Made by a program: the position numbers and the translations under genes
Notes under the pieces: generated by a model
Told to the model about the DNA's origin: nothing
Databases searched by the model: none
What the model saw: the letters and a program-made list of their open reading frames with translations, nothing else
In this document: piece by piece, positions 1-64,000 of the stretch
Layout: the number at the start of each line of letters is the position of its first letter
How positions within the stretch are numbered: position 1 is the stretch's first letter
Source of the DNA: Fructobacillus parabroussonetiae
GTDB taxonomy: Bacteria > Bacillota > Bacilli > Lactobacillales > Lactobacillaceae
Direction: 5' to 3'
Assembly (NCBI RefSeq): GCF_018437265.1
Contig: NZ_JAAMFL010000005.1
Location: 62,001 to 126,000 of the forward strand
DNA: 64,000 nucleotides

Positions 1-417
1 CCTTTCTTTTCTGAAACGCAGATTGCCCAAGTGGAACGCTTGGAAAAGGTGCTAGCTGATCACCCACAAATCGGTGATGTTTTCTCACCCCGAAAGCACC
101 AGCACGAGGAATACGAAATGTTTTCGCCCGAGTGGCAAAAAGTCACTTTCGCCTCAGATGTTCAAGCCATTGACGATGCCGATGTCATCGTGGCTTTGTC
201 GGACTTTGACGGTGCTGATACGGATTCGGGGACGGCCTGGGAACTCGGGTACGCCTATGCCAAGCAAATACCAGTGTTGACGATCAAAGAGGATACGGAA
301 ACCTTGAATCTCATGCTGGCTAAGTCTTTGACGGCTTATCTGCACAAGGTAGAAGACGTGGCGGACTACGACTTTGATAAAATGACCGAAACGGATTACG
401 ACGGACCGGTCATCTAA
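1..417 (+). CDS. Nucleoside 2-deoxyribosyltransferase, 5' end cut by window edge
   Basis: The reading frame is open from base 1, so the N-terminus lies outside the window; about 139 residues are visible. The protein begins in the PFFSETQ segment that follows the first strand of this family and carries the nucleotide-binding DSGTAWELGYA motif, whose Glu is the catalytic nucleophile in the family. These enzymes move deoxyribose between bases in nucleoside salvage in the cytoplasm of lactobacilli and relatives. The stop at 415-417 is followed after about 57 bases by the ACT-domain gene. The identification is by motif and is fairly secure; substrate preference cannot be read. Confidence 0.85.
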   Translation, partial: PFFSETQIAQVERLEKVLADHPQIGDVFSPRKHQHEEYEMFSPEWQKVTFASDVQAIDDADVIVALSDFDGADTDSGTAWELGYAYAKQIPVLTIKEDTETLNLMLAKSLTAYLHKVEDVADYDFDKMTETDYDGPVI

Positions 418-474
418 GGGTTAATTGTCAGAAAGCCAATCAGGCTTTCCATTAAAAAAGGATTGGAAACGATT

Positions 475-741
475 ATGAAAGCAGTTGTTACAGTTGTTGG
501 GCAGGACAAGACGGGAATCGTTGCTGGCATTGCAACGGAATTGGCCGCGCATGAAGTGAACATCTTAGACTTGTCACAAACGATCATGTCATCGACTTTT
601 ACGATGTCCATGTTGGTTGCCATTAGTGGAGAGGATTCCTTTAACGAAATTCATGCGGCGTTGAAGGAAAAGGGCGCTTCAATGGGCGTCTCTGTCCATG
701 TTCAGCGCGAAGAAATCTTCGACACCATGGCCCACGTTTAA
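475..741 (+). CDS. ACT domain protein (UPF0237 family)
   Basis: This 88-residue protein is essentially one ACT domain, beginning MKAVVTVVGQDKTGIVAGIA, a pattern typical of the small free-standing ACT family (UPF0237). ACT domains bind small ligands, often amino acids. I chose the ATG at 475 because the family starts exactly at this MKA motif; an upstream in-frame TTG at 463 is possible, with GG at 460-461 as a weak ribosome site. It lies 27 bases before the UPF0210 gene, and the two occur together widely in Firmicutes, so they are probably co-transcribed and functionally linked. The ligand is unknown. Confidence 0.85.
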   Translation: MKAVVTVVGQDKTGIVAGIATELAAHEVNILDLSQTIMSSTFTMSMLVAISGEDSFNEIHAALKEKGASMGVSVHVQREEIFDTMAHV

Positions 742-768
742 GGCACCACAAAGTAAAAGGATAAGCAG

Positions 769-2112
769 ATGGAAACAACGCAGATTCAAGAAACGATTAA
801 GATGGTTGAAGAGGATAACTTCGACATTCGTACGGTCACGATGGGAATTTCGCTACTCGATACAGTGGGTGGTAGTGTCGAAGAAACGGCGAAAAACATC
901 TACCAAAAGATCACGACCTATGCCAAAGACTTGGTCAAAGTCGCCCAGCAAATCGAACGCGAATACGGTGTGCCCATTACGAATAAGCGGATTTCTGTAA
1001 CCCCGATTTCCTTGGTGGCGGGTTCAGCTAATGAAGAGGAAATCTTGGTATTAGCCCATGCATTGGATGATGCCGCCAAAGAAGTCGGCGTTGACTATGT
1101 GGGTGGATACTCCGCACTAGTCCAAAAGGGCTTTTCACATGGGGACTTGGCTTTGATTAAGTCGCTGCCACGGGCTTTGACCGAAACGGACTTGGTCATG
1201 TCGTCGGTCAACATCGCTTCTTCAAAGGCGGGGATGAACTTGGATGCCGTTAAATTGATGGGGGAAACGGTCAAAAAGATTACCGATCTGTCAGATACGG
1301 CGAACGCCAAGATGGTTATTTTTGCCAATGCAGTGGAAGATAACCCCTTCATGGCGGGGGCCTTTCATGGGGTTACGGAACCCGATGTGGTCATTAACGT
1401 TGGGGTTTCAGGACCGGGTGTTGTCAAGCGTGCCCTTGATAAAGTGAAGGGTGAGTCCATTACCACGGTGGCCGAAACAATTAAGAAGACGGCCTTCAAG
1501 ATTACCCGTGTTGGTCAATTAGTTGGTTCCTTGGCGGCAGAACGACTGGGTGTCGAATTTGGTATTGTTGATTTGTCATTGGCCCCAACGCCAGCTCGTG
1601 GCGATTCTGTCGCCGAAGTGTTGGAAGCCATTGGATTGGAACAAGTCGGTGCCCATGGTACGACTGCTGCCTTGATGATGCTAAACGATGCAGTTAAAAA
1701 GGGTGGCGTCATGGCCGCTCAAGGCGTTGGTGGTCTTTCTGGTGCCTTCATCCCCGTTTCAGAAGACGCTGGGATGATTGACGCTGTCAAGGCTGGTACA
1801 CTGTCATTGGCCAAGCTGGAAGCCATGACTTCGGTCTGTTCCGTTGGCCTTGATATGATTGCCATTCCGGGTGAAACACCGGCCACAACCATTTCGGCAA
1901 TGGTTGCGGATGAAGCAGCCATCGGTATTCAAAACAATAAGACGACGGCGGTTCGTATTCTGCCAACAAATGGCACGAAGGTTGGTGACATGGTGGATTA
2001 TGGTGGCTTGTTGGGAACGGCTCCCGTCATGCCCGTTGTACCAAAGTCATCGGCTGACTTTATTAATCGTGGGGGACACGTGCCAGCTCCAATTCATTCG
2101 TTTAAAAACTAA
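769..2112 (+). CDS. UPF0210 (DUF711) family protein
   Basis: A 447-residue protein starting [13 protein letters not shown], with the conserved segments [19 protein letters not shown] and the C-terminal HVPAPIHSF. These features place it in the UPF0210/DUF711 family, which is related in fold to pyruvate formate-lyase-like proteins; the biochemical function is not established. AAAGG at 756-760 is the ribosome site. It follows the ACT protein in the same operon, which suggests that the small ACT domain senses a ligand for it. The length is normal and there are no breaks. A strong terminator follows. Confidence 0.85.
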
Positions 2113-2130
2113 TTGATTGCCAGTTGAATA

Positions 2131-2173
2131 AAAAAGCGCGCCTTTGTTGATATGAGACAAAGACGCGCTTTTT
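2131..2173 (+). terminator. Intrinsic terminator after UPF0210 gene
   Basis: A GC-rich inverted repeat (AAAAAGCGCG..CTTTG with CAAAG.CGCGCTTTTT) with a short loop and a T tract. It ends the ACT/UPF0210 transcript. The A tract on the left could allow some function in the other direction. Confidence 0.9.
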
Positions 2174-2241
2174 GCTATATGCAACGAAATGAAAGGCTGT
2201 TATTCTTTGGCTAGAATTGCATAGCGAAAGGAGCGTTTTTC

Positions 2242-2523
2242 ATGATTGCTTTAAAACATATATCTTTAAAAGAAAACTTAAGAGACTATCTGTTTGAATT
2301 AGAAGAACAAGGCGGAAGTGAGCCACTAGCAATTCCGCGTTCCAAGTCGGATGTTCCAATGGTTTATCGCGATAATTTAGAATTAATACAAATTATTTTG
2401 GATAGTCCAGAAGATTCGTTAGCCTATTCGGTGGCGCAGTTTCAATTAGAAGAAAACGGCCTTTTACCAACAAAAGAGGGGGAACAGGATTTTGTTGACT
2501 TGCTGAAACGGATTAATTCATGA
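2242..2523 (+). CDS. Probable antitoxin of a YafQ-type toxin-antitoxin pair
   Basis: A 93-residue acidic protein (many Glu and Asp) translated from ATG 2242 behind the ribosome site AAAGGAG at 2227-2233. Its stop overlaps the start of the toxin gene by four bases (ATGA), the classic arrangement of type II toxin-antitoxin operons with the antitoxin first. I do not recognise the fold: it is not an obvious RelB/DinJ ribbon-helix-helix protein and contains no clear DNA-binding motif. The antitoxin role is inferred from position and size only. It would neutralise the downstream mRNA interferase and perhaps autoregulate the pair. Confidence 0.65.
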   Translation: MIALKHISLKENLRDYLFELEEQGGSEPLAIPRSKSDVPMVYRDNLELIQIILDSPEDSLAYSVAQFQLEENGLLPTKEGEQDFVDLLKRINS

Positions 2524-2858
2524 AACGATTTGACTATCGCTTATCTGAACAAGCGGAAAAAGCATTGAAGCGTTATAACCGATTGGATATCGGAATTGTT
2601 CGAGAAATTTTGGAAGTGATTGAGATGCTACTGGAATCCGAAACGCTGCCAAATGAGTTTAATAGTCATTTTTTGAATCGTAAGTGGTATGAATATCGAG
2701 AGTGTCATATTCGCACACCTGCAAAGGGTGAACAGGCGAATGATAGAAATGATATTTTAATGATTTACCGCTATCGAAAAGATATTCACTTACTGTTCAT
2801 TGCTAGAATTGGTTCACACTCCGATCTATTTTCTGGCACCAACCAGAAAAAACATTAA
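2520..2858 (+). CDS. YafQ/RelE-superfamily mRNA interferase toxin
   Basis: A 112-residue basic protein. It has the YafQ pattern: a His in the FNSHFL segment, a second His in the CHIRTP strand, an Asp in NDILMIYRY, and a final His followed by Asp-Leu-Phe in GSHSDLF. In the YafQ branch of RelE toxins such histidines and the aspartate form the catalytic site that cleaves mRNA on the ribosome. All are present, so the toxin looks active. It overlaps the upstream antitoxin by 4 bases and ends just before a terminator. Toxin identity is well supported; the target codon is unknown. Confidence 0.85.
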   Translation: MKRFDYRLSEQAEKALKRYNRLDIGIVREILEVIEMLLESETLPNEFNSHFLNRKWYEYRECHIRTPAKGEQANDRNDILMIYRYRKDIHLLFIARIGSHSDLFSGTNQKKH

Positions 2859-2865
2859 CAGCAAC

Positions 2866-2892
2866 AAAAAAAGACCCGAACGGGTCTTTTTA
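2866..2892. terminator. Bidirectional terminator between toxin and small protein genes
   Basis: A-tract, stem AAAAAGACCCG with CGGGTCTTTTT, and a T-tract. It is symmetric and lies between two converging genes, so it can stop both transcripts. Confidence 0.9.
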
Positions 2893-3141
2893 TTAGTGTC
2901 GACGTGATGGGCGAGCACCGTAATCATAGCGATCGTTTTCTACCATGACGCGCTTCGTCAGTAAGTCAGAAGCTTGGTGATGCTGGTTTTCATAGTGACG
3001 ACCTTCTTCGAGGGCGACACGCTTGTCGCGATTGTTTAAGATGTTATCGCGGAAACGGAGGAAGAAGGCAGAAAACTTAACCCGCTTCATCTCCAAGTTG
3101 TGGCGCAAATAATCGGTATTTGAATTAATTGGTAAGTTCAT
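2893..3141 (-). CDS. Small basic hypothetical protein (82 aa)
   Basis: A minus-strand gene of 82 codons. I start it at the ATG complementary to 3139-3141, because on that strand GGAGG precedes it by a normal distance; a longer version to 3189 lacks a ribosome site. The protein begins MNLPINSNTDYLRHNLEM and ends in an Arg/His-rich tail, with no transmembrane segment or recognisable domain. It is charged and probably cytoplasmic. It converges with the toxin gene. I do not recognise its family. Confidence 0.7.
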   Translation of the reverse strand: MNLPINSNTDYLRHNLEMKRVKFSAFFLRFRDNILNNRDKRVALEEGRHYENQHHQASDLLTKRVMVENDRYDYGARPSRRH

Positions 3142-3237
3142 GCGATTGCCTCCTAGCACTTGTTTAACTATGTTCACTATACTGCCCAAAAGGCGTGGCG
3201 ACTAGGCCTTTTGCCGAATCGTAAGAGTCTTTACTTC

Positions 3238-3266
3238 TTCTTAAGATTTGCCTTTTAGCGTATAAT
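3238..3266 (+). promoter_or_regulatory. Promoter of xerC, predicted leaderless
   Basis: A perfect -10 box TATAAT lies at 3261-3266, with a weak -35 (TTCTTA, 3238-3243) at 17-bp spacing. The xerC ATG begins at 3273, only 7 bases after the -10, where transcription normally starts. No proper ribosome site fits (AAAGG is only 2 bases away). Confidence 0.6.
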
Positions 3267-3272
3267 AAAGGT

Positions 3273-4196
3273 ATGGAGAAAGAACTGGCACAATATCAAT
3301 CGTATTTAAATGCGGAACGTGGCTATTCGGCACTCACCGTTCAGGCTTATGAAAAAGATATTCAGGCCTTTGTTGAGTATTTAAAAGACAATGGCGGCTT
3401 TACGACTTTTCAAAAGGTCCAGCCCTTGGATGTCCGCGTCTACTTGGCCAGCCTTTATGATGCGGTCATGGCCCGAACGACAATTGCGCGAAAGGTTTCG
3501 AGCCTGAAGAACTTTTATGCCTATTTAGTAAAAGAGGGCATTGCCCAGGATAATCCCTTTGAGGGCGTTGCCTTGCGTAAGCACCAGGCCCATTTACCTG
3601 AATTTCTTTATGAAAACGAATTACAAGAACTGTTCAAAGTCGCCTACGACAAATCCAATCATCCCCGCTACCGTCGGGATGCTGCACTGCTCGAATTTCT
3701 CTTTGCCACGGGGGTTCGCGTTTCGGAACTCTCAAGTTTGACCATTGACCAGGTCGATTTGGCCAACCAGTTAGTGCTGGTGCACGGAAAAGGGAATAAG
3801 GATCGGTATGTGCCCTTTGGCTCCTATGCTAAAAAGGCGCTGGTCGATTATCTTGAAAACGAACGGCCGCACTTGTTTGCCAAAAATAAGATGGCGGAGA
3901 AGCCTGATGAACTATTCCTCAATAATCATGGTGGGGCGTTAACGTCGGCTGGGGTAACGTATATTTTGAATCAGTTAATGAACAAAACTTCCTTAACCGC
4001 CAAAATCCATCCCCACATGTTGCGGCATACCTTTGCCACGACTTTGTTAAACAGGGGAGCCGACATGCGAACCGTTCAGGAATTACTGGGCCACGCCAAT
4101 TTATCAACGACACAAATCTATACGCACGTGTCAAAAGCGATGCTCCAGTCCTCTTATCAAAACTATTTTCCACGGGCTAAGCGGTCTGATAAGTAA
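3273..4196 (+). CDS. xerC: Tyrosine recombinase XerC
   Basis: A 307-residue site-specific recombinase that, with a partner, resolves chromosome dimers at dif. The N-terminal SAM-like core-binding domain (about residues 5-90) is followed by the catalytic domain. The catalytic set is complete: Arg in TGVRVSEL, Lys in GKGNKDRY, His-x-x-Arg in HPHMLRHTFA, His in LLGHANLS and the nucleophile Tyr in TQIYTHV. The ending with PRAKR matches Bacillus CodV/XerC better than XerD. The start ATG sits directly downstream of a TATAAT box with no usable ribosome site, so translation may be leaderless. The gene stands alone between a small hypothetical gene and the epimerase gene. Confidence 0.9.
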   Translation: MEKELAQYQSYLNAERGYSALTVQAYEKDIQAFVEYLKDNGGFTTFQKVQPLDVRVYLASLYDAVMARTTIARKVSSLKNFYAYLVKEGIAQDNPFEGVALRKHQAHLPEFLYENELQELFKVAYDKSNHPRYRRDAALLEFLFATGVRVSELSSLTIDQVDLANQLVLVHGKGNKDRYVPFGSYAKKALVDYLENERPHLFAKNKMAEKPDELFLNNHGGALTSAGVTYILNQLMNKTSLTAKIHPHMLRHTFATTLLNRGADMRTVQELLGHANLSTTQIYTHVSKAMLQSSYQNYFPRAKRSDK

Positions 4197-4232
4197 CCGC
4201 TTCCAATTGCCTAACAAAGGCATTTTTAACTA

Positions 4233-4261
4233 TTGTCAGAATTTAGCAGAGGTAGTAGAAT
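4233..4261 (+). promoter_or_regulatory. Promoter of the aldose epimerase gene, predicted leaderless
   Basis: TTGTCA (4233-4238), a 17-bp spacer and TAGAAT (4256-4261). The ATG at 4268 is 7 bases after the -10, exactly where transcription would start, and there is no ribosome site between. Confidence 0.65.
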
Positions 4262-4267
4262 AGAACT

Positions 4268-5143
4268 ATGATAACGCTAGAAAACGACCAACTTATTGTT
4301 AAAATCAACCAGCACGGGGCTGAGCTCGTTTCGGCTTTCAACAAGGAAGCGAACCTGGAGTACATCTGGTACGGGGATCCCATGTATTGGGGACGCCATG
4401 CGCCCAATCTCTTTCCAATTGTTGGTCGCTTACAAGGTGACCAATACACCTTGGCCGGGCAAACTTACTATATGAACCAGCATGGTTTTGCCCGAAACAT
4501 GGATTTTGACATTGTCAAACAGGATGCCGATTACGTTCGCTTCTCATTGACCGATTCTGAAGCCACCTGGCGAATTTATCCTTTTTCCTTCCAATTTGAT
4601 GTGATTTTTAAGTTAGTTGGGACGGAGCTCTTTGTTGATTATGAGGTCCATAACCCGGATAAGCAGAAATCCTTGTTCTTTTCAGTTGGTGGTCATCCGG
4701 CTTTTAACTTACCTCTCGATGGCGGTAAGTTCTCGGATTATTACTTATCGGTGAAACCTGAAAAGATTTATGACCGCATTCGTTTGGTTGGACCATACTC
4801 CAATCCGAACATGCCATCGCCTTTTAATGCGGATATTCCCTTGCGTCTTCGCCAAGAGGACTATCATGACGATGCCATTATTTTGAAGTTGGATCGACAG
4901 AAGACGACTTTCTTGTTGGCTCGTTTGGCAAACCAACACGGCATGGAAATGACGGTTGATAACGCCCAGTACCTTGGTATATGGACGCCTGCTGGAAAAG
5001 ACGCACCATTTATTGCCGTTGAACCCTGGTGGGGAATTGCGGACACGGTCGATGCGACCGGGAACTTTAAGGAAAAGTTTGGCAACAATGTGCTTGCTGC
5101 CGGCGATACCTTTAATGGTTCTTACTCGATGAACTTCTTCTAA
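4268..5143 (+). CDS. Aldose 1-epimerase family protein (LacX-like)
   Basis: A 291-residue protein of the galactose-mutarotase superfamily, which interconverts alpha and beta anomers of free hexoses. The expected catalytic residues are visible: His in the NQHGFAR segment (near residue 75), His in VGGHPAFN (near 145) and Glu in AVEPWWGIAD (near 250). Length and layout match the LacX/YeaD-type single-domain enzymes. It is a single gene with its own promoter, and the mRNA appears leaderless. A terminator follows 14 bases after the stop. The specific sugar cannot be read from the sequence. Confidence 0.85.
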   Translation: MITLENDQLIVKINQHGAELVSAFNKEANLEYIWYGDPMYWGRHAPNLFPIVGRLQGDQYTLAGQTYYMNQHGFARNMDFDIVKQDADYVRFSLTDSEATWRIYPFSFQFDVIFKLVGTELFVDYEVHNPDKQKSLFFSVGGHPAFNLPLDGGKFSDYYLSVKPEKIYDRIRLVGPYSNPNMPSPFNADIPLRLRQEDYHDDAIILKLDRQKTTFLLARLANQHGMEMTVDNAQYLGIWTPAGKDAPFIAVEPWWGIADTVDATGNFKEKFGNNVLAAGDTFNGSYSMNFF

Positions 5144-5156
5144 ATCAAAATAAGGG

Positions 5157-5184
5157 AAAGCCAGTTGCTAAGCAGCTGGCTTTT
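5157..5184 (+). terminator. Intrinsic terminator after the epimerase gene
   Basis: Stem AAAGCCAG.TGC with GCA.CTGGCTTT around a TAA loop, followed by a short T tract. It ends only a few bases before the start of the next gene. Confidence 0.85.
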
Positions 5185-5186
5185 GT

Positions 5187-6092
5187 GTGAATGACATGGA
5201 TTTTTTAACGCAGATCAAAGAAAAAGCGGCCATCAATCAGGCCACTTTAACCGTACCAATGGCCTTGGGACCAAACGATAAGTTTACGCCCTTTAAAACG
5301 CTCTTAAATGAAGAAAATCCCGATGCGGTGATTTGGCAGGCTGACGCCATTGCCGATGATTTTTCCAAAGAGGTGATTTGGGATCAGGTGAAGGCAGGGG
5401 GCGGTCAAGCGGTTGATGATGGTGATCTATCAGCCATGAAAAAGGCCGCCATGAAAGCTGAACTTGAACAAGTCCACCAGGAATTCTTGGCGAATTGGCC
5501 AAGCATCCAAGCACAAGTCGTCCAGGAACTCGCAACCAATGCCAAGGAAACGGTTGGGGATCGCTTCCTTTTCTTAGCTTATGCGACAACGAATGAGGGT
5601 GGTCAAGGGGAGATGGCCCCGGCTGATCAAGCGTTCTTTTTGACCTCGGCCTTAAAAGTCTCTGGGCAACTGTTCGATGCCGTCTTCATTCCCAGCCATT
5701 TAGATGAGAATCTACAAGGCAAAGTCCGTGATGCTGCAGCTGCCGCTCATGTTGCCTGCATCGAAACGGTTCAAGTCAGTGATTTGACCACTGCTTCTTT
5801 GACAGAGGCCTTTGAGCAAACCCTGACTTTTGGTGCGACCTTTGTTAACCTTGAGCTATCCGCCGATATGTTGGCCCAAGTCGATTTGGCTGATTTGGAA
5901 GCCTTGTTAACGACTTTGTCAGATAAGTATAAGGACCAAGTGGAATTGGTGTTGACATTGACGGGGCAGTTATCAAAGGATCAGCTAGAGGCCTGGCTGA
6001 TTTTCCCTTCTGCCTTTGTTACGCTGGCTTTGTCTGACCGCTACCAAACGCCAATGATTCATTCGACCGTAAAAGAAGTTGGTTGGCATTAA
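5187..6092 (+). CDS. Hypothetical protein (about 300 aa), unusual 5' context
   Basis: An open frame of 301 codons from GTG 5187 (alternative ATG 5196). The protein is acidic and alanine-rich, without transmembrane segments or signal peptide. Alternating strand/helix patterns such as VELVLTLTG and AFVTLALSDRYQTP near the end suggest an alpha/beta or TIM-barrel-like enzyme, but I recognise no family. It has no visible ribosome site and starts just 3-12 bases after the epimerase terminator, so expression must come from readthrough or an unseen promoter. The codon pattern matches the neighbours and supports a real gene. Confidence 0.7.
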   Translation: MNDMDFLTQIKEKAAINQATLTVPMALGPNDKFTPFKTLLNEENPDAVIWQADAIADDFSKEVIWDQVKAGGGQAVDDGDLSAMKKAAMKAELEQVHQEFLANWPSIQAQVVQELATNAKETVGDRFLFLAYATTNEGGQGEMAPADQAFFLTSALKVSGQLFDAVFIPSHLDENLQGKVRDAAAAAHVACIETVQVSDLTTASLTEAFEQTLTFGATFVNLELSADMLAQVDLADLEALLTTLSDKYKDQVELVLTLTGQLSKDQLEAWLIFPSAFVTLALSDRYQTPMIHSTVKEVGWH

Positions 6093-6118
6093 CAGCATTT
6101 TTTTCAGCTAAAATGTGC

Positions 6119-6189
6119 TATACTAGTTCTTGACCAACTGGGTAGTATCTATCTACCTACCCGGCACCCGAAAGGGTGTCGTTTTTTTT
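6119..6189 (+). promoter_or_regulatory. Promoter-proximal terminator/attenuator in the kup leader
   Basis: A -10-like TATACT (6119-6124) is followed by two stacked hairpins. The first pairs GGGTAG (6140-6145) with CTACCC (6157-6162). The second pairs CGGCACCC with GGGTGTCG around a GAAA tetraloop and is followed by eight T (6182-6189). The second is an intrinsic terminator about 135 bases upstream of kup. It may attenuate kup or simply end the preceding gene; no recognised riboswitch class fits. Confidence 0.6.
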
Positions 6190-6252
6190 ACCATTTTTTA
6201 CCAAAAAGACTTGTTTCCGTTAATTGAAAGCGTTAAACTCTGCATGACTTTG

Positions 6253-6309
6253 TTTGATCGATTTTGCATGGAAGTCCGTTGGGCATTCTTTTTGATCGAT
6301 GATGCAATG
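6253..6309 (+). repeat. Imperfect direct repeat upstream of kup
   Basis: TTTGATCGAT followed by TT and TGCATG (6253-6270) is repeated as TTTGATCGAT followed by GA and TGCAATG (6291-6309), 38 bases apart. It lies in the untranslated leader between the terminator hairpin and the kup start. A regulator site is possible. Confidence 0.5.
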
Positions 6310-6324
6310 ATTGGGAGAAATAAA

Positions 6325-8337
6325 ATGGTTGAAGAAAAGAAATCTGGCTTTCGCTACGGGGCCTTCTTAATTGCCCTTGGTATTGTGTACGGCGATATTG
6401 GAACATCGCCTCTTTATACCATGAATGCGATTATCGCCGGTAACGTTCACACGGACGACATGAAAGCGCTCGTGATTGGTTCCATTTCACTTGTTTTTTG
6501 GACCTTAATGTTGATTACGACCGTGAAGTATGTGTTGATTGCGCTTCGGGCTGATAATCACGGTGAAGGTGGTATTTTCTCACTGTACAGTAAAGTGCGA
6601 ACGAGTAAGATGAAGTGGCTAATTCTACCTGCCATGATTGGCGGCGCTGCCTTACTGGCAGATGGAGCACTGACCCCTGCGGTGACGGTGACATCGGCGG
6701 TCGAGGGATTGGAAGGACAACACTTTGGTGCACTGGTCTTTCCGACGGGAACGGACTTTGTCGTACCAGTTGTTTTAACGATTCTGCTCTTCGTCTTTAC
6801 GCTGCAACGGAAGGGAACGACGAAAATTGGCCGTCTCTTTGGCCCCTTGATGTTGATTTGGTTCACCTTCATTGGTTTTTTCGGTTTCTTACAAGTTCTG
6901 GCTTATCCAGAGATTTTAAAGGCGATTTCGCCTGTTTATGCGGTGCAGACACTCTTCAGCTCGGATAACCACCTCGGGATTTTGATTTTGGGGAATATCT
7001 TCCTGGCGACAACTGGAGCGGAAGCCCTTTATTCCGATATGGGGCATGTTGGTAAGCAAAACATTTATCTCAGTTGGCCCTTTGTTTATACGATGTTGAT
7101 TTTAAATTACATGGGGCAGGGGGCCTGGACGATTCTGCACTCGGTCAACGGCACGAATCTAAACCTCTTCTTTGATATTTTGCCAAACCAATGGCGCCTA
7201 GTTGGTGTTATTTTGAGTACGGTTGCCGCAGTCATTGCTTCCCAGGCCCTGATTACGGGAGCCTTTACCCTCGTTTCTGAGGCCATCTCGCTAAAGATGA
7301 TGCCTCGCTTGCGGATTGCTTATCCTAATACTTTCCGTGGCCAAATGTACATTTCCTTTGTCAACTGGTTGTTGTTTGCAGCAGGCATTCTGGTTGTCTT
7401 ACTCTTCCAGACCTCACACAACATGGAATCGGCCTATGGCCTGGCCATTACCGTGACCATGTTAATGACCACGCTCTTACTCTTTGAGTATATTCGGGCG
7501 CGGACAAAGCTCTTATACGCAGTCTTGTTCGCCATGACTTTTGGCTTGCTTGAAAGCCTCTTCTTGGTTGCTAGTCTCGTTAAGTTCATTTATGGTGGTT
7601 ATTTCACGGTACTTTTGATGTTGCTCATTCTTTCGGTGATGGTTTTCTGGTATTACGGAAACAAGCGCCGGGAGGCCTTGTCGTACAACAATGATTACTT
7701 GTCCTTGAAGCATTATCGCCGGCAGTTGATGCAGTTAGCCCATGATAAAGAAGAACCACTCATGGCCAATAATCTGGTTTACATTGTGAATGTGCACGAT
7801 GATTATCAGATTAAGAAATCCGTGATTTACTCCCTTTTGGGCGCTCGGCCAAAGCGGGCCAAGGTTTATTGGTTTGTCACGATTAAGGAATCGATTAATC
7901 CTTATGAAAAGTCCTACTCGGTCGATTTGATGGGTAGCCAAAACATGGTTCGGGTTGTTTTGAACCTTGGCTTTAAAGTCGATCCACAGGTCGAATACTA
8001 CATCCGACATATTGCCAAGACCTTGGTTAAGCAGGGCTATTTGGAGCCACAAAAGATCCGCTACGGCCTTGATAAGAACCGTGCCGTTGGGGACTTTAAA
8101 TACGTCTTAACGAACAATTACTATACGGATTTGAAGACGGTTTCCCAGATTTCATCCTGGGATCGCTTCTTAATTGGTGGCCGTGTCTGGCTGCAATCCC
8201 ATTCTGTTCACCTTCGTTACTTCTACCGTCTCCGTTTATCGGATACAGTTGAAGAGATAGTACCGCTCTTTATTGAACACCGACAGGTGCTCAAACTGCG
8301 GCAACTCGAAGTAAAGAACTTACCAATTTCAGAATAA
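6325..8337 (+). CDS. kup: Low-affinity potassium uptake protein Kup
   Basis: A 670-residue membrane protein of the KUP/HAK family that takes up K+ with protons. I start at ATG 6325 because GGGAG precedes it and the next residues lead to the family hallmark ALGIVYGDIGTSPLYT; an earlier in-frame start would add an implausible hydrophobic extension over the leader. About 12 membrane segments fill the first 450 residues, followed by a roughly 200-residue cytoplasmic domain. The leader carries a terminator hairpin and a direct repeat, suggesting regulated expression. It stands alone and converges with the amidase gene. Confidence 0.95.
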   Translation: MVEEKKSGFRYGAFLIALGIVYGDIGTSPLYTMNAIIAGNVHTDDMKALVIGSISLVFWTLMLITTVKYVLIALRADNHGEGGIFSLYSKVRTSKMKWLILPAMIGGAALLADGALTPAVTVTSAVEGLEGQHFGALVFPTGTDFVVPVVLTILLFVFTLQRKGTTKIGRLFGPLMLIWFTFIGFFGFLQVLAYPEILKAISPVYAVQTLFSSDNHLGILILGNIFLATTGAEALYSDMGHVGKQNIYLSWPFVYTMLILNYMGQGAWTILHSVNGTNLNLFFDILPNQWRLVGVILSTVAAVIASQALITGAFTLVSEAISLKMMPRLRIAYPNTFRGQMYISFVNWLLFAAGILVVLLFQTSHNMESAYGLAITVTMLMTTLLLFEYIRARTKLLYAVLFAMTFGLLESLFLVASLVKFIYGGYFTVLLMLLILSVMVFWYYGNKRREALSYNNDYLSLKHYRRQLMQLAHDKEEPLMANNLVYIVNVHDDYQIKKSVIYSLLGARPKRAKVYWFVTIKESINPYEKSYSVDLMGSQNMVRVVLNLGFKVDPQVEYYIRHIAKTLVKQGYLEPQKIRYGLDKNRAVGDFKYVLTNNYYTDLKTVSQISSWDRFLIGGRVWLQSHSVHLRYFYRLRLSDTVEEIVPLFIEHRQVLKLRQLEVKNLPISE

Positions 8338-8343
8338 TGAAAT

Positions 8344-8412
8344 AAAAAAACAGCAGCTGCTGTGATCTGAGCCCGATATTGAGGACTGATCATGACGGTC
8401 TGCTGTTTTTTA
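8344..8412. terminator. Terminator between converging kup and amidase genes
   Basis: AAAAAACAGCAG pairs with CTGCTGTTTTTT across a loop of about 44 bases that itself contains CAGCTGCTG. The A and T tracts on both sides allow use from either direction. Confidence 0.75.
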
Positions 8413-9258
8413 ATTGTTTTGAATGTAGTTGAGGAGTCCGGCTTTGACGTCCTTTGCGACTTTTTCCTGATAGCTTGTTGATTTGATGTAGGTAAGATCC
8501 TTGTCGGAATCAATGAAGCCCATTTCGAGCAGGACAGCCGGCCGAGTCACGTCCTTGATAACCAGGTAAGGAATCGAATCGTAACCGCGGTTTTGCAGGG
8601 GCAGATTGTTCAAGGAATTGGAGAGTGACTGAACGAGTCCTAAGGAATTGCTGTTGTAATAGTATTGCGAAATGCCAGAGGCCGAATTATGACTGCCAGA
8701 AGCATCAAAGTGGAAGGAAATTTGCGCATCGGCTTGGTATTTTTCAGCCTTGCGTGGAATGTAGAGGAGGGGAACGACGACGTCTGTGGTTCGCGTCATC
8801 AAAACACGGGCCCCGGTCTTTTCCAACTCTTTACGAGTGGCTAGCGCGGTTTTTAGCGTGTAGGTCTTTTCGTAATACTTATTGTTGTATGACATGGCGC
8901 CGGTATCCGAACCACCATGGCCTGGGTCTAAGACGATGGTTGCTTCAGAAAGGGCGGTCGGCTTTTTTAAGAAGGTGTTGTTGGCCACCCAAGAAGCGAC
9001 CCAGCCTGCCTTATCGTCTTTGGCGTCCTTGACGTACCACCAGCCGTTTTGCCGCTTCAAAACGGTTAGCTTTGTCCCAGACTTAAGGGCAAGGATTTGT
9101 TTAGACTGACGGTTGGGACTCTTTCGAAGGGGCACGTCGTCGGGACGTGTCGTTAGTTGATTTTGTTGTGAAAGAGACAAAACCAATAAAAAAGTCGTTA
9201 AAATAATTAACGCCAGGGCTGATAAACCGATTTTATTTTTTTGAATCCAATTAATCAT
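8410..9258 (-). CDS. N-acetylmuramoyl-L-alanine amidase with SH3 domain (Amidase_3)
   Basis: A 282-residue exported cell-wall hydrolase. It has an N-terminal signal or anchor helix (residues 8-30, IGLSALALIILTTFLLVLSL), a bacterial SH3 domain (about 38-92, with GWWYVKD and AGWVASW), and an Amidase_3 catalytic domain. Zinc ligands are His in DPGHGG, Glu in YYEKTY and His in SFHFDA; the catalytic Glu is in LLEMGF. It cleaves the bond between MurNAc and the stem peptide. The helix lacks a clear signal-peptidase site, so it may stay membrane-anchored. It is transcribed divergently from the ABC-F gene. Confidence 0.9.
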   Translation of the reverse strand: MINWIQKNKIGLSALALIILTTFLLVLSLSQQNQLTTRPDDVPLRKSPNRQSKQILALKSGTKLTVLKRQNGWWYVKDAKDDKAGWVASWVANNTFLKKPTALSEATIVLDPGHGGSDTGAMSYNNKYYEKTYTLKTALATRKELEKTGARVLMTRTTDVVVPLLYIPRKAEKYQADAQISFHFDASGSHNSASGISQYYYNSNSLGLVQSLSNSLNNLPLQNRGYDSIPYLVIKDVTRPAVLLEMGFIDSDKDLTYIKSTSYQEKVAKDVKAGLLNYIQNN

Positions 9259-9300
9259 CCGATGATTCTTTCCTTAAGTAACTTTCTTAAATAGTTTACC

Positions 9301-9328
9301 ACGCCAAGGCAGAAAATCTTGGCGTTTT
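9301..9328 (+). promoter_or_regulatory. Perfect hairpin upstream of ABC-F gene
   Basis: ACGCCAAG pairs perfectly with CTTGGCGT around a 9-base loop and is followed by five T. It looks like a forward terminator, yet no forward gene lies upstream of it. It also covers the -35 region of the ABC-F promoter, so it may instead be an operator or an insulator. Confidence 0.6.
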
Positions 9329-9332
9329 TCAG

Positions 9333-9338
9333 TATAAT
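9333..9338 (+). promoter_or_regulatory. -10 box of ABC-F gene, predicted leaderless
   Basis: A perfect TATAAT ends 7 bases before the ATG at 9346. There is no convincing -35 box, and the only purines before the ATG (GGGG at 9340-9343) are too close to act as a normal ribosome site. Confidence 0.55.
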
Positions 9339-9345
9339 AGGGGTT

Positions 9346-11241
9346 ATGAAACAATTTCGAGTTGACAACTTAACGTCTATTTATGGTGAAAAAGTCCTTT
9401 TTGATGACTTATCCTTTCTGATTTCCTCCGGGGACCGGGTCGGTTTAGTCGGCGTAAACGGTTCCGGAAAGACCACGCTGCTCAATGCGCTTTCCGGTAA
9501 ACACCCCGCAGATAAGGGGACGATTACCAGGCAAAACGACTACCGAATTGGCTACTTGGAGCAGGAACCAAATTTGGATGCCCACCTAACCGTTTTAGAT
9601 GCCGTTTATGCTGGTGACCAACCGATTTTCAAAACCGTTCGTGCCTATCAGGAAGCCTTGGATAATTTCTCCTTGCATCCGGAAGATGACAGGGCAGCGG
9701 ACCGCTTTGAAAAAGCACAGGCCGCCATGGATCAAGAGGATGCCTGGACAATTGAATCTCAAATCAAAACGATTTTAACCCAGCTACATTTAACAGATTT
9801 AAAAGCCGAGGTGGTCAATTTATCCGGTGGGCAAAAGAAACGTGTCGGCATGGCCCAAGTTTTGATTCAAGAACCCGACCTTTTAATTTTAGACGAGCCA
9901 ACCAACCATTTGGATTTCGATTCCATCGATTGGTTGGAACGCTATCTAGCGAAGTATAAGGGAGCCTTGCTTACGGTGACCCACGATCGTTACTTCTTAG
10001 ACCGTGTCACGAACCGCATCTTTGAACTGTCATTTGGTAAGCTTTACGAATACGATGGTAATTATCAAGATTACATCGAGGGCAAAGCGCAGCGCCAAGC
10101 TGACGAGGCCTTGGCTGAGCATAAGCGTGAAAAAAAGTATGAGCAGGAAAAGATTTGGATGAACAAATCGGCCCGTGCTCGAACGACCAAGCAAAAGGGG
10201 CGGGAGAAGGCTTTTGCCCGTTTGGAAGAATCCATGGGCCAAGTCAAGCAAGACGATGACATTGCGCTTTCCTTGGGCCAGTCCCGTTTGGGAAAAAAGG
10301 TGATGAAGCTTGAGCATGCCACGCTTTCCTTCGGGGACCATCTGATTTTTAAGGATCTTTCCCTCCTTTTGGGACAGCGTGACCGTCTGGGTATCACAGG
10401 TCCGAATGGTGTGGGGAAATCCTCACTCTTAAACGTTTTGGCGGGCCGTCTGCCTTTGACCGATGGAATTTACGAGATGGGTCAAACGGTCAAGATTGGC
10501 TACTATACCCAGGTAACAGAGGAGATTCCAGAAGACAAGCGCGTGGTGGAATACTTGACGGACGTGGCTTCGACGATTCAAGATGAGAATGGTCAAGTTC
10601 TTTCGGCCAAAGACCTGCTCGAACAGTTTCTCTTTCCGCCTTTCATGCACGGAACGCTGGTCCGCAAATTATCAGGTGGGGAACGTCGGCGATTGTATCT
10701 GCTGAAGATTTTGATGCAAGCACCAAACGTGCTCTTACTTGATGAGCCAACCAATGATTTGGATATTGCGACTTTGACTGTTTTGGAAGATTTCTTGGAC
10801 CGTTTTGCTGGAACGGTTGTCACGGTATCCCACGATCGGTATTTCTTGGATTCGGTTGCTGATTTTGGTTACTATTTGGCTGGTCAGGGCGTTGTTGATC
10901 GCTACAACGGGGCCTTCTCCACTTATTTGGAAGACGTTGTTTTGCCAAAGGAAGAAAAGAATTCGAATCAGCAAAAAGCCGACGAAAAAGAAACGGACGA
11001 ACCAAAGAAATCAGATAAAAAACGTAAGTTAACTTATAAAGAAAAGCAAGAATGGGAAACGATTGAAGACGATATTGCGGCCTTGGAAGCTGCGGTGGAC
11101 GAGCTGAACGAGGCCATGGCCGAAAACGGCTCGGATTATGAAAAAGTCGCAACGATTCAAGTCGAATTAGATGAAAAAGAAAAGCAGTTGGACGATAAAA
11201 TGACTCGTTGGACTGAACTTTCTGAAATCGTGGAAGGATAG
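9346..11241 (+). CDS. ABC-F family ATPase, Uup type
   Basis: A 631-residue soluble protein with two ABC cassettes and no membrane domain. Walker A motifs are GVNGSGKTT and GPNGVGKSS, signature motifs are LSGGQ and LSGGE, and Walker B motifs are LLILDEPTNHLD and VLLLDEPTNDLD. Linker residues 240-300 are rich in Lys and Arg. A Lys/Glu-rich coiled-coil C-terminal domain (about 545-631) is the Uup-type extension. ABC-F proteins act on the ribosome; Uup is also linked to transposon excision. ATG 9346 is preferred over the TTG at 9319, which would lie inside the upstream hairpin. Translation may be leaderless. It precedes dprA. Confidence 0.9.
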   Translation: MKQFRVDNLTSIYGEKVLFDDLSFLISSGDRVGLVGVNGSGKTTLLNALSGKHPADKGTITRQNDYRIGYLEQEPNLDAHLTVLDAVYAGDQPIFKTVRAYQEALDNFSLHPEDDRAADRFEKAQAAMDQEDAWTIESQIKTILTQLHLTDLKAEVVNLSGGQKKRVGMAQVLIQEPDLLILDEPTNHLDFDSIDWLERYLAKYKGALLTVTHDRYFLDRVTNRIFELSFGKLYEYDGNYQDYIEGKAQRQADEALAEHKREKKYEQEKIWMNKSARARTTKQKGREKAFARLEESMGQVKQDDDIALSLGQSRLGKKVMKLEHATLSFGDHLIFKDLSLLLGQRDRLGITGPNGVGKSSLLNVLAGRLPLTDGIYEMGQTVKIGYYTQVTEEIPEDKRVVEYLTDVASTIQDENGQVLSAKDLLEQFLFPPFMHGTLVRKLSGGERRRLYLLKILMQAPNVLLLDEPTNDLDIATLTVLEDFLDRFAGTVVTVSHDRYFLDSVADFGYYLAGQGVVDRYNGAFSTYLEDVVLPKEEKNSNQQKADEKETDEPKKSDKKRKLTYKEKQEWETIEDDIAALEAAVDELNEAMAENGSDYEKVATIQVELDEKEKQLDDKMTRWTELSEIVEG

Positions 11242-11310
11242 CCTGTTGGCTGTGCTTTTTTATGTGGAATGGCTGCCTTTTTCGTGTCATTAGGTAAAGG
11301 AGATTTTGAC

Positions 11311-12190
11311 ATGAAAAAGCGCCAATTTATGCTGGCTTTGCACCTGACCAAAGGGATTGGTCGAGCCCGGGAAGCGGTCATTATTCAACGGATTGAAGCA
11401 AAGCAAGCGCCCGAAAGCTTTCCCTGGTCAGTGACGGCCTTAGCTTTTGTTTTAGGCAGTGAGATGGACTCCGCTTTTTTTGCTAATTTAGCCAGTGCTT
11501 ATCAAGAGGCGCTGAAGCAAGCGCCGCAGTATCAAGAGAACTACCTGACTTATTTCGACGATGATTATCCTGAGCGCTTACGTCAGATTTATCAGCCGCC
11601 ACTTGTTTTCTTTTACAAGGGGGATCGAAGGGCCTTGACTTTGCCTGCTCTGGCCGTCGTTGGAACCAGAACGGCAACCCCGTATGGCCTAGAGGTTATC
11701 CGACAGTTTATCCCCGAGCTCGTGAACCAGGGAATTGCGATTGTGTCCGGATTGGCAAAGGGGATTGATGTCATGGCGCACCAAGCGACTTTTGCAGCGG
11801 GGGGGCGTACCAATTGCCGTCATTGGGTCCGGTATCGGTCGGACCTATCCAAAGCAGCATCAATACTTACAAGAAGAAGTTGGCCAACAGGGCCTTTTGA
11901 TTTCTGAATATCCGAAGGCAACACCAGCTCATCGGGCGCATTTTCCAGAACGCAATCGAATCATCGCTGGCTTGGCACAGGCCACCTTGGTCGTGGAAGC
12001 TAAAGGACGATCCGGTTCGTTGATAACGGCCAATGCCGCCTTACAAAATAACCGGGATGTTCTAGCGGTACCTGGGTCGATTTTTTCAGCAGAATCTGCT
12101 GGCTGCCACGACTTAATTGCTGCAGGAGCAAGGCCGGTTTGTTCAGTGAAGGAACTACTGGAAGCAGTAAATTTTATGACGGGAAATTGA
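11311..12190 (+). pseudogene. dprA: DNA processing protein DprA, frameshifted at a G7 tract
   Basis: DprA loads RecA on incoming single-stranded DNA during transformation. Ribosome site AAAGGAG (11295-11301) precedes ATG 11311. The frame runs through the Rossmann signature (VVGTRTATPYG, SGLAKGIDVMAH) up to a run of seven G at 11799-11805. It then continues in another frame with GVPIAVIGSGIGRTYP, LISEYPKATPAH, FPERNRIIAGLA and SGSLITANAAL. Six G would restore a protein of about 290 residues. So one extra G breaks the gene: a true mutation, slippage-based phase variation or a sequencing error. As in many Firmicutes, topA lies downstream, but two unrelated genes intervene. Confidence 0.9.
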
Positions 12191-12222
12191 CTACGCAGCT
12201 CGTTTAAAATCATTTTTAACTA

Positions 12223-12267
12223 TGGTATTCTGGACTCATCTTCGTTTTAATGAAAACGGTTCTTTTT
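12223..12267 (+). promoter_or_regulatory. Promoter and hairpin-T-tract leader of NCS1 permease
   Basis: TGGTATTCT (12223-12231) resembles a -10. About 12 bases later CGTTTT pairs with AAAACG around AATG (12243-12258), followed by GTTC and six T. This is either the dprA terminator or a short attenuator, as seen before kup. No TPP, purine or preQ1 aptamer is recognisable. Confidence 0.45.
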
Positions 12268-12357
12268 TCAAGGGATTTGCCGCCATGGATTGCTGCTCAT
12301 CAGCACTTCTTTGATGACCGTTTTTATGCAAAGTGGTTATCAAAAAGGAGCCCATCA

Positions 12358-13716
12358 ATGGATCAGGAACGTTATCGAGTGCAACCAGTCGCAAGAAAAA
12401 ATCGAAATCTTGGACCTTGGGATATGTTTGCGACTTGGTTTGGGGCGAATGCCAATAATGGGACTTGGTACATTGGGGGCATTATCGCTGCCTGTGGTTT
12501 GATTGCTGGCCTCTGGGCAATGCTTTTGGCCTCCGTGCTTTCGTATCTCTTTTTGAGCTTGGTGTCTTACATGGGCTATCAAACTGGCCTGTCAACCACC
12601 ACGCTATCCCGTGCGACCTTTGGTATTCGAGGCAGCCTCATTCCTTCCATCATTAATTTCATTATGTTTATGGGTTGGACGGCTGTTAACACGTTTATTG
12701 CGGCCACGTCTTTGTCCTTTCTCTTTCACGGCTTTTTCGGTTGGCCAGTTTATGGACAAAGTGGGGGAAATAAGGGACTGATCCTAGGTATTTTGCTCAT
12801 GAGTGTTTTGCACATTCTAAGCATTATCGCTGGTCAAAAGTCCGTTCGTATCATCGAACGCATTGGTATTCTGCTGGTTATTTTCGTTGTTCTTTGGGAA
12901 GGCATTGTGGTGTTCTCGCACACGTCCATTCATGCCTTGTCGAACTGGGTTGTTCCGGTAAAGGACCGGATGCCCTTTGGGGCGGCTTTGGATATTTTGG
13001 CGGCCTTTAATCTGGCTTGGGTAACTTCTGCTGCTGATTTTTCCCGTTTTGCTAAGGGGCGGGCAGTTTCAACCATTGCTTCTTTTTGGGGTGCTTTAGT
13101 GGGCGTTATCGCCTTTGCGTCAATGGGTTTGGGAACAGCCATTAGTATCGCGCTTGCAACCGGCCTTTATAATCCCAATAACTCGGATCCAAGTACCGTT
13201 GCCAATGAGCTGGGCATGGGCACGGTTGCCATGGTTGTGATTGTGTTGACCAGTATGACGTCAAATGCCGTGAACCTGCAGGCAGCTGGATCAGCTTTAA
13301 ATAATATGCTCAGTCGCTTATCCTTGAAAAAAGCGCTCTTAATTGCAACGGTCATTGCGACATTGATGACTTTTATTCCTTTAATCAACGGAAATTTTCT
13401 TTCCGTGTTTACTGCCTTTTTGGATTATATTGGCATGTTCTTGGGACCAATTATCGCCATGATGGTCGTTGATTTCTTCTACCGGCCCAAGCGCTATGAA
13501 CAAGTTAATTTCGAAAGGAAGCAGGGGGCCTTTTGGTATCAACACGGCTTTCACTGGCCAGTCATTTTTCTCTTTGTTTTTGGTGTTTTATTGAACTTAT
13601 TTCTAAGTAATGCTCCGTTTTTGAGAGAGAGCATCGGCGCGACTTTTCCAGTTATGGCGCTGATTTCCTTGCTTTACTTTCTGTTTTGCTTTTTGTCAGA
13701 AAGGAAAAAGAGGTAA
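12358..13716 (+). CDS. NCS1 family cytosine/purine-type permease
   Basis: A 452-residue membrane transporter of the nucleobase:cation symporter-1 family. AAAGGAG (12343-12350) sets the start at ATG 12358. The motif GPWDMFATWFGANANNGTW near residue 20 is the family's TM1 signature, and about 12 membrane segments follow. Possible substrates are cytosine, purines, hydroxymethylpyrimidine or other pyridine/pyrimidine vitamins. A ThiD/PdxK kinase and a pyridoxamine oxidase-like gene lie nearby, so a vitamin precursor is an attractive but unproven substrate. The gene is inserted between dprA and topA, which are adjacent in many relatives. Confidence 0.85.
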   Translation: MDQERYRVQPVARKNRNLGPWDMFATWFGANANNGTWYIGGIIAACGLIAGLWAMLLASVLSYLFLSLVSYMGYQTGLSTTTLSRATFGIRGSLIPSIINFIMFMGWTAVNTFIAATSLSFLFHGFFGWPVYGQSGGNKGLILGILLMSVLHILSIIAGQKSVRIIERIGILLVIFVVLWEGIVVFSHTSIHALSNWVVPVKDRMPFGAALDILAAFNLAWVTSAADFSRFAKGRAVSTIASFWGALVGVIAFASMGLGTAISIALATGLYNPNNSDPSTVANELGMGTVAMVVIVLTSMTSNAVNLQAAGSALNNMLSRLSLKKALLIATVIATLMTFIPLINGNFLSVFTAFLDYIGMFLGPIIAMMVVDFFYRPKRYEQVNFERKQGAFWYQHGFHWPVIFLFVFGVLLNLFLSNAPFLRESIGATFPVMALISLLYFLFCFLSERKKR

Positions 13717-13803
13717 AAAAACCTTGATTAGATTCATTCTTGTTTAATTTGAAATAGCATGCTATATTGAGTAGGAATTAAAATCAAGTAGGAGAGTGCT
13801 CTC

Positions 13804-14424
13804 ATGTACCCGAAGCGTTTCATTCAGTTGTTTCTGGCTTTCTTTGTGACCATCTTATTATCAGAGAGCCTGGCTGCCCTTTTTTCACTTAGTCATTTAT
13901 GGCAACGGATTTTCTTTGTGACGGTGATTGGTTATCTCTTCCTTGTAACACCTCTGACTTTGATGACAATCAAAAAGAATCAGAAGAAGTTTTCAAAAGA
14001 GACCGGTAACAGTCGCCATGTGGCTTTGTCAGCGGTTTATGAAAAAGTTCCCAACCTTGTTTCCCTAGCTACCAAAGATGCGGAAGGTGAGCTGGCGAAT
14101 ACTTTGATTACCTTTAAACCATCGTCGACCGATGAGCAGGTTTGGTACTTGGTGACGGATCGCCACGCCGTCAAGGCGGCTGATCTACGCTTGAATTCAG
14201 CCTGTGCTCTGACCACATGGTATGCAAAGTCCGGCTTGCGTCTGCACTCGAATCAGGTTCAGGGCGGTGTGTTAGAAGATCAATTAGCAGCAAACGAAAT
14301 TGACGAACACCCAGAAATCCTTGATTTGTCGGATAATGCACGGAATCAAGTGGTCATCAAATTAACTTTTTCTTCTATTGTAATTGAATCCTTTGAAAAG
14401 CCGGCGGAAATGCTTGCTTTCTAA
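13804..14424 (+). CDS. Membrane-anchored pyridoxamine 5'-phosphate oxidase-like protein
   Basis: A 206-residue protein behind AGGAGAG (13791-13797). The first 60 residues contain two hydrophobic segments (about 6-28 and 35-56). The rest (about 70-200) has the look of an FMN-binding split barrel: VPNLVSLATKDAEGELANTL, VWYLVTDRHAVKAADLR and CALTTWYAKSGLRL. Such proteins reduce small cofactors or flavin-linked substrates; true PdxH activity is not implied. The membrane anchor is unusual for this fold. It sits between a vitamin/nucleobase-type permease and topA. Family assignment is moderately sure. Confidence 0.65.
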   Translation: MYPKRFIQLFLAFFVTILLSESLAALFSLSHLWQRIFFVTVIGYLFLVTPLTLMTIKKNQKKFSKETGNSRHVALSAVYEKVPNLVSLATKDAEGELANTLITFKPSSTDEQVWYLVTDRHAVKAADLRLNSACALTTWYAKSGLRLHSNQVQGGVLEDQLAANEIDEHPEILDLSDNARNQVVIKLTFSSIVIESFEKPAEMLAF

Positions 14425-14549
14425 GGCAGGAGGCGAGCCATTGGATGGTTCGTTTTTTATTTTCTTGAAAGTTAGTCCTTGAAAACGGCTTGGTTTTAAT
14501 AATCGATATGCTATAATGCACGTAACTAAATGAACTGTGAGGATCTGTC

Positions 14550-16643
14550 GTGGCAGAAAAGAAGACGAGCAAGACGACAACTCGTAAGAAAACAACGAAA
14601 AAAGCAAGCAAAAAGAGTGCTGCAAAGAACAAAAAATTAGTCATCGTGGAGTCACCCTCCAAGGCAAAGACAATCGAAAAGTACCTGGGGTCGACTTACC
14701 AAGTCGTGGCGTCAATTGGTCACGTTCGTGATTTACCAAAGTCAACGCTGGGTGTTGATGTCGAAGAGAACTACCAACCAAAATACATCAATATTCGTGG
14801 TAAAGGGCCTGTTATCAAGGACCTGAAGAAGGCAGCCAAGAACGCTAAGCAAGTTTACCTCGCATCCGATCCGGATCGTGAAGGGGAAGCCATTGCTTGG
14901 CACTTACAATACATTTTGGGACTGGATCCTAAAAAGGCGAACCGCGTGGTCTTTAATGAAATTACCAAAGACACTGTCAAGAATGCCTTTAAAGAACCGC
15001 GAACGATTAACCAGGATTTGGTGGACGCTCAGCAAGCCCGTCGAATTATTGATCGCTTGGTTGGTTATTCGATTTCGCCGATCTTATGGAAAACGGTCAA
15101 ACGTGGCCTTTCCGCTGGCCGTGTGCAGTCAGTTGCTCTTGGATTGATCATTGCGCGTGAAAAAGAAATTCAAGCCTTTCAGCCTGAGGAATATTGGACG
15201 ATTGATTCCGAGTTTAAAAAAGGCCGGTCAAAGTTCAAAGCCAACTTCTACGGCTTTGATGGGAAGAAACAAGCCTTACCTGACAATGCTGCTGTTCAAT
15301 CGGTCATGGGAAAGTTGGATACGAAACAAGCCTTTACGATTTCTTCTGTAAAGGCAAAGGAACGCAAACGTTCACCACAGCCACCGTTTACGACCTCGAC
15401 CATGCAGCAAACGGCTAACACGCAGTTGAAATTCCGAACGCGTAAGACGATGATGACGGCCCAGCAATTGTATGAAGGAATCAACTTAGGCCGAGGGCTC
15501 GGACAGGTTGGGTTGATTACTTATATGCGTACGGACTCGACCCGACTTTCAGCAGTGGCTAAAAACGCAGCCGCTCAGTATATTCACAACGAATGGGGCG
15601 AGGCTTATTCGAGTCACAAGCCAGTGGCCGGTGTGCCGCAAGAAGGCGCCCAAGATGCCCACGAAGCGATTCGCCCAACTGATGTGACGAAGACGCCGGC
15701 ATCGATTAAGGATAAGCTAACGCCCGATCAGTTTAAGCTGTATTCATTGATTTGGTCACGTTTCGTGGCCTCCCTGATGACGCCTGAAATTTTGGATACC
15801 ATGGCGGTAACGGTTGAGCAAAACGGTGTGCTCTTCCATGCCAATGGCTCCAAGACCAAGTTCCCAGGATTCACCAAGGCCTATCCTGCTGCCAAGGAAA
15901 AGGATAATCTCTTGCCTGATTTAGTAGAAGGTGATGTGGTTGACCTAGCAAAAACGGATCCGGAACAGCATTTCACGATGCCACCAGCTCGCTATTCTGA
16001 AGCGGCTTTGATTAAGGCCCTTGAAGAAAACGGGGTGGGTCGTCCCTCAACCTATGCGCCAACCTTGGATACCATTCAACGTCGTAACTATGTTCGGGTG
16101 GACGCTCGTAAATTCGTGCCAACGGAATTGGGTGAGATTGTTCAAAACATTGTCGATGACAAGTTCCCCGATATCACCGATACGAAGTTTACAGCCCAAG
16201 TTGAGCATTCACTGGATGAAATCGAAGTGGGCGATGAGGAATGGGTGCCTGTTGTTGATAAGTTCTACCGCCCCTTTGCAAAAGAGGTTGAATCAGCCGA
16301 AAAGACCCTTGAAAAAATCACGATGCACGACGAATTGGCGGGGATGGACTGTGAAGTCTGTGGCGCCCCAATGGTGATTAAAATGGGCCGTTACGGCAAG
16401 TTCTACGCTTGTTCGCGTTTCCCAGATTGCCGGAATACCAAAGCGATCGTCGAAGAAATTGGCATTGAGTGTCCAAAGTGCCACAAGGGGCAGGTCGTTG
16501 AACGAAAGACCAAGCGTGGCCGAAAGTTCTATGGTTGTTCTCGATATCCTGACTGTGACTTTGTCTCATGGGACAAGCCAAAGGCCGCGGGTGAAGAAGG
16601 AAAAACGGATAAGACGACCGAAGAAAAGACTAAGAAGAAATAA
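14550..16643 (+). CDS. topA: DNA topoisomerase I
   Basis: A 697-residue type IA topoisomerase that relaxes negative supercoils. It uses a GTG start (14550) and has an unusual Lys/Thr-rich N-terminal extension of about 28 residues before [13 protein letters not shown]. The Toprim residues are Glu in VIVESPSK and the acidic set in DPDREGEA; the nucleophile Tyr is in [11 protein letters not shown]. Two C-terminal zinc modules have paired Cys (CEVCG with CSRFPDC, and CPKCH with CSRYPDC), followed by a Lys-rich tail. Length and order are normal for Lactobacillales. Confidence 0.97.
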
Positions 16644-16681
16644 AAAAGGCCTTGAGCTGACTGTTTAGTTGTTTCATGGCG

Positions 16682-16707
16682 GGGCGAGCCGAAAGGCCCG
16701 CCCTTTT
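16682..16707 (+). terminator. Terminator after topA
   Basis: GGGCG.GCC pairs with GGC.CGCCC around GAAA and is followed by TTTT. It is 12 bases upstream of the ribosome site of the next gene. Confidence 0.65.
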
Positions 16708-16724
16708 GGAAAGGAGAAGAGCGA

Positions 16725-17528
16725 ATGGTGACAAAGGTACTCACAATTGCCGGTTCAGATAGCCTGTCTGGTGGTGGTCTTCAAACGGATTTGGCGACTT
16801 TTTCAGCAGAGGGCGTGGTTGGCTTCTCCGTCATTTCGTCCTTGGCCTTGATTGGGCCAAATAAAGTTGAAATAACGGCAATCCCAACCGAGATTTTCAA
16901 GAAGCAACTGGCATCAATCGAACAGGTCGATCAGTTCAATGCGATCAAAGTCGGCCTCCTTCAATCCGTTGACCAGGTGCTCTTGGTTAGTCAATTCCTG
17001 AAAAATTACATTGGTCCCGTCGTGGTTGATCCGGTCCTTGCCTTTAAAGAAGGGCAATTGGCGGTCGATCAGGAGCTGATTGATGCTTATCTGGATCACT
17101 TGCTACCATTGGCCACGATTACAACGCCCAATATTCAAGAAGCCCTGGCTTTGACGGGGAGTTCTGAGGTACCAAAGAGTCGTACGGCCGCTTTGGTACT
17201 GGCAAAGCAATTGAGCCAACGAGCCCGCTGTTCGCTTTATTTAAAGGTTGGTAATCCAGAAAAGCAAGAGGAATTCATTGATCTTTTCTTTGACGAAAAT
17301 GGTCATCGATCGATTTTCCGCCACCATAGTGTTGAAACAGCCAATAACCACGGTGCGGGTTGTACTTTATCGGCCGCGTTAACGGCAGGTTTGGCAAAGG
17401 GGGAAAGTTTGCACGACGCTTCCATGGCGGCTGCCGACTATACCCAAATGGCCATTGCCCACGGCTATGCCTTTTCAGAAAGACTGGCAGGCAATGTGTT
17501 GTCGAATTGGTCCGTTAAGGCAAAATAA
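16725..17528 (+). CDS. Hydroxymethylpyrimidine/pyridoxal kinase (ThiD/PdxK family)
   Basis: A 267-residue ribokinase-fold enzyme. AAAGGAG (16710-16716) precedes ATG 16725. It has the N-terminal AGSDSLSGGG motif and the anion-hole/catalytic segment NNHGAGCTLSAAL near residue 210. These enzymes phosphorylate hydroxymethylpyrimidine (thiamine pathway) or pyridoxal (B6 salvage). GGG replaces the usual GAG in the N-terminal motif, and no other thiamine gene is in the window, so a pyridoxal kinase role is at least as likely. The nearby permease and split-barrel protein fit a vitamin salvage theme (inference). Confidence 0.85.
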   Translation: MVTKVLTIAGSDSLSGGGLQTDLATFSAEGVVGFSVISSLALIGPNKVEITAIPTEIFKKQLASIEQVDQFNAIKVGLLQSVDQVLLVSQFLKNYIGPVVVDPVLAFKEGQLAVDQELIDAYLDHLLPLATITTPNIQEALALTGSSEVPKSRTAALVLAKQLSQRARCSLYLKVGNPEKQEEFIDLFFDENGHRSIFRHHSVETANNHGAGCTLSAALTAGLAKGESLHDASMAAADYTQMAIAHGYAFSERLAGNVLSNWSVKAK

Positions 17529-17555
17529 AAAACGACTCAGCTGAGTCGTTTTTTT
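17527..17555. terminator. Bidirectional terminator between kinase and regulator genes
   Basis: A perfect palindromic stem AAAAAACGACTCAG with CTGAGTCGTTTTTT. It serves two converging genes. Confidence 0.9.
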
Positions 17556-18105
17556 ATTTGTTTTGCTTTCGATACTGCACGGCAGTCATGCCGTTTTGCT
17601 GCTTGAAGACGGTGTTGAAGTATGACAGGTTGGGAATGCCAACTTTAAGACCAATGAGGGCAACGGATTCGTTGCTTTCTGAAAGCATCTTTTTGGCCTG
17701 GTACATTCGCAAACGAATCAAGTAGGCCTGTGGGCTTTCATCGGTTAGTGTCATAAAGGCCCGGTGCAAGACGCCTGTTGAAATACCAAAGGTTTCGGCA
17801 AGCGATTCAAGCGTGAGGCGCTTTTGGTAGTTGTGCGCCAGATAGACTTTGACCTTGTTAACCAATTCGTTTTTTTCGGTTAACTCGCCGAAGGGTTGGC
17901 AGTCAGGACAGGGGATGAACCCTTCAAAGAGTGCCTCGTCGTCCGTCTTAAAAATGCGGATATCTTGTGGGACGCAATCCTTTTCCCGTTCACAAGAAGG
18001 GCAGCAGACACGGTGGTCTTCCATAACACCGTAAATGAACTTCCCATCGTAGCTCTGGTCTTGTTTCTTGATGGCTTGGTAGCGTTTCTTTGTTAATGAA
18101 TACAT
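17554..18105 (-). CDS. Ada-like transcriptional regulator (metal-binding plus AraC HTH)
   Basis: A 183-residue protein. Residues 4-70 match the Ada metal-binding domain, with Cys residues in RVCCPSC and in FIPCPDCQP; in Ada and AdaA one such Cys accepts a methyl group from DNA phosphotriesters. Residues 82-180 form an AraC-type double helix-turn-helix (LTLESLAETFGISTGVLHRA). The architecture equals Bacillus AdaA, the methylation-triggered activator of the alkylation response. No methyltransferase (AdaB/Ogt) or AlkA gene is next to it, so its regulon must lie elsewhere. The role in alkylation repair is inferred from domains. Confidence 0.85.
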   Translation of the reverse strand: MYSLTKKRYQAIKKQDQSYDGKFIYGVMEDHRVCCPSCEREKDCVPQDIRIFKTDDEALFEGFIPCPDCQPFGELTEKNELVNKVKVYLAHNYQKRLTLESLAETFGISTGVLHRAFMTLTDESPQAYLIRLRMYQAKKMLSESNESVALIGLKVGIPNLSYFNTVFKQQNGMTAVQYRKQNK

Positions 18106-18296
18106 GAGGACTCCTTTCTAAAAAATGAACGCTCTGGTTTCTTCCAAAGGCTTAACGGATAAATTCTACCACGAATTGGTCTATTCGTGAATTACAGGAA
18201 AATTAAATTGTTGAAAAGGGATTGAAATTTCTTGTTTTCGTTTGCTTACCTGGAAAATAATGGCGATTGTGCCTTTATTGAAAGCCTTTGGCAGGC

Positions 18297-18302
18297 TATA
18301 AT
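18297..18302 (+). promoter_or_regulatory. -10 box upstream of TPR gene
   Basis: TATAAT at 18297-18302, 38 bases before the ATG, with a poor -35 (TTTATT, 18274-18279). The roughly 190 bases between this and the divergent Ada-like gene hold no ORF. Confidence 0.5.
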
Positions 18303-18340
18303 GGTTGGTAGAGTTTTAACGGATTAGAAAGAGGCTGTAA

Positions 18341-19603
18341 ATGACCAATCACGCAGAAGAAATGATGAGTGCCTTGCAACTTGGCCAAGTCGATCAAGCA
18401 CAAAAGGCTTTTGACTTGTCCTTAAAAGAAGATTCCGACGACCTGGTCTTTTCCTTAGCGGAGGATTTATATGCCATGGGCTTTGTGGATGAATCAAAAC
18501 AAGCCTATCAGCAGTTGCTGGCAAAGCATCCTGATGAAGACCAGTTAAAGTCATCCCTGGCCGAATTGGCCATTGAAGAAGACCAACTGGAAGAGGCTCA
18601 GGATTACTTAGCTCAGATTTCACCGGATTCTGAGGCTTATTTACAATCACTCCTGGTAAAAGCGGACCTCTATCAGCAAGAAGGCTTGCAGGAATCGGCG
18701 GAACTGTCTTTGACTAAGGCCAGGCAGTTGGCCCCGGATGAACCGATTGTGACGTTTGCCTTAGCGGAATTTTACTTTTCGACAGGTGAGTACAATAAGG
18801 CAATCTCGCTCTATCGATCCCTCTTATTACAAGGTCAACGGCGCATTGCCAAAGTCGATATGGCTGCACGCATTGGAACGGCTTATGCAGCAGTTGGAAA
18901 TGTCGAAAACGCCATTGCCTATCTCGAACAAATCAAGCCATTGGACTTGACCATTGATACGAAATTCCAATTGGCCTTCCTTTATCAGGAACAGGGGCAG
19001 ATTGATCAGGCCATTGACTTATATGAAGAAATCTTGGACCAAGATCCACACTACACATCGGTCTATCCCTTACTTGGTCAAGCACAAGAAAAGGCGAACG
19101 AAAAGAAGGGGGCCTTGCAAACTTATCAAGCCGGTCTTTCCTATGATCAGACCAATCCACTTTTGTACCGCTTAACGGGAAATCTGGCTTTCCAGTTAGC
19201 AGACGATAGCTTAGCCGAGGAGTCTTACAAAAAGGCCCTGGCGCTGGATGACTTGGACTTGACGACCATTGCCGCTCTGGCGGACTTTTACTTAGCAAAG
19301 CACGATTACGATCAGACAATCCGTGTCATCAAGGAAGCCGGCGAGAAAGACTTGGTTGATCCAAAGTTTAACTGGGATTTGGCCCGTGCATACCACGCCA
19401 AAGAGCTGGATGAACAAGCTAAACCATACTGGCAGCAAGCCTTTGAGGATTATCCGGCCGATACGGACTTTCTGCACGACTTGGCCGATTGGTACCATGA
19501 AACTGGTCAAATAGCGGCTGAAAAAGAGACCATTGAGCGCTTGCTGGCCATCACACCAGACGACTTTGAAATGGAAGGCCGTTTGGCTGATTTGGAAGAT
19601 TAG
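18341..19603 (+). CDS. Tetratricopeptide repeat protein (YpiA-like)
   Basis: A 420-residue soluble, acidic protein made almost entirely of TPR repeats. Characteristic segments recur about every 34 residues, for example AEFYFSTGEYNKAISLYRSL, LAFLYQEQGQIDQAIDLYEE and LADFYLAKHDYDQTIRVIKE. TPR proteins are protein-interaction scaffolds. Similar proteins of about 420 residues (such as Bacillus YpiA) are common in Firmicutes, with no clear biochemical role. Its own promoter lies upstream; the cca operon starts 90 bases downstream, so they may be co-transcribed. Confidence 0.85.
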   Translation: MTNHAEEMMSALQLGQVDQAQKAFDLSLKEDSDDLVFSLAEDLYAMGFVDESKQAYQQLLAKHPDEDQLKSSLAELAIEEDQLEEAQDYLAQISPDSEAYLQSLLVKADLYQQEGLQESAELSLTKARQLAPDEPIVTFALAEFYFSTGEYNKAISLYRSLLLQGQRRIAKVDMAARIGTAYAAVGNVENAIAYLEQIKPLDLTIDTKFQLAFLYQEQGQIDQAIDLYEEILDQDPHYTSVYPLLGQAQEKANEKKGALQTYQAGLSYDQTNPLLYRLTGNLAFQLADDSLAEESYKKALALDDLDLTTIAALADFYLAKHDYDQTIRVIKEAGEKDLVDPKFNWDLARAYHAKELDEQAKPYWQQAFEDYPADTDFLHDLADWYHETGQIAAEKETIERLLAITPDDFEMEGRLADLED

Positions 19604-19693
19604 CAGCGCGATTCGAAGGTGCATAATTCGTGCAATTTCTTTGCTTTCTTGCTAAGATTGAAAGTAAGAAGATAAGCCAAAGTGAGGTGGCCC

Positions 19694-20896
19694 ATGCAAT
19701 TTAATCAACTGCCCAGTCAGTTAGTCGCAGCCAAACCAATCTTAGATAAAATTAATGAGGCTGGTTACGAAGCCTATTTTGTTGGTGGCTGTGTCCGGGA
19801 CATGATTCTGGAAGAACCCCTTCATGATGTCGACATTGCCTCATCAGCTTATCCAGAAGAAATCAAGGCCATCTTCGATAAGACGGTTGATACCGGTATC
19901 CAACACGGTACCGTCATGGTCTTAGACCATGGCGAGGGTTATGAAATCACGACTTTTCGAACAGAATCGACCTATACGGACTTTCGTCGGCCGGATTCGG
20001 TGACCTTTGTTCGTTCGTTATCGGAAGACTTGAAGCGGCGTGATTTTACCATTAACGCCTTTGCTCTGGATGCGGATGGTCGCGTAATCGATTTGTTTGA
20101 CGGCCTATCCGACTTGAAAAAAAAGCAGATTCGAGCGGTTGGTAATCCGAAAGAACGGTTTACGGAAGACGCCTTGCGGATGATGCGAGCCTTCCGTTTT
20201 GCTTCAAAACTCGGTTTTTCAATCGAAGAAGCGACCTTGGAAGCCCTAACGGCTCTTGCGCCAAATCTTGAAAAAATTGCGGTTGAACGCATCCAGGTTG
20301 AATTTGAGAAACTGCTGATGGGACAGGCGGCAGCTTCTGCCTTGGAAAGCATGGTGTCCGTTGGTCTCTTTGCCTACTTCCCAGGAACGATTGGCAAAGA
20401 GGACGGGCATTTCTTAGAAATGGCTGGCTGGTTGGCAAAGAAGCAACCAACTTCTTTGCCCGTTGTCTGGACTTTGTATCTAGCGACCCTGCCGCTTTCG
20501 ACCGGAAAAAGGCAAGAAGCGCTTCGGTCCTGGAAGCTCTCTCGGGAATTGATGGCAACGGTTAACCGCTTGGCACCGATGATTGCAAAGCGTGATGAAC
20601 TGAGTGTTTGGGATCTTTATCAAGTCAATGACTTGGCGGACACTTTCTTAGAAGTTCTTGATTTGATGGGGATGGAGCAATCTGTGCACTTATCAATCAA
20701 AGAGAAGTTCGCTGCTTTACCCATCCATTCTGCCAAGGATTTAGCGGTTAATGGTGGCGAGTTAATTCGTTCCGGTTTCGCTAAACCCGGGCCAGCATTA
20801 GGGCGCTTGTTGCATGAGATGGAAGAAGCAGTCGTTTTCGGTCGACTTGAAAATACGCAAAAGGCGCTATTCGACTTTGCAAAGGAGGCCGAATAA
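19694..20896 (+). CDS. cca: CCA-adding tRNA nucleotidyltransferase
   Basis: A 400-residue enzyme that builds or repairs the 3' CCA of tRNAs. GAGGTGG (19684-19690) sets ATG 19694 rather than the in-frame GTG at 19682. The nucleotidyltransferase signature GGCVRDMILEEPLHDVDIAS gives the two metal-binding Asp residues; RRDFTINAFAL and the ED..RMMRAFRFASKLGF segment are the class II neck and body motifs. It begins a tight run of genes through rnhB, and its stop overlaps the folA start by one base. Confidence 0.95.
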   Translation: MQFNQLPSQLVAAKPILDKINEAGYEAYFVGGCVRDMILEEPLHDVDIASSAYPEEIKAIFDKTVDTGIQHGTVMVLDHGEGYEITTFRTESTYTDFRRPDSVTFVRSLSEDLKRRDFTINAFALDADGRVIDLFDGLSDLKKKQIRAVGNPKERFTEDALRMMRAFRFASKLGFSIEEATLEALTALAPNLEKIAVERIQVEFEKLLMGQAAASALESMVSVGLFAYFPGTIGKEDGHFLEMAGWLAKKQPTSLPVVWTLYLATLPLSTGKRQEALRSWKLSRELMATVNRLAPMIAKRDELSVWDLYQVNDLADTFLEVLDLMGMEQSVHLSIKEKFAALPIHSAKDLAVNGGELIRSGFAKPGPALGRLLHEMEEAVVFGRLENTQKALFDFAKEAE

Positions 20897-21396
20897 TGGC
20901 AATATTAAAGATGGTTTGGGCAGAAGATAATCGGCATGCAATTGGAAAAGACGGTCACTTGCCTTGGTCCTTACCAGCGGATTTGGCTCATTTTAAAGAA
21001 GAAACGCTCCATACAACAATGGTAATGGGGCGGGCAACGTGGGAATCCATCGGACGTCCTTTGCCAAAGCGCCATTCCGTTGTGTTAACGAGCCAGACGA
21101 CTTTTGACCCTGGTTACGATGACGTGACCGTGTTGCATTCAAAAGACGAGTTAGTAACGCTGATTCATGAGGAATGGGCGGCTGGTAAGGTCGTCACCGT
21201 TGCGGGTGGCGCACAAATTTACCGTTTGCTCATGCCCTTGGCAACGGACCTTTCCGTTACCAAAGTGATGGGGAACTTTGATGGCGATACCTTTGTTGAC
21301 CCAATCGACCCCGACCAATTCGAATTGGTTGAGCAAAAGAAACTGGTTGACCATGATCAGCCAATTGAATTTTTAACGTATGAACGAAAAGCCTAG
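20896..21396 (+). CDS. folA: Dihydrofolate reductase
   Basis: A 166-residue enzyme reducing dihydrofolate to tetrahydrofolate with NADPH. It shows the active-site region IGKDGHLPWSLPADLAHFK, with the proton-donating acid at the usual place in the ADLAHFK helix, plus TMVMGRATWESIGRPLPKR and the NADPH-binding VAGGAQIYRLLMP. Length is standard. It overlaps cca by one base and is followed by a degV gene 10 bases on, a common order in Lactobacillales. No sign of a trimethoprim-resistant transferred variant: codon use matches the neighbours. Confidence 0.95.
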   Translation: MAILKMVWAEDNRHAIGKDGHLPWSLPADLAHFKEETLHTTMVMGRATWESIGRPLPKRHSVVLTSQTTFDPGYDDVTVLHSKDELVTLIHEEWAAGKVVTVAGGAQIYRLLMPLATDLSVTKVMGNFDGDTFVDPIDPDQFELVEQKKLVDHDQPIEFLTYERKA

Positions 21397-21405
21397 GAGG
21401 CCATG

Positions 21406-22257
21406 ATGACTAAGGTGAAAATTGTAACTGATTCCTCTGCTCGTTTGACCGAGCAAGAATTAAAGGACTTTGACATTCAAGTTGTCCCTTTATCTGTTGA
21501 AATCGATGGAACGATTTATCAGGATGGGGTTAGTATCTCTTCCGATAAATTCTTGGAGTTAATGGCGGAAAGCAAGGAATTGCCACACACGTCACAGCCA
21601 TCGATTGGCGCCTTTCAGGAGGCCTATGAGAAGGCGTTAGCATCGGATCCCGATGCTGAAATCTTGTCCTTGCACATCTCTTCTGGACTTTCAGGAACGG
21701 TTAACGCGGCACAACAAGCGACAGCCTTAGTAAAGAACAAGGTGGAAACTTTTGATACGCGTCAGGCCGACCGTGCAGAAGCTTTCGTTGTTTTGGCAGC
21801 TGCTCGTGTTGCTAAAAACGGTGGAAGCATGGAAGAAGTTCTGGAAGCAGCCGAAAAGGCTCGAAAAGACTCCTACATCTACCTGTCTTTCCGTACGCTC
21901 GATAACATGGTGGCGGGTGGCCGTTTGTCAAAGACACAGGGCCTGATTGGAAACATCTTGAACATTAAGGTGGGGGCCTTTGTTGACCGCGAAGGAAAAG
22001 TCGATGTTGCAGTCAAGGGCCGAGGCATGAAGACGTTAAACAAGTTTAACGATGATGTCATTGAAAAGATGAAGGGCTTCAAGAAGATGAAGAGCATTGG
22101 TGTTAGCCATGCTGGTATTCCTGAGGAAGCACAGGCAATGGCGGATCGGCTGAACGAGATTTGGCCGGATATCGACATCTTGGTTTCGGTTACCAACCCA
22201 TTGATTTCAACACACACAGGATTAGGCGCTTTGGCGATCCTGTTCGAAGCAGAATAA
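21406..22257 (+). CDS. DegV family fatty-acid-binding protein
   Basis: A 283-residue protein. It opens with KIVTDSSARLT, the family signature, followed by VPLSVEIDGTIYQDGVSIS, HTSQPSIGAF and LSLHISSGLSGT, which line the lipid pocket. DegV/FakB proteins hold a fatty acid and present it to the kinase FakA for phospholipid synthesis. Of the two adjacent ATGs, the second (21406) is better spaced from AGGAGG (21395-21400). The partner kinase is not in the window. It is in the folA operon. Confidence 0.9.
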   Translation: MTKVKIVTDSSARLTEQELKDFDIQVVPLSVEIDGTIYQDGVSISSDKFLELMAESKELPHTSQPSIGAFQEAYEKALASDPDAEILSLHISSGLSGTVNAAQQATALVKNKVETFDTRQADRAEAFVVLAAARVAKNGGSMEEVLEAAEKARKDSYIYLSFRTLDNMVAGGRLSKTQGLIGNILNIKVGAFVDREGKVDVAVKGRGMKTLNKFNDDVIEKMKGFKKMKSIGVSHAGIPEEAQAMADRLNEIWPDIDILVSVTNPLISTHTGLGALAILFEAE

Positions 22258-22275
22258 AAGTTAGAAGGTTTTGTC

Positions 22276-22851
22276 ATGAAGAAACACCGTTCTATTTGGT
22301 TTTGGCTCTTTTGGCTTCTCGTAGTAGCCATTTTGTCAGCTGGTGCCTATACCACTTATTTAGCCATGGTACCGACTCGGACGAATTTCAGCACGACGAA
22401 GAACGCCGATAACACGAAGATTGATTTAACCTTGAATCGTGATCAATTAAACGCGCTGTCAAAAACGTATTTGACCAATGAATCAAATGGTAAGTACCAG
22501 CTTGTCGTCAATGATGATCATGTGGTTGCCCAAACGACCGTGACGATTTTTGGTCAAAAAATGGATGCTAAGTTGACGATGGATCCCCAAACGACGAGTG
22601 ATGGCAACATTGTGATGGCTGTCAAAAAAGTCGAATTAGGCAAACTTGATTTGCCAGTCAACGTTGCCATGGGCTACATTAAGTCCATGTATTCTGGTCC
22701 AAAGGGTGTCAACATCCAACCAGATCAGCAGCAAATTTCCTTAGACCTTGCAAAGTTAACAAAGAAAAATGGTTGGACGCTTCAAGCAGATGAATTAAAC
22801 TTGAAGGACAACCGCTTTACCTTTACCGGAGTGATGCAAAATGCCCAGTAG
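22276..22851 (+). CDS. YpmS family protein (DUF2140)
   Basis: A 191-residue membrane-anchored protein with one N-terminal transmembrane helix (about residues 7-28) and an extracellular domain. The segment YLAMVPTRTNFS and the central VVAQTTVTIFGQKMDAKLTMDP fit the YpmS/DUF2140 family, whose function is unknown. Position next to degV and before yozE matches Lactobacillales operons. Its end overlaps the next gene by 11 bases, which suggests translational coupling. Confidence 0.8.
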   Translation: MKKHRSIWFWLFWLLVVAILSAGAYTTYLAMVPTRTNFSTTKNADNTKIDLTLNRDQLNALSKTYLTNESNGKYQLVVNDDHVVAQTTVTIFGQKMDAKLTMDPQTTSDGNIVMAVKKVELGKLDLPVNVAMGYIKSMYSGPKGVNIQPDQQQISLDLAKLTKKNGWTLQADELNLKDNRFTFTGVMQNAQ

Positions 22852-23068
22852 AAACCGCTCTTTTTACGGTTGGTTAATGACGAACCGCAACAGCGTGGCG
22901 GCAAATGAAGTGCAACAGTTTGCCAACAATGCGTTCTTGGACGCTTCCTTTCCGAAGCAATCAATGGATTTCGATGAGATTTCTGAATATTTGGAAACGG
23001 CAGCGCCGTATCTAATGTCAATGACGATTTTTGATGAAGCCTGGGCCGAGTACCAGGCTTCTCGTTAG
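22841..23068 (+). CDS. YozE family protein (UPF0346)
   Basis: A 75-residue SAM-like small protein starting MPSRNRSFYGWLMTNR, with LDASFPKQSMDFDEISEYLE; this is the YozE/UPF0346 pattern. Its function is unknown. It overlaps ypmS and is followed by rbgA after 13 bases. Complete at normal length. Confidence 0.85.
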   Translation: MPSRNRSFYGWLMTNRNSVAANEVQQFANNAFLDASFPKQSMDFDEISEYLETAAPYLMSMTIFDEAWAEYQASR

Positions 23069-23081
23069 TTAGGAGACAATC

Positions 23082-23927
23082 ATGGGACAAAATATTCAAT
23101 GGTACCCAGGACACATGGCAAAGGCCTTTCGCTTGATGCGCGAAAACCTCTCCCTTGTTGATATTGTCTTTGAGCTTGTCGATGCGCGTGTGCCATTATC
23201 CTCACGGAATCCAGAAGTTGATAAATTAATTGAAAAAAAGCCCCGTTTACTTGTGTTGACGAAGGCCGATTTAGCTGATCCAAAAGAAACCACCGCATGG
23301 AAACACTACTTTGAAAAACAAGGTTTGGCAGTGGCGGTTTTGGATACTCGTGGGCCAAAAACGGCGCAGTTCATGACAAAAGCTGCAAAGGATGTTTTAA
23401 AAGATCATTTGGCCGCACAAGAGGCGAAGGGGATTAAAAACCGGCCCATCCGAGTGATGCTCGCGGGTATCCCAAACGTGGGTAAGTCAACGCTCCTCAA
23501 TCACCTGGTCCAAAAAAACGTCGCCATCACAGCGAATAAACCGGGGGTGACGAAGAAGGTGGCTTGGCTGAAAACGGCAACCGGCCTTGAAATCCTCGAC
23601 TCGCCAGGTGTTCTTTGGCCAAAGTTTGAAGACCAAAGAACCGGTCAGCGGTTAGCGCTAACTGGTGCTGTCAAAGATACCATTTTTGCCAAAGATGACG
23701 CCGCGTTGAATATGCTCGCGTTCTTCCGCGAATATAATCAACAAGCCATTATCGACCGTTATCATTTAAATGGCGATGCCTTCGATCAGACGGATGTTAA
23801 CCTGCTGTTATTGATTACCGAAAAGCTTGGTTTCAAAGACGACTATGACAAGGCGGCTGTTCGTATGCTGAATGACCTGCGTTCTGGAAAACTGGGTCGT
23901 TATACATTGGATCGTGAACATGAGTGA
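23082..23927 (+). CDS. rbgA: Ribosome biogenesis GTPase RbgA (YlqF)
   Basis: A 281-residue circularly permuted GTPase needed for late assembly of the 50S subunit. The G motifs occur in the permuted order G4 (TKADL), G1 ([12 protein letters not shown]), G3 (DSPG). The N-terminal IQWYPGHMAKAFR, with its catalytic-type His, is the YlqF signature. The stop overlaps rnhB by 8 bases, the standard rbgA-rnhB pair of Firmicutes. Confidence 0.95.
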   Translation: MGQNIQWYPGHMAKAFRLMRENLSLVDIVFELVDARVPLSSRNPEVDKLIEKKPRLLVLTKADLADPKETTAWKHYFEKQGLAVAVLDTRGPKTAQFMTKAAKDVLKDHLAAQEAKGIKNRPIRVMLAGIPNVGKSTLLNHLVQKNVAITANKPGVTKKVAWLKTATGLEILDSPGVLWPKFEDQRTGQRLALTGAVKDTIFAKDDAALNMLAFFREYNQQAIIDRYHLNGDAFDQTDVNLLLLITEKLGFKDDYDKAAVRMLNDLRSGKLGRYTLDREHE

Positions 23928-24684
23928 AACAATCGCAACCATTCGGGCTGAATTAAAATCCGCTCGCTTTGATGATGAACGGCTGGCCATTTGGCGAACT
24001 GATGAACGGGCCGGTGTTCAAGCAGCGCTGAAGGCTTTTGACCGTCGGATCGAAAAAGAAGCGAAGCAAAAGGCTGACTTTATGACTCGCTTTGTCTTTG
24101 AATCCCAGCTGTGGACACAAGGCTTTCAAGCCATTGCTGGTATTGACGAAGTCGGACGGGGCCCCTTGGCTGGACCGGTTGTTGCGGCGGCTGTGATTTT
24201 ACCGCCGGACTTTGATTGTTATGGGGTTATTGATTCCAAACAACTATCTGAAAAGGTTCGTGACGAGCTCGTTACAGCCATTAAGGAGAAGGCCGTCGCC
24301 TATGGTGTTGGCGTTGTTTCGGCGGAACGGATTGACGAAATCAATATTTACGAAGCCTCTCGTGAGGCAATGAAGGCCGCTGTTTTAGCCATGGATGTAC
24401 CGGCCGACTATTTGTTGGTTGATGCCATGGTGGTGGATTTGCCTTTGCCCCAAGAGAAATTAATTAAGGGGGATGCGCGCTCGAATTCCATTGGTGCCGC
24501 TTCCATTCTTGCAAAGGTAACCCGTGACGCCATGATGGTGGCCTATGATGAACAATATCCTGGTTATGACTTTGGTCATAACGATGGCTATGGTACGAAG
24601 GCACATCTTGCGGCGCTGAATCGCTTGGGGCCTTGTCCCATCCATCGGCGCAGCTTTGCACCGGTAAAAAAATTATTATCATAA
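23920..24684 (+). CDS. rnhB: Ribonuclease HII
   Basis: A 254-residue enzyme that removes ribonucleotides and RNA from RNA-DNA hybrids. The catalytic acids are in AGIDEVGRGPLAGPV (Asp-Glu), VDAM (Asp) and the later MVAYDEQYPGYDFGHNDGYGT. I start at ATG 23920; a longer in-frame version beginning inside rbgA lacks a ribosome site. The roughly 70-residue N-terminal helical domain matches the substrate-binding domain of Gram-positive RNase HII. It ends the operon, just before a terminator. Confidence 0.95.
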   Translation: MSETIATIRAELKSARFDDERLAIWRTDERAGVQAALKAFDRRIEKEAKQKADFMTRFVFESQLWTQGFQAIAGIDEVGRGPLAGPVVAAAVILPPDFDCYGVIDSKQLSEKVRDELVTAIKEKAVAYGVGVVSAERIDEINIYEASREAMKAAVLAMDVPADYLLVDAMVVDLPLPQEKLIKGDARSNSIGAASILAKVTRDAMMVAYDEQYPGYDFGHNDGYGTKAHLAALNRLGPCPIHRRSFAPVKKLLS

Positions 24685-24687
24685 GAG

Positions 24688-24707
24688 AACCGCTTGGCGG
24701 TTTTTTT
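24688..24707 (+). terminator. Terminator after rnhB
   Basis: AACCGC, loop TTG, GCGGTT and a T tract. It closes the cca-rnhB gene series. Confidence 0.9.
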
Positions 24708-24795
24708 AATTTGTTTCTAATTTAACCTTGTTGAAACGTGAACTGAACCGTATAATAAAGAAAACGGTTAAGATGAGAGTGAGGAGAATGCCGCC

Positions 24796-25485
24796 ATGTC
24801 CCAGATTAAACTAAGCCCACGACTCCAAGCAGTCGCTGATTTAGTCGAAACCAAGCAAAAAGTCGCCGATATTGGATCCGATCATGCCTATTTGGCAACT
24901 TATTTGGTCGAAAGTGGTCGGGTTGCCGAGGCCATCGTTGGTGAAGTGGCGAAGGGCCCCTTGGACAATGCCAAAAAGACGGTGGCGAATTCGGGCCTGT
25001 CGACTAAGATTGATTGCCGTTTAGCCGATGGCCTTTTTGCACTGAAAGCAGAAGACAGGGTGGAAACCGTTGTCATTGCTGGTATGGGTGGTTTGTTAAT
25101 TAAAAAAATCCTCAATGACAATCGAGCACTTGGGCCTTTTCAGCAACTCGTCTTACAGCCAAACACCGATCAGGATGCTGTACGTTCTTGGTTAGTGGCA
25201 AACGGTTATCGCATTTCTCAGGAACAATTGGTGGAAGAACAACCTCATCGCTATGAAATCATTGTGGCAAAGCCTGGCCAAGAAGAACTGTCAGATGCTG
25301 ATCGGATTTTTGGTCCAATCCTTCGAAAAGAGGCGGGACCAATTTTTCAAGCCAAGTGGCAGCATGAGCAGGCACGGCTGCAGCTTGTCTTAGACCGACT
25401 GGAAGAAGCCAATCAAAAGACCAACGCCAAGTACCAAGAGGTCGCGGCCAAAATTGCACAAATCAAAAAGGAGTTGCACTCATGA
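24796..25485 (+). CDS. trmK: tRNA (adenine22-N1)-methyltransferase TrmK
   Basis: A 229-residue class I SAM-dependent methyltransferase making m1A22 in tRNA. The SAM site is VADIGSDHAYLATYLVE, followed by VIAGMGGLLIKKIL and LQPNTDQDAVRSWL, all family hallmarks; the C-terminal 60 residues are a coiled coil. GAGGAG precedes the ATG, and a TATAAT box lies about 45 bases upstream. Its stop overlaps the Nif3-like gene by 4 bases, a pairing conserved in Firmicutes. Confidence 0.93.
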   Translation: MSQIKLSPRLQAVADLVETKQKVADIGSDHAYLATYLVESGRVAEAIVGEVAKGPLDNAKKTVANSGLSTKIDCRLADGLFALKAEDRVETVVIAGMGGLLIKKILNDNRALGPFQQLVLQPNTDQDAVRSWLVANGYRISQEQLVEEQPHRYEIIVAKPGQEELSDADRIFGPILRKEAGPIFQAKWQHEQARLQLVLDRLEEANQKTNAKYQEVAAKIAQIKKELHS

Positions 25486-26273
25486 TTCGAGCCAGTGATG
25501 TGATTGAAAAGATCGAAGCCTTTGCGCCAAAGTCCTTAGCAGAAGCGGGCGATCCAATCGGTTTACAGATTGGCGATCCGAATCAGCCCGTGAAAAAGGT
25601 GATGACCACCTTGGACGTTCGTCCAGAGACGGTGGCAGAAGCCATTGATCAGCAGGTTGACTTTATTTGGGCGCACCACGAGCCACTGTTTTTTCCAGCT
25701 AAGAACCTCGATTTGTCGAATCCACAAAATAAAATGTACGCGGATTTAATTAAGCATAATATTCTCGTTTATTCCTCACATACCAATTTGGATGCGGCAG
25801 TTGGTGGTTTGAACGACTGGCTCTGCCAAGCCTTCGATATTCAAAACAGCAGGCCATTGGTTATTTCAGAAGAAAATCCAGCGGCCGGACTAGGCCGAAT
25901 TGGCCAGTTGCCGGAAGCTATCACGCTTAAGGATTATGCTTTGCAGGTAAAAAAGCGCTGTGGTGTTGATCAGGTCCGCCTGATTGCCAACGAGCCGGCG
26001 ACCACGATACAAACCGTTGCCGTTCTTGGTGGCGACGGCGGCAAGTTCTGGCGACAGGCCCAGGCAGCTGGCGCCGATTTGTTTATTACGGCTGACTTGT
26101 ACTATCACGTTGGTCATGATGTTTTAGCTGCTGACTTTGCTGTTTTAGATCCTGATCACCACATGGAGGCCTTGGCGAAAGAGCCGATGGCCGAGAAGGT
26201 GCGTGAGTGGTTTGGTTCGTCCTTATCCGTGCGGGCATCTGAAGTGAATACGGATCCTTACCGTTACCTATAG
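25482..26273 (+). CDS. Nif3-like dinuclear metal center protein (YqfO type)
   Basis: A 263-residue member of the NIF3/GTP cyclohydrolase I type 2 family. Metal ligands are visible in WAHHEPLFF (two His) and [10 protein letters not shown], and near the C-terminus in VGHDVLA and DPDHHMEAL. It lacks the extra PII-like domain of Bacillus YqfO, so it is the short form. The role is uncertain; the family is a metal-dependent hydrolase-like hexamer. It overlaps trmK and is followed by pepT after 10 bases, giving a trmK-Nif3-pepT operon. Confidence 0.9.
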
Positions 26274-26283
26274 GAGGTTTGTT

Positions 26284-27516
26284 ATGTCTGAAAAATATCC
26301 TGAATTAATTCCCCGTTTCCTGCGTTTTGTCAAAGTCAATACACGGTCAAACGAGGCCTCAACCACGACGCCGTCTGATCCAAAGGAAGTCGCTTTTTTG
26401 AAGGACTTGGCGACTGAACTAAGCGACATGGGGCTTTCAGACGTCAAGACGATGAAAGACGGCTATGTCTTCGCTAAGTTACCGGCTAATACTGATCAAG
26501 AGATTCCGGCGATTGGCTTTATTTCACACGTTGATACGGCCGACTTTAATAGTGAGGGTGTCAACCCACAAGAAGTGCCGCAATACGATGGGCAGTCTGT
26601 TATTGCGCTTGGTGATTCCGGCTTTTCATTGGATCCAAAAGATTTTCCAAGTTTGAAGAAATACCGTGGCCATGATTTGATCACCACTGATGGTCGGACC
26701 CTACTTGGGGCTGATGATAAGGCGGGTGTTGCCGAGATTTTGGCGCTCATTGATTATCTATTGGCGCATCCAGAGGTCAAGCACGGGGCTTTGTCCTTTG
26801 CCTTTGGGCCGGATGAAGAAATTGGCCGGGGCGCTGATCACTTTGACGTCTCAGCCTTTGGCGCCGACTTTGCCTACACGGTGGACGGTGGTCCTCTAGG
26901 TGAACTGGAGTGGGAGACTTTTAACGCGGCTGCTGCCAAAGTCCAAATTACTGGTCGAAACGTTCATCCTGGTACGGCCAAGGGCGCGATGGTCAATGCC
27001 TTACAAGTGGCCATTGACTTTCATAACGCCTTACCAGAAGAAGAACGGCCAGAGAAAACGGCAGGTCGTCAGGGCTTCTACCACCTCCATGATTTGGAGG
27101 GAACGCCGGAAGAGGCGACGATGGCTTACATTATTCGTGATCATGACCGGACCGCTTTTGAAGCCAAAAAGGCCCTTCTTAAAGAATTGGAACGGTCCTT
27201 TAACGAGGCCTTCGATCAGCCAAGAGTGAAAGTGGACTTACAAGATCAGTACTATAACATGGGCGAAGTCTTGAAAGACAAACAAGAAGTTGTCAATCTG
27301 GCAGAATCGGCCATGAAGGCCCTTGGCATCGAACCAATCGTCGAACCCGTTCGAGGGGGAACCGACGGTTCAAAGATTACCTTCCTTGGTTTGCCAACAC
27401 CCAATCTCTTTGCTGGCGGTGAGAACATGCACGGTCGTTTTGAGTACGTTTCCAAGCAGGTGATGGCTCAGGCAACGGATGTCTTACTGGAAATTGTTCA
27501 AGAAGCAGCCCGCTAA
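26284..27516 (+). CDS. pepT: Peptidase T (tripeptide aminopeptidase)
   Basis: A 410-residue M20 zinc peptidase that removes the N-terminal residue from tripeptides in the cytoplasm. Zinc ligands are His in ISHVDTADF, Asp in LGADDKAG, Glu in [10 protein letters not shown], Asp in TVDGGPLGE and His in [15 protein letters not shown] sits at 26272-26277. The enzyme helps an amino-acid-requiring lactic acid bacterium use peptides. It ends the operon with a terminator. Confidence 0.95.
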
Positions 27517-27560
27517 AGGACAGCTCTGAGCGCTTGTTCATGCTGACTCTTAATGAAAAT

Positions 27561-27598
27561 AAAAAAGACCCTTTGAGAATTTTCTCAAGGGGTCTTTT
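27561..27598. terminator. Terminator between pepT and small membrane gene
   Basis: AAAAAAGACCC.TGAGAA pairs with TTCTCA.GGGGTCTTTT. It lies between converging genes. Confidence 0.88.
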
Positions 27599-27609
27599 GC
27601 TGATTAGAT

Positions 27610-27798
27610 TTATTTGGCTTGATCTGCGGTCTTGTCCTTGGAAAGTGCGGGAACGGTAATCAAAGCAAGCTCTGCAATGATCACCGTGACCAAAGCGGAA
27701 AGTGCTGGGTTGAAGGCCACGCTCGTCATCTGAGCGACCAAGTAGCCGAGCAGCAAGCCGAAGAAGGCTGCCCAGAGTGCAGTTACGATATAGCGCAT
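27610..27798 (-). CDS. Small membrane protein of DUF2929/YjzD family
   Basis: A 62-residue protein with two hydrophobic helices (about 3-24 and 31-50). It begins MRYIVTALWAAFFGLLLGY, the DUF2929 pattern. I use the ATG complementary to 27796-27798 because AAGGTGG precedes it; a longer start would add 19 unlikely residues. Function unknown. It is divergent from dnaE, a position seen for this family in other Lactobacillales. Confidence 0.8.
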   Translation of the reverse strand: MRYIVTALWAAFFGLLLGYLVAQMTSVAFNPALSALVTVIIAELALITVPALSKDKTADQAK

Positions 27799-27952
27799 GT
27801 TAACACCACCTTTTTTATTTACTGCTAATCTACCGCTTCTTTTAGAATTGGTCAAGCAACAGAATGAATGCTTTGTTCGAAATGGCTGAAAAAGTCAATG
27901 GCAATGCGAACCGGCTAAGAAAAATCTTTTCATAAAGAGAACAAATTTTCGG

Positions 27953-27958
27953 TATAAT
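27953..27958 (+). promoter_or_regulatory. -10 box of dnaE promoter
   Basis: TATAAT at 27953-27958, 33 bases before the dnaE start. The gene has a normal leader with GGAGG at 27982-27986. Confidence 0.6.
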
Positions 27959-27991
27959 AAAAGAAGAATTAACGACTCGTTGGAGGCTTTC

Positions 27992-30900
27992 ATGTACGCA
28001 CCGTTACAAGTTAAGAGTGGCTACTCTCTGCTGCAAAGCCCAAGTAGTATCAAACAAATTGTCGAAAGCGCTAAGGCTCGTGGTTACCAAGCCATTTCGT
28101 TGGCTGAGCAAAACGTCTTGTACTCTTTGGTCGACTTTTATCAAGAAGCAAAGGAAAAGGGCATTAAGCCGATTTTCTCCCTGCAATTGATGGTCAACGG
28201 CTTGGTGAACCTGGCGACAGCCTTTCCAATTTTACTGACGGCATACAATCAGCAGGGCTACCAGAACCTCGTCTGGCTGTCGTCAACCAAGATGACCCAA
28301 TCCGATGAGCCGATGACCATGGCCATGATGGCTGGGCACCTCGATGGTTTGGCCCTGACTTTTACACCGGAGTCGGAATTAGGCCAGTTAATCGCTTCGT
28401 CTGATCCAGCTGCTAGTCGTTATTTGTCCTTGCTTGATCAGCAGTTGGGCGAAGGGGGCGAACGGTACTTAGGGACTAGCCCCAATCTTTCCTTTGTCCA
28501 GCAAAAAGCCTTGGCGGCTTATGCTAAAGAGCAGCAGCTCGCACTGATTGCCTGGGACCGTGTGGATTACTTAAATACGGAAGACGCCTTTACGACTCAG
28601 GTGCTACGCGCAATTGGTAGTGCTACCGTACTCGAAAACATTGGCCCACTCGTCCATGAAAAGGGGGCCTTTTACCTGAGGGATGCCGATGAGCTCGCGC
28701 AGGCTTATCAGCAGACCCTTGATTTGAAGACGGCCTATGAAAACAACGAAGCCCTGGTTGCCAAAGTCGAGGTAGCCCTAAACTTTAAAAAACCAGCCTT
28801 ACCCGTCTATCAACAAGATTCCGGCCTTTCGTCGGCGGACTATCTAAAGCAACTGGCACAAGTCGGTTTGAAGCGGCGTTTGCAACTGGCAGGTATTCAA
28901 GATGGGCAACCATATGTGAAACGCTTGAATCGTGAGTTAAAGGCGATCATCGACCTAGGCTTTGCGGATTATTTCCTCATCGTCTGGGATATTCTAAAAT
29001 TTGCACGCGATCACCATGTTCAAACAGGGGCCGGCCGTGGCTCGGCTGCTGGTTCCCTGGTGGCCTACTGCCTAGGCATTACAAACGTCGATCCATTGGC
29101 AGCTGGCTTGCTTTTTGAGCGTTTCTTGAATCCTGAGCGTGCCCAAATGCCGGATATTGATATTGATTGGCCAGATGATCGTCGCGATGAGCTGCTGGCT
29201 TATCTTCATGACAAATACGGCCAGGAGGACTTTGCCCAGATTATTACCTTTGGTACCTTGGCTGCCAAGCAGGTACTGCGTGACGTTGGCCGTGTCTTTG
29301 GCCTCGATGCCAAGGAACAAAAGAAGCTGACCGATACAATTCCGGCTGGTAAAAACGGGCGAAAGGTGAGTCTGTCAGACACCCTGGCCGACCCTAAAAA
29401 CCGTCTCGAACCGACATTAAAAAAGTTCGAATTCGGTGACTTACTTCTAAAGACGGCCCAAAAGTTGGAAAATCTGCCACGTAATTATTCCACTCATGCG
29501 GCGGGTGTTGTGCTATCGGATGCACCTTTAACGAACACGTTACCGGTTCAAACCGGAAACGATGGCTACTTAATGACGCAGCTGCCCAAGGGACCGGTGG
29601 AAGCGCTGGGCTTGCTGAAAATCGATATTCTTGGTTTAACGACTTTGAAAATTTTAGCAAAGGGGATTGCCTTGGCTCGTCCGGTCTTGGGGGATGACTT
29701 TGATATTAAAAAAATCTCCTTTGAAGATCCAAAGACCTTGGCCCTTTTTGCTCGTGGCGAGACGAACGGTGTCTTTCAATTTGAATCGGCGGGGATGCAG
29801 CGGATGTTGCGACGGTTAAAGATCGATCGCTTCTCGCTCATTACTGCCTCGACCGCTTTATACCGGCCGGGTCCTAGTCAACATATTGAGACCTTTATTA
29901 AACGGCGATTGGGACAAGAAGCGGTGCCAGTGACTGATCCAGTCGTCGATCGCATCCTTTCGGAGACCTATGGCATTTTGGTCTATCAGGAACAAGTGAT
30001 GCAGGTGGCCGAAGCTTACGCTGGCTTTAGCTTGGCCCAGGCCGACTTTTTACGTTCAGCGATGTCCAAGAAAAAAGTCCAGCAGATGGCACAGGCCAAA
30101 GAGGCCTTTTTGACGGGGGCCGAAACCAAGGGGCACAGCCGAAAGGAAGCCGAACAGCTCTTTGCCTACATTGACCAATTTGCCAATTACGGCTTTAACA
30201 AATCCCACGCCGTTGCTTATTCAGAACTGTCCTTCTCCTTAGCCTATTTGAAGGCCCACGCACCGCTAGCCTTTTACACGGCCTTGCTAAACGCACACCA
30301 GGGTGGGCCTGCCAAAGCCCAAGGATACTTACAAGAAGCGCGTAAGCGTCAGGTTCGGGTTTTGGGCCCGGATATTAATCGCTCGGTAGCCGATTGGTCC
30401 ATTGCAGAAGACGTCCTGCAAATGGGCCTTGGTAATATCGCTGGCTTACCGACCCCCTTTGTTCAAGAGCTGCTTTCGATTCGCGAACAGCAGGGGCCTT
30501 TTTCAAACTTTTCTGCCTTTCTCTTGGCCCTGCCCGAAAAATGGCGGCAGTCGAAAGTGTTGACTTTGCTGATTAATGCCGGTGCACTTGATCGTTTCGG
30601 CTATAACCGGGCAGAGTTAATTGAAAATCTGGATGATTTGCTCACGGCGGCAGCCTTTGGCGAGCAGGTCTTGAAAGAAACCAAGATGAAAAAAGTCCAT
30701 GACTTTGGCTTGGTTGAACGCTTACAACGTGAAAAAGACGTGCTCGGCTTTAATCTGTCAGGGCATCCAACCGAGGCTTTCTCGCTGGCATACGATCAGG
30801 GGAAAGCGAAGAAAATCGCTGATCTAAGTGAAAACCAACAGCTGTCGGTCTATGGCTTAGTGAAACAAGTCAAGGTCATTAAGACGAAAAAAGGCGACCA

Positions 30901-31390
30901 GATGGCCTTCCTTTCGGTGTCTGATATGACTGGTTCACTTGATGTGACGGTTTTTCCAAAACTTTACGAACGGTTGGCTGATCAACTAAAGGTTGGGCAG
31001 GTCTTCTTGATTTCCGGAAAGACCGAGATTCGTCAGGGGCTTTCTTTGATCGCCAATCGTCTGGTTGCGGTTAACCCAGACGCCGGGAATCAGGAGCGAC
31101 AGCAGCAAGGACTTTTGAAGGAAGATTCGTCCAAGCAAGAAGGGGATGGGGGAGCCGGCACTTGGTTCCTTCGCCTCGTTGATGAAAGCCAGGAAAAAAA
31201 GCAAAAAGCAGCCATTTGGCAGTTGATGAAAGAACACCCTGGAAAAAACGCTGTCACGCTCTATTGGCCAAGTACGAAAAAAAGAAAAAATTTGCCAAAA
31301 AACTATGGTTTAGCTGACAAAACAACTGTTCTAGCGCCTCTGCAGGCAATTTTAGGTGAAAAAAACGTTGTTTTTAAAGAAAAAGGTTAG
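27992..31390 (+). CDS. dnaE: DNA polymerase III subunit alpha DnaE
   Basis: A 1132-residue C-family polymerase. GGAGG at 27982-27986 fixes ATG 27992. The order is: PHP domain (about 1-200), palm and fingers with the catalytic acids in PDIDIDWPDDRRDEL, the GAGRGSAAGSLVAYCLGIT motif, tandem HhH and a C-terminal OB fold (LSVYGLVKQVKVIKTKKGD). The PHP motif, normally HxHS followed by Tyr-Ser-Leu-Leu, reads LQVKSGYSLL here, so metal-binding His residues are missing and the domain is probably inactive. This is the Gram-positive DnaE that works beside PolC in lagging-strand synthesis. pyk follows directly. Confidence 0.95.
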   Translation: MYAPLQVKSGYSLLQSPSSIKQIVESAKARGYQAISLAEQNVLYSLVDFYQEAKEKGIKPIFSLQLMVNGLVNLATAFPILLTAYNQQGYQNLVWLSSTKMTQSDEPMTMAMMAGHLDGLALTFTPESELGQLIASSDPAASRYLSLLDQQLGEGGERYLGTSPNLSFVQQKALAAYAKEQQLALIAWDRVDYLNTEDAFTTQVLRAIGSATVLENIGPLVHEKGAFYLRDADELAQAYQQTLDLKTAYENNEALVAKVEVALNFKKPALPVYQQDSGLSSADYLKQLAQVGLKRRLQLAGIQDGQPYVKRLNRELKAIIDLGFADYFLIVWDILKFARDHHVQTGAGRGSAAGSLVAYCLGITNVDPLAAGLLFERFLNPERAQMPDIDIDWPDDRRDELLAYLHDKYGQEDFAQIITFGTLAAKQVLRDVGRVFGLDAKEQKKLTDTIPAGKNGRKVSLSDTLADPKNRLEPTLKKFEFGDLLLKTAQKLENLPRNYSTHAAGVVLSDAPLTNTLPVQTGNDGYLMTQLPKGPVEALGLLKIDILGLTTLKILAKGIALARPVLGDDFDIKKISFEDPKTLALFARGETNGVFQFESAGMQRMLRRLKIDRFSLITASTALYRPGPSQHIETFIKRRLGQEAVPVTDPVVDRILSETYGILVYQEQVMQVAEAYAGFSLAQADFLRSAMSKKKVQQMAQAKEAFLTGAETKGHSRKEAEQLFAYIDQFANYGFNKSHAVAYSELSFSLAYLKAHAPLAFYTALLNAHQGGPAKAQGYLQEARKRQVRVLGPDINRSVADWSIAEDVLQMGLGNIAGLPTPFVQELLSIREQQGPFSNFSAFLLALPEKWRQSKVLTLLINAGALDRFGYNRAELIENLDDLLTAAAFGEQVLKETKMKKVHDFGLVERLQREKDVLGFNLSGHPTEAFSLAYDQGKAKKIADLSENQQLSVYGLVKQVKVIKTKKGDQMAFLSVSDMTGSLDVTVFPKLYERLADQLKVGQVFLISGKTEIRQGLSLIANRLVAVNPDAGNQERQQQGLLKEDSSKQEGDGGAGTWFLRLVDESQEKKQKAAIWQLMKEHPGKNAVTLYWPSTKKRKNLPKNYGLADKTTVLAPLQAILGEKNVVFKEKG

Positions 31391-31398
31391 ATTCTAGC

Positions 31399-31428
31399 TT
31401 GTGAACAGACAGGTTTGTGTATTACAAT
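31399..31428 (+). promoter_or_regulatory. Promoter of pyk
   Basis: TTGTGA (31399-31404), an 18-bp spacer and TACAAT (31423-31428). The roughly 55-base leader ends in AAAGGAG at 31468-31474. Confidence 0.6.
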
Positions 31429-31484
31429 ATGAGCAGGAAGTTGTTTGTCGCAACTCACCAAGATATCAAAGGAGCAATTTACCC

Positions 31485-32903
31485 ATGAAAAAGACGAAAA
31501 TCGTCTCAACGCTTGGTCCGTCATCTAGCGATGTCGAAACCATTGTGAAGTTAATTGAAGCTGGTGCTAACGTATTCCGTTTCAACTTCTCCCACGGTGA
31601 TCACGAAGAACACTTGGGCCGCATGAAGAATGTTGCCGAAGCTGAAAAGATTACTGGTAAGACTGTTGGTCGTTTGCTTGACACGAAGGGTGCGGAAATC
31701 CGTACCACGAAGCAAGCGGATGGTAAGATTCAATTCGCCACTGGTGATGTATTCCGCATCTCAATGGACGCAAGCTTGGAAGGAACGCACGACAAGATCG
31801 CCGTTACTTACCCAGGTTTGTTCGATGACGTAAAGGTTGGTGGAAAGGTTCTCTTTGATGATGGTTTGCTTGGAACAACCATCATGGAAAAGGACGAAGC
31901 TAACAAGGAATTGGTCGTAAAGGCTGATAACCACGGTTTGCTTGGTTCACGTAAGGGTGTTAACGCACCTGGCGTTTCAATCAACTTGCCAGGTATCACT
32001 GAAAAGGATGCCGATGACATCCGTTTCGGTTTGGATCACGAAATCAACTACATCGCGGCTTCATTTGTTCGTAAGCCTGAAGATGTTTTGGATATCCGTG
32101 CCTTGTTGAAGGAAAAAAACATGGAACATGTTCAAATCATTCCTAAGATTGAATCACAAGAAGGTATCGACAACTTGGATGCCGTTTTGGATGTTTCAGA
32201 TGGTTTGATGATTCCTCGTGGTGACATGGGTGTTGAAATTCCTGCCGAAAACGTTCCTTTGATTCAAAAGGAAATGATGGCAAACATGAACAAGCGTGGA
32301 TTGCCAGTTATTACGGCTACTCAAATGCTTGACTCAATGGAAGAAAACCCACGTCCTACACGTGCCGAAGCTTCTGACGTTGCCAACGCTGTTTGGGACG
32401 GAACGGATGCTACGATGTTGTCTGGTGAATCAGCTAACGGGGAATACCCAGTAGAAGCCGTTACGATGATGGCAAAGTTGGATGAAAAGGCTGAAACAGC
32501 CTTGCCACTTTACTCACGTCACCAAGACACGTTCTACCACAACGACTCAGTTGAATCAGTTGCTTCTGCAGCTGCCCGTTTGGCTGACTCAGTTTCAGCA
32601 AAGGCTGTTGTTGTCTTGACTGAAACGGGTTACGAAGCTCGTATGGTTTCAAAGCACCGTCCATTGGCACCAATCGTTGCCATGACGTCACAAGAACGCG
32701 TACAACGTGGTTTGACTTTGAACAACGGTGTTGTTCCTGTCTTGGCCGAAACGCCAAAGTCAGTTGACGACTTGATCGTTGCTGCAAAGCAAGCTGCTAA
32801 GGACCAAGGATTGGCCGAATCTGGTGACAAGATCGTTGTGATGACGGTTGCGCCACTTGACAAGACGAAGTCAGCAAACAACGTTTCAATCGAAACGCTC
32901 TAA
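31485..32903 (+). CDS. pyk: Pyruvate kinase
   Basis: A 472-residue enzyme making pyruvate and ATP from phosphoenolpyruvate and ADP. AAAGGAG fixes ATG 31485, and the protein starts MKKTKIVSTLGPSS. Further motifs are NVFRFNFSHGDHEEH, the LDTKGAEIRT segment, PRGDMGVEIP and the signature around TATQMLDSM. It has no PEP-utiliser C-terminal extension, unlike the roughly 585-residue form found in several Lactobacillales. Strongly restricted codon use (AAG, AAC, GGT, GAA) marks a highly expressed gene. It follows dnaE with its own promoter; the expected pfkA between them is absent. Confidence 0.97.
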   Translation: MKKTKIVSTLGPSSSDVETIVKLIEAGANVFRFNFSHGDHEEHLGRMKNVAEAEKITGKTVGRLLDTKGAEIRTTKQADGKIQFATGDVFRISMDASLEGTHDKIAVTYPGLFDDVKVGGKVLFDDGLLGTTIMEKDEANKELVVKADNHGLLGSRKGVNAPGVSINLPGITEKDADDIRFGLDHEINYIAASFVRKPEDVLDIRALLKEKNMEHVQIIPKIESQEGIDNLDAVLDVSDGLMIPRGDMGVEIPAENVPLIQKEMMANMNKRGLPVITATQMLDSMEENPRPTRAEASDVANAVWDGTDATMLSGESANGEYPVEAVTMMAKLDEKAETALPLYSRHQDTFYHNDSVESVASAAARLADSVSAKAVVVLTETGYEARMVSKHRPLAPIVAMTSQERVQRGLTLNNGVVPVLAETPKSVDDLIVAAKQAAKDQGLAESGDKIVVMTVAPLDKTKSANNVSIETL

Positions 32904-32921
32904 TTCAATGTCTTTAGACTG

Positions 32922-32949
32922 AAAAGTCCGACTCTGTCGGGCTTTTTTT
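32922..32949 (+). terminator. Terminator after pyk
   Basis: AAAAGTCCGAC pairs with GTCGGGCTTTT around TCT, followed by T residues. Confidence 0.9.
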
Positions 32950-32993
32950 ATGTTAAAATGAAGAAAGTTCCAAGCAAATGAGGGATATGATTT

Positions 32994-34004
32994 TTGACAA
33001 AGCAAAGTGAAAAGATTTTTACCTTTCAAAACGTTGAACAGCAGACCGTTGTCTCTGGGGCAAACGACCAGTTACTCGTTTTGATTGAAGAGGGCCTGTC
33101 GGTGACACTTCATGTTCGGGGTGCCCAGGTGGCAATTACCGGTGATGATGCCGCGGTTTCTTCGGCCTACGCCGTCTTAGACGTACTCAGCCAATTAGTG
33201 AAAAAGCAAGTAACCGTTAGTCCAGCTGACGTGGTGTCCGCCACCACCATGGCAAAGAAGGGCACGCTCCAGTATTTCTTAGACTTTTATCAGGGGTCCA
33301 TTCTGAAGGATAAGAAGGGCCGGGCCATTCGTGTGAAAAACTATGGCCAGCGGCAGTATGTCTCAGCCATTAAGCACAATGACGTGACCTTTGGAATCGG
33401 TGCAGCTGGTACTGGAAAGACTTTTTTGGCCGTTGCAATGGCTGTTGCCGCGCTGAAAAAAGGTGATGTTGAGCGTATCATCATTGCCCGACCAGCCGTC
33501 GAGGCGGGTGAATCGCTTGGTTTCTTGCCAGGTGATTTAAAAGAAAAGGTCGATCCATACATGCGGCCCATCTACGACGCCATGAATTCGTTAATTGGTG
33601 CCGATCATGTCGAACGATTAATGGAACGCGGTGTCTTGGAAATTGCGCCACTCGCTTATATGCGTGGTCGCACCTTGGACGACGCCTTTGTGATCGTTGA
33701 CGAAGCGCAGAACACCACGAATGCACAAATGAAAATGGTGCTCACTCGTTTAGGTTTCCAATCAAAGATGGTGATTAACGGGGATCCTTCGCAAATTGAT
33801 TTACCAAAGGGTGTAAGGTCGGGATTACTTGCAGCTCAAAAGATTTTACAGGGACTCAACCGAGTGGCTTTCGTTCATTTTGATAGCCAAGATGTTGTTC
33901 GACATCCGGTTGTCGGCCAAATTGTCAGTGCTTATGAAGAAGCGGACGAAAAGGTCAAAGCCCTTAAAGAAGCGCGTGAAAAAGGAAAAACAGAATGGAT
34001 TTAG
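32994..34004 (+). CDS. PhoH family ATPase
   Basis: A 336-residue protein with an N-terminal KH-like region and a C-terminal P-loop ATPase. Walker A is GAAGTGKTFLAVAMA and Walker B is AFVIVDEAQN; IIARPAVEAGESLGFLPG is the PhoH hallmark. The start is TTG 32994, with GAGGG at 32980-32984. PhoH proteins occur with YbeY and are linked to RNA metabolism, though their reaction is not settled. First gene of the phoH-ybeY-dgkA-era series. Confidence 0.92.
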   Translation: MTKQSEKIFTFQNVEQQTVVSGANDQLLVLIEEGLSVTLHVRGAQVAITGDDAAVSSAYAVLDVLSQLVKKQVTVSPADVVSATTMAKKGTLQYFLDFYQGSILKDKKGRAIRVKNYGQRQYVSAIKHNDVTFGIGAAGTGKTFLAVAMAVAALKKGDVERIIIARPAVEAGESLGFLPGDLKEKVDPYMRPIYDAMNSLIGADHVERLMERGVLEIAPLAYMRGRTLDDAFVIVDEAQNTTNAQMKMVLTRLGFQSKMVINGDPSQIDLPKGVRSGLLAAQKILQGLNRVAFVHFDSQDVVRHPVVGQIVSAYEEADEKVKALKEAREKGKTEWI

Positions 34005-34477
34005 CTTTAATTGATCAAACCAAAGACGGTGTCACACAGTTTCATAAAGACTTGGTGACTTATGTCTTAGATTACGCCGGTAAGTACCTCGAACTACCCG
34101 ATAACACGGAAATGTCCGTGACCTTTATGAATAACGATGCGATTCAAACCTATAATCGCGAGTACCGTGGTCTTGATAAGCCAACGGACGTCATTTCGTT
34201 TGCCATTGAAGAAGAGGGCGATGATAGTCCTGTCATCGAAGATGAAGAAATGGCTGCTGAAATCGCGAAGAACATTGGCGATATTTTGGTTTCTGTTGAT
34301 ATTATTGAGAGTCAAGCAGAATACCTCGGCCACTCTTTTGAACGCGAACTCGGCTTTTTGGTCGTTCATGGCTTTTTGCATTTGAACGGGTATGACCACA
34401 TGCTCGGCGACAAAGAAGAAAAAGAAATGTTTGATCTGCAAAGGAAGATTTTAGATGACTATGGACTCCGACGCTAA
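33995..34477 (+). CDS. ybeY: Endoribonuclease YbeY
   Basis: A 160-residue metal-dependent endoribonuclease involved in 16S rRNA 3' maturation and ribosome quality control. The zinc motif VVHGFLHLNGYDHM contains the three His ligands, and the TDVISFAIEE segment is conserved. It overlaps phoH by 10 bases and dgkA by 23 bases, so translation is likely coupled. An acidic loop (EEEGDDSPVIEDEE) is slightly long but within family range. Confidence 0.95.
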   Translation: MDLALIDQTKDGVTQFHKDLVTYVLDYAGKYLELPDNTEMSVTFMNNDAIQTYNREYRGLDKPTDVISFAIEEEGDDSPVIEDEEMAAEIAKNIGDILVSVDIIESQAEYLGHSFERELGFLVVHGFLHLNGYDHMLGDKEEKEMFDLQRKILDDYGLRR

Positions 34478-35012
34478 AAAACAAGCTGGTAATCTCCAAC
34501 GGGACGAGTTAGCTCGTTTTCAAGATGAGATTGACCAGTCGCAGGCGGTTGAAGAAAAGAGCCAGCAAAGAGAAATTAGTGATGAACACGGACGCGAGAC
34601 TGGTCGTAACCGGAACTTCTTCAAATCCCTGTTCAATGCCTTAAAGGGGATTTTCCTAGTACTCATTCGTGAGCGAAACATGCGCTTTCACGTGGGTTTC
34701 GCCATCCTGGTCTTAGCCGGTGGCCTTTATTTGGGATTGAATCGTTCAGAATGGCTTTGGGTCGTCATTGGGGTGTTCTTGGCCATTTACGGTGAATTTG
34801 TGAACACCGTCGTGGAGGCTGTGATCGACTTGATGGTCGATAAGCGCTACCATCCTTTGGCTGGATTGGTCAAAGACGTTTCAGCTGGAATGGTCCTGGT
34901 TTCAGTGGCTGCTGAGATGATCATTCTTTTCTTGATCTTCCAGCCACACCTTTGGCACTTCTTCGGTATCCAAACCGACTTTTCACGTTTCATTCACCGT
35001 TTGAAAGGATAA
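34455..35012 (+). CDS. dgkA: Diacylglycerol/undecaprenol kinase with N-terminal extension
   Basis: A 185-residue protein. The C-terminal 130 residues are a DgkA membrane kinase with three helices and the signature EFVNTVVEAVIDL, followed by GLVKDVSAGMVLV. In Gram-positive bacteria this family phosphorylates undecaprenol. The first roughly 50 residues are hydrophilic and charged, an extension not usual for the family (about 120-140 residues). AAGGAAG (34441-34447) supports ATG 34455, so the extension is probably translated. It lies between ybeY and era, the standard position. Confidence 0.9.
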   Translation: MTMDSDAKKQAGNLQRDELARFQDEIDQSQAVEEKSQQREISDEHGRETGRNRNFFKSLFNALKGIFLVLIRERNMRFHVGFAILVLAGGLYLGLNRSEWLWVVIGVFLAIYGEFVNTVVEAVIDLMVDKRYHPLAGLVKDVSAGMVLVSVAAEMIILFLIFQPHLWHFFGIQTDFSRFIHRLKG

Positions 35013-35015
35013 TTC

Positions 35016-35927
35016 ATGACAAAAGAAGGATTTAAATCAGGTTTTGTGGCCATCATTGGTCGGCCAAACGTTGGGAAGTCAACGCTTTTAAACCGCATCG
35101 TTGGTGAGAAAATCGCCATTATGTCGAATAAGGCGCAGACCACGCGCAATAAAATTCAAGGGATTTATACGACGGATGAGGCCCAGGTGGTCTTCATTGA
35201 CACGCCGGGTGTGCACAAGCCACAGAACTCGCTTGGCGATTACATGGTCAAGTCTGCCTTTTCCGCTTTGCACGAAGCCGATGCCATTTGGTTTGTGGTG
35301 GACGCATCAAAAAAGCGTGGAGCAGGTGACAACTTCATCATTAACCGTTTGAAGGAAGTGACCAACACGCCGATTTTCCTCTTGGTTAACAAAGTCGATC
35401 TCTTGAAAAAAGAGGACCTTTTTGAAGTGATTCAGACTTACCAAGAAGATGCACCGGAATGGACGGAAATCTTCCCAATTTCGGCAACAGAAGGGGATAA
35501 CGTGCCAGAGCTACTGGATACGGTTATTCAAGACCTGGATGAAGGACCACAGTACTTTGACGCTGACCAACTGACGGATCATCCGGAACGTTTTGTTATC
35601 TCAGAGCTCATCCGTGAAAAAGTCCTGCAGTTAACGCAGCAAGAAGTGCCACATTCCGTTGCCGTTGTCATTGATAAGATTGAAACGGGCGAAGACGATA
35701 TCGTGCACATTCAGGCATCGATTATCGTGGAACGGCCAACGCAGAAAAACATTGTCATCGGAAAGCAGGGGAAGATGATTAAGCAAATCGGTACCCGCGC
35801 CCGAAAAGATATTGAACGACTACTGGGCTCTCGCGTCTTTTTGGAGACTTGGGTAAAGGTCGAAGAACGATGGCGCGATCGCCCACAGGCACTGCAGTCG
35901 CTGGGTTATCGTAAGGACGACTTTTAA
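35016..35927 (+). CDS. era: GTPase Era
   Basis: A 303-residue essential GTPase binding the 3' end of 16S rRNA during 30S assembly. G1 is [12 protein letters not shown], the switch is [11 protein letters not shown]3 is DTPGVHKP and G4 is NKVDLL. The C-terminal KH domain contains [17 protein letters not shown]. Length normal. It follows dgkA by 3 bases and precedes recO after a terminator. Confidence 0.97.
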
Positions 35928-35943
35928 AAAACGATAGGAAGCG

Positions 35944-35972
35944 AGCGGCTAGTCGCACACTGGCCGCTTTTT
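35944..35972 (+). terminator. Terminator between era and recO
   Basis: AGCGGCTAG pairs with CTGGCCGCT (one G-U pair) around TCGCACA, followed by TTTTT. Confidence 0.8.
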
Positions 35973-36007
35973 CGTACATAATCATTTGGCAAGAAAGGAG
36001 GTGGCAC

Positions 36008-36796
36008 ATGGCGTTAATCGAAGGGCTGATCTTACAAACGACCGCTTACCGTGAGCATGATCTACTGGTTAAGCTCTTTACCAAGGAAGCCGGCATTATC
36101 ACGGCGATGGCTCGTGGCGCAAAGAAGCAAAAGTCGCAGTTAACCGTTGTCAATCAGCCCTATACTTGGGTCGTCGTTGACGGTGTATACCCTAAGAATC
36201 AGCAGGGACTGGGCTTTATTAACTCCGTTCAGGAGAGCCGTATTTATAAAAACGTCCTGGTTGACCTGACAACGGCGGCTTACGCTGCATTGATTGCAAA
36301 AGACTTGACCGTGGCCTTTGAAGAAAACGAGCCACAGCCAGTTTGGTACGCAAAAATGTTAGCTGCCTTTGACCAACTGAATCAGCAAAAGGATCCCCAG
36401 GTGATCGCCAACATCGTTGAGTTGCAGTTGCTACCGGTTTTTGGCGTTTCGCCAAACTGGCAAAAAGATCCGTTATCGGGTGCTGAAACGGGTGATTTCG
36501 ACTATTCGGAGAAGTACAACGGGATTATCGAAAAGGCCCATTTTGACATGGATGATCACCGCTTGCATTTGGACCAAAAAACGGTTTATTACCTCCGCCT
36601 CTTTTCAACGATTGATATCCAAAAACTGGGGGCAATCACGCTGTCACCCGTGACGAAACGGGGGATTCAGCGTGTCATCGACTATCTCTACGACCGCCAG
36701 GTCGGCTTTCAACCAAAAGAAAAACGTTTTATTCAAAAAATGGCCGCCTTTGAGGGCCAGTTTCAGATTAAACCACGGAAAAAGGAGCAAGAATGA
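36008..36796 (+). CDS. recO: DNA repair protein RecO
   Basis: A 262-residue protein of the RecFOR pathway, which loads RecA on SSB-coated DNA. It starts MALIEGLILQTTAYREHDLLV, the OB-fold signature, with MARGAKKQKSQL next, and a helical C-terminal domain. The zinc-finger Cys residues found in some RecO proteins are absent. AAGGAGGTGG precedes the ATG. It overlaps the asparaginase start by one base if ATG 36796 is used. Confidence 0.93.
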   Translation: MALIEGLILQTTAYREHDLLVKLFTKEAGIITAMARGAKKQKSQLTVVNQPYTWVVVDGVYPKNQQGLGFINSVQESRIYKNVLVDLTTAAYAALIAKDLTVAFEENEPQPVWYAKMLAAFDQLNQQKDPQVIANIVELQLLPVFGVSPNWQKDPLSGAETGDFDYSEKYNGIIEKAHFDMDDHRLHLDQKTVYYLRLFSTIDIQKLGAITLSPVTKRGIQRVIDYLYDRQVGFQPKEKRFIQKMAAFEGQFQIKPRKKEQE

Positions 36797-37761
36797 TGAA
36801 AAAAATCCTCGTCTTACATACCGGCGGAACGATTGCCATGCATGCTGCAGCAGATGGTGACGTCGAAGTCGGAGCAGAAAATCCATTGAACCAGGCACAA
36901 TTTGATCTGCCGGCGGTGGATTTAACGATTGATAACATCTTTAACATCCCCTCAGAGCACATTACGCCTGAACACATGCTGACACTCTACAAGCGGTTAA
37001 AAGACGCTGACAAGAGCTATGACGGCGTTGTCATCACACATGGAACGGATACCTTGGAAGAAACGTCCTTTTTCCTTGATAAAACACTTGATTTGACGAT
37101 TCCAGTCGTGATGACCGGGGCGATGCGCTCGTCGAATGAGTTGGGCTCTGACGGCCTTTATAACTTCCAATCAGCACTGCGCGTGGCCATTGATGAAGAG
37201 GCTTCGAACCGTGGCGTGATGGTGGTCTTAAACGATGAGATTCATGCAGCTCGTTTTGTTACGAAAACGCACGCCACGAACGTGGCGACTTTTGCCTCCC
37301 CAATTTCTGGGCCGATGGGCATGATCACCAAGCGGCAAATTATCTTCTTTTATGATTTGCCGAAAACGATGACTTATCCGATTGCCTCCGTCAGCAAGAA
37401 AATTCCTGTCATGAAGGCCTATGCCGGAATGGACGGGCAAATCTTATCACTTTTTGCAGAAAGCGAACATATCGATGGCATCATCATCGAGGCCCTGGGC
37501 GCTGGGAATCTGGGAGAGGACGCTGCACGCGGTGTTCAGGAACTACTCGACGCCGACATTCCCGTTGTCATTGTGTCCCGTTCTTTTAATGGAATTGCAG
37601 AACCCGTTTACGATTATCTCGGTGGGGGAATCCAACTGGAAAAGTCGGGGGCGATTTTCGCCCGTGCCGTTAATGGACAAAAGGCGCGGTTGAAACTCTT
37701 AATTGGCCTTGAAAATGGTTTGTCCGCCGGCGCTTTAACGGATTTCTTACACGAGTTCTAA
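36796..37761 (+). CDS. L-asparaginase
   Basis: A 321-residue asparaginase converting asparagine to aspartate and ammonia. Catalytic threonines lie in LHTGGTIAM near the N-terminus and in ITHGTDTLEETSFFL; the Lys that completes the second triad falls in the SNELGSDG/AARFVTKT region. There is no signal peptide, so it is cytoplasmic. Two adjacent ATGs exist (36793, 36796); AAAGGAG at 36781-36787 fits both and the second gives the usual MKKILVL start. It is probably co-transcribed with recO. Confidence 0.92.
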   Translation: MKKILVLHTGGTIAMHAAADGDVEVGAENPLNQAQFDLPAVDLTIDNIFNIPSEHITPEHMLTLYKRLKDADKSYDGVVITHGTDTLEETSFFLDKTLDLTIPVVMTGAMRSSNELGSDGLYNFQSALRVAIDEEASNRGVMVVLNDEIHAARFVTKTHATNVATFASPISGPMGMITKRQIIFFYDLPKTMTYPIASVSKKIPVMKAYAGMDGQILSLFAESEHIDGIIIEALGAGNLGEDAARGVQELLDADIPVVIVSRSFNGIAEPVYDYLGGGIQLEKSGAIFARAVNGQKARLKLLIGLENGLSAGALTDFLHEF

Positions 37762-37899
37762 AAGAAAGCGGCTGCTTTGTAAATTTACAGAACGGATTCA
37801 GCCAAATCCCGGTATACTAATTAGGTAAAGCTTTTTACTTGGCTTGAACAATCGTGTTCAGTCAATTGTCCGGATCACATACACGTAGGAGAAAAGCAG

Positions 37900-39132
37900 A
37901 TGACTTTTATGCAGCAAGACCCTTTGGTCTTTTCAGGTATTGAACAAGAAGCCGCCCGACAAAATCGGACGATTGAATTAATTGCTTCTGAGAACTTCGC
38001 TTCGCCGGCCGTGCGTGCTGCGCAGGGTTCGGTTTTAACGAATAAGTACGCGGAGGGCTACCCTTACAAGCGTTACTACGGCGGAACGGAATACGTTGAC
38101 GTGATCGAACAGGCGGCCATTGATCGCTTGAAGGCGCTTTTTGGGGCAGAATATGCCAATGTGCAGCCACATTCCGGTTCACAGGCTAACGCCGCGGCCT
38201 ACATGGCCTTCTTGAAGCCAGGGGATACGATTTTAGGAATGGATTTGGATGCCGGCGGCCACTTGACCCACGGCGCCAAGGTCTCATTTTCTGGAAAAGT
38301 CTACCATTCCGAAACTTACGGTTTGGACCCTGAAACAGAACAATTGGATTACGATGCCATCCTCGAAAAGGCCAAAGCCGTTCAGCCTCAAATGATTGTG
38401 GCGGGGGCTTCAGCCTATTCGCGCAGCATTGACTTTAAGAAGTTCCGCGCGATTGCCGATGAAGTGGGCGCCTTTTTGATGGTCGACATGGCGCATATTG
38501 CGGGATTGGTTGCGGCTGGTCTGCATCAAAACCCCGTGGGGATTGCGGACGTGGTGACCTCAACGACGCACAAAACCTTGCGTGGCCCTCGTGGCGGTGT
38601 CATCTTGTCACAAGATCAGTATGCCAAGCAAATTAACTCAGCCATTTTCCCTGGTTCGCAGGGTGGCCCTTTGGAACATGTCATCGCCGCCAAGGCCGTT
38701 GCCTTTGGTGAAGCTTTGCAGCCAAGTTTCAAGGACTATGCGGAGCAGATTATTGCCAATGCCAAAGCCATGGTATCGGTCTTTAACGAAGCGCCAACGA
38801 TTCGTGTGGTTGCTGGAGGGACTGATAACCATCTCTTTAACTTGGATCTAACGAAAACTGGCTTAACTGGTAAAGAAGCCCAGGAGTTACTGGATTCTGT
38901 TTCCATTACAACCAATAAGGAAGCCTTGCCAAACGAGCAACGGTCGCCATTCGTGACATCTGGTATTCGGATCGGGACGCCAGCGATCACAACCCGTGGC
39001 TTTGATGAAGCAGCGAGTCGCCAAGTGGCCCGTTTAATTGTGGGCGCACTTGAAAACCCAAAGGATGAACAAATCTTAAAGCGAATTAAGCGTGATGCTG
39101 AAAAACTTGCAATGATTCATCCAATGCCGTAA
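37900..39132 (+). CDS. glyA: Serine hydroxymethyltransferase
   Basis: A 410-residue PLP enzyme interconverting serine and glycine with methylene-tetrahydrofolate. The PLP-binding Lys is in [14 protein letters not shown]; other motifs are [20 protein letters not shown] and [18 protein letters not shown] at 37887-37891. A TATACT -10 lies at 37813-37818, and the leader holds a small hairpin (TGAACA, ATCG, TGTTCA) without a T tract; it is not a recognised riboswitch. The folate-linked cyclo-ligase gene follows 23 bases later. Confidence 0.97.
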
Positions 39133-39155
39133 GTTCACTTACAAAGTGTGCGAAA

Positions 39156-39719
39156 ATGACGGTTCGAATTTCAAAAAAAGCATGTCGTCTTGAACAAAAA
39201 GAACGCTTATTGGCCTTTGCTAGAAACGAGCCAGAAGCTAAGCGATTGGAAGAAGAGCAGCTGTATCGACAGCTATTTGATAGTGAGGCATGGCGCACTG
39301 CCCATGTTGTCGCATTGACAATGGCGATGCCTTTGGAGTTATCGACCAAACCACTGATTGCTCAAGCCCTTCATGATGGAAAAGTCGTGGCTGTCGCCAC
39401 GATGCAGGCAAATCGACAGCTGACCTTTATCCAAGTTGATCAGCAAACGGCTTGGCAAGCGCCAAACGCCTTTGGCATTGTTGAACCAAAGAACGGGGAG
39501 GCGGTTCCCTTAAGGGACATCGAGCTCATGTTGGTTCCAGCATTAGCATTCGATGTGACGACGGGCCAGCGACTTGGCTTTGGGGCTGGCTACTATGATC
39601 GATTGTTGGCTAGGTTTGATGGGATGACTATCGGGCTGGCCTTATCAAAGCAGCAGCGCTCGGACTGGGTGATCGATGACTTTGATCAACCCGTCAAAAA
39701 AATCATGACGATTAAGTAA
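39156..39719 (+). CDS. 5-formyltetrahydrofolate cyclo-ligase
   Basis: A 187-residue enzyme that converts 5-formyl-THF to 5,10-methenyl-THF with ATP. The C-terminal signature GFGAGYYDRLLARFDG is clear, with MLVPALAFD before it. SHMT makes 5-formyl-THF as a side product, so pairing with glyA is logical. The ribosome site is weak. Complete, slightly short but within range. Confidence 0.92.
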   Translation: MTVRISKKACRLEQKERLLAFARNEPEAKRLEEEQLYRQLFDSEAWRTAHVVALTMAMPLELSTKPLIAQALHDGKVVAVATMQANRQLTFIQVDQQTAWQAPNAFGIVEPKNGEAVPLRDIELMLVPALAFDVTTGQRLGFGAGYYDRLLARFDGMTIGLALSKQQRSDWVIDDFDQPVKKIMTIK

Positions 39720-39721
39720 AG

Positions 39722-39750
39722 ACAGATGAATTCGTTCATCTGTTTTTTTT
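39722..39750 (+). terminator. Terminator after folate gene
   Basis: ACAGATGAA pairs with TTCATCTGT, followed by eight T. Confidence 0.9.
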
Positions 39751-39751
39751 C

Positions 39752-39780
39752 TTGAAAACACGAACAGATGTTCGTATAAT
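39752..39780 (+). promoter_or_regulatory. LexA-controlled promoter (SOS box) of error-prone polymerase operon
   Basis: -35 TTGAAA (39752-39757), a 17-bp spacer and -10 TATAAT (39775-39780). The spacer holds CGAACAGATGTTCG (39761-39774), which matches the Gram-positive LexA/DinR consensus CGAACRNRYGTTYC at its core positions. It touches the -10 box, so bound repressor would block polymerase. Confidence 0.9.
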
Positions 39781-39816
39781 TAATAAAGCAATAACCGTGA
39801 GGGGAGGAAGCAGTCG

Positions 39817-41154
39817 ATGGCCAAGCAGGACTTTCAAAAAATCTATGAAAACGAAGAGCGACGGGTTATTTTTTTGATTGATTCAAAGAGTTTCTATGCC
39901 AGTGTTGAGTGTGTGGAGCGTGGGCTGAATCCGCTAAAAGCGATGTTAGTCGTGATGTCGCACCAAGAAAACCTGAAGGGCGGTCTTGTGCTGGCTTCTT
40001 CGCCGATGGCTAAAAAACGCTTGGGTATCTCCAACGTGACCCGACAAAAGGACGTCCCGGACACACCCGGTCTGGTAAAGGCGGAACCAAGGATGAACCG
40101 TTACATTCAAAAGAACCTGGAAATTAACGCCATTTATCAGCGCTATGTGGATGCGGATCACTTACTGCCATATTCGATTGATGAATCAATTTTGGACGTG
40201 ACGGCCTTTTGGCGATTGTTTGCTGACTCGCCGAAAGAACTTGCCCGGATGATTCAAAAGCAAGTGTTAAAAGAGACGGGCATTTATCTTTCAGTAGGTA
40301 TTGGGGACAGCCCAGCGTTGGCGAAGCTTGCCCTGGACTTAGCTGGCAAAAAAGACGCTCATTTGTTAGCAGAATGGCATTACGAAGATGTGCCAGAAAA
40401 GCTGTGGTCCGTGACCGATTTTTCCTCTGTTTGGTCAATTGGCCGGAAGACAGCGAAGAAGTTGAACGCTTGGGGCATCAATTCGCTTGGTGATTTAGCC
40501 CACTACAATCCCTATGTGTTAAAGAAAAAGTTGGGATTAATGGGGGAACAGCTTTACGCCTTGTCTTGGGGAATCGACCGGTCGGATTTAGCAGAGAAGG
40601 TTCGAGTCAAAAACAAATCCTATGGGAATTCACAGGTGCTGCCCTATAATTACCGGAATCGTGAGGCGATTCGGGTGGTCATTTTAGAAATGGCGGATCA
40701 AGTGGCGTCCCGATTACGGGCACATGGGGTTCAGGCCAGTTTAGTGAGCCTTTACCTTGGCTATGCCGAACAAAAAATCGACTTTGATGAACGCCATGAT
40801 CGTTCAACCGGTTTGCACCAGACGATTCGAATTGAGCCGACGAATAAGACGAAAACGATGATGGACGTTTTGGAACAGCTATTTACCCGCTACTGGGACG
40901 GGCGTCCAGTCCGTCATATTGGTGTGACGATGGCTGATCTGGGAAGTGAACGGATGCAGCCCTTGTCTCTTTTTGACGCGCCAGCAGAAGAATCAGAAGA
41001 AAAACAAGATCCCGTTGATCAGGTTGTCGATCAATTACGGCAGCGCTTTGGATCAGCGGCTGTTGTTCGCAGTCTTTCCTTAGAACACGGTGCAAGAGCC
41101 ATTGAACGTGCTGGACTAGTCGGTGGACACAATGGAGGAAATGCTTATGAATAA
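39817..41154 (+). CDS. Y-family DNA polymerase (UmuC/UvrX-like), SOS-regulated
   Basis: A 445-residue translesion polymerase. The start of the palm is IFLIDSKSFYASVECVERG (first metal-binding Asp), the second acidic motif is PYSIDESILDV, and the ssDNA-binding HhH region is SIGRKTAKKLNAWGI. The C-terminal 110 residues include the little finger and a tail ending near LRQRFGSAAVVRS. This branch matches Bacillus UvrX/YqjW rather than DinB (about 355 residues). The LexA box controls it. The stop overlaps the YolD-like gene by 8 bases, so the three genes form one operon. Confidence 0.93.
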   Translation: MAKQDFQKIYENEERRVIFLIDSKSFYASVECVERGLNPLKAMLVVMSHQENLKGGLVLASSPMAKKRLGISNVTRQKDVPDTPGLVKAEPRMNRYIQKNLEINAIYQRYVDADHLLPYSIDESILDVTAFWRLFADSPKELARMIQKQVLKETGIYLSVGIGDSPALAKLALDLAGKKDAHLLAEWHYEDVPEKLWSVTDFSSVWSIGRKTAKKLNAWGINSLGDLAHYNPYVLKKKLGLMGEQLYALSWGIDRSDLAEKVRVKNKSYGNSQVLPYNYRNREAIRVVILEMADQVASRLRAHGVQASLVSLYLGYAEQKIDFDERHDRSTGLHQTIRIEPTNKTKTMMDVLEQLFTRYWDGRPVRHIGVTMADLGSERMQPLSLFDAPAEESEEKQDPVDQVVDQLRQRFGSAAVVRSLSLEHGARAIERAGLVGGHNGGNAYE

Positions 41155-41542
41155 GAATTTTTTAACCGGTGACGATCTGGTTCAGACCGTTGCGCAGTAT
41201 TTTAAACAAGATTATCGCGAGCGAGGAAAGGTGAAGTGGAACGGCTTTTTTCTATCTGACCACACGGCGAAGCTGAAGCAAAAGGCGCAATTTGAGCAGG
41301 GGGCCGAAACGGCGACTTGGCAGGAAGCTTTGTCCATGGAGCAAATCCAAGAACAGGTGCGATTGGCTTTCGAGCGTAATAAACCTCTTTCTTTACAGGA
41401 AGCACAAGTTGACCAAGATAACCGCATTCCAATGATCCAAATTGGCCGGGTGAGCGGCTTTTATTTGGATGGCTTTTATTTCGATGACCTACCCGTTGAT
41501 TGGGAAACGGTGCGCTTTGCAGAGGTTCATCATGGTAAGTAA
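41147..41542 (+). CDS. YolD-like protein, probable partner of the Y-family polymerase
   Basis: A 131-residue protein. GGAGG at 41134-41138 selects ATG 41147. The segment YRERGKVKWNGFFLSDH, followed by LSMEQIQEQVRLAFERNKPL and a C-terminal strand set (IGRVSGFYLDGFYFDDLPVD), resembles the YolD-like family, where an RGxxKW motif is typical. In Bacillus, yolD-like genes follow the Y-polymerase genes uvrX and yqjW. Here the gene overlaps the polymerase by 8 bases and the next gene by 11. The family call is by motif and context; a specific activity is not known. Confidence 0.65.
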   Translation: MNKNFLTGDDLVQTVAQYFKQDYRERGKVKWNGFFLSDHTAKLKQKAQFEQGAETATWQEALSMEQIQEQVRLAFERNKPLSLQEAQVDQDNRIPMIQIGRVSGFYLDGFYFDDLPVDWETVRFAEVHHGK

Positions 41543-41798
41543 TCAAGAAATCAATGACTTAGTTAAGCTCATTCAGCCGCTGTTTAAAAAGGAAAGGAAC
41601 ACCATTTATGAAGTACACCTCGTTTATCAGCTCTTTTCCGATCAGTTAAACATTTTCTTTGAGTGGGGACGAATTGGCCATGCCACCACTTCTCGGCAAA
41701 TCAAGAGCCTGCCACATGCGACTTTTGAACAGGTTCACACACTACAACAAGAACTCACCAAACGCTTGCCATCTGTGCCAGTTCGGGTAAATAGTTAA
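41532..41798 (+). CDS. Small WGR-domain-like protein in SOS operon
   Basis: An 88-residue protein from ATG 41532, overlapping the YolD-like gene. It reads strand-strand-FFEWGRIGHATTSRQIKSL, then a helix with HATFEQVHTLQQEL. The Trp-Gly-Arg-Ile-Gly motif followed by a strand and a helix is the pattern of WGR domains, which bind nucleic acids in PARPs and bacterial MolR-like proteins. The protein is almost only this domain. It is the last gene of the LexA-controlled operon. Assignment is by motif only and could be wrong, but position implies a role in the damage response. Confidence 0.55.
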   Translation: MVSNQEINDLVKLIQPLFKKERNTIYEVHLVYQLFSDQLNIFFEWGRIGHATTSRQIKSLPHATFEQVHTLQQELTKRLPSVPVRVNS

Positions 41799-41835
41799 TT
41801 CTTCCACGGGCCTTTGACATCTTTTTGAAAAGACA

Positions 41836-41864
41836 TTAACATTCTTGAAACAAAAGACTATACT
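41836..41864 (+). promoter_or_regulatory. Promoter of pyruvate oxidase gene
   Basis: TTAACA (41836-41841), a 17-bp spacer and TATACT (41859-41864). Transcription would start about 25 bases before the start codon. Confidence 0.65.
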
Positions 41865-41895
41865 GAGTCTAAACAGAGAAAACAGGAGATGTCTT

Positions 41896-43716
41896 ATGTC
41901 AGAAGAAAAAACTGTTGCAGCAAGCGTCGCAATGTTAAAAGTATTGGAAAACTGGGGTGTCGACCACCTTTACGGTTATCCAGGCGGTTCCTTTAACTCA
42001 ACAATGGCTGCTTTAGCCGATGAAAAAGACCGATTGAAGTACGTCCAGATTCGACATGAACAGGTTGGGGCCATGGCTGCCTCGGCTGATGCCAAGTTGA
42101 CAGGAAAACTCGGGGTTGCTTTCGGTTCAGCTGGTCCTGGAGCTACCAACCTGTTGACTGGTCTTTATGATGCACGGGAAGACCACGCACCCGTTTTGGC
42201 CCTTGTTGGTCAGACTGGCACCGGTGTGATGAACTCACACTTTTTCCAGGAGTTTAATGAAGATCCAATTTTTGAGGACGTTTCGGTCTATTGCCGTACA
42301 GTCATGACGGCGAAGAGCTTGCCACACGTGGTGGATCAGGCCATTCGTGAAGCCTATCAACACCGTGGCGTTGCGGTTGTCATTATTCCAAACGACTTAG
42401 GCTACGAACAAATTCCTGATTTACCTTATGGTTCACATGGCCCAAGTGATGAAAAGAAGACGCCCAAAGTTCAGCCAAATGCAGCAGAGATTGATGAATT
42501 CTTAGACATGGTTAAAAAAGCTAAACGGCCCGTTTTCCATGTTGGCCGTGGTATTCAAGATGGTGGCGACGCCATCATTGCCTTATCTAAGAAGCTTCAG
42601 ATTCCGATTGTTATGACGGGATTGGCAAAGGGTTATATTGATGAATCCTACGAGGGCAACCTTGGGATGTCAAACCGTGCGGCACATAAAGCAGCCGACG
42701 AAATAATGGCAAGTACGGATTTGTTAATCACAATTGGTGCGGATTTCCCATTTGCTGATTTGATTTATCAAACGCATCAATTTAAGTTTGTCCAAGTTGA
42801 TAATAACCGAGTGGAACTCGGTCGTCACCACAACTTGGATCTTGGTATCTGGTCTGACGCAACGGCCTTTGTCGAAGCCGCTTTGGCAAAAGCCACGCCC
42901 GTTCCCGAACGAGCCTTTATGCAAGCGGCCATTGCTGACAATAAGAATTGGCAAGACTATATGAAGCGTCAAGAAGACGATCAAACGGCGCCAATCAAGC
43001 CAGCTGCGATTTATAAGCAGATTAATCGAATTGCTGAACAAGATGCCATTTTCTCAATTGATGTCGGGGATAACATTATTAATGCCTTCCGTCATATGCA
43101 CGTTTCAAAGAAGCAAAAGATGGTTATTTCGGCACTCTTTGCTTCGATGGGAACAGGTTTACCAGGTGCCTTGGCGGCAAAACTCTCGTATCCAGACCGG
43201 CAAGCCATTCAAGTCGCGGGCGATGGTGCCTTCTCAATGGTGATGCAGGATTTGATTACTGAAAAGAAGTATCACTTGCCAATCATTAATGTGATTACGT
43301 CAAACACCACGTTGAACTTCATCAAATCTGAACAAGACGATGTGGCCATGTATCATTCCGGTATTCATTTGGCCGATCAAAACTTTGCTAAAATTGCTGA
43401 TGGCATGGGCGTTGAAGCGGTTGAAGTTCGGGATCCCGCAGACTTAGCGGCTGCCTTTGATCGAGCAGTTGAAGTCACAAAGGCTGGACGACCATTCTTG
43501 ATTGATGTGAAGATATCAGACGAACGGACGTTGCCAGTGGAAGAACTGCAGTTGCACCAAGAGGGGGATCACTTTGTTGAAGGAATCAACCCTAACTATA
43601 ATGCTAACCTCGAGTTACCACAGCCAAAGAACGTTCGCGACTTTCTTAACTCTTACGGTGGCGAAGATCTAAAGACTTTACCAGAATTCTTCGAAAGCTA
43701 TGGAGTTAAGCTTTAA
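41896..43716 (+). CDS. spxB: Pyruvate oxidase (acetyl-phosphate and H2O2 forming)
   Basis: A 606-residue ThDP and FAD enzyme. It converts pyruvate, phosphate and O2 to acetyl phosphate, CO2 and H2O2. Motifs: the ThDP Glu region IRHEQVGAMAASADAKLTGK, the GSAGPGATNLLTGLYDA loop, and the GDG...N cofactor motif VAGDGAFSMVMQDL. AGGAG precedes ATG 41896. It gives extra ATP under air and H2O2 as a weapon. Acetolactate synthase is the main alternative, but the FNEDPIFEDVSVYCRTV segment and length favour pyruvate oxidase. Single gene with promoter and terminator. Confidence 0.93.
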   Translation: MSEEKTVAASVAMLKVLENWGVDHLYGYPGGSFNSTMAALADEKDRLKYVQIRHEQVGAMAASADAKLTGKLGVAFGSAGPGATNLLTGLYDAREDHAPVLALVGQTGTGVMNSHFFQEFNEDPIFEDVSVYCRTVMTAKSLPHVVDQAIREAYQHRGVAVVIIPNDLGYEQIPDLPYGSHGPSDEKKTPKVQPNAAEIDEFLDMVKKAKRPVFHVGRGIQDGGDAIIALSKKLQIPIVMTGLAKGYIDESYEGNLGMSNRAAHKAADEIMASTDLLITIGADFPFADLIYQTHQFKFVQVDNNRVELGRHHNLDLGIWSDATAFVEAALAKATPVPERAFMQAAIADNKNWQDYMKRQEDDQTAPIKPAAIYKQINRIAEQDAIFSIDVGDNIINAFRHMHVSKKQKMVISALFASMGTGLPGALAAKLSYPDRQAIQVAGDGAFSMVMQDLITEKKYHLPIINVITSNTTLNFIKSEQDDVAMYHSGIHLADQNFAKIADGMGVEAVEVRDPADLAAAFDRAVEVTKAGRPFLIDVKISDERTLPVEELQLHQEGDHFVEGINPNYNANLELPQPKNVRDFLNSYGGEDLKTLPEFFESYGVKL

Positions 43717-43733
43717 ATAGTAAGTGAACAGAT

Positions 43734-43762
43734 AAAAAGGGCGCGAAATGCGTCCTTTTTTT
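43734..43762 (+). terminator. Terminator after pyruvate oxidase gene
   Basis: AAAAAGGGCGC pairs with GCGTCCTTTTT around GAAAT, followed by T residues. Confidence 0.9.
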
Positions 43763-43831
43763 ACGTATTTCTTGCCGATTGATAAGCAGAAAGCGTATAA
43801 TCAATCACAAATAAAAAAGGAGTTAAGACTG

Positions 43832-44557
43832 ATGCCAACCCTCGTGTTAATTCGACATGGACAAAGTGAATGGAACAAAAAAAACCGTTTTAACGGTTGG
43901 ATTGATACCAAGCTTTCAGATACAGGAAAACAACAGGCCATCCTTGCTGGTCAATTGCTTCAGGACCAGGGGCTGACTTTTCACCGGGCTTATTCATCCG
44001 TCTTGACCCGAACGATCATGACCATTAACCGTGTGTTGGAAACGCTTGGCCAGACCTATGTGCCCCAGGAGAAGACTTGGCGCTTGAATGAGCGCCATTA
44101 TGGCATTTTACAGGGTGAAAACAAGGAAGCCATGCGGGCGAAGTACGGGGCTGATCAGGTGCAGACTTGGCGACGCTCCTATCGTGTACTACCACCGGAA
44201 GTAGCGGCCATTGAACCGACCGTTACAATTGACGGCCGTCGCTATCCGGCTTTTGACGCGCGATACCAAAACTTACCCTTTGCTGACTTGCCAAAGTCTG
44301 AAAACATCCACACAACGGAGCAGCGTGTTCAGCCATTTTATGAAGAAAAGCTCTTATCTGAACTACGCAGGGGACACGATGTCTTGGTGGTCGCCCACGG
44401 GACGTCGATTCGAGCGTTAACAAAGTTGATTGAAGGATTAACGCCTGAAGAGGTGACGAAGGTTGAGATTCCCAATGGGCAGCCGATTCTCTATGACTTT
44501 TCAAACGATTTAACAATGAAACAGAAAACGGTACTGACAGCCGATGCAAAAGACTAG
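43832..44557 (+). CDS. gpmA: 2,3-bisphosphoglycerate-dependent phosphoglycerate mutase
   Basis: A 241-residue glycolytic enzyme interconverting 3- and 2-phosphoglycerate. It has the phospho-His motif LIRHGQSEWN, then FNGWIDTKLSDTG, RLNERHYGILQG with the catalytic Glu, and the second His in VVAHGTSIRAL. AAAAGGAG at 43815-43822 fixes ATG 43832. The stop codon lies inside the left arm of the terminator stem. Some lactic acid bacteria hold several paralogs; this is a full-length one. Confidence 0.95.
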   Translation: MPTLVLIRHGQSEWNKKNRFNGWIDTKLSDTGKQQAILAGQLLQDQGLTFHRAYSSVLTRTIMTINRVLETLGQTYVPQEKTWRLNERHYGILQGENKEAMRAKYGADQVQTWRRSYRVLPPEVAAIEPTVTIDGRRYPAFDARYQNLPFADLPKSENIHTTEQRVQPFYEEKLLSELRRGHDVLVVAHGTSIRALTKLIEGLTPEEVTKVEIPNGQPILYDFSNDLTMKQKTVLTADAKD

Positions 44558-44575
44558 GTAAAACTAGTCTTTTTT
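44551..44575 (+). terminator. Terminator overlapping gpmA stop codon
   Basis: AGACTAG (44551-44557) pairs with CTAGTCT (44564-44570), followed by five T. The TAG stop of gpmA is part of the stem, so terminating ribosomes may affect folding. Confidence 0.85.
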
Positions 44576-44632
44576 GTTTGAAAAAAAAGGGGAAGAAGTT
44601 CAGAATGGGGGCGAAAGATGAAAGGAGACAGC

Positions 44633-45289
44633 ATGGATTTTGATAAAGTTCTTAAAAGCCGTCACTCAGTTCGCCAGTTTTCGGATAAAAAAATCGACGA
44701 GATGACGCTCTTTGATTTGATTGAATCAGCTCAGAGTAGCCCTTCTTGGGTAAATGCACAAGAGGTTGGCGCAGTGGTCGCCATTGGGGATCGGCTCGAA
44801 CAGATGCGTATCAAACACGCGGAGCTAAACGCTGATGACAAGGTCAAAAGTCAGCCAATCATCCCATATCGTCCCATCCACGAATGGCCAGAACCCGCTC
44901 AAAGTAACATGAAAGAGTGGTTCCAGTCAGTCACAGACGCCCTTGGTGATCAGGGTTCTGAAAAACTTGGACAAACGGGTAACCAGCTTTATCAGGCCCA
45001 AGCAGTCGTCTACCTCACGCTTCCGAAGGATTCGTCCAATTGGTCCTTGGTCGACCTCGGTATCTTTGCTCAGACATTGATGCTGGCGGCCACCAATAAG
45101 GGCATTGGGTCCATTCCTGCTTATCAATACGTTCAGTATCCAGAACAGCTAGGAGAAGCCCTGGAACTTCCAATTGACCGGGTGCCAATCTTAGGCATTG
45201 GACTCGGTTATTTCGACGACAAGGAACCCTTGAATCAGATTCGCTCGAAGCGCATGAAAAAAGAGGATATGTTGACCATTAAGGATTAG
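44633..45289 (+). CDS. Nitroreductase family protein
   Basis: A 218-residue FMN-dependent oxidoreductase. It begins MDFDKVLKSRHSVRQFSDKK, with the Arg-His-Ser-Val-Arg FMN phosphate site, then SPSWVNAQ and LMLAATNKGIGSIPAYQY and GIGLGYFD, all nitroreductase signatures. AAAGGAG at 44621-44627 selects the ATG at 44633; the upstream ATG 44618 would place the ribosome site inside the coding region. Substrate unknown, often quinones or nitro compounds. Confidence 0.88.
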   Translation: MDFDKVLKSRHSVRQFSDKKIDEMTLFDLIESAQSSPSWVNAQEVGAVVAIGDRLEQMRIKHAELNADDKVKSQPIIPYRPIHEWPEPAQSNMKEWFQSVTDALGDQGSEKLGQTGNQLYQAQAVVYLTLPKDSSNWSLVDLGIFAQTLMLAATNKGIGSIPAYQYVQYPEQLGEALELPIDRVPILGIGLGYFDDKEPLNQIRSKRMKKEDMLTIKD

Positions 45290-45355
45290 CTTCTTCAAAA
45301 TCACGGTGTATTTTGTTAAAATACAAGTAGAGCAAACGAAAGGAAGTGTTTCATT

Positions 45356-46009
45356 ATGGCAAAAGTATTAGTGATTGGTGCCCACGGCAAAGTCGGTCAG
45401 TTCGTCGTATCTGATTTGGTCGCTGCCGGTGATACAGTTTATGCCGGTTTTCGTGATCCCAACCAGTTTGAGGATTTGCCGACAAGCGATCGACTGAATC
45501 CGGTGCTCTTTGATTTGACGATGTCGTCTGATGAAATGGCAAAGATTCTTGAGGACTACGCCATCGAACAAGTCGTCTTCACGGCTGGTGCTGGTGGTAA
45601 AGGCGGCGCTGAACGTACAACCGAAGTCGATTTGGATGGCGCTGTTAAAGCAATGGAAGCTTCTGAAAAAGCCAAAGTCAGCCACTTCGTCATGGTCTCA
45701 GCAGCGGGTGCTGATGATCGCCTCGTTTGGAAGAAGTCAGGTATTTATACCTACTTCATGATGAAGCATTACGCGGATCGACTTTTGCAGCAGTCGTCGC
45801 TTCATTACACCATTTTGCGACCAACGACCCTGACGGACGAAGCAAAGTCCGGACGGATCAAGCAACTGGAAGCCGGACAAGAACGTGGTTCTGTCAGCCG
45901 AGCTGATGTTGCCGCTGCCGTGGTGGCCAGCTTACACAGTCAAAATAAGGAAAATCGAATAGTTGAATTCACGGCAGGTGATCAACCAATTGATGAACAA
46001 TTTAAATAA
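45356..46009 (+). CDS. NAD(P)-binding atypical short-chain dehydrogenase (NmrA/YwnB-like)
   Basis: A 217-residue Rossmann protein. The dinucleotide site is VLVIGAHGKVGQFVVSDL, followed by FTAGAGGKGG and HFVMVSAAGADD; the usual YxxxK is replaced by the KHYADRLL region, as in atypical SDRs. A role in redox sensing or reduction of an unknown substrate is possible. It has its own ribosome site AAAGGAAG. It follows a nitroreductase and precedes a bidirectional terminator. Confidence 0.85.
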   Translation: MAKVLVIGAHGKVGQFVVSDLVAAGDTVYAGFRDPNQFEDLPTSDRLNPVLFDLTMSSDEMAKILEDYAIEQVVFTAGAGGKGGAERTTEVDLDGAVKAMEASEKAKVSHFVMVSAAGADDRLVWKKSGIYTYFMMKHYADRLLQQSSLHYTILRPTTLTDEAKSGRIKQLEAGQERGSVSRADVAAAVVASLHSQNKENRIVEFTAGDQPIDEQFK

Positions 46010-46020
46010 AATGCTTTCAT

Positions 46021-46053
46021 AAAAAAAGAAGGACCAGTCGGTCCTTCTTTTTT
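46021..46053. terminator. Bidirectional terminator
   Basis: AAAAAAGAAGGACC pairs with GGTCCTTCTTTTTT around AGTC. It lies between converging genes, overlapping the end of the HAD gene. Confidence 0.92.
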
Positions 46054-46750
46054 ACTGTAGTAAGTGCTGCAGTTCATCAAGTGAATGAACCACTCGATAG
46101 GGGTGGCGGTCACTTGGCAACGGGCGGTTTAGCAGATTTACCCAAATTGTTTTGATGTGGGCGTTTTGACCACCTAGAATGTCAGAGTTAAGCCCATCCC
46201 CAATCATCCACGTTTCGTCTCGAATAACGTCTTGACGGGCAGCTAGAATTTTTTCAAAAAAATTGGCGTCTGGCTTGGCGACTCCTAAGCCTTGCGAGGA
46301 AAAGACCTGATCAAAGTAGGACATGAGGCCCGTTTCTTTGAGTCGACGCAACTGTGTTTCTTCCTGTCCATTGGTTCCGGCAAGAATGGTATAGCGTCCG
46401 GCAAGACTCTGGAGCAACTCTTTTGCACCAGCTAAGACACGGTAATTGTGGTCGCGTCGATCAGCGTACTCTTCTTCTAGCTGGCTGGCATCGACTTTGT
46501 CACTTAGTTGAAGCGCCGCTAAGGTTTTAGGAAAGCGTTCCTCAAAAATTTTCGACCGGTCAATGGCTTTCATTTCATACTGATGCCAGAGTGTTTGGTT
46601 AATTTCTTGGTAGGTTTTTAATGCCTGATCAAGTTTTGCTCCTGTCAGACCGGCGTGTTTTGTGAACAAATACGAAATATCGGCAATTTCACCACCGCGA
46701 AAGTCGAGCAGGGTGTCATCTAAGTCAAAAATTAGCGTCTTGACAGTCAT
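46052..46750 (-). CDS. HAD family hydrolase, YjjG-type pyrimidine nucleotidase
   Basis: A 232-residue phosphatase. Motif I is LIFDLDDTLLDF (nucleophile and acid Asp), motif II is LAGTNGQEETQLRRL, the Lys is in LGVAKPDANFFEKIL and motif IV is MIGDGLNSDILGG. The layout fits the YjjG group, which removes phosphate from non-canonical pyrimidine nucleotides. A house-cleaning role is inferred. It is on the minus strand and divergent from the YeiH gene. Confidence 0.85.
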   Translation of the reverse strand: MTVKTLIFDLDDTLLDFRGGEIADISYLFTKHAGLTGAKLDQALKTYQEINQTLWHQYEMKAIDRSKIFEERFPKTLAALQLSDKVDASQLEEEYADRRDHNYRVLAGAKELLQSLAGRYTILAGTNGQEETQLRRLKETGLMSYFDQVFSSQGLGVAKPDANFFEKILAARQDVIRDETWMIGDGLNSDILGGQNAHIKTIWVNLLNRPLPSDRHPYRVVHSLDELQHLLQ

Positions 46751-46914
46751 TTGAATCCTCCAAATTTTTAAACGAATGTTTTCATTATAGCAGGACCGTT
46801 AAATGAACAAAAGAAGACCAATCGTTTCTTTTGATAAAATACTTGAAATGCAGCGCTTAGAGGTGTTTAATAGAAAGGTACTACAAAAATCGACACAAGG
46901 TTTGGATAAACAAA

Positions 46915-47916
46915 ATGACAATAAAAAAAGCACAAGTAAAAGGAATCGTATTGGTCCTTCTTCTGTCCGTTCTTTCCCAATTTTTAGCAAAGTTTTTGCC
47001 TCAGTTAGGTGCTGAAGGCATTGCGATGCTGCTTGGGATTTTGCTTGGTAATCTCGTTTTCACAAATGAGCATTATGCTGCCGGCGTGAAGTGGTCGGAG
47101 AAGTACCCAATTGAAATCGGCATTGCGGTCTTGGGGGCGACACTGACTTTTCAAACAATCGCCGAGTTAGGATTCCAAGGCGTCCTATTCATTATCTGTA
47201 ACATGATTCTGGTCATCGCAACCGTCTTTTTACTAGGTCGTTATGTCTTTCACGTCTCCTTGAAGGAAAGCATGCTGATGGGGGCTGGAAACGCGGTCTG
47301 TGGTTCTTCAGCCATCGCGGCAGTAGCGCCAGCCATTCAGGCAAAGGATGATGATCGTCGGACGGCCGTTGCCACGGTTTCTTTGACGGGTATGTTACTG
47401 CTTTTGACTTTGCCAGCCTTGAGCCATCTCATCTTTGGTTCACACAATCTATTGAGCGGTGCGCTGGTTGGTGGCACGGTTCAATCAGTTGGACAGGTGG
47501 TTGGAACGGCTGCCTTGATTAATCCGACAGTGGTGACTTTTGCAACCTTGTTCAAGTTACTCCGGGTGATGCTCTTGGTTGTGGTGGTCTTTTCCTTTGT
47601 CACGATTGCTAAGAAGGCTTCCACAAAGGAAGTAGTCGAAGAAGAGCATCAGGCGAAGATCACCTTATTGCCTTGGTATCTCATTGCCTTTGTCCTCTTA
47701 CTCGTTATCAATTCGTTGACAACGTTGCCGTCCGTTTTTCACGACATTGCCCACCAGATTGCCTCTTTCTTCGGAGTGGTCAACTTAGCAGCGATTGGCT
47801 TAAACCTCAAGTGGTCAGTGATTAAAAAATCCGGTGTGAAGTTCCTTTCCTTTGGTTTCTTGGTTGGCTTGATTCAAGTTATCCTAGCCATCGTCTTGAT
47901 TAAGCTCTTTCTTTGA
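46915..47916 (+). CDS. YeiH family putative sulfate exporter (UPF0324)
   Basis: A 333-residue membrane protein with about 10 helices. GAEGIAMLLGILLGN and the MGAGNAVCGSSAIAAVAPAI motif are family hallmarks. The transport substrate is uncertain; the family is annotated as sulfate exporters. The ribosome site is weak (AAGG). The 165 bases upstream contain a TGATAAAAT-like -10 near 46830-46840 and no convincing ORF. A terminator follows about 65 bases after the stop. Confidence 0.88.
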   Translation: MTIKKAQVKGIVLVLLLSVLSQFLAKFLPQLGAEGIAMLLGILLGNLVFTNEHYAAGVKWSEKYPIEIGIAVLGATLTFQTIAELGFQGVLFIICNMILVIATVFLLGRYVFHVSLKESMLMGAGNAVCGSSAIAAVAPAIQAKDDDRRTAVATVSLTGMLLLLTLPALSHLIFGSHNLLSGALVGGTVQSVGQVVGTAALINPTVVTFATLFKLLRVMLLVVVVFSFVTIAKKASTKEVVEEEHQAKITLLPWYLIAFVLLLVINSLTTLPSVFHDIAHQIASFFGVVNLAAIGLNLKWSVIKKSGVKFLSFGFLVGLIQVILAIVLIKLFL

Positions 47917-47981
47917 TACGGAATTGTTCAATGCCAGACATACCCATTACAATTGACATATTGTGTTCAATCATTCAAAAG

Positions 47982-48020
47982 AACCGTTAACGCGCTGATA
48001 GCAGAATTAGCGGTTTTTTT
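47982..48020 (+). terminator. Terminator after YeiH gene
   Basis: AACCGTTAA pairs with TTAGCGGTT (one G-U pair), followed by seven T in all. This is the last feature of the dense core region. Confidence 0.75.
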
Positions 48021-48029
48021 GCTAGCTAT

Positions 48030-48078
48030 TTTCTGTTGAACTGTTATATTTCCGTAATATATAACAGTTCAACAGAAA
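48030..48078. promoter_or_regulatory. Perfect 20-bp palindrome with symmetric bidirectional promoter
   Basis: Left arm 48030-48049 and right arm 48059-48078 are exact reverse complements, separated by 9 bases. On the plus strand TTGAAC (48036-48041) and TATAAC (48060-48065) form a promoter with an 18-bp spacer; by symmetry the minus strand has the same pair. No T tract follows, so it is not a terminator. Confidence 0.6.
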
Positions 48079-48169
48079 GAAAAGTTTTGTCTCTTTAATT
48101 AGCTTTGCCAGCTGCCAGTGCTAATCTAAATATAACAAGTAATCAAGAACAAGAAACGTTTCCGATCGA

Positions 48170-48361
48170 ATGTATTTAAGAAAAACTGTTGATTCAATAC
48201 TTAAAGCCTTACTTGGAATTTTAGTTGGTATCTTTCTCGTCTTCTTGTTGACTTTTCTCTTATCTTATTTTGGATTTGCGCCAGCCAACATTGCGGCTGA
48301 ACGCGTCCGTTTACTTGGCTGTTCACTCACTCTTTTTTTGAGGAACTGCCGTTACGCCTAA
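48170..48361 (+). CDS. Small hydrophobic ORF, possibly a gene fragment
   Basis: A 63-codon frame with a strongly hydrophobic helix (about residues 13-36, KALLGILVGIFLVFLLTFL). There is no ribosome site before the ATG. The C-terminus reads into unrelated-looking sequence shortly before the IS element, so it could be a truncated membrane protein. The interval 47,916-48,395 otherwise holds only the terminator and palindrome. Not recognised; existence uncertain. Confidence 0.3.
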   Translation: MYLRKTVDSILKALLGILVGIFLVFLLTFLLSYFGFAPANIAAERVRLLGCSLTLFLRNCRYA

Positions 48362-48394
48362 CAAATAAAAAAATTGCTGGGGAATTATATGATA

Positions 48395-49822
48395 AAAGCC
48401 CCAAAATTTGGACAAACCAAATTTTGGGGTTTTTATGATGACTAAACTACCTAAGCAGGATATAAGTGATATCTATCATTTGTGGAAGAACGAACATTTA
48501 GATGTGAAACATATTGCTAAAAGTTACGGAGTGCATCACAGTTCGTTAGATTATAAAATTACTTTTATCGAACGTTATGGATTAAATCTCTAAACTGTTC
48601 AATATCAATATTATTCAGCCATTTTCAAAGAAAAAGTGATTCTAGAAGTTCTAAAAGAACATGATTCGATTCGTTCCATTTCTCTAAAAAAGCCCTTCCT
48701 AGTTATGATTGCTCCAAAATTGGGTTCGTTCTTACCGCAAAAACGGTTATACTATCGTTACTAAGAAAAAAGGACGTAAACCCGATGGTAACGCACGCGA
48801 AAAACAGCTAGAAGAAATCAAGCAGTTCAAAAAGGACAAAAAAAGCCTTACAATAGAAAAACTTACGGCTGCACAATCTCAACGAATACACAAAAACATT
48901 ATATGCCTTAGTGGCTAAAAAGCAGGACAAGCGGAAGAAGTAACCCAAGCCGTTACCCAGCTAAGGCGCGAATGAAAGATCTCCTTTACATTTATTCTAG
49001 ACGTCATTAACTCTAGTACAGATTGACCTCATCTGTCTCGAAGTGATTGTTACTATACCTTGAAAAAAGTCGATAAAGATGACAAGAATAAAGGATTAAT
49101 AGAACGAATTCGTCTCTTACTTTGAAGAACACCATTCCCGTTACGGCTATCGGCGAATTACTTCCCAGTTAAAGCGTGAAGGAAGTATCGTTAATTATAA
49201 AAAGGTTAAACGACTAATGACCATCATGGGCTACAATCGTAAGAAAAACCGTTACAGTTCTTATTAAGGACCAATTGGTAAAATCAAAGCCAACTTTCAT
49301 GCTTTAAAACCTTAGCAGAAGTGGCGTGCCAATGTTACTGAGTTCAATTTACGTGGTGAAAAGACTTATCTTTTACCCCTTTTAGATGGTTGTACACCGG
49401 AAATTATTGCCTATTCTGTCTCACAACATCCCAATCTCGAGCACACCATGGTCATGATGAAGAAGGCGGTGTTAACTCACCCAGACACTAAGCATTTGAC
49501 TTTTCATACTGATCAAGGCTGGCAGTATCAACACGGACTCTTTCAAAAGTGGTTGTCCGATCACGGCATGAAGCAATCGATGTCACGGAAAGGCAAGTCA
49601 ACGGACTAATTGAAAGCTTTTTCGGAACACTGAAGTGTGAAATGTTTTATGGATTTCAACGCAACTTTCAAAACATTTCAGAGCTACATCGAGCAATTAG
49701 TAACTATATCGATTACTACAACACAAAACGAATCAAGGACAAACTAAAAGGACGAACGCGGATGGAACATCGGTCGTTCGTCCTCAAGCAAGCTCAATAA
49801 CATGTCCTAATTTTGGGGTTCA
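48395..49822 (+). mobile_element. Degenerate IS3-family insertion sequence
   Basis: Terminal inverted repeats CCCCAAAATTTGGACA (48399-48414) and TGTCCTAATTTTGGGG (49803-49818) flank the element. An OrfA-like helix-turn-helix frame (48426-48593, then 48709-48918) is broken by stops and shifts. OrfB remains as pieces: the HSRYGYRRITSQLKREG segment (about 49130), LLPLLDG (first Asp, about 49380), HTDQGWQYQ (second Asp, about 49510) and LIESFFGTLKCEMF (Glu, 49600-49650). At least four frameshifts or stops make it inactive. It lies at the border of the decayed region. Confidence 0.85.
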
Positions 49823-49854
49823 TATCAATTAATAGCGGGCGGTATTTTTATGAC

Positions 49855-50301
49855 TTAATTTTGCACCTTAGACAGGGCGAAGCGAGCAATGGGTGCGACA
49901 ATTAAGAGTTGTAAGGGAAGGGCAAGAACGAGGTTTAACAACCAGGCACTTGAGTAATGGCTAAGGGCCTTTCCATTAATGACAAGGCCAAAGACTGACA
50001 TTAACGTGACCATTCCAGTAATCATTAGCAGGGAGATGGTGATTGGAATCTTTAGGCCCTCAGTATCCTTAAAACGTGGCACGATGACCTTGAAGGCAAG
50101 CCCCTTGGCAATTGGTCCGACGATAAAGCCATCAGCGATCATCGCAACAATCAAAGCAATAGGATAGCCAATGATGATTTCATTCCAGAACTGGCTACTG
50201 TAGCCGTCGGCCAGATAAACGTTATAAACCGACATACCGAAAACCATTAGGCCGGCCATGATCAACATAAAAAATAATTCTTCTTTTAAATTACGTGGCA
50301 T
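49855..50301 (-). CDS. DUF2798 membrane protein
   Basis: A 148-residue protein with four membrane helices in two similar halves: MLIMAGLMVFGMSVYNVYL with IIIGYPIALIVAMIADGF, then SLLMITGMVTLMSVFGLVIN with LVLALPLQLLIVAPIARF. This two-fold pattern is DUF2798. I start at the ATG complementary to 50299-50301 because AAAGGAG precedes it; a longer frame to 50445 lacks a ribosome site. Function unknown. It is divergent from the flavodoxin-like gene. Confidence 0.8.
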   Translation of the reverse strand: MPRNLKEELFFMLIMAGLMVFGMSVYNVYLADGYSSQFWNEIIIGYPIALIVAMIADGFIVGPIAKGLAFKVIVPRFKDTEGLKIPITISLLMITGMVTLMSVFGLVINGKALSHYSSAWLLNLVLALPLQLLIVAPIARFALSKVQN

Positions 50302-50456
50302 TTTTTTCTCCTTTTCATGCTCTTTTAACCTACCACAATCATTTTTTTCTTGTAAGTTACAAATTATTTCATTTTTCTTAGATAAAAAAGTCGTCCCCAG
50401 TTTTTTTATGTTAAGATAACTTTGGAGCCACTTGTTACAAAACAAAGGAGAGCAAT

Positions 50457-51020
50457 ATGAACTTATTAATTATTCAGGGGCATCCCGATGCTGAATCCTT
50501 TACGCACGCCAATGCGGAAAATTACCGAAAACAGGCGCTGGCGGCTGGTCTTCAAGTCACGATGATTGACTTGGCAAAAGACGACTTTGACCCCATCTTA
50601 GCTTATGGCTATCGCCAACGCATGGCGGATGAAACGATGCCAAAACGCTACCAGAAAATGATTCAAGAAGCGGATCAATTGGCTATTTTCTATCCCATTT
50701 GGTGGGCAGCGGAACCGGCTATTTTGAAGGGTTTTTTCGATCTGACTTTCACGCCGGGTTTTGCCTACCATTACCAGTCAGCAACCAAGATTGACCAGTT
50801 GCTGAAGGGGAAGTTCGCTAAGCTCTTTGTTACGAGTCGTGCCCCGGCCTGGTACACAAAATCTGCCTTTAGTGCTGCTATTTATCGGATGAAAACACTG
50901 GTACTTGGCTTTTCAGGTATCAAAGTCAAAAAGGTTTTGATTTTGGGAAACATGACGACCAAAAAAGATACCTTAGCCAAACGCCAAGCCTTTATTAAGG
51001 CTTGTGCAAAGGAAGTTTAA
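50457..51020 (+). CDS. Flavodoxin-fold NAD(P)H:quinone oxidoreductase
   Basis: A 187-residue protein starting MNLLIIQGHPDAESFTHA, the Flavodoxin_2 signature, with IFYPIWWAAEPAILKGFFD forming the FMN pocket and FTPGFAYHY after it. Enzymes of this group reduce quinones with NAD(P)H, often against oxidative or electrophile stress. AAAGGAG at about 50443-50449. Intact in a region where many genes are broken. A terminator follows. Confidence 0.88.
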   Translation: MNLLIIQGHPDAESFTHANAENYRKQALAAGLQVTMIDLAKDDFDPILAYGYRQRMADETMPKRYQKMIQEADQLAIFYPIWWAAEPAILKGFFDLTFTPGFAYHYQSATKIDQLLKGKFAKLFVTSRAPAWYTKSAFSAAIYRMKTLVLGFSGIKVKKVLILGNMTTKKDTLAKRQAFIKACAKEV

Positions 51021-51025
51021 TAAGC

Positions 51026-51062
51026 AAAACCATGAGAGTTTTAAAAACTCCCGTGGTTTTTT
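51026..51062 (+). terminator. Terminator after oxidoreductase gene
   Basis: AAACCATGAGAGTTTT pairs with AAAACTCCCGTGGTTT (with mismatches), followed by T residues. Confidence 0.8.
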
Positions 51063-51143
51063 ATTTTTAATGAAAAGTGCTGAATAAAAAGGGTGACAGG
51101 TCAATAAATCTTGCTATAATAAAAAAAATTGAGGAAAAAGAGA

Positions 51144-51927
51144 ATGGCAAAGTGGCAGCGCGTCGTTGCCGCCGCTTTGACCATTAAATCTGGGAACGCG
51201 GTCATTTTACGTGGTGGCAAGAAAGCCACTCAGACCAACCAGGCTTTTGCCACCGTCTTGCGCGAAGCGCTGTTCAAAGAAGGCATGAACCCCCAAATAC
51301 CTTGTAACTAATTGAAGACACCTCACACGAAAGTATAAACGAATTATTGCGCTTAAGAGAATACCTGGACATATTAATTCCGAGCGGTTCTAAGACGTTT
51401 ATTGACTTTGCCGTTGAAAATGCCCATGTTCTTGTCATTGAACCGGGTGCGGGCAACACACATCTCTTTGTTTATGATTCGGCCGATCATGAAGAAGCCA
51501 TTCGCGCTATCTCAAATGCCAAAACTTCACAACCAGCCGTCTGCAATGATGCCGAAAAAGTGCTGTTCACGAAACGATCGCTTCGAACTTTTTACCAAAG
51601 TTAATGACAGCCCTGATAGAGGCCCGCGTTGATGTTAGTCGCGATACAACAGCCCAAGCGATTGACAACGGGGGCAACCAGCGGTGGAAGCGGATTAGGT
51701 AGAAGAACACAATGATTTAATTCGCGCTGTCAAAGTCGTTCAGGATGTCGACGCCGCAGTTGTCTATCAAAATGTTTCCACTCGTTTCATCGATGGCTTT
51801 GAATTTGGTTTTGGTTCTGACATCGGAATATCAACGCAGAAACTACATGCTCGTGGCTCAATGGGTACTGTCTTCCTTAACAACCATTAAATACGAAGTG
51901 TTTGGGGACGGACAAATTCGAATATAA
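51144..51927 (+). pseudogene. proA: Ruined gamma-glutamyl phosphate reductase (proA)
   Basis: ProA makes glutamate-5-semialdehyde in proline synthesis. Fragments in three frames match its C-terminal two thirds: AAALTIKSGNAVILRGGK (51165-51230), LRLREYLDILIPSGSKTFID (about 51345-51405), AGNTHLFVYDSADHEEAIR, the catalytic-Cys region PAVCNDAEK (about 51535), and finally [21 protein letters not shown] and [14 protein letters not shown] to 51927. The first roughly 120 residues are gone. Several frameshifts and stops occur. A TATAAT (51115-51120) and GAGGA remain upstream, so it may still be transcribed. proB is not in the window. Confidence 0.88.
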
Positions 51928-51998
51928 AAACAACATGTCGTCTTGGCTCGAGAAGAATTTATAAATAAAATTGCCATGTCCTTTTACCCATGACAATT

Positions 51999-52031
51999 AA
52001 AGCGGTACCGTCCATCAGTGCCGCTTTTTTT
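51999..52031 (+). terminator. Terminator after proA relic
   Basis: AAAGCGGTAC pairs with GTGCCGCTTT (one mismatch), followed by T residues. Confidence 0.75.
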
Positions 52032-52086
52032 ATATAATAAAAAATCGAAACAATGCTGTCGTTACCGTATCATTAATGGAGGAAGC

Positions 52087-53213
52087 ATGCCGCACTATTT
52101 AATTATGACGAAAAAGCCAAGTGTCCGAAAAGACTTCGCTAAGGCACTGGGTGGGAAAAAAGGACTATTGGCCGATTATGACTTTGAATTAACGAACCTC
52201 CGTTGGCTTTGGATGACTTTAAAAGAACCCAATCAGCAGACCCCAGCTTATTTGAAGGCGAAGTATGAATATTGGAAGTTAAAGTATCTTCCGTGGAGTC
52301 TAGACGATTTGTTCTGGTAACAAACATACATTAAAGTCCTACAATTCGTGTAGCAAACGTTCGGAAAGTACAAAAAGAGATTATTAATCAGGTTAGGGCG
52401 CAAGCAGCTCATGTCGATGGGATTATCATTGCAACGGATACCGATTCATCAGGCAAGCGGGAGCTACTCGCCTGGGAAGTAATTGATGCGATTAGCTGGA
52501 CAGGCCCTGTTTTCCGTTCGACTTTTACATATGAAAGCACCAAAAGTTTGATTAAGGCTTTGACTAATTTCAAACCGATTACGAGCAAGGCCACACATAG
52601 CGCTTATCAGAAGGGATTAACCAGAAATAAATGGGAGTTCGCGTCAATGCAGCTAACCAGGACCGCCACTACTTTGACAAAAAAATGAAGGCTATCCCAT
52701 TGTTTTGCGTCAAGAACGTTTAAAGACGGCCATGTTGCTTAAGATTTACCAGCAGTTCGGAGAAAGCATCAAGCATAACGTGAAGGTGACATACTTGGAG
52801 TAACGTTTTCAAACGAAGAGGGCAATTACACTATGCTCGTAAAGTCGATTCGAAAGCCTAAAATGTGCCAGTTTACTATCAAATTGACTGAAAATTTATT
52901 GAAAACTGAGCAATTCAAGGAACATTCAGCCGTTCAAGAGGATGCCCGATAAGAAAAAGAACACGACCTCGCCTCCCAAGCTACTTGATCTTTCTTCCTT
53001 GTCAGCCATTTTGGTAAAAGAAGGGTTTAAGGCAAAGGAAGTATTGGCTACCTATCAAAAACTCTATGAAGCCCAGATTGTCTCGTATCCATGTACCAAA
53101 GATAAAACCATTGAAAGTAACAGTTTCAGAATATGCTGCCTTTAGTGGATAGTATTGCGGCAGTCGTTCATCTTAATCCACGAAAATTAACCCATCGAAC
53201 AACACGAGCAATG
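52087..53213 (+). pseudogene. topB: Ruined DNA topoisomerase III (topB)
   Basis: GGAGG (52078-52082) and ATG 52087 begin a type IA topoisomerase: MPHYLIMTKKPSVRKDFAKA, then YLPWSLDDLFW and a stop. Downstream, other frames give IIIATDTDSSGKRELLAWEV (the Toprim acids, about 52425-52480), VLRQERLKTAM, PPKLLDLSSLSAILVKEGFK and YEAQIVSYPCTKDKT (about 53070-53105). In the last piece the Arg normally following SYP is Cys. Many stops and deletions; the 3' end is lost at the IS element starting at 53217. Unlike topA it is dispensable. Confidence 0.87.
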
Positions 53214-53216
53214 CTG

Positions 53217-54415
53217 TGCTCGTATACTAATAAAGTAGACAGATTTTATGCACCCGTCCACTGTATTATCACTTAATAAAGAAAAGGATTTTAGCATATG
53301 ACAAAACGACCCCGTTACTCAAAGGAATTCAAGGATTCAATGATTGCTTTTTATCACGAAGGACGTTCTTCTAAGTCCTTCGAAAAAGAATTTGGTATGG
53401 CCTCAACCACTGTTTTGAAATGGGCACACGGTGCTCAAAAACAAATGATTGGTAATACCATCTACACAAACAATGATATTAAAAAGAAAAAGGATCATCC
53501 CCGAGAGAAAAATGATCTTTTAAAACGAGCGGCGGTATTACTGGCAAAAAATTAAATCGTGATACCGCATTGCCAATATTCAAGCTAATACCACTGCTGG
53601 TCATCGTGTGACGCGACTGTACTTCGTGTCTTAAAGATTGCACGGAGTAATTTTTTTATAATTGGGTAAACCACGTTCCAAGTAAACGAGAACAAGAGAA
53701 TCAGTGGATTCAAGCAAGGGCCAAAGAAATTTGGTTATCCAGTGATCGTGTCTATGGCTATCAACGAATAAAAATCGCCCTACACCGACAAAAAATTGAT
53801 GTCGGTGTAAGGCGATTATGGCGTTTATTAAAAGAGGCAAACTGTCAATCAGTGATGACCAAAAAATATCGTAAGCCAGTCACTGAAGTTCTTTACGCAC
53901 AACGCCTGAACCTGGTTAAAGGACTTGATGACCAGTCTGGTGTTTGGTCGGCAGATGTCACTTATATCCGAGCTCCGAGTGGTCAGTATATATATTTGGG
54001 AACAGTCTATGATCCAGAAAATCGAAAAGTACTAGCTCATAAACTGAGCTCAATCAGAGATGGACGTTTTGTCTCCGACATTTTGTTAGAGGCATTAGGC
54101 CAGCATCCAACACTGGCTTATCTGCACAGTAATATGGGGAGCGAGTACACGAGTAGTGTCTTTGAAAATGTACTGGAAAAAAATTGCATTCGCCACTCCT
54201 GCTCGAAGAAAGGGCACCCCTATGACAATACGAGAATCGAAGCCTTTCATTCAATTTTAAGAAGAGAATTGATTTATTCAAATCGATTTAAGAGTAAATT
54301 TGAGCTAATGACCCAAATTTCGCGGTATATTCACCGATATAATCATGAATGCATTCACACATACGAATCAAGATTGGCGATGTAAAAAAGTGTCTAACTT
54401 ATTGAAATACGAGCA
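53217..54415 (+). mobile_element. Degenerate IS3-family insertion sequence with 25-bp inverted repeats
   Basis: Ends begin TG and finish CA: TGCTCGTAT.ACTAATAA..TAGACA (53217-53241) matches inverted TGTCTA..TTATT.AAATACGAGCA (54391-54415). OrfA (53298-53555, MTKRPRYSKEFKDSMIAFYH, helix-turn-helix) is followed by OrfB, which is broken before 53852. The intact OrfB part, 53855-54385, starts at MTKKYRKPVTEVLYAQRLN and holds SADVTYIR (Asp), HSNMGSEYTS and RIEAFHSILRREL (Glu). The second catalytic Asp region reads HSNMGSEY instead of the usual HSDxGxQY, so the transposase is probably dead. It truncates topB. Confidence 0.85.
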
Positions 54416-54443
54416 GATCGCTATCACACGGTCTGCTTTTTTT
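54412..54443 (+). terminator. Terminator at the IS right end
   Basis: AGCAGATCG pairs with CGGTCTGCT (one mismatch), followed by seven T. The left arm overlaps the last bases of the IS. Confidence 0.65.
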
Positions 54444-54469
54444 CATTTGCTATTCACTTGGCAATCTGT

Positions 54470-55087
<618 letters not shown>

Positions 55088-55144
55088 TTATTTTATCATT
55101 ATTGATGCTTTGTTTTGCTTTTCTATTGTTATCTGGGCAACCAT

Positions 55145-56400
55145 TCAAAAAAGGTTTAGTAAAACGGCAATAAGCTTTGTCACAACAACACCGTTTGTCA
55201 GAATTAGCTTGAGGGCTTCAGGAAATTGGTTGAGAAAAGTCGGTACAGAGCCAATCTCAAGTCCAACACCAATTGAAAGACTAGCAGTCAGTAAAATACC
55301 TTCTTGGGTCAAATTGACTTTTCCGAGAATCTGAACCCCCTGAATTGCAATGGTGGAGAATATGACCATCATTGCACCTCCAAGAACAGCACTTGGAATG
55401 ATGGTCGCCAGCGCGCCAAATTTTGGTAACAGGCACAGGATGAGTAGAAGACTGGCCGCGCAGTAATTGGCTGTTTCGTTCTCACACCTGACAAACGAAC
55501 GACGGCCACGTTTTGAGAAAAGGTTGAGTAGGTAAAGATACCTGAAAGGATGGCAGCCAGACCCTCTGCTCGATAGCCCCGAGCGAGGTCCTTTTGGTCC
55601 AGCTTTTGACCAGCGAGATCAGGAAGGGCAAAGTAGACGCCGGTTGCTTCAACCATTGTGGTTAGGACGATCACTATCATTGTTAAGGAAGCGGACCAAA
55701 AAAAGTGGGCATGCCTAGAAAGAAAGGTTGGGGTAAGTGGAACCAAGCGGCATCATCAACGGTTTAAGTGAAACGGCACCTAAAAGTGCTGAAAAGATGG
55801 TGCCAAAAACAATTCCAAGTGGAATCGCAATGGCCTTTAAAAAGCCCTTTTTGGTATACTTCATCAAGATTAAGGTAACCATGATGGTGAGAAAACCATC
55901 AGTAAATTTTGCCAAGAACCGAAGCTTTTAGCAGTTGCTGTACCACCACCCAAATTTTGGAGAGCGATGGGTGTTAGGCTTAACCCAGTCACGGGAATCA
56001 ATGAACCAGTGACGACAAGTGGAAAAAAGTCACGCAAGCGGGAAAAACTATGAGCAATTAAAACGACGAATAGACCGCCAACAATCGTCGCACCGTACAT
56101 GGCCCCATATCCAAGTGTGGAGCCGATGTTGATTAATGGAGAAACGGCATGGATAGAAGAACCGAGGACGACTGGTAAGGCGATGACTGTAATCGGCATT
56201 TGTTTTAGTTGAAATAAGCTAGTCAAGCCTGTACAGAAAATATCAACGGAATTCAAGTAATCCAACTGATTGGCGGAGAAGTGCAGGGAGGCTCCAATTA
56301 GTAAAGGAACTAAGCCGGAGCCAGCATACATTGCCAGCACGTGCTGTAATCCAAGCAGTAGAGCATGTAATTTAGGAAGTGGTTTTGTTGGGTTTTCCAT
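55145..56400 (-). pseudogene. pbuX: Broken xanthine/purine permease (NCS2 family, PbuX-like)
   Basis: A membrane permease of the NCS2 family, read from 56400 downward in four pieces. They are: MENPTKPLPKLHALLLGLQH with the first helices and ALPVVLGSSIHAVSP (to about 55,900); MAKFTDGFLTIMVTLILMKY; the conserved TMVEATGVYFALPDLAG and TYSTFSQNVAVVRLSGVRT (about 55,500-55,660); and LTQEGILLTASLSIGVGLEI near the end. At least three frameshifts separate them. The start ATG, its GGAG site and the regulatory leader survive. The position upstream of xpt indicates a former xanthine uptake and salvage operon. Confidence 0.88.
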
Positions 56401-56476
56401 GGCATCTCCTTGAGATGATAAAGTCCTGTTATACTCGATTTTAAAAATGGCACACGGAGTCCTCTATCGGAAGATA

Positions 56477-56598
56477 CAAAAAAGCGCTCCAAAAATCTCG
56501 ATCGCGCTTTAAAGCCCTTGGTGATAGTTGTCCTTTTTTCCTGACGGTAAAAACTCGGTTAGCATTAAAAGCCGTATATAACTCCAAAAAGGTGAATG
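56477..56598 (-). promoter_or_regulatory. Structured leader with terminator upstream of purine permease/xpt
   Basis: On the minus strand a TATAAT (complement of 56641-56646) is followed by a structured stretch, then a clear terminator: AAAGCGC pairs with GCGCTTT and six T follow (56478-56510), 77 bases before the ATG. The upstream stretch contains TATATA, a small CGG/CCG stem, AGTTTTTACC, a GTC/GAC stem and AACTAT, enclosed by TTTTTGG with CCAAGG. These junctions resemble a purine riboswitch, but the usual kissing-loop sequences are not present. Confidence 0.55.
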
Positions 56599-56703
56599 TG
56601 TTGTGATATGAAAACAAATGTTTTTACTTCATTTTTTAAAATTATAAACGTTAAAATTTGTGCGAGTCTGGTTGGTTATAAAAAAATATGGGATCTTTTT
56701 TTC

Positions 56704-57984
56704 TTACCAAATTTTAGTTAGGACATGTGTTGCCTCTCGTTCAGGACCAACAGCAAAGGTGTGGATGGGAAGACCGACGATTTCAGATATCCGATTTAAG
56801 TACTTCTGAGCGTTAATTGGTAAGTCCTGAATACTTGTAACCCCCGTGATGTCTTCTTTCCAGCCAGGAAGTTCTTCGTATATTGGCAGACAGCGGGCGA
56901 GCTCACGGTTATTGGCCGGGTAGTGGTCAATGATTTTATCGTCTAATTTATATGCAACCGCGATTTTAACGGTTTTAAAACCAGTCAAAACGTCTAAACA
57001 GTTCAAGGAAAGTTGTGTCATTCCAGAGATCCGAACGGCATGGCGAAGAACGACGGTATCCAACCAGCCAATTCGGCGGGGGCGCTTGGTCACGACACCG
57101 TATTCGTGAGCTACTTCTCGAATAGTGTTCGCCGTTTCATTATGAAGTTCGGTCGGAAATGGGCCTTCGCCAACACGGGAGGTGTAGGCCTTGGAAACCC
57201 CGACAACTTCGTTAACGCGGGTCGGTCCAACTCCAGCTCCAACGGTTGCACCACCAGCAATAGGGTTAGATGAGGTGACAAAGGGGTATGTTCCCTGATC
57301 AATGTCCAGCATAGATCCTTGAGCACCTTCAAAAAGGACTTTTTTGTTATCATCTAGTGCTTTATTAACCAAGTAGGATGTGTCCGTTACCATGGGCTTC
57401 ACCCGCTCACCGTAGGACTTATAAGTCTCATAAATCTCATCAAAATCAAGTGGCTCCTGTCCATACAACTTCGTTAAGATTTCGTTTTTTGCCACCAAAG
57501 TTGTTTCCAAACGTGTTTTTAGAAGTTCTGGATCGATTAAATCACAAACACGAATACCAATTCGCTCCACCTTATCCATGTAAGCTGGGCCAATTCCTTT
57601 TTGAGTCGTTCCGAGCTTATGACTTTTTTTTCCCTCTTGCAATCTGTCAAGCAAGCGGTGGTAAGGCATAATGACCTGTGCCCGGTCTGATATCACCAGG
57701 TTTTTGGTATTGACACCGTATTTAGCTAGGTAATCGATTTCGTTAAACAGCGTTTCAGGATTCAAAACCACCCCGTTGCCAATGACGTTTTGGACATTCT
57801 TTAGTAAGATTCCCGACGGAATTAATTGTAAGTGAATCTTTTCATTCCCGAGTACAAGGGTGTGCCCGGCGTTGTCGCCACCAGAATAGCGGACAACGAA
57901 ATCGGCTTTTTGGCTAAGAAAATCCGTGATTTTGCCCTTTCCCTCATCTCCCCATTGACTTCCAACGATAACAGTTCCTGGCAT
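56704..57984 (-). CDS. purA: Adenylosuccinate synthetase
   Basis: A 426-residue GTP-dependent enzyme joining IMP and aspartate on the way to AMP. The N-terminal [16 protein letters not shown] holds the catalytic Asp and the GTP loop; [12 protein letters not shown] has the catalytic His; [21 protein letters not shown] and [11 protein letters not shown]-like segments follow. Length normal and frame intact. It is divergent from purB. Base composition is more AT-rich than the 1-47 kb core. Confidence 0.97.
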
Positions 57985-58029
57985 GATTCACTCCTTGCTT
58001 TCTTCATTCATTTGATTTAACAGAATTAT

Positions 58030-58136
58030 TATAACGAACATTAAAATAAATAACAAGGTAATTATACGAATTTTGTTCGCTTCACTTAATTATAATTCAA
58101 AATAATATTAATTTATATGTTATAAAAACGAACAAT
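58030..58136 (+). promoter_or_regulatory. Candidate PurBox sequences between purA and purB
   Basis: AAAAACGAACAAT (58124-58136) differs at one position from the PurR operator consensus AWWWCCGAACWWT, and TATAACGAACATT (58030-58042) differs at two. Both are on the plus strand between the divergent purA and purB genes. They suggest activation or repression by a PurR-type regulator; spacing is wider than in classical tandem boxes. Confidence 0.45.
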
Positions 58137-58187
58137 AAACTATTTTTTGTGATAAAATTTAGTTATTCGAGAAATTGGGGGAATATG

Positions 58188-59483
58188 ATGCTAGATCGTT
58201 ATGCACGTCCGGCCATGGCACAATTATGGTCGATGGAAAACCAGTACAAAACATGGCTAGAAGTTGAAATTGCCATTGACCAGGCCTGGGCCGAACATGG
58301 ACTCATACCATCTGAAGATTTAAGGGCGATAAAAGAAAACGCTTCTTTTGATTTGGATAGAATCAAAGAAATTGAAAAGCAAACGCACCATGACGTTGTT
58401 GCCTTTACTCAGGCCGTTTCGGAATCACTTGGAGACGAAAAGAAATGGATTCATTACGGTGTCACGAGTACGGATGTCGTCGATACGGCAAACGGACTAC
58501 GTTTAAAACAGGCCAACCAAATTATTTTAGAAGATTTAAAGAAACTTCATGCGCTGTTAAAAGCGCAGGCTGTTCAATATAAAGATACGGTAATGATTGG
58601 TCGTACGCACGGGGTTCACGCCGAACCGACTTCCTGGGGCTTTAAATTAGCGCGTTGGTATGATGAGGTTACCCGACAGATTGACCGTTTCGAACGCGCT
58701 TCTTCTGCAGTAGAGGTTGGACAAATCTCAGGTGCAGTGGGGACTTTTGCAAACATTCCACCGGTCATCGAAGAATCAGTCTGTGCTATGCTAGGTCTAA
58801 AAAACCAAGCAATTACCAGTCAGGTGTTGCCTCGGGATTTGCACGCCGATTACCTAGCAACAATTGCCTTGATTGGCTCCTCTTTGGAACGCTTTGCCAC
58901 TGAAATCCGATCGTTGCAGCGAACTGAAATTCGAGAGGTTCAGGAATTCTTCGACAAGAAGCAAAAGGGCTCATCCGCCATGCCTCACAAGCGAAACCCA
59001 ATCGGCTGTGAAAACATCTCCGGTTTGGCACGCGTGCTTCGCGGCTACCTCGTTCCAGCCTATGAAGACATTACTCTCTGGCATGAACGGGACATCTCAC
59101 ACTCATCTGTCGAGCGTATCGTTTTTCCTGATGCGACAACGTTGATTGACTACATTCTAACCCGCTTTACAAAGATTTTGACCCAGCTTGAGGTATACCC
59201 AAAGCGGATGAAAGAAAACTTAAATAAGACAGGGGGGTTAATCTACAGCCAACGTGTACTGTTGAAATTGATTGACTCAGGATTGAGCCGTGAAGCTGCC
59301 TATGACTTGGTTCAACCTCTAACTGCTAAGGGATGGGACGAGAATATTTCATTCGAAAAATTAGTTAAAGAGTCACCGGAAATTAAGCAAAGGTTGAGCG
59401 CAGATAGCTTGGCAGATGCTTTTGATTATAACTACCACCTCAGGCGAATTGATGAGGTTTTTAAGCGTCTTAAAATAGAGTAG
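58188..59483 (+). CDS. purB: Adenylosuccinate lyase
   Basis: A 431-residue enzyme of the fumarase/aspartase superfamily. It splits adenylosuccinate to AMP and fumarate and also acts earlier in de novo synthesis. It starts MLDRYARPAMAQLW at ATG 58188, with GGGGG just upstream. Catalytic motifs are TSTDVVDTA, IGRTHGVHAEPTSWG (His) and the signature GSSAMPHKRNPIGCE. Together with PurA it gives the IMP-to-AMP branch. The two genes share one divergent promoter region. Confidence 0.97.
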   Translation: MLDRYARPAMAQLWSMENQYKTWLEVEIAIDQAWAEHGLIPSEDLRAIKENASFDLDRIKEIEKQTHHDVVAFTQAVSESLGDEKKWIHYGVTSTDVVDTANGLRLKQANQIILEDLKKLHALLKAQAVQYKDTVMIGRTHGVHAEPTSWGFKLARWYDEVTRQIDRFERASSAVEVGQISGAVGTFANIPPVIEESVCAMLGLKNQAITSQVLPRDLHADYLATIALIGSSLERFATEIRSLQRTEIREVQEFFDKKQKGSSAMPHKRNPIGCENISGLARVLRGYLVPAYEDITLWHERDISHSSVERIVFPDATTLIDYILTRFTKILTQLEVYPKRMKENLNKTGGLIYSQRVLLKLIDSGLSREAAYDLVQPLTAKGWDENISFEKLVKESPEIKQRLSADSLADAFDYNYHLRRIDEVFKRLKIE

Positions 59484-59522
59484 AGCAATTTAAGATGAAT
59501 TCGTATAACGTTTTTGTAAAAG

Positions 59523-59559
59523 ACAAGAAAGCACTCGCATTTAGCGGGTGCTTTCTTGT
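59523..59559. terminator. Bidirectional terminator between purB and guaC
   Basis: ACAAGAAAGCACTCGC pairs with GCGGGTGCTTTCTTGT around ATTTA. It is strong and symmetric, between converging genes. Confidence 0.92.
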
Positions 59560-60516
59560 TTAGTAATTTGTTAAAATGACGTAATCAACGGTTTTCAGAC
59601 TAGTTAGTTTTTTCCCTCCCGCATATGAGATGGCAGAGGAGAGGTCTTCTTCCATTACTTTTAAAGTTTTTTCGAGGGGGCCCTTATATTCAACTAAGAG
59701 GCTTTGACCTTCAACGTTGTGCTCGTTTCCCTTTTGACGAGCTGAAGCAGAACCGTAGTAAGCTTTGTAGGATTTTCCGTTTTTTTCGATAATTTCACCA
59801 GGTGTTTCATCATGACCGGCAAACATAGAACCAATCATCACCATGGTTGCCCCAAAACGGATTGACTTTGCAATGTCGCCATGATGACGAATCCCACCGT
59901 CTGCAATGATTGGCTTCGTCGCAATCTGTGCACACTGAGAAAGGGCGGCCAGTTGCCAACCATTGGTTCCAAAGCCAGTTTTATCCTTTGTGATACATGC
60001 CTTTCCCGGGCCAATGCCAATCTTTGTGGCGTCTGCTCCAGCTGCTTCCGCTTCCACAATTGCTTCAGGCGTTCCCATGTTGCCAACAATTAAGAATGTT
60101 TTTGGTAACTTTTCCTTGATGTAAGCAACCATTTGAAACACGTAATCGGAGTGACCATGGGCAACATCAATCGTGATGTATTCCGGTGTGATATTCTTTG
60201 ATTTAAATAAGTCAATCAATTGGCACTCGTCCTCTGTAATACCAATGCTGATTGATGCAATTAATCCTTTTTGTTGCATTGATTGAACGAAGTCAAATCG
60301 CTGGTTTGGATTGAACCGGTGCATGACATAAAAGTAACCGCGAGCGGATAACCACTCGGCTAAGTTTTGATCAATGACGCTTTCCATATTGGCGGGAATC
60401 ACCGGAATCCGAAACGTGTGTTGACCGAGTTGAACGCTTGTATCTGCATCACGTCGACTTTTCAAAATGCTTTTTTTAGGTAAAAGTCGAACTGTATCAT
60501 AATCAAATGTCTTCAT
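59560..60516 (-). CDS. guaC: GMP reductase
   Basis: A 318-residue IMPDH-superfamily enzyme that deaminates GMP to IMP with NADPH. It starts [20 protein letters not shown], with [30 protein letters not shown] and the catalytic Cys in [12 protein letters not shown]. The CBS domains of IMP dehydrogenase are absent, and the length fits GuaC. With purA and purB it routes guanine nucleotides back to AMP. Confidence 0.93.
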
Positions 60517-60849
60517 AATTTCTCCATTCCTACAGTGAGTTAAAGCATTTAAAGGGGATTATTTTCCGATTAATCAACACATCACATTGCAAAAAAATAC
60601 GTTTTTCCTATTTTTTGCTTTCCCCATGTACATGTATTAATATACGGTTTTATTTAATTAAAATCAATTTTTTTCTCTCAAAAAACTATTTTCAAGCTAA
60701 ATATACAAATGATAAAATGCGAAAGGTATAAAACGTTCGTTTTAATTTATTGAGGGAATTTGTAAAAAATAACTGAGCTTATCTGATTGTTTAAATGATG
60801 CGATTGAAAAAATGTTCTTTTCTTAACTTCTAAAAAATCAGCCATTACT

Positions 60850-61015
60850 CTTAGTAATCAAACATCGATAGGAACCACTGTTTTTGAACATGGTCCTTTA
60901 AGTTCTTCGTGCGGGTGAACAAAATGTTAGCCAGCACTGGATCACCCGTTAGCATGTTATGGTATCTCTTCAATGACGTATCTGTCGAGTAGCCAGTAGT
61001 GATACTGGCCAGAAT
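60850..61015 (-). other. Unidentified coding relic
   Basis: On the minus strand a short open stretch reads RYHNMLTGDPVLANILFTRT and ends in DHVQKQWFLSMFDY before a stop, with a broken frame upstream. The codon-like composition and sense suggest the tail of a decayed gene; I cannot name it. The remaining sequence from 60,516 to 60,850 is very AT-rich and shows no gene. Confidence 0.35.
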
Positions 61016-61104
61016 TCAGGGGGGAACTCGATTTATTCGTTCCGTAGTCTTCTGACTACGAGACTTTTTATTACTCCAAAAAATAGATAAAGTAACTGAA
61101 AGAG

Positions 61105-61745
61105 GACACACATAACTATCAAGCAAAATCATAACCGCCATCCATTCGCCGGCTACACAATCGGCATTCTTGCACCAAATATCGATTATGAGAAAACACT
61201 GCGCAACATCGCTAACGCTGAGGTCTTTGACTATCCCATTCTTTATGAAGTTTATTGACATCGACCTAAAGTTACTTTTTCAGGGCAATAAATTACTAAA
61301 CAAAACAATCATCGCCGCTGCTAAAAAAACTCGAACCCAATGGTGTTCGAGCAATCATTGGTGCCTGTGGCTTCTTTGATAACTTTCAAAACGTAACGAA
61401 AGAAGCCGTCAACATTCCTGTTTTCACGTCAAGCCTTTTGGAAGTGCCACTAATTACAAATTTGCTCGTACCCAATCAAAAAATTGCGTCTTCGCTACCA
61501 ATGGCTAAAACATCCAACACGCACTGGCCCGCATTCGGAAATACAAAACAGACCGTTACGTGCTAGTTTATGTTAACCAGTTAAAGGAGTTTACGCCAAT
61601 CCGCTATGGTAAGGAACAACTCGATACCGAAGTGCTGGAAGTGGCTCTATCAGACTTGACCAAAAAACTGGTGATAGCGATTCCAGCATCGGAGCCCTTT
61701 TGCTCAAATGCCTGATCTGCCACCATAAGCCAAAGCCGTGCAGGA
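61105..61745 (+). pseudogene. Relic of an aspartate/glutamate racemase family gene
   Basis: Frames between 61,130 and 61,720 read in pieces: AGYTIGILAPNIDYEKTLRN, NAEVFDYPILYEVY, AAAKKLEPNGVRAIIGACGF with the conserved Cys, and NIPVFTSSLLEVPLITNLLV. These segments fit the Asp/Glu/hydantoin racemase superfamily. Several frameshifts and internal stops separate them and no start is preserved. About 300 bases after it (61,745-62,049) only AT-rich sequence and the promoter region of the surface protein are visible. Confidence 0.6.
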
Positions 61746-62048
61746 TAAAACTGATTTACTAGTCTTTGACTTTCTAACTTAATCAACTTTGTCCATCAAG
61801 CTGAAAACCGTCCAAAGTAACCAGTAGAAGATAATACAAATTACCCGTCTGTCCTTGATGAACCAGATATGCCGTCAGCGGATGACCCTTTTCTGACTAT
61901 GACTTGTACACAAGTTAAGGAGTTTCTATGTTTAAAATTCTTCATGACTTTCTAAAAAAATAACTTATTTAAAATTAAGTGTGGTAAAATTTATTTAAAA
62001 TAAAGTTTTATGGATATAAACGAGTTTTGTAGACGGGAAGGGAAACTC

Positions 62049-63299
62049 ATGGAAGAACGAAAAGGACATTTCAAGCTCTATAAAAAAGGGAAAATTTGGA
62101 TTTCTGCTTGCCTATCAATTGTAGTATTGTTTTCTATGTCAACTGCACTAGTACCGAACTCAAACAGCTCGGTTTCAGCAGAAGTGGTTTCTCAGCAACC
62201 CAATGAATCCAAAACCGTCACAGCTGTGGATTTTAAAGATTACTTTGAGTTAGCGGGTTCTGCTGAGTTTTACAAAGACACTCAAGAAGAGAAAGGAGTG
62301 AGGCTGACACAGAATTCAAAGTTCAAAGCAGGTTCGATTTTTTTAAAAACTAAAATTGACATGTCTCAAAGTTTTACGCTTAAGGGAAAAATTCGCTTCG
62401 GAGGCAATAATCCCGGAGGAGATGGGATAGCTGTAGGCTTTGCTGATGAGACGCCAGGAACTATTGGTAAACAAGGAAATGCCTTTGGTATGGGAGGATT
62501 GTCGAATGCATTTGGAGTGAAGTTTGACACCTTCCGAAATAATGACTCAAATGAGTACTATGACAAAGATATATATCCTAATAATACAATGGGGTTAGTT
62601 TACACTGATTCAAATAAAAAAGTGATTAACAAATCTGGTGATGAAGGTGTAACACATTCATCAATAAAAGGTGCTAACAATCAGTGGTCGGATCTTACCG
62701 TTATTTATGATGGTAAAACTAAGAAAATGACGGTATCGGGTAGCGGAGGAACAGTTACTTTTGACGCTTCACAGTATATAAAAAATAATGATTTAGCTTT
62801 CTTCATATCGGCATCGACTGGGGACTTGACTAACGAACATCTTTTTGAATTCACTAGTTTTGAATATACGCCATCCTTGACAGACATTAAGAAAGATCAA
62901 AACAAGTCATTGCAAGAAGAACATGATCAAGTCGTTAAGGACATTGATCAGGATGAAACATTAACATCGGAAGAAAAAGCGAAGCAAAAAGCTGATGCTG
63001 ATAAGGCGCTGGAAGATGGACAAAAGGCCATTGAACAGGCAAAAGATGCGGATGAAGTAAACCAAGCTTTCAACAATGGTAAAGAACAGATTAATCAAGC
63101 TCATCAACCAGGCAAGCGCCTAGATGAACAAAAAGATGATCAAAACAAGTCATTGCAAGAAGAACATGATCAAGTCGTTAAGGACATTGATCAGCCAGAA
63201 ACGGGAACACGTTCAAGGGCTAAAAACTTAATGAATAGTCTAATTACATTAGGACTTTTAGGATTATCTACAATATTAATGATTAAAACAAAAAAATAA
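62049..63299 (+). CDS. L-type lectin-like surface protein with KxYKxGKxW signal and sortase motif
   Basis: A 416-residue exported protein. GGAAGGG at 62036-62042 sets ATG 62049. The signal peptide has the KxYKxGKxW motif (LYKKGKIW) and a hydrophobic core to about residue 40. Residues 55-275 resemble a bacterial L-type lectin domain (GKIRFGGNNPGGDGIAVGFA, NAFGVKFDTF, FFISASTG). Charged helical repeats with DQNKSLQEEHDQVVKDIDQ follow. The end is QPETG, a membrane helix and KTKK, a variant of LPxTG. It probably binds glycans at the cell surface. The join of repeat and anchor looks like an internal deletion. Confidence 0.75.
   Translation: MEERKGHFKLYKKGKIWISACLSIVVLFSMSTALVPNSNSSVSAEVVSQQPNESKTVTAVDFKDYFELAGSAEFYKDTQEEKGVRLTQNSKFKAGSIFLKTKIDMSQSFTLKGKIRFGGNNPGGDGIAVGFADETPGTIGKQGNAFGMGGLSNAFGVKFDTFRNNDSNEYYDKDIYPNNTMGLVYTDSNKKVINKSGDEGVTHSSIKGANNQWSDLTVIYDGKTKKMTVSGSGGTVTFDASQYIKNNDLAFFISASTGDLTNEHLFEFTSFEYTPSLTDIKKDQNKSLQEEHDQVVKDIDQDETLTSEEKAKQKADADKALEDGQKAIEQAKDADEVNQAFNNGKEQINQAHQPGKRLDEQKDDQNKSLQEEHDQVVKDIDQPETGTRSRAKNLMNSLITLGLLGLSTILMIKTKK
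62895..63194 (+). repeat. Two identical 57-bp direct repeats in the surface protein gene
   Basis: 62895-62951 and 63138-63194 are identical and encode DQNKSLQEEHDQVVKDIDQ. The spacing is 243 bases. They are likely remnants of a longer repeat region that can expand or collapse by recombination or during assembly. Confidence 0.85.
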
Positions 63300-63314
63300 T
63301 ATTTATTAACTAAT

Positions 63315-63620
63315 GACGTGTACCCCAAAAATTGAAGTGAATAATTATATCTATCTGGCCAGTTGCTGATATTCAATCAAGGGAGATGTCCAACACAAAA
63401 AGTATATGCAAATTAATACTATTTTTAAGCGAACCCGAATATAAGTGACATCTGCCGACCAAACACCAGACTGGTCATCAAGTCCTTTAACCAGGTTCAG
63501 GCGTTGTGCGTAAAGAACTTCAGTGACTGGCTTACGATATTTTTTGGTCATCACTGATTGACAGTTTGCCTCTTTTAATAAACGCCATAATCGCCTTACA
63601 CCAATATTGTCTTCTTGTCG
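63315..63620 (-). mobile_element. IS3-family fragments, one copied from the 53-54 kb element
   Basis: Minus-strand bases about 63,436-63,620 closely match positions around 53,790-53,970 of the second IS3 element, including MTKKYRKPVTEVLYAQRLN and SADVTYIR. Just beside it, 63,315-63,400 reads in minus sense SPLIEYQQLAR and ends in a TGACGTGTACCCC-type terminus, probably the 3' end of another IS. Neither fragment encodes a complete transposase. Confidence 0.75.
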
Positions 63621-63989
63621 TGGTCATATAATTTAAAAGACTTACCGGAAAAAAAGGATTACTTGTCAAGGACTAATCCAAAAATGATGGATGTTTTGAT
63701 TAGTGACACTAGATATGCAAATCCATCTTTTGATTTAATGTGCTCTTATACACCAAATGAAGAGACTCAACCATTTGAGGTTTATTTCAATAATAAAAAT
63801 AATTATATTTTACTAGGAAAAGATGCTCAGTCAGTAATAACAAATTCCGATAAAAACGATGTTGAAACAAAAAGTCTTTTTAAAAGGGAGTTTAAGCAAG
63901 ACGAAGGCCTTTTAATTAAAGCAAATAATCATGTAAAGGCTGCTACTTATTCAGGAGTTGTTGACTGGACGTTAGGAAGCAAATTATAG
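63621..63989 (+). pseudogene. C-terminal fragment of a WxL-domain surface protein
   Basis: The frame opens out of the IS fragment and runs 122 codons to the stop at 63,987-63,989. It ends NNHVKAATYSGVVDWTLGSK, matching the terminal strand of WxL domains, which attach proteins non-covalently to Gram-positive peptidoglycan. The N-terminal part, with the first WxL motif and the signal peptide, is missing because of the IS debris. Not expressed as an exported protein unless fused. Confidence 0.55.
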
Positions 63990-64000
63990 ATAAGAAATTA

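Follow-up and report, generated by a model that had tools for sequence, protein, structure and literature searches.

A LexA-boxed operon of Fructobacillus joins a Y-family polymerase and a YolD-like protein to a third small protein that recurs beside such pairs in Lactobacillaceae

The pairing of a Y-family DNA polymerase (PolY) with a YolD protein has been proposed as a putative Gram-positive counterpart of Pol V, with YqjW-YqjX-RecA and UvrX-YolD-RecA of Bacillus subtilis as examples of the putative mutasome (available portions of PMC6511836 and PMC12926913). A RecA-like motif has been reported for this polymerase group (PMC6511836, available portion), and the N-terminal arm of YqjX/YolD is described as unstructured and, in models, as inserted in the polymerase (PMC12926913, available portion). 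The available portion of PMC13335488 reports that loss of YqjX in B. subtilis has little effect and that neither a PolY2-YqjX nor a PolY2-RecA interaction was detected; both results count against reading such a pair as a Pol V-like complex. At stake is whether Gram-positive bacteria possess a true multi-subunit Pol V.

Here we describe an operon in which a third small gene, g3, follows the genes for a polymerase and a YolD-like protein. It lies in the window (the whole 64-kb stretch of DNA analysed, from a genome of 1.22 Mb in 14 contigs), and its features are as follows:

39720..39750, forward strand: terminator-like hairpin and T run, 3′ of the 5-formyltetrahydrofolate cyclo-ligase gene (sequence reading)
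39752..39757, forward strand: -35 element TTGAAA (sequence reading)
39761..39774, forward strand: LexA (SOS) box CGAACAGATGTTCG, a perfect palindrome inside the promoter spacer (motif scan and orthologous loci)
39775..39780, forward strand: -10 element TATAAT (sequence reading)
39800..39809, forward strand: ribosome-binding site AGGGGAGGAA (sequence reading)
39817..41154, forward strand: gene 1, Y-family (possibly UvrX/YqjW-like) DNA polymerase, 445 aa (PF00817, PF11799, alignments)
41147..41542, forward strand: gene 2, YolD-like protein, 131 aa (alignment, hhalign, model, Foldseek)
41532..41798, forward strand: gene 3 (g3), 88 aa, unnamed alpha-beta family (alignments, model, surveys)

The gene 5′ of the operon encodes a 5-formyltetrahydrofolate cyclo-ligase (PF01812, E = 2.3e-34), and the ORF downstream, from about 41896, is by eye a pyruvate oxidase. 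The promoter spacer between TTGAAA and TATAAT measures 17 nt. As the initial annotation had read them, the SOS box is contained in this spacer and the three genes overlap, by 8 bases (gene 1/gene 2) and 11 bases (gene 2/gene 3). Across the two close pairs of Fructobacillus loci, dN/dS for the three genes is 0.02-0.13, which indicates purifying selection on each, and the relatives of gene 2 that were returned come from Fructobacillus (8 of 10 loci), Convivina (1), and Lactobacillus sp. (1). That annotation had also known of no described system with this trio, which holds for the trio, not found in the literature searched, but not for the polymerase-YolD pair, which is published (PMC6511836 and PMC12926913, available portions). 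The main texts of those two papers, supplements lying outside the search, contain no word beginning with WGR or Lactobacill. The g3 protein is not mentioned in the available portions of PMC6511836, PMC12926913, PMC3765255, PMC13335488, and PMC2174512, whose supplements could hold a mention.

The SOS box consensus was checked against the window’s genome, in which recA has a perfect box upstream and lexA and uvrB have one-mismatch boxes upstream (all three genes identified by Pfam). No second perfect CGAACNNNNGTTCG occurs in the 64-kb window besides the operon box, and the genome holds seven perfect sites. Loose matches are enriched neither in the window (34 at two mismatches or fewer versus 28.1 expected) nor genome-wide (36 sites at one mismatch or fewer versus 60 for a backwards control), so that the weight of the case for the box rests on its position and its conservation. 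Ten orthologous loci carry the box, nine of them in perfect form and one with a single deviating base; it lies about 40-60 nt 5′ of the polymerase start, with TTG before it and TATAAT after it. The boxes at all ten loci and at recA, lexA, and uvrB show, at the level of sequence, that the operon has a LexA-type promoter.

The wider family was scanned from rough starts, taken from profile matches or longest frames. At 34 polymerase-bearing g3 loci, one of which (L084) holds a polymerase fragment only, the best site sought from 260 nt upstream had 0-1 mismatch in 28 cases and two mismatches in 6, compared with frequencies of 0.4% and 5.6%, respectively, in shuffled upstream regions. Six of the 12 inspected polymerase-YolD loci without g3 had no site at one mismatch or fewer from such rough starts, and all but one of the six group in a single polymerase clade; by upstream scan, LexA control thus does not extend to every member of the wider family. 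In one genus (L134-L138) YolD is encoded separately, the polymerase being absent from the stretch, and a LexA-like site precedes the gene in 5/5 cases.

The genome has other boxes as well. A perfect box at contig C1:195404-195417 (L005 1405-1418) precedes the probable start of an Abi_2-family gene (PF07751, E = 6e-21) by roughly 90 bases, and this abortive-infection-like gene may therefore be under SOS control. One-mismatch boxes are found 5′ of a glutaredoxin-domain gene (contig C1:186376, L011) and of a calcineurin-like phosphoesterase gene (contig C10:12437, L012). The gene for a 106-residue protein (contig C13:2816-3133; L010 2816-3133, L158) has a perfect LexA box in its promoter spacer, and of six loci checked for this box five have it in perfect form and one with a single deviating base; the protein, present in 13/13 genomes of the genus, matches the barrel part only of the YolD-like family, the arm being absent (E of about 8e-7 for a single-sequence search). 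The gene for exonuclease VII (L009) also has a perfect box, which sits in a terminator-like hairpin and was dropped as a chance occurrence; L006 and L007 each offered no convincing target for their perfect boxes.

In terms of domain content, gene 1 matches PF00817 (IMS, E = 8.4e-27) and PF11799 (IMS_C, E = 2.2e-21), both above cut-off, and its carboxylates D22, D122, and E123, residues with a catalytic role, are invariant in 11/11 aligned polymerases, with D122-E123 aligning with the SIDEA motif of Pol IV. Both the domains and the carboxylates support the earlier assignment of gene 1 as a Y-family polymerase; as to a place in the YqjW/UvrX subgroup, the best NCBIfam match, PRK03103, scores 304.6 bits, below its cut-off of 381. 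Near residue 381 lies QPLSLF, a motif resembling the clamp-binding consensus, and the C-terminal tail, LVGGHNGGNAYE, is conserved, with LVGGHNGGN.YE identical in 11/11 sequences bar one column. When averaged over the family, the best match to the N-terminus of the genome’s RecA falls at residue 399, the expected place (15/300 column shuffles do equally well); in single sequences the RecA-like motif is the top site in 6/11, the window’s polymerase not among these, and its presence in the polymerase is only suggestive. The window’s genome has one further IMS-domain gene.

Gene 2 has a near-invariant arm, DYRxRGKVKWNGFFLSDHT, in 11 sequences. A Pfam search with the window’s protein alone gave no PF08863 row at E = 1; 9/40 aligned family members match PF08863 (best E = 5.2e-4), and hhalign of the family against 23 PF08863 sequences (the 23 of 30 YolD loci that entered the comparison alignment) gives Prob 94.7 over 86/93 columns, with E = 5.9e-8 as the value for one comparison. 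The model of gene 2 is confident in its C-terminal part only, a putative small (SH3/Sm-like) beta-barrel for which the top Foldseek rows are Hfq (prob up to 0.98, best E = 0.16). Its conserved arm is modelled with low confidence, which fits the unstructured YqjX/YolD arm (PMC12926913, available portion). By its profile, gene 2 is a divergent YolD, in support of the YolD-like assignment first given to it.

We compared 70 g3 loci, 30 of them given by the search tool (the window’s own included) and 40 picked by hand from the hit list of a narrower first profile. The polymerase, YolD, and g3 occur together in 55, two of which (L080 and L084) have a broken polymerase; five have an adjoining polymerase and g3 with no adjacent YolD (L061, L062, L064, L075, and L079), one has a broken polymerase and g3, and nine have g3 alone. 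The two small genes do recur beside the polymerase elsewhere, against the possibility raised with the first reading that homologs would never be found with it, and the recurrent linkage of g3 to the polymerase-YolD pair is plain from these gene neighbourhoods. Among the best 150 matches for each family, at least 100 g3 genes have an adjacent YolD (71 as g3-YolD and 29 as YolD-g3). The order polymerase-YolD-g3 is found in the Fructobacillus/Convivina group and some others and the commoner order polymerase-g3-YolD elsewhere, the two orders corresponding to two polymerase groups on a tree; in L056 and L057, g3 and YolD form a single ORF (a g3-YolD fusion) after the polymerase.

The next gene overlaps the polymerase by exactly 8 bases at 51/56 junctions, whichever gene follows, and in the g3-first order YolD overlaps g3 by 8 bases in 17/27 cases, counts for which the start nearest the stop was chosen, a choice that favours overlap. 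Such overlaps suggest coupled translation of the genes. The initial idea of three proteins made in a fixed ratio survives to that extent only, for overlaps say nothing about stoichiometry, and in some genomes g3 or YolD lies away from the polymerase gene.

Fifty places had YolD but no g3 neighbour among the matches listed, and twenty of them were also inspected. Twelve of these hold a polymerase and YolD without g3, among which L151 has another ORF between the two and L153 has YolD first; L134-L138 are the polymerase-free YolD loci described above; L139 and L141 combine a disrupted g3 with transposase-like ORFs; and the stretch of L140 ends at a contig end. In L139, transposase-like ORFs (by eye) split g3 into two pieces, between the polymerase and YolD genes. 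On a tree of 57 polymerases, the presence of g3 needs three changes and the arrangement six, where five is the minimum possible. The tree was built by a quick method, rooted at its midpoint, and drawn without B. subtilis sequences from loci chosen for containing g3 or YolD, and its pattern fits either more than one recruitment of g3 or an early gain with losses.

Taken together, we consider it probable, in a joint judgement on operon and third protein, that this is an SOS translesion-synthesis (mutagenesis) operon, predicted to be induced by damage, and that it encodes a Pol V-like translesion module with g3 as a third accessory protein. LexA would keep the operon repressed until RecA filaments brought about LexA cleavage, and the polymerase would then be made with its two small partners through coupled translation. 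The polymerase would bind the sliding clamp, the YolD arm would dock into it as modelled for YqjX, and g3 would join as a third accessory subunit contacting the polymerase and/or YolD. There g3 could tune access to, or activity at, lesions, possibly via RecA or DNA, so that the module would act like Pol V (UmuD′2C-RecA), YolD taking the part of UmuD and g3 being an extra component. The g3 protein may be regarded as a putative further subunit of the polymerase module, and where it is linked it is a testable candidate for such a subunit in food-associated bacteria.

The distribution of g3 bears on this reading. With a diverse profile (E = 0.001), g3 was found in 186/301 Lactobacillaceae genomes from 28/40 genera (151/301 with the narrower first profile at E = 0.01), and the YolD-like family in 242/301 genomes from 35/40 genera. 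Both occur in 185 genomes, YolD only in 57, g3 only in one, and neither in 58; the share with YolD, 185/186 among g3-positive genomes versus 242/301 overall, gives P = 2e-28, uncorrected for shared ancestry. The 57/301 genomes with YolD and without g3 indicate that g3 is optional. In 398 Bacilli-class genomes, which include three Lactobacillaceae among the rows listed (two of these without a g3 match), weak g3 matches were seen in three genomes besides the window’s own, all with internal stop codons, of which that in L097 looks like a decayed remnant. No intact g3 was found in these sampled Bacilli outside Lactobacillaceae, to which the family is, as far as tested, confined by sequence.

Matches to g3 were found in 220/72,556 plasmid records, including 170 from Lactiplantibacillus and 22 from Pediococcus, and in 2/50,697 phage records; a second g3 query matched zero phage records. 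In the plasmid record NZ_CP103040.1 (L154 2516-2836) the gene is labelled acetyl-CoA carboxylase, a misnaming by our reading, and in another (L157) hypothetical protein. The family described here flags this misleading database name, which some plasmid records carry. In L. plantarum WCFS1, peroxide raises the expression of umuC and lexA, and 15 affected genes have a LexA-type motif upstream (PMC2174512, available portion).

The nine g3 loci without a nearby polymerase can be read in more than one way. Within 300 nt upstream, seven have a LexA-like site (one mismatch in six and two in one, L059) and two have none. In L044 and L048 the site lies between TTGACT and TATAAT, and in L086 and L087 it is about 298 nt from g3, with a small ORF in between. 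Since L044/L048, L071/L078, and L086/L087 are look-alike pairs, the sites amount to about four independent instances (one for each pair, plus L059), and from them g3 appears to be an SOS gene by itself. Several of the contexts are phage- or mobile-element-like by eye (L044, L048, L059, L071, and L078). An extension of the favoured reading, which we advance only tentatively, is a four-component SOS mutasome of polymerase, YolD, g3, and RecA in Lactobacillaceae, in which g3 would be a new subunit family recruited more than once to the polymerase-YolD pair and phages and plasmids would carry polymerase-free, LexA-controlled g3 that retunes the host’s error-prone polymerase during damage.

The same lone, LexA-boxed, mobile-looking copies, along with the genomes that have YolD and no g3, would also be expected if g3 were an SOS-regulated passenger with a separate job (e.g., a damage checkpoint or phage or plasmid physiology), co-transcribed because it is needed simultaneously. 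We judge this rather unlikely, given the presence of YolD in all but one of the g3-positive genomes, the two gene orders and the g3-YolD fusion, and the five loci in which g3 adjoins the polymerase with no YolD beside it. As a special case of the favoured subunit reading, g3 could be a brake that limits the polymerase, with phage and plasmid copies damping host mutagenesis. The LexA-like sites 5′ of polymerase-free copies and the last place of g3 in the Fructobacillus order agree with a brake, whereas in the commoner order g3 comes directly 3′ of the polymerase, and the data do not separate an activator from a brake; we regard the brake as unlikely.

The initial annotation had called the third gene WGR-like, an idea that goes back to an EWGRIG stretch. 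The model of g3 (pLDDT 89.9) is an alpha-beta-beta-beta-alpha-beta fold of 88 residues, for which structure-library searches found no clear known relative. Pfam WGR (PF05406) does match 5/46 family members (best E = 7.8e-4), PARP-1 chains appear in a PDB profile search at E = 0.59 to 1.4 (an unrelated designed protein does better, at 0.0058), and a chain of a PARP2/HPF1 entry is at Foldseek rank 34 (prob 0.90, E = 0.15), but the window’s g3 reaches 15.2 bits where the cut-off is 22, hhalign to one true bacterial WGR, a single sequence, gives a probability of 0.5% over 7 residues, and exact EWGRIG occurs in only 3 of 23 displayed rows of the 46-sequence alignment, so that a WGR-domain DNA-binding protein is very improbable. 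VIA has no PARP rows among the 50 entries listed, which is uninformative either way. Only EWGRIGH aligns to a true WGR domain; homology to WGR was rejected at the sequence level, and the name is not borne out. The likeness to WGR proteins is the short EWGRIG motif of some Fructobacillus g3 members, and the difference is that no profile-level homology of g3 was found.

What is known, then, is the PolY-YolD mutagenesis operon, and what is new is a third component, of which no description was found in the literature searched. The operon resembles the PolY-YolD(-RecA) mutasome in that a Y-family polymerase with a conserved tail adjoins a YolD homolog behind a LexA-type promoter; it differs in having an extra small protein between or after the two genes, and in the variable gene order and g3-YolD fusion seen in Lactobacillaceae. 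With Pol V it would share, by an analogy drawn through the available portion of PMC6511836, an error-prone polymerase induced in the SOS response and a small partner protein with a beta-barrel. It differs from Pol V in that, among the matches listed, genes 2 and 3 and their relatives have none to the S24-peptidase (UmuD-type) family; the place of the UmuD-type protein is taken by a partner of YolD type and by g3.
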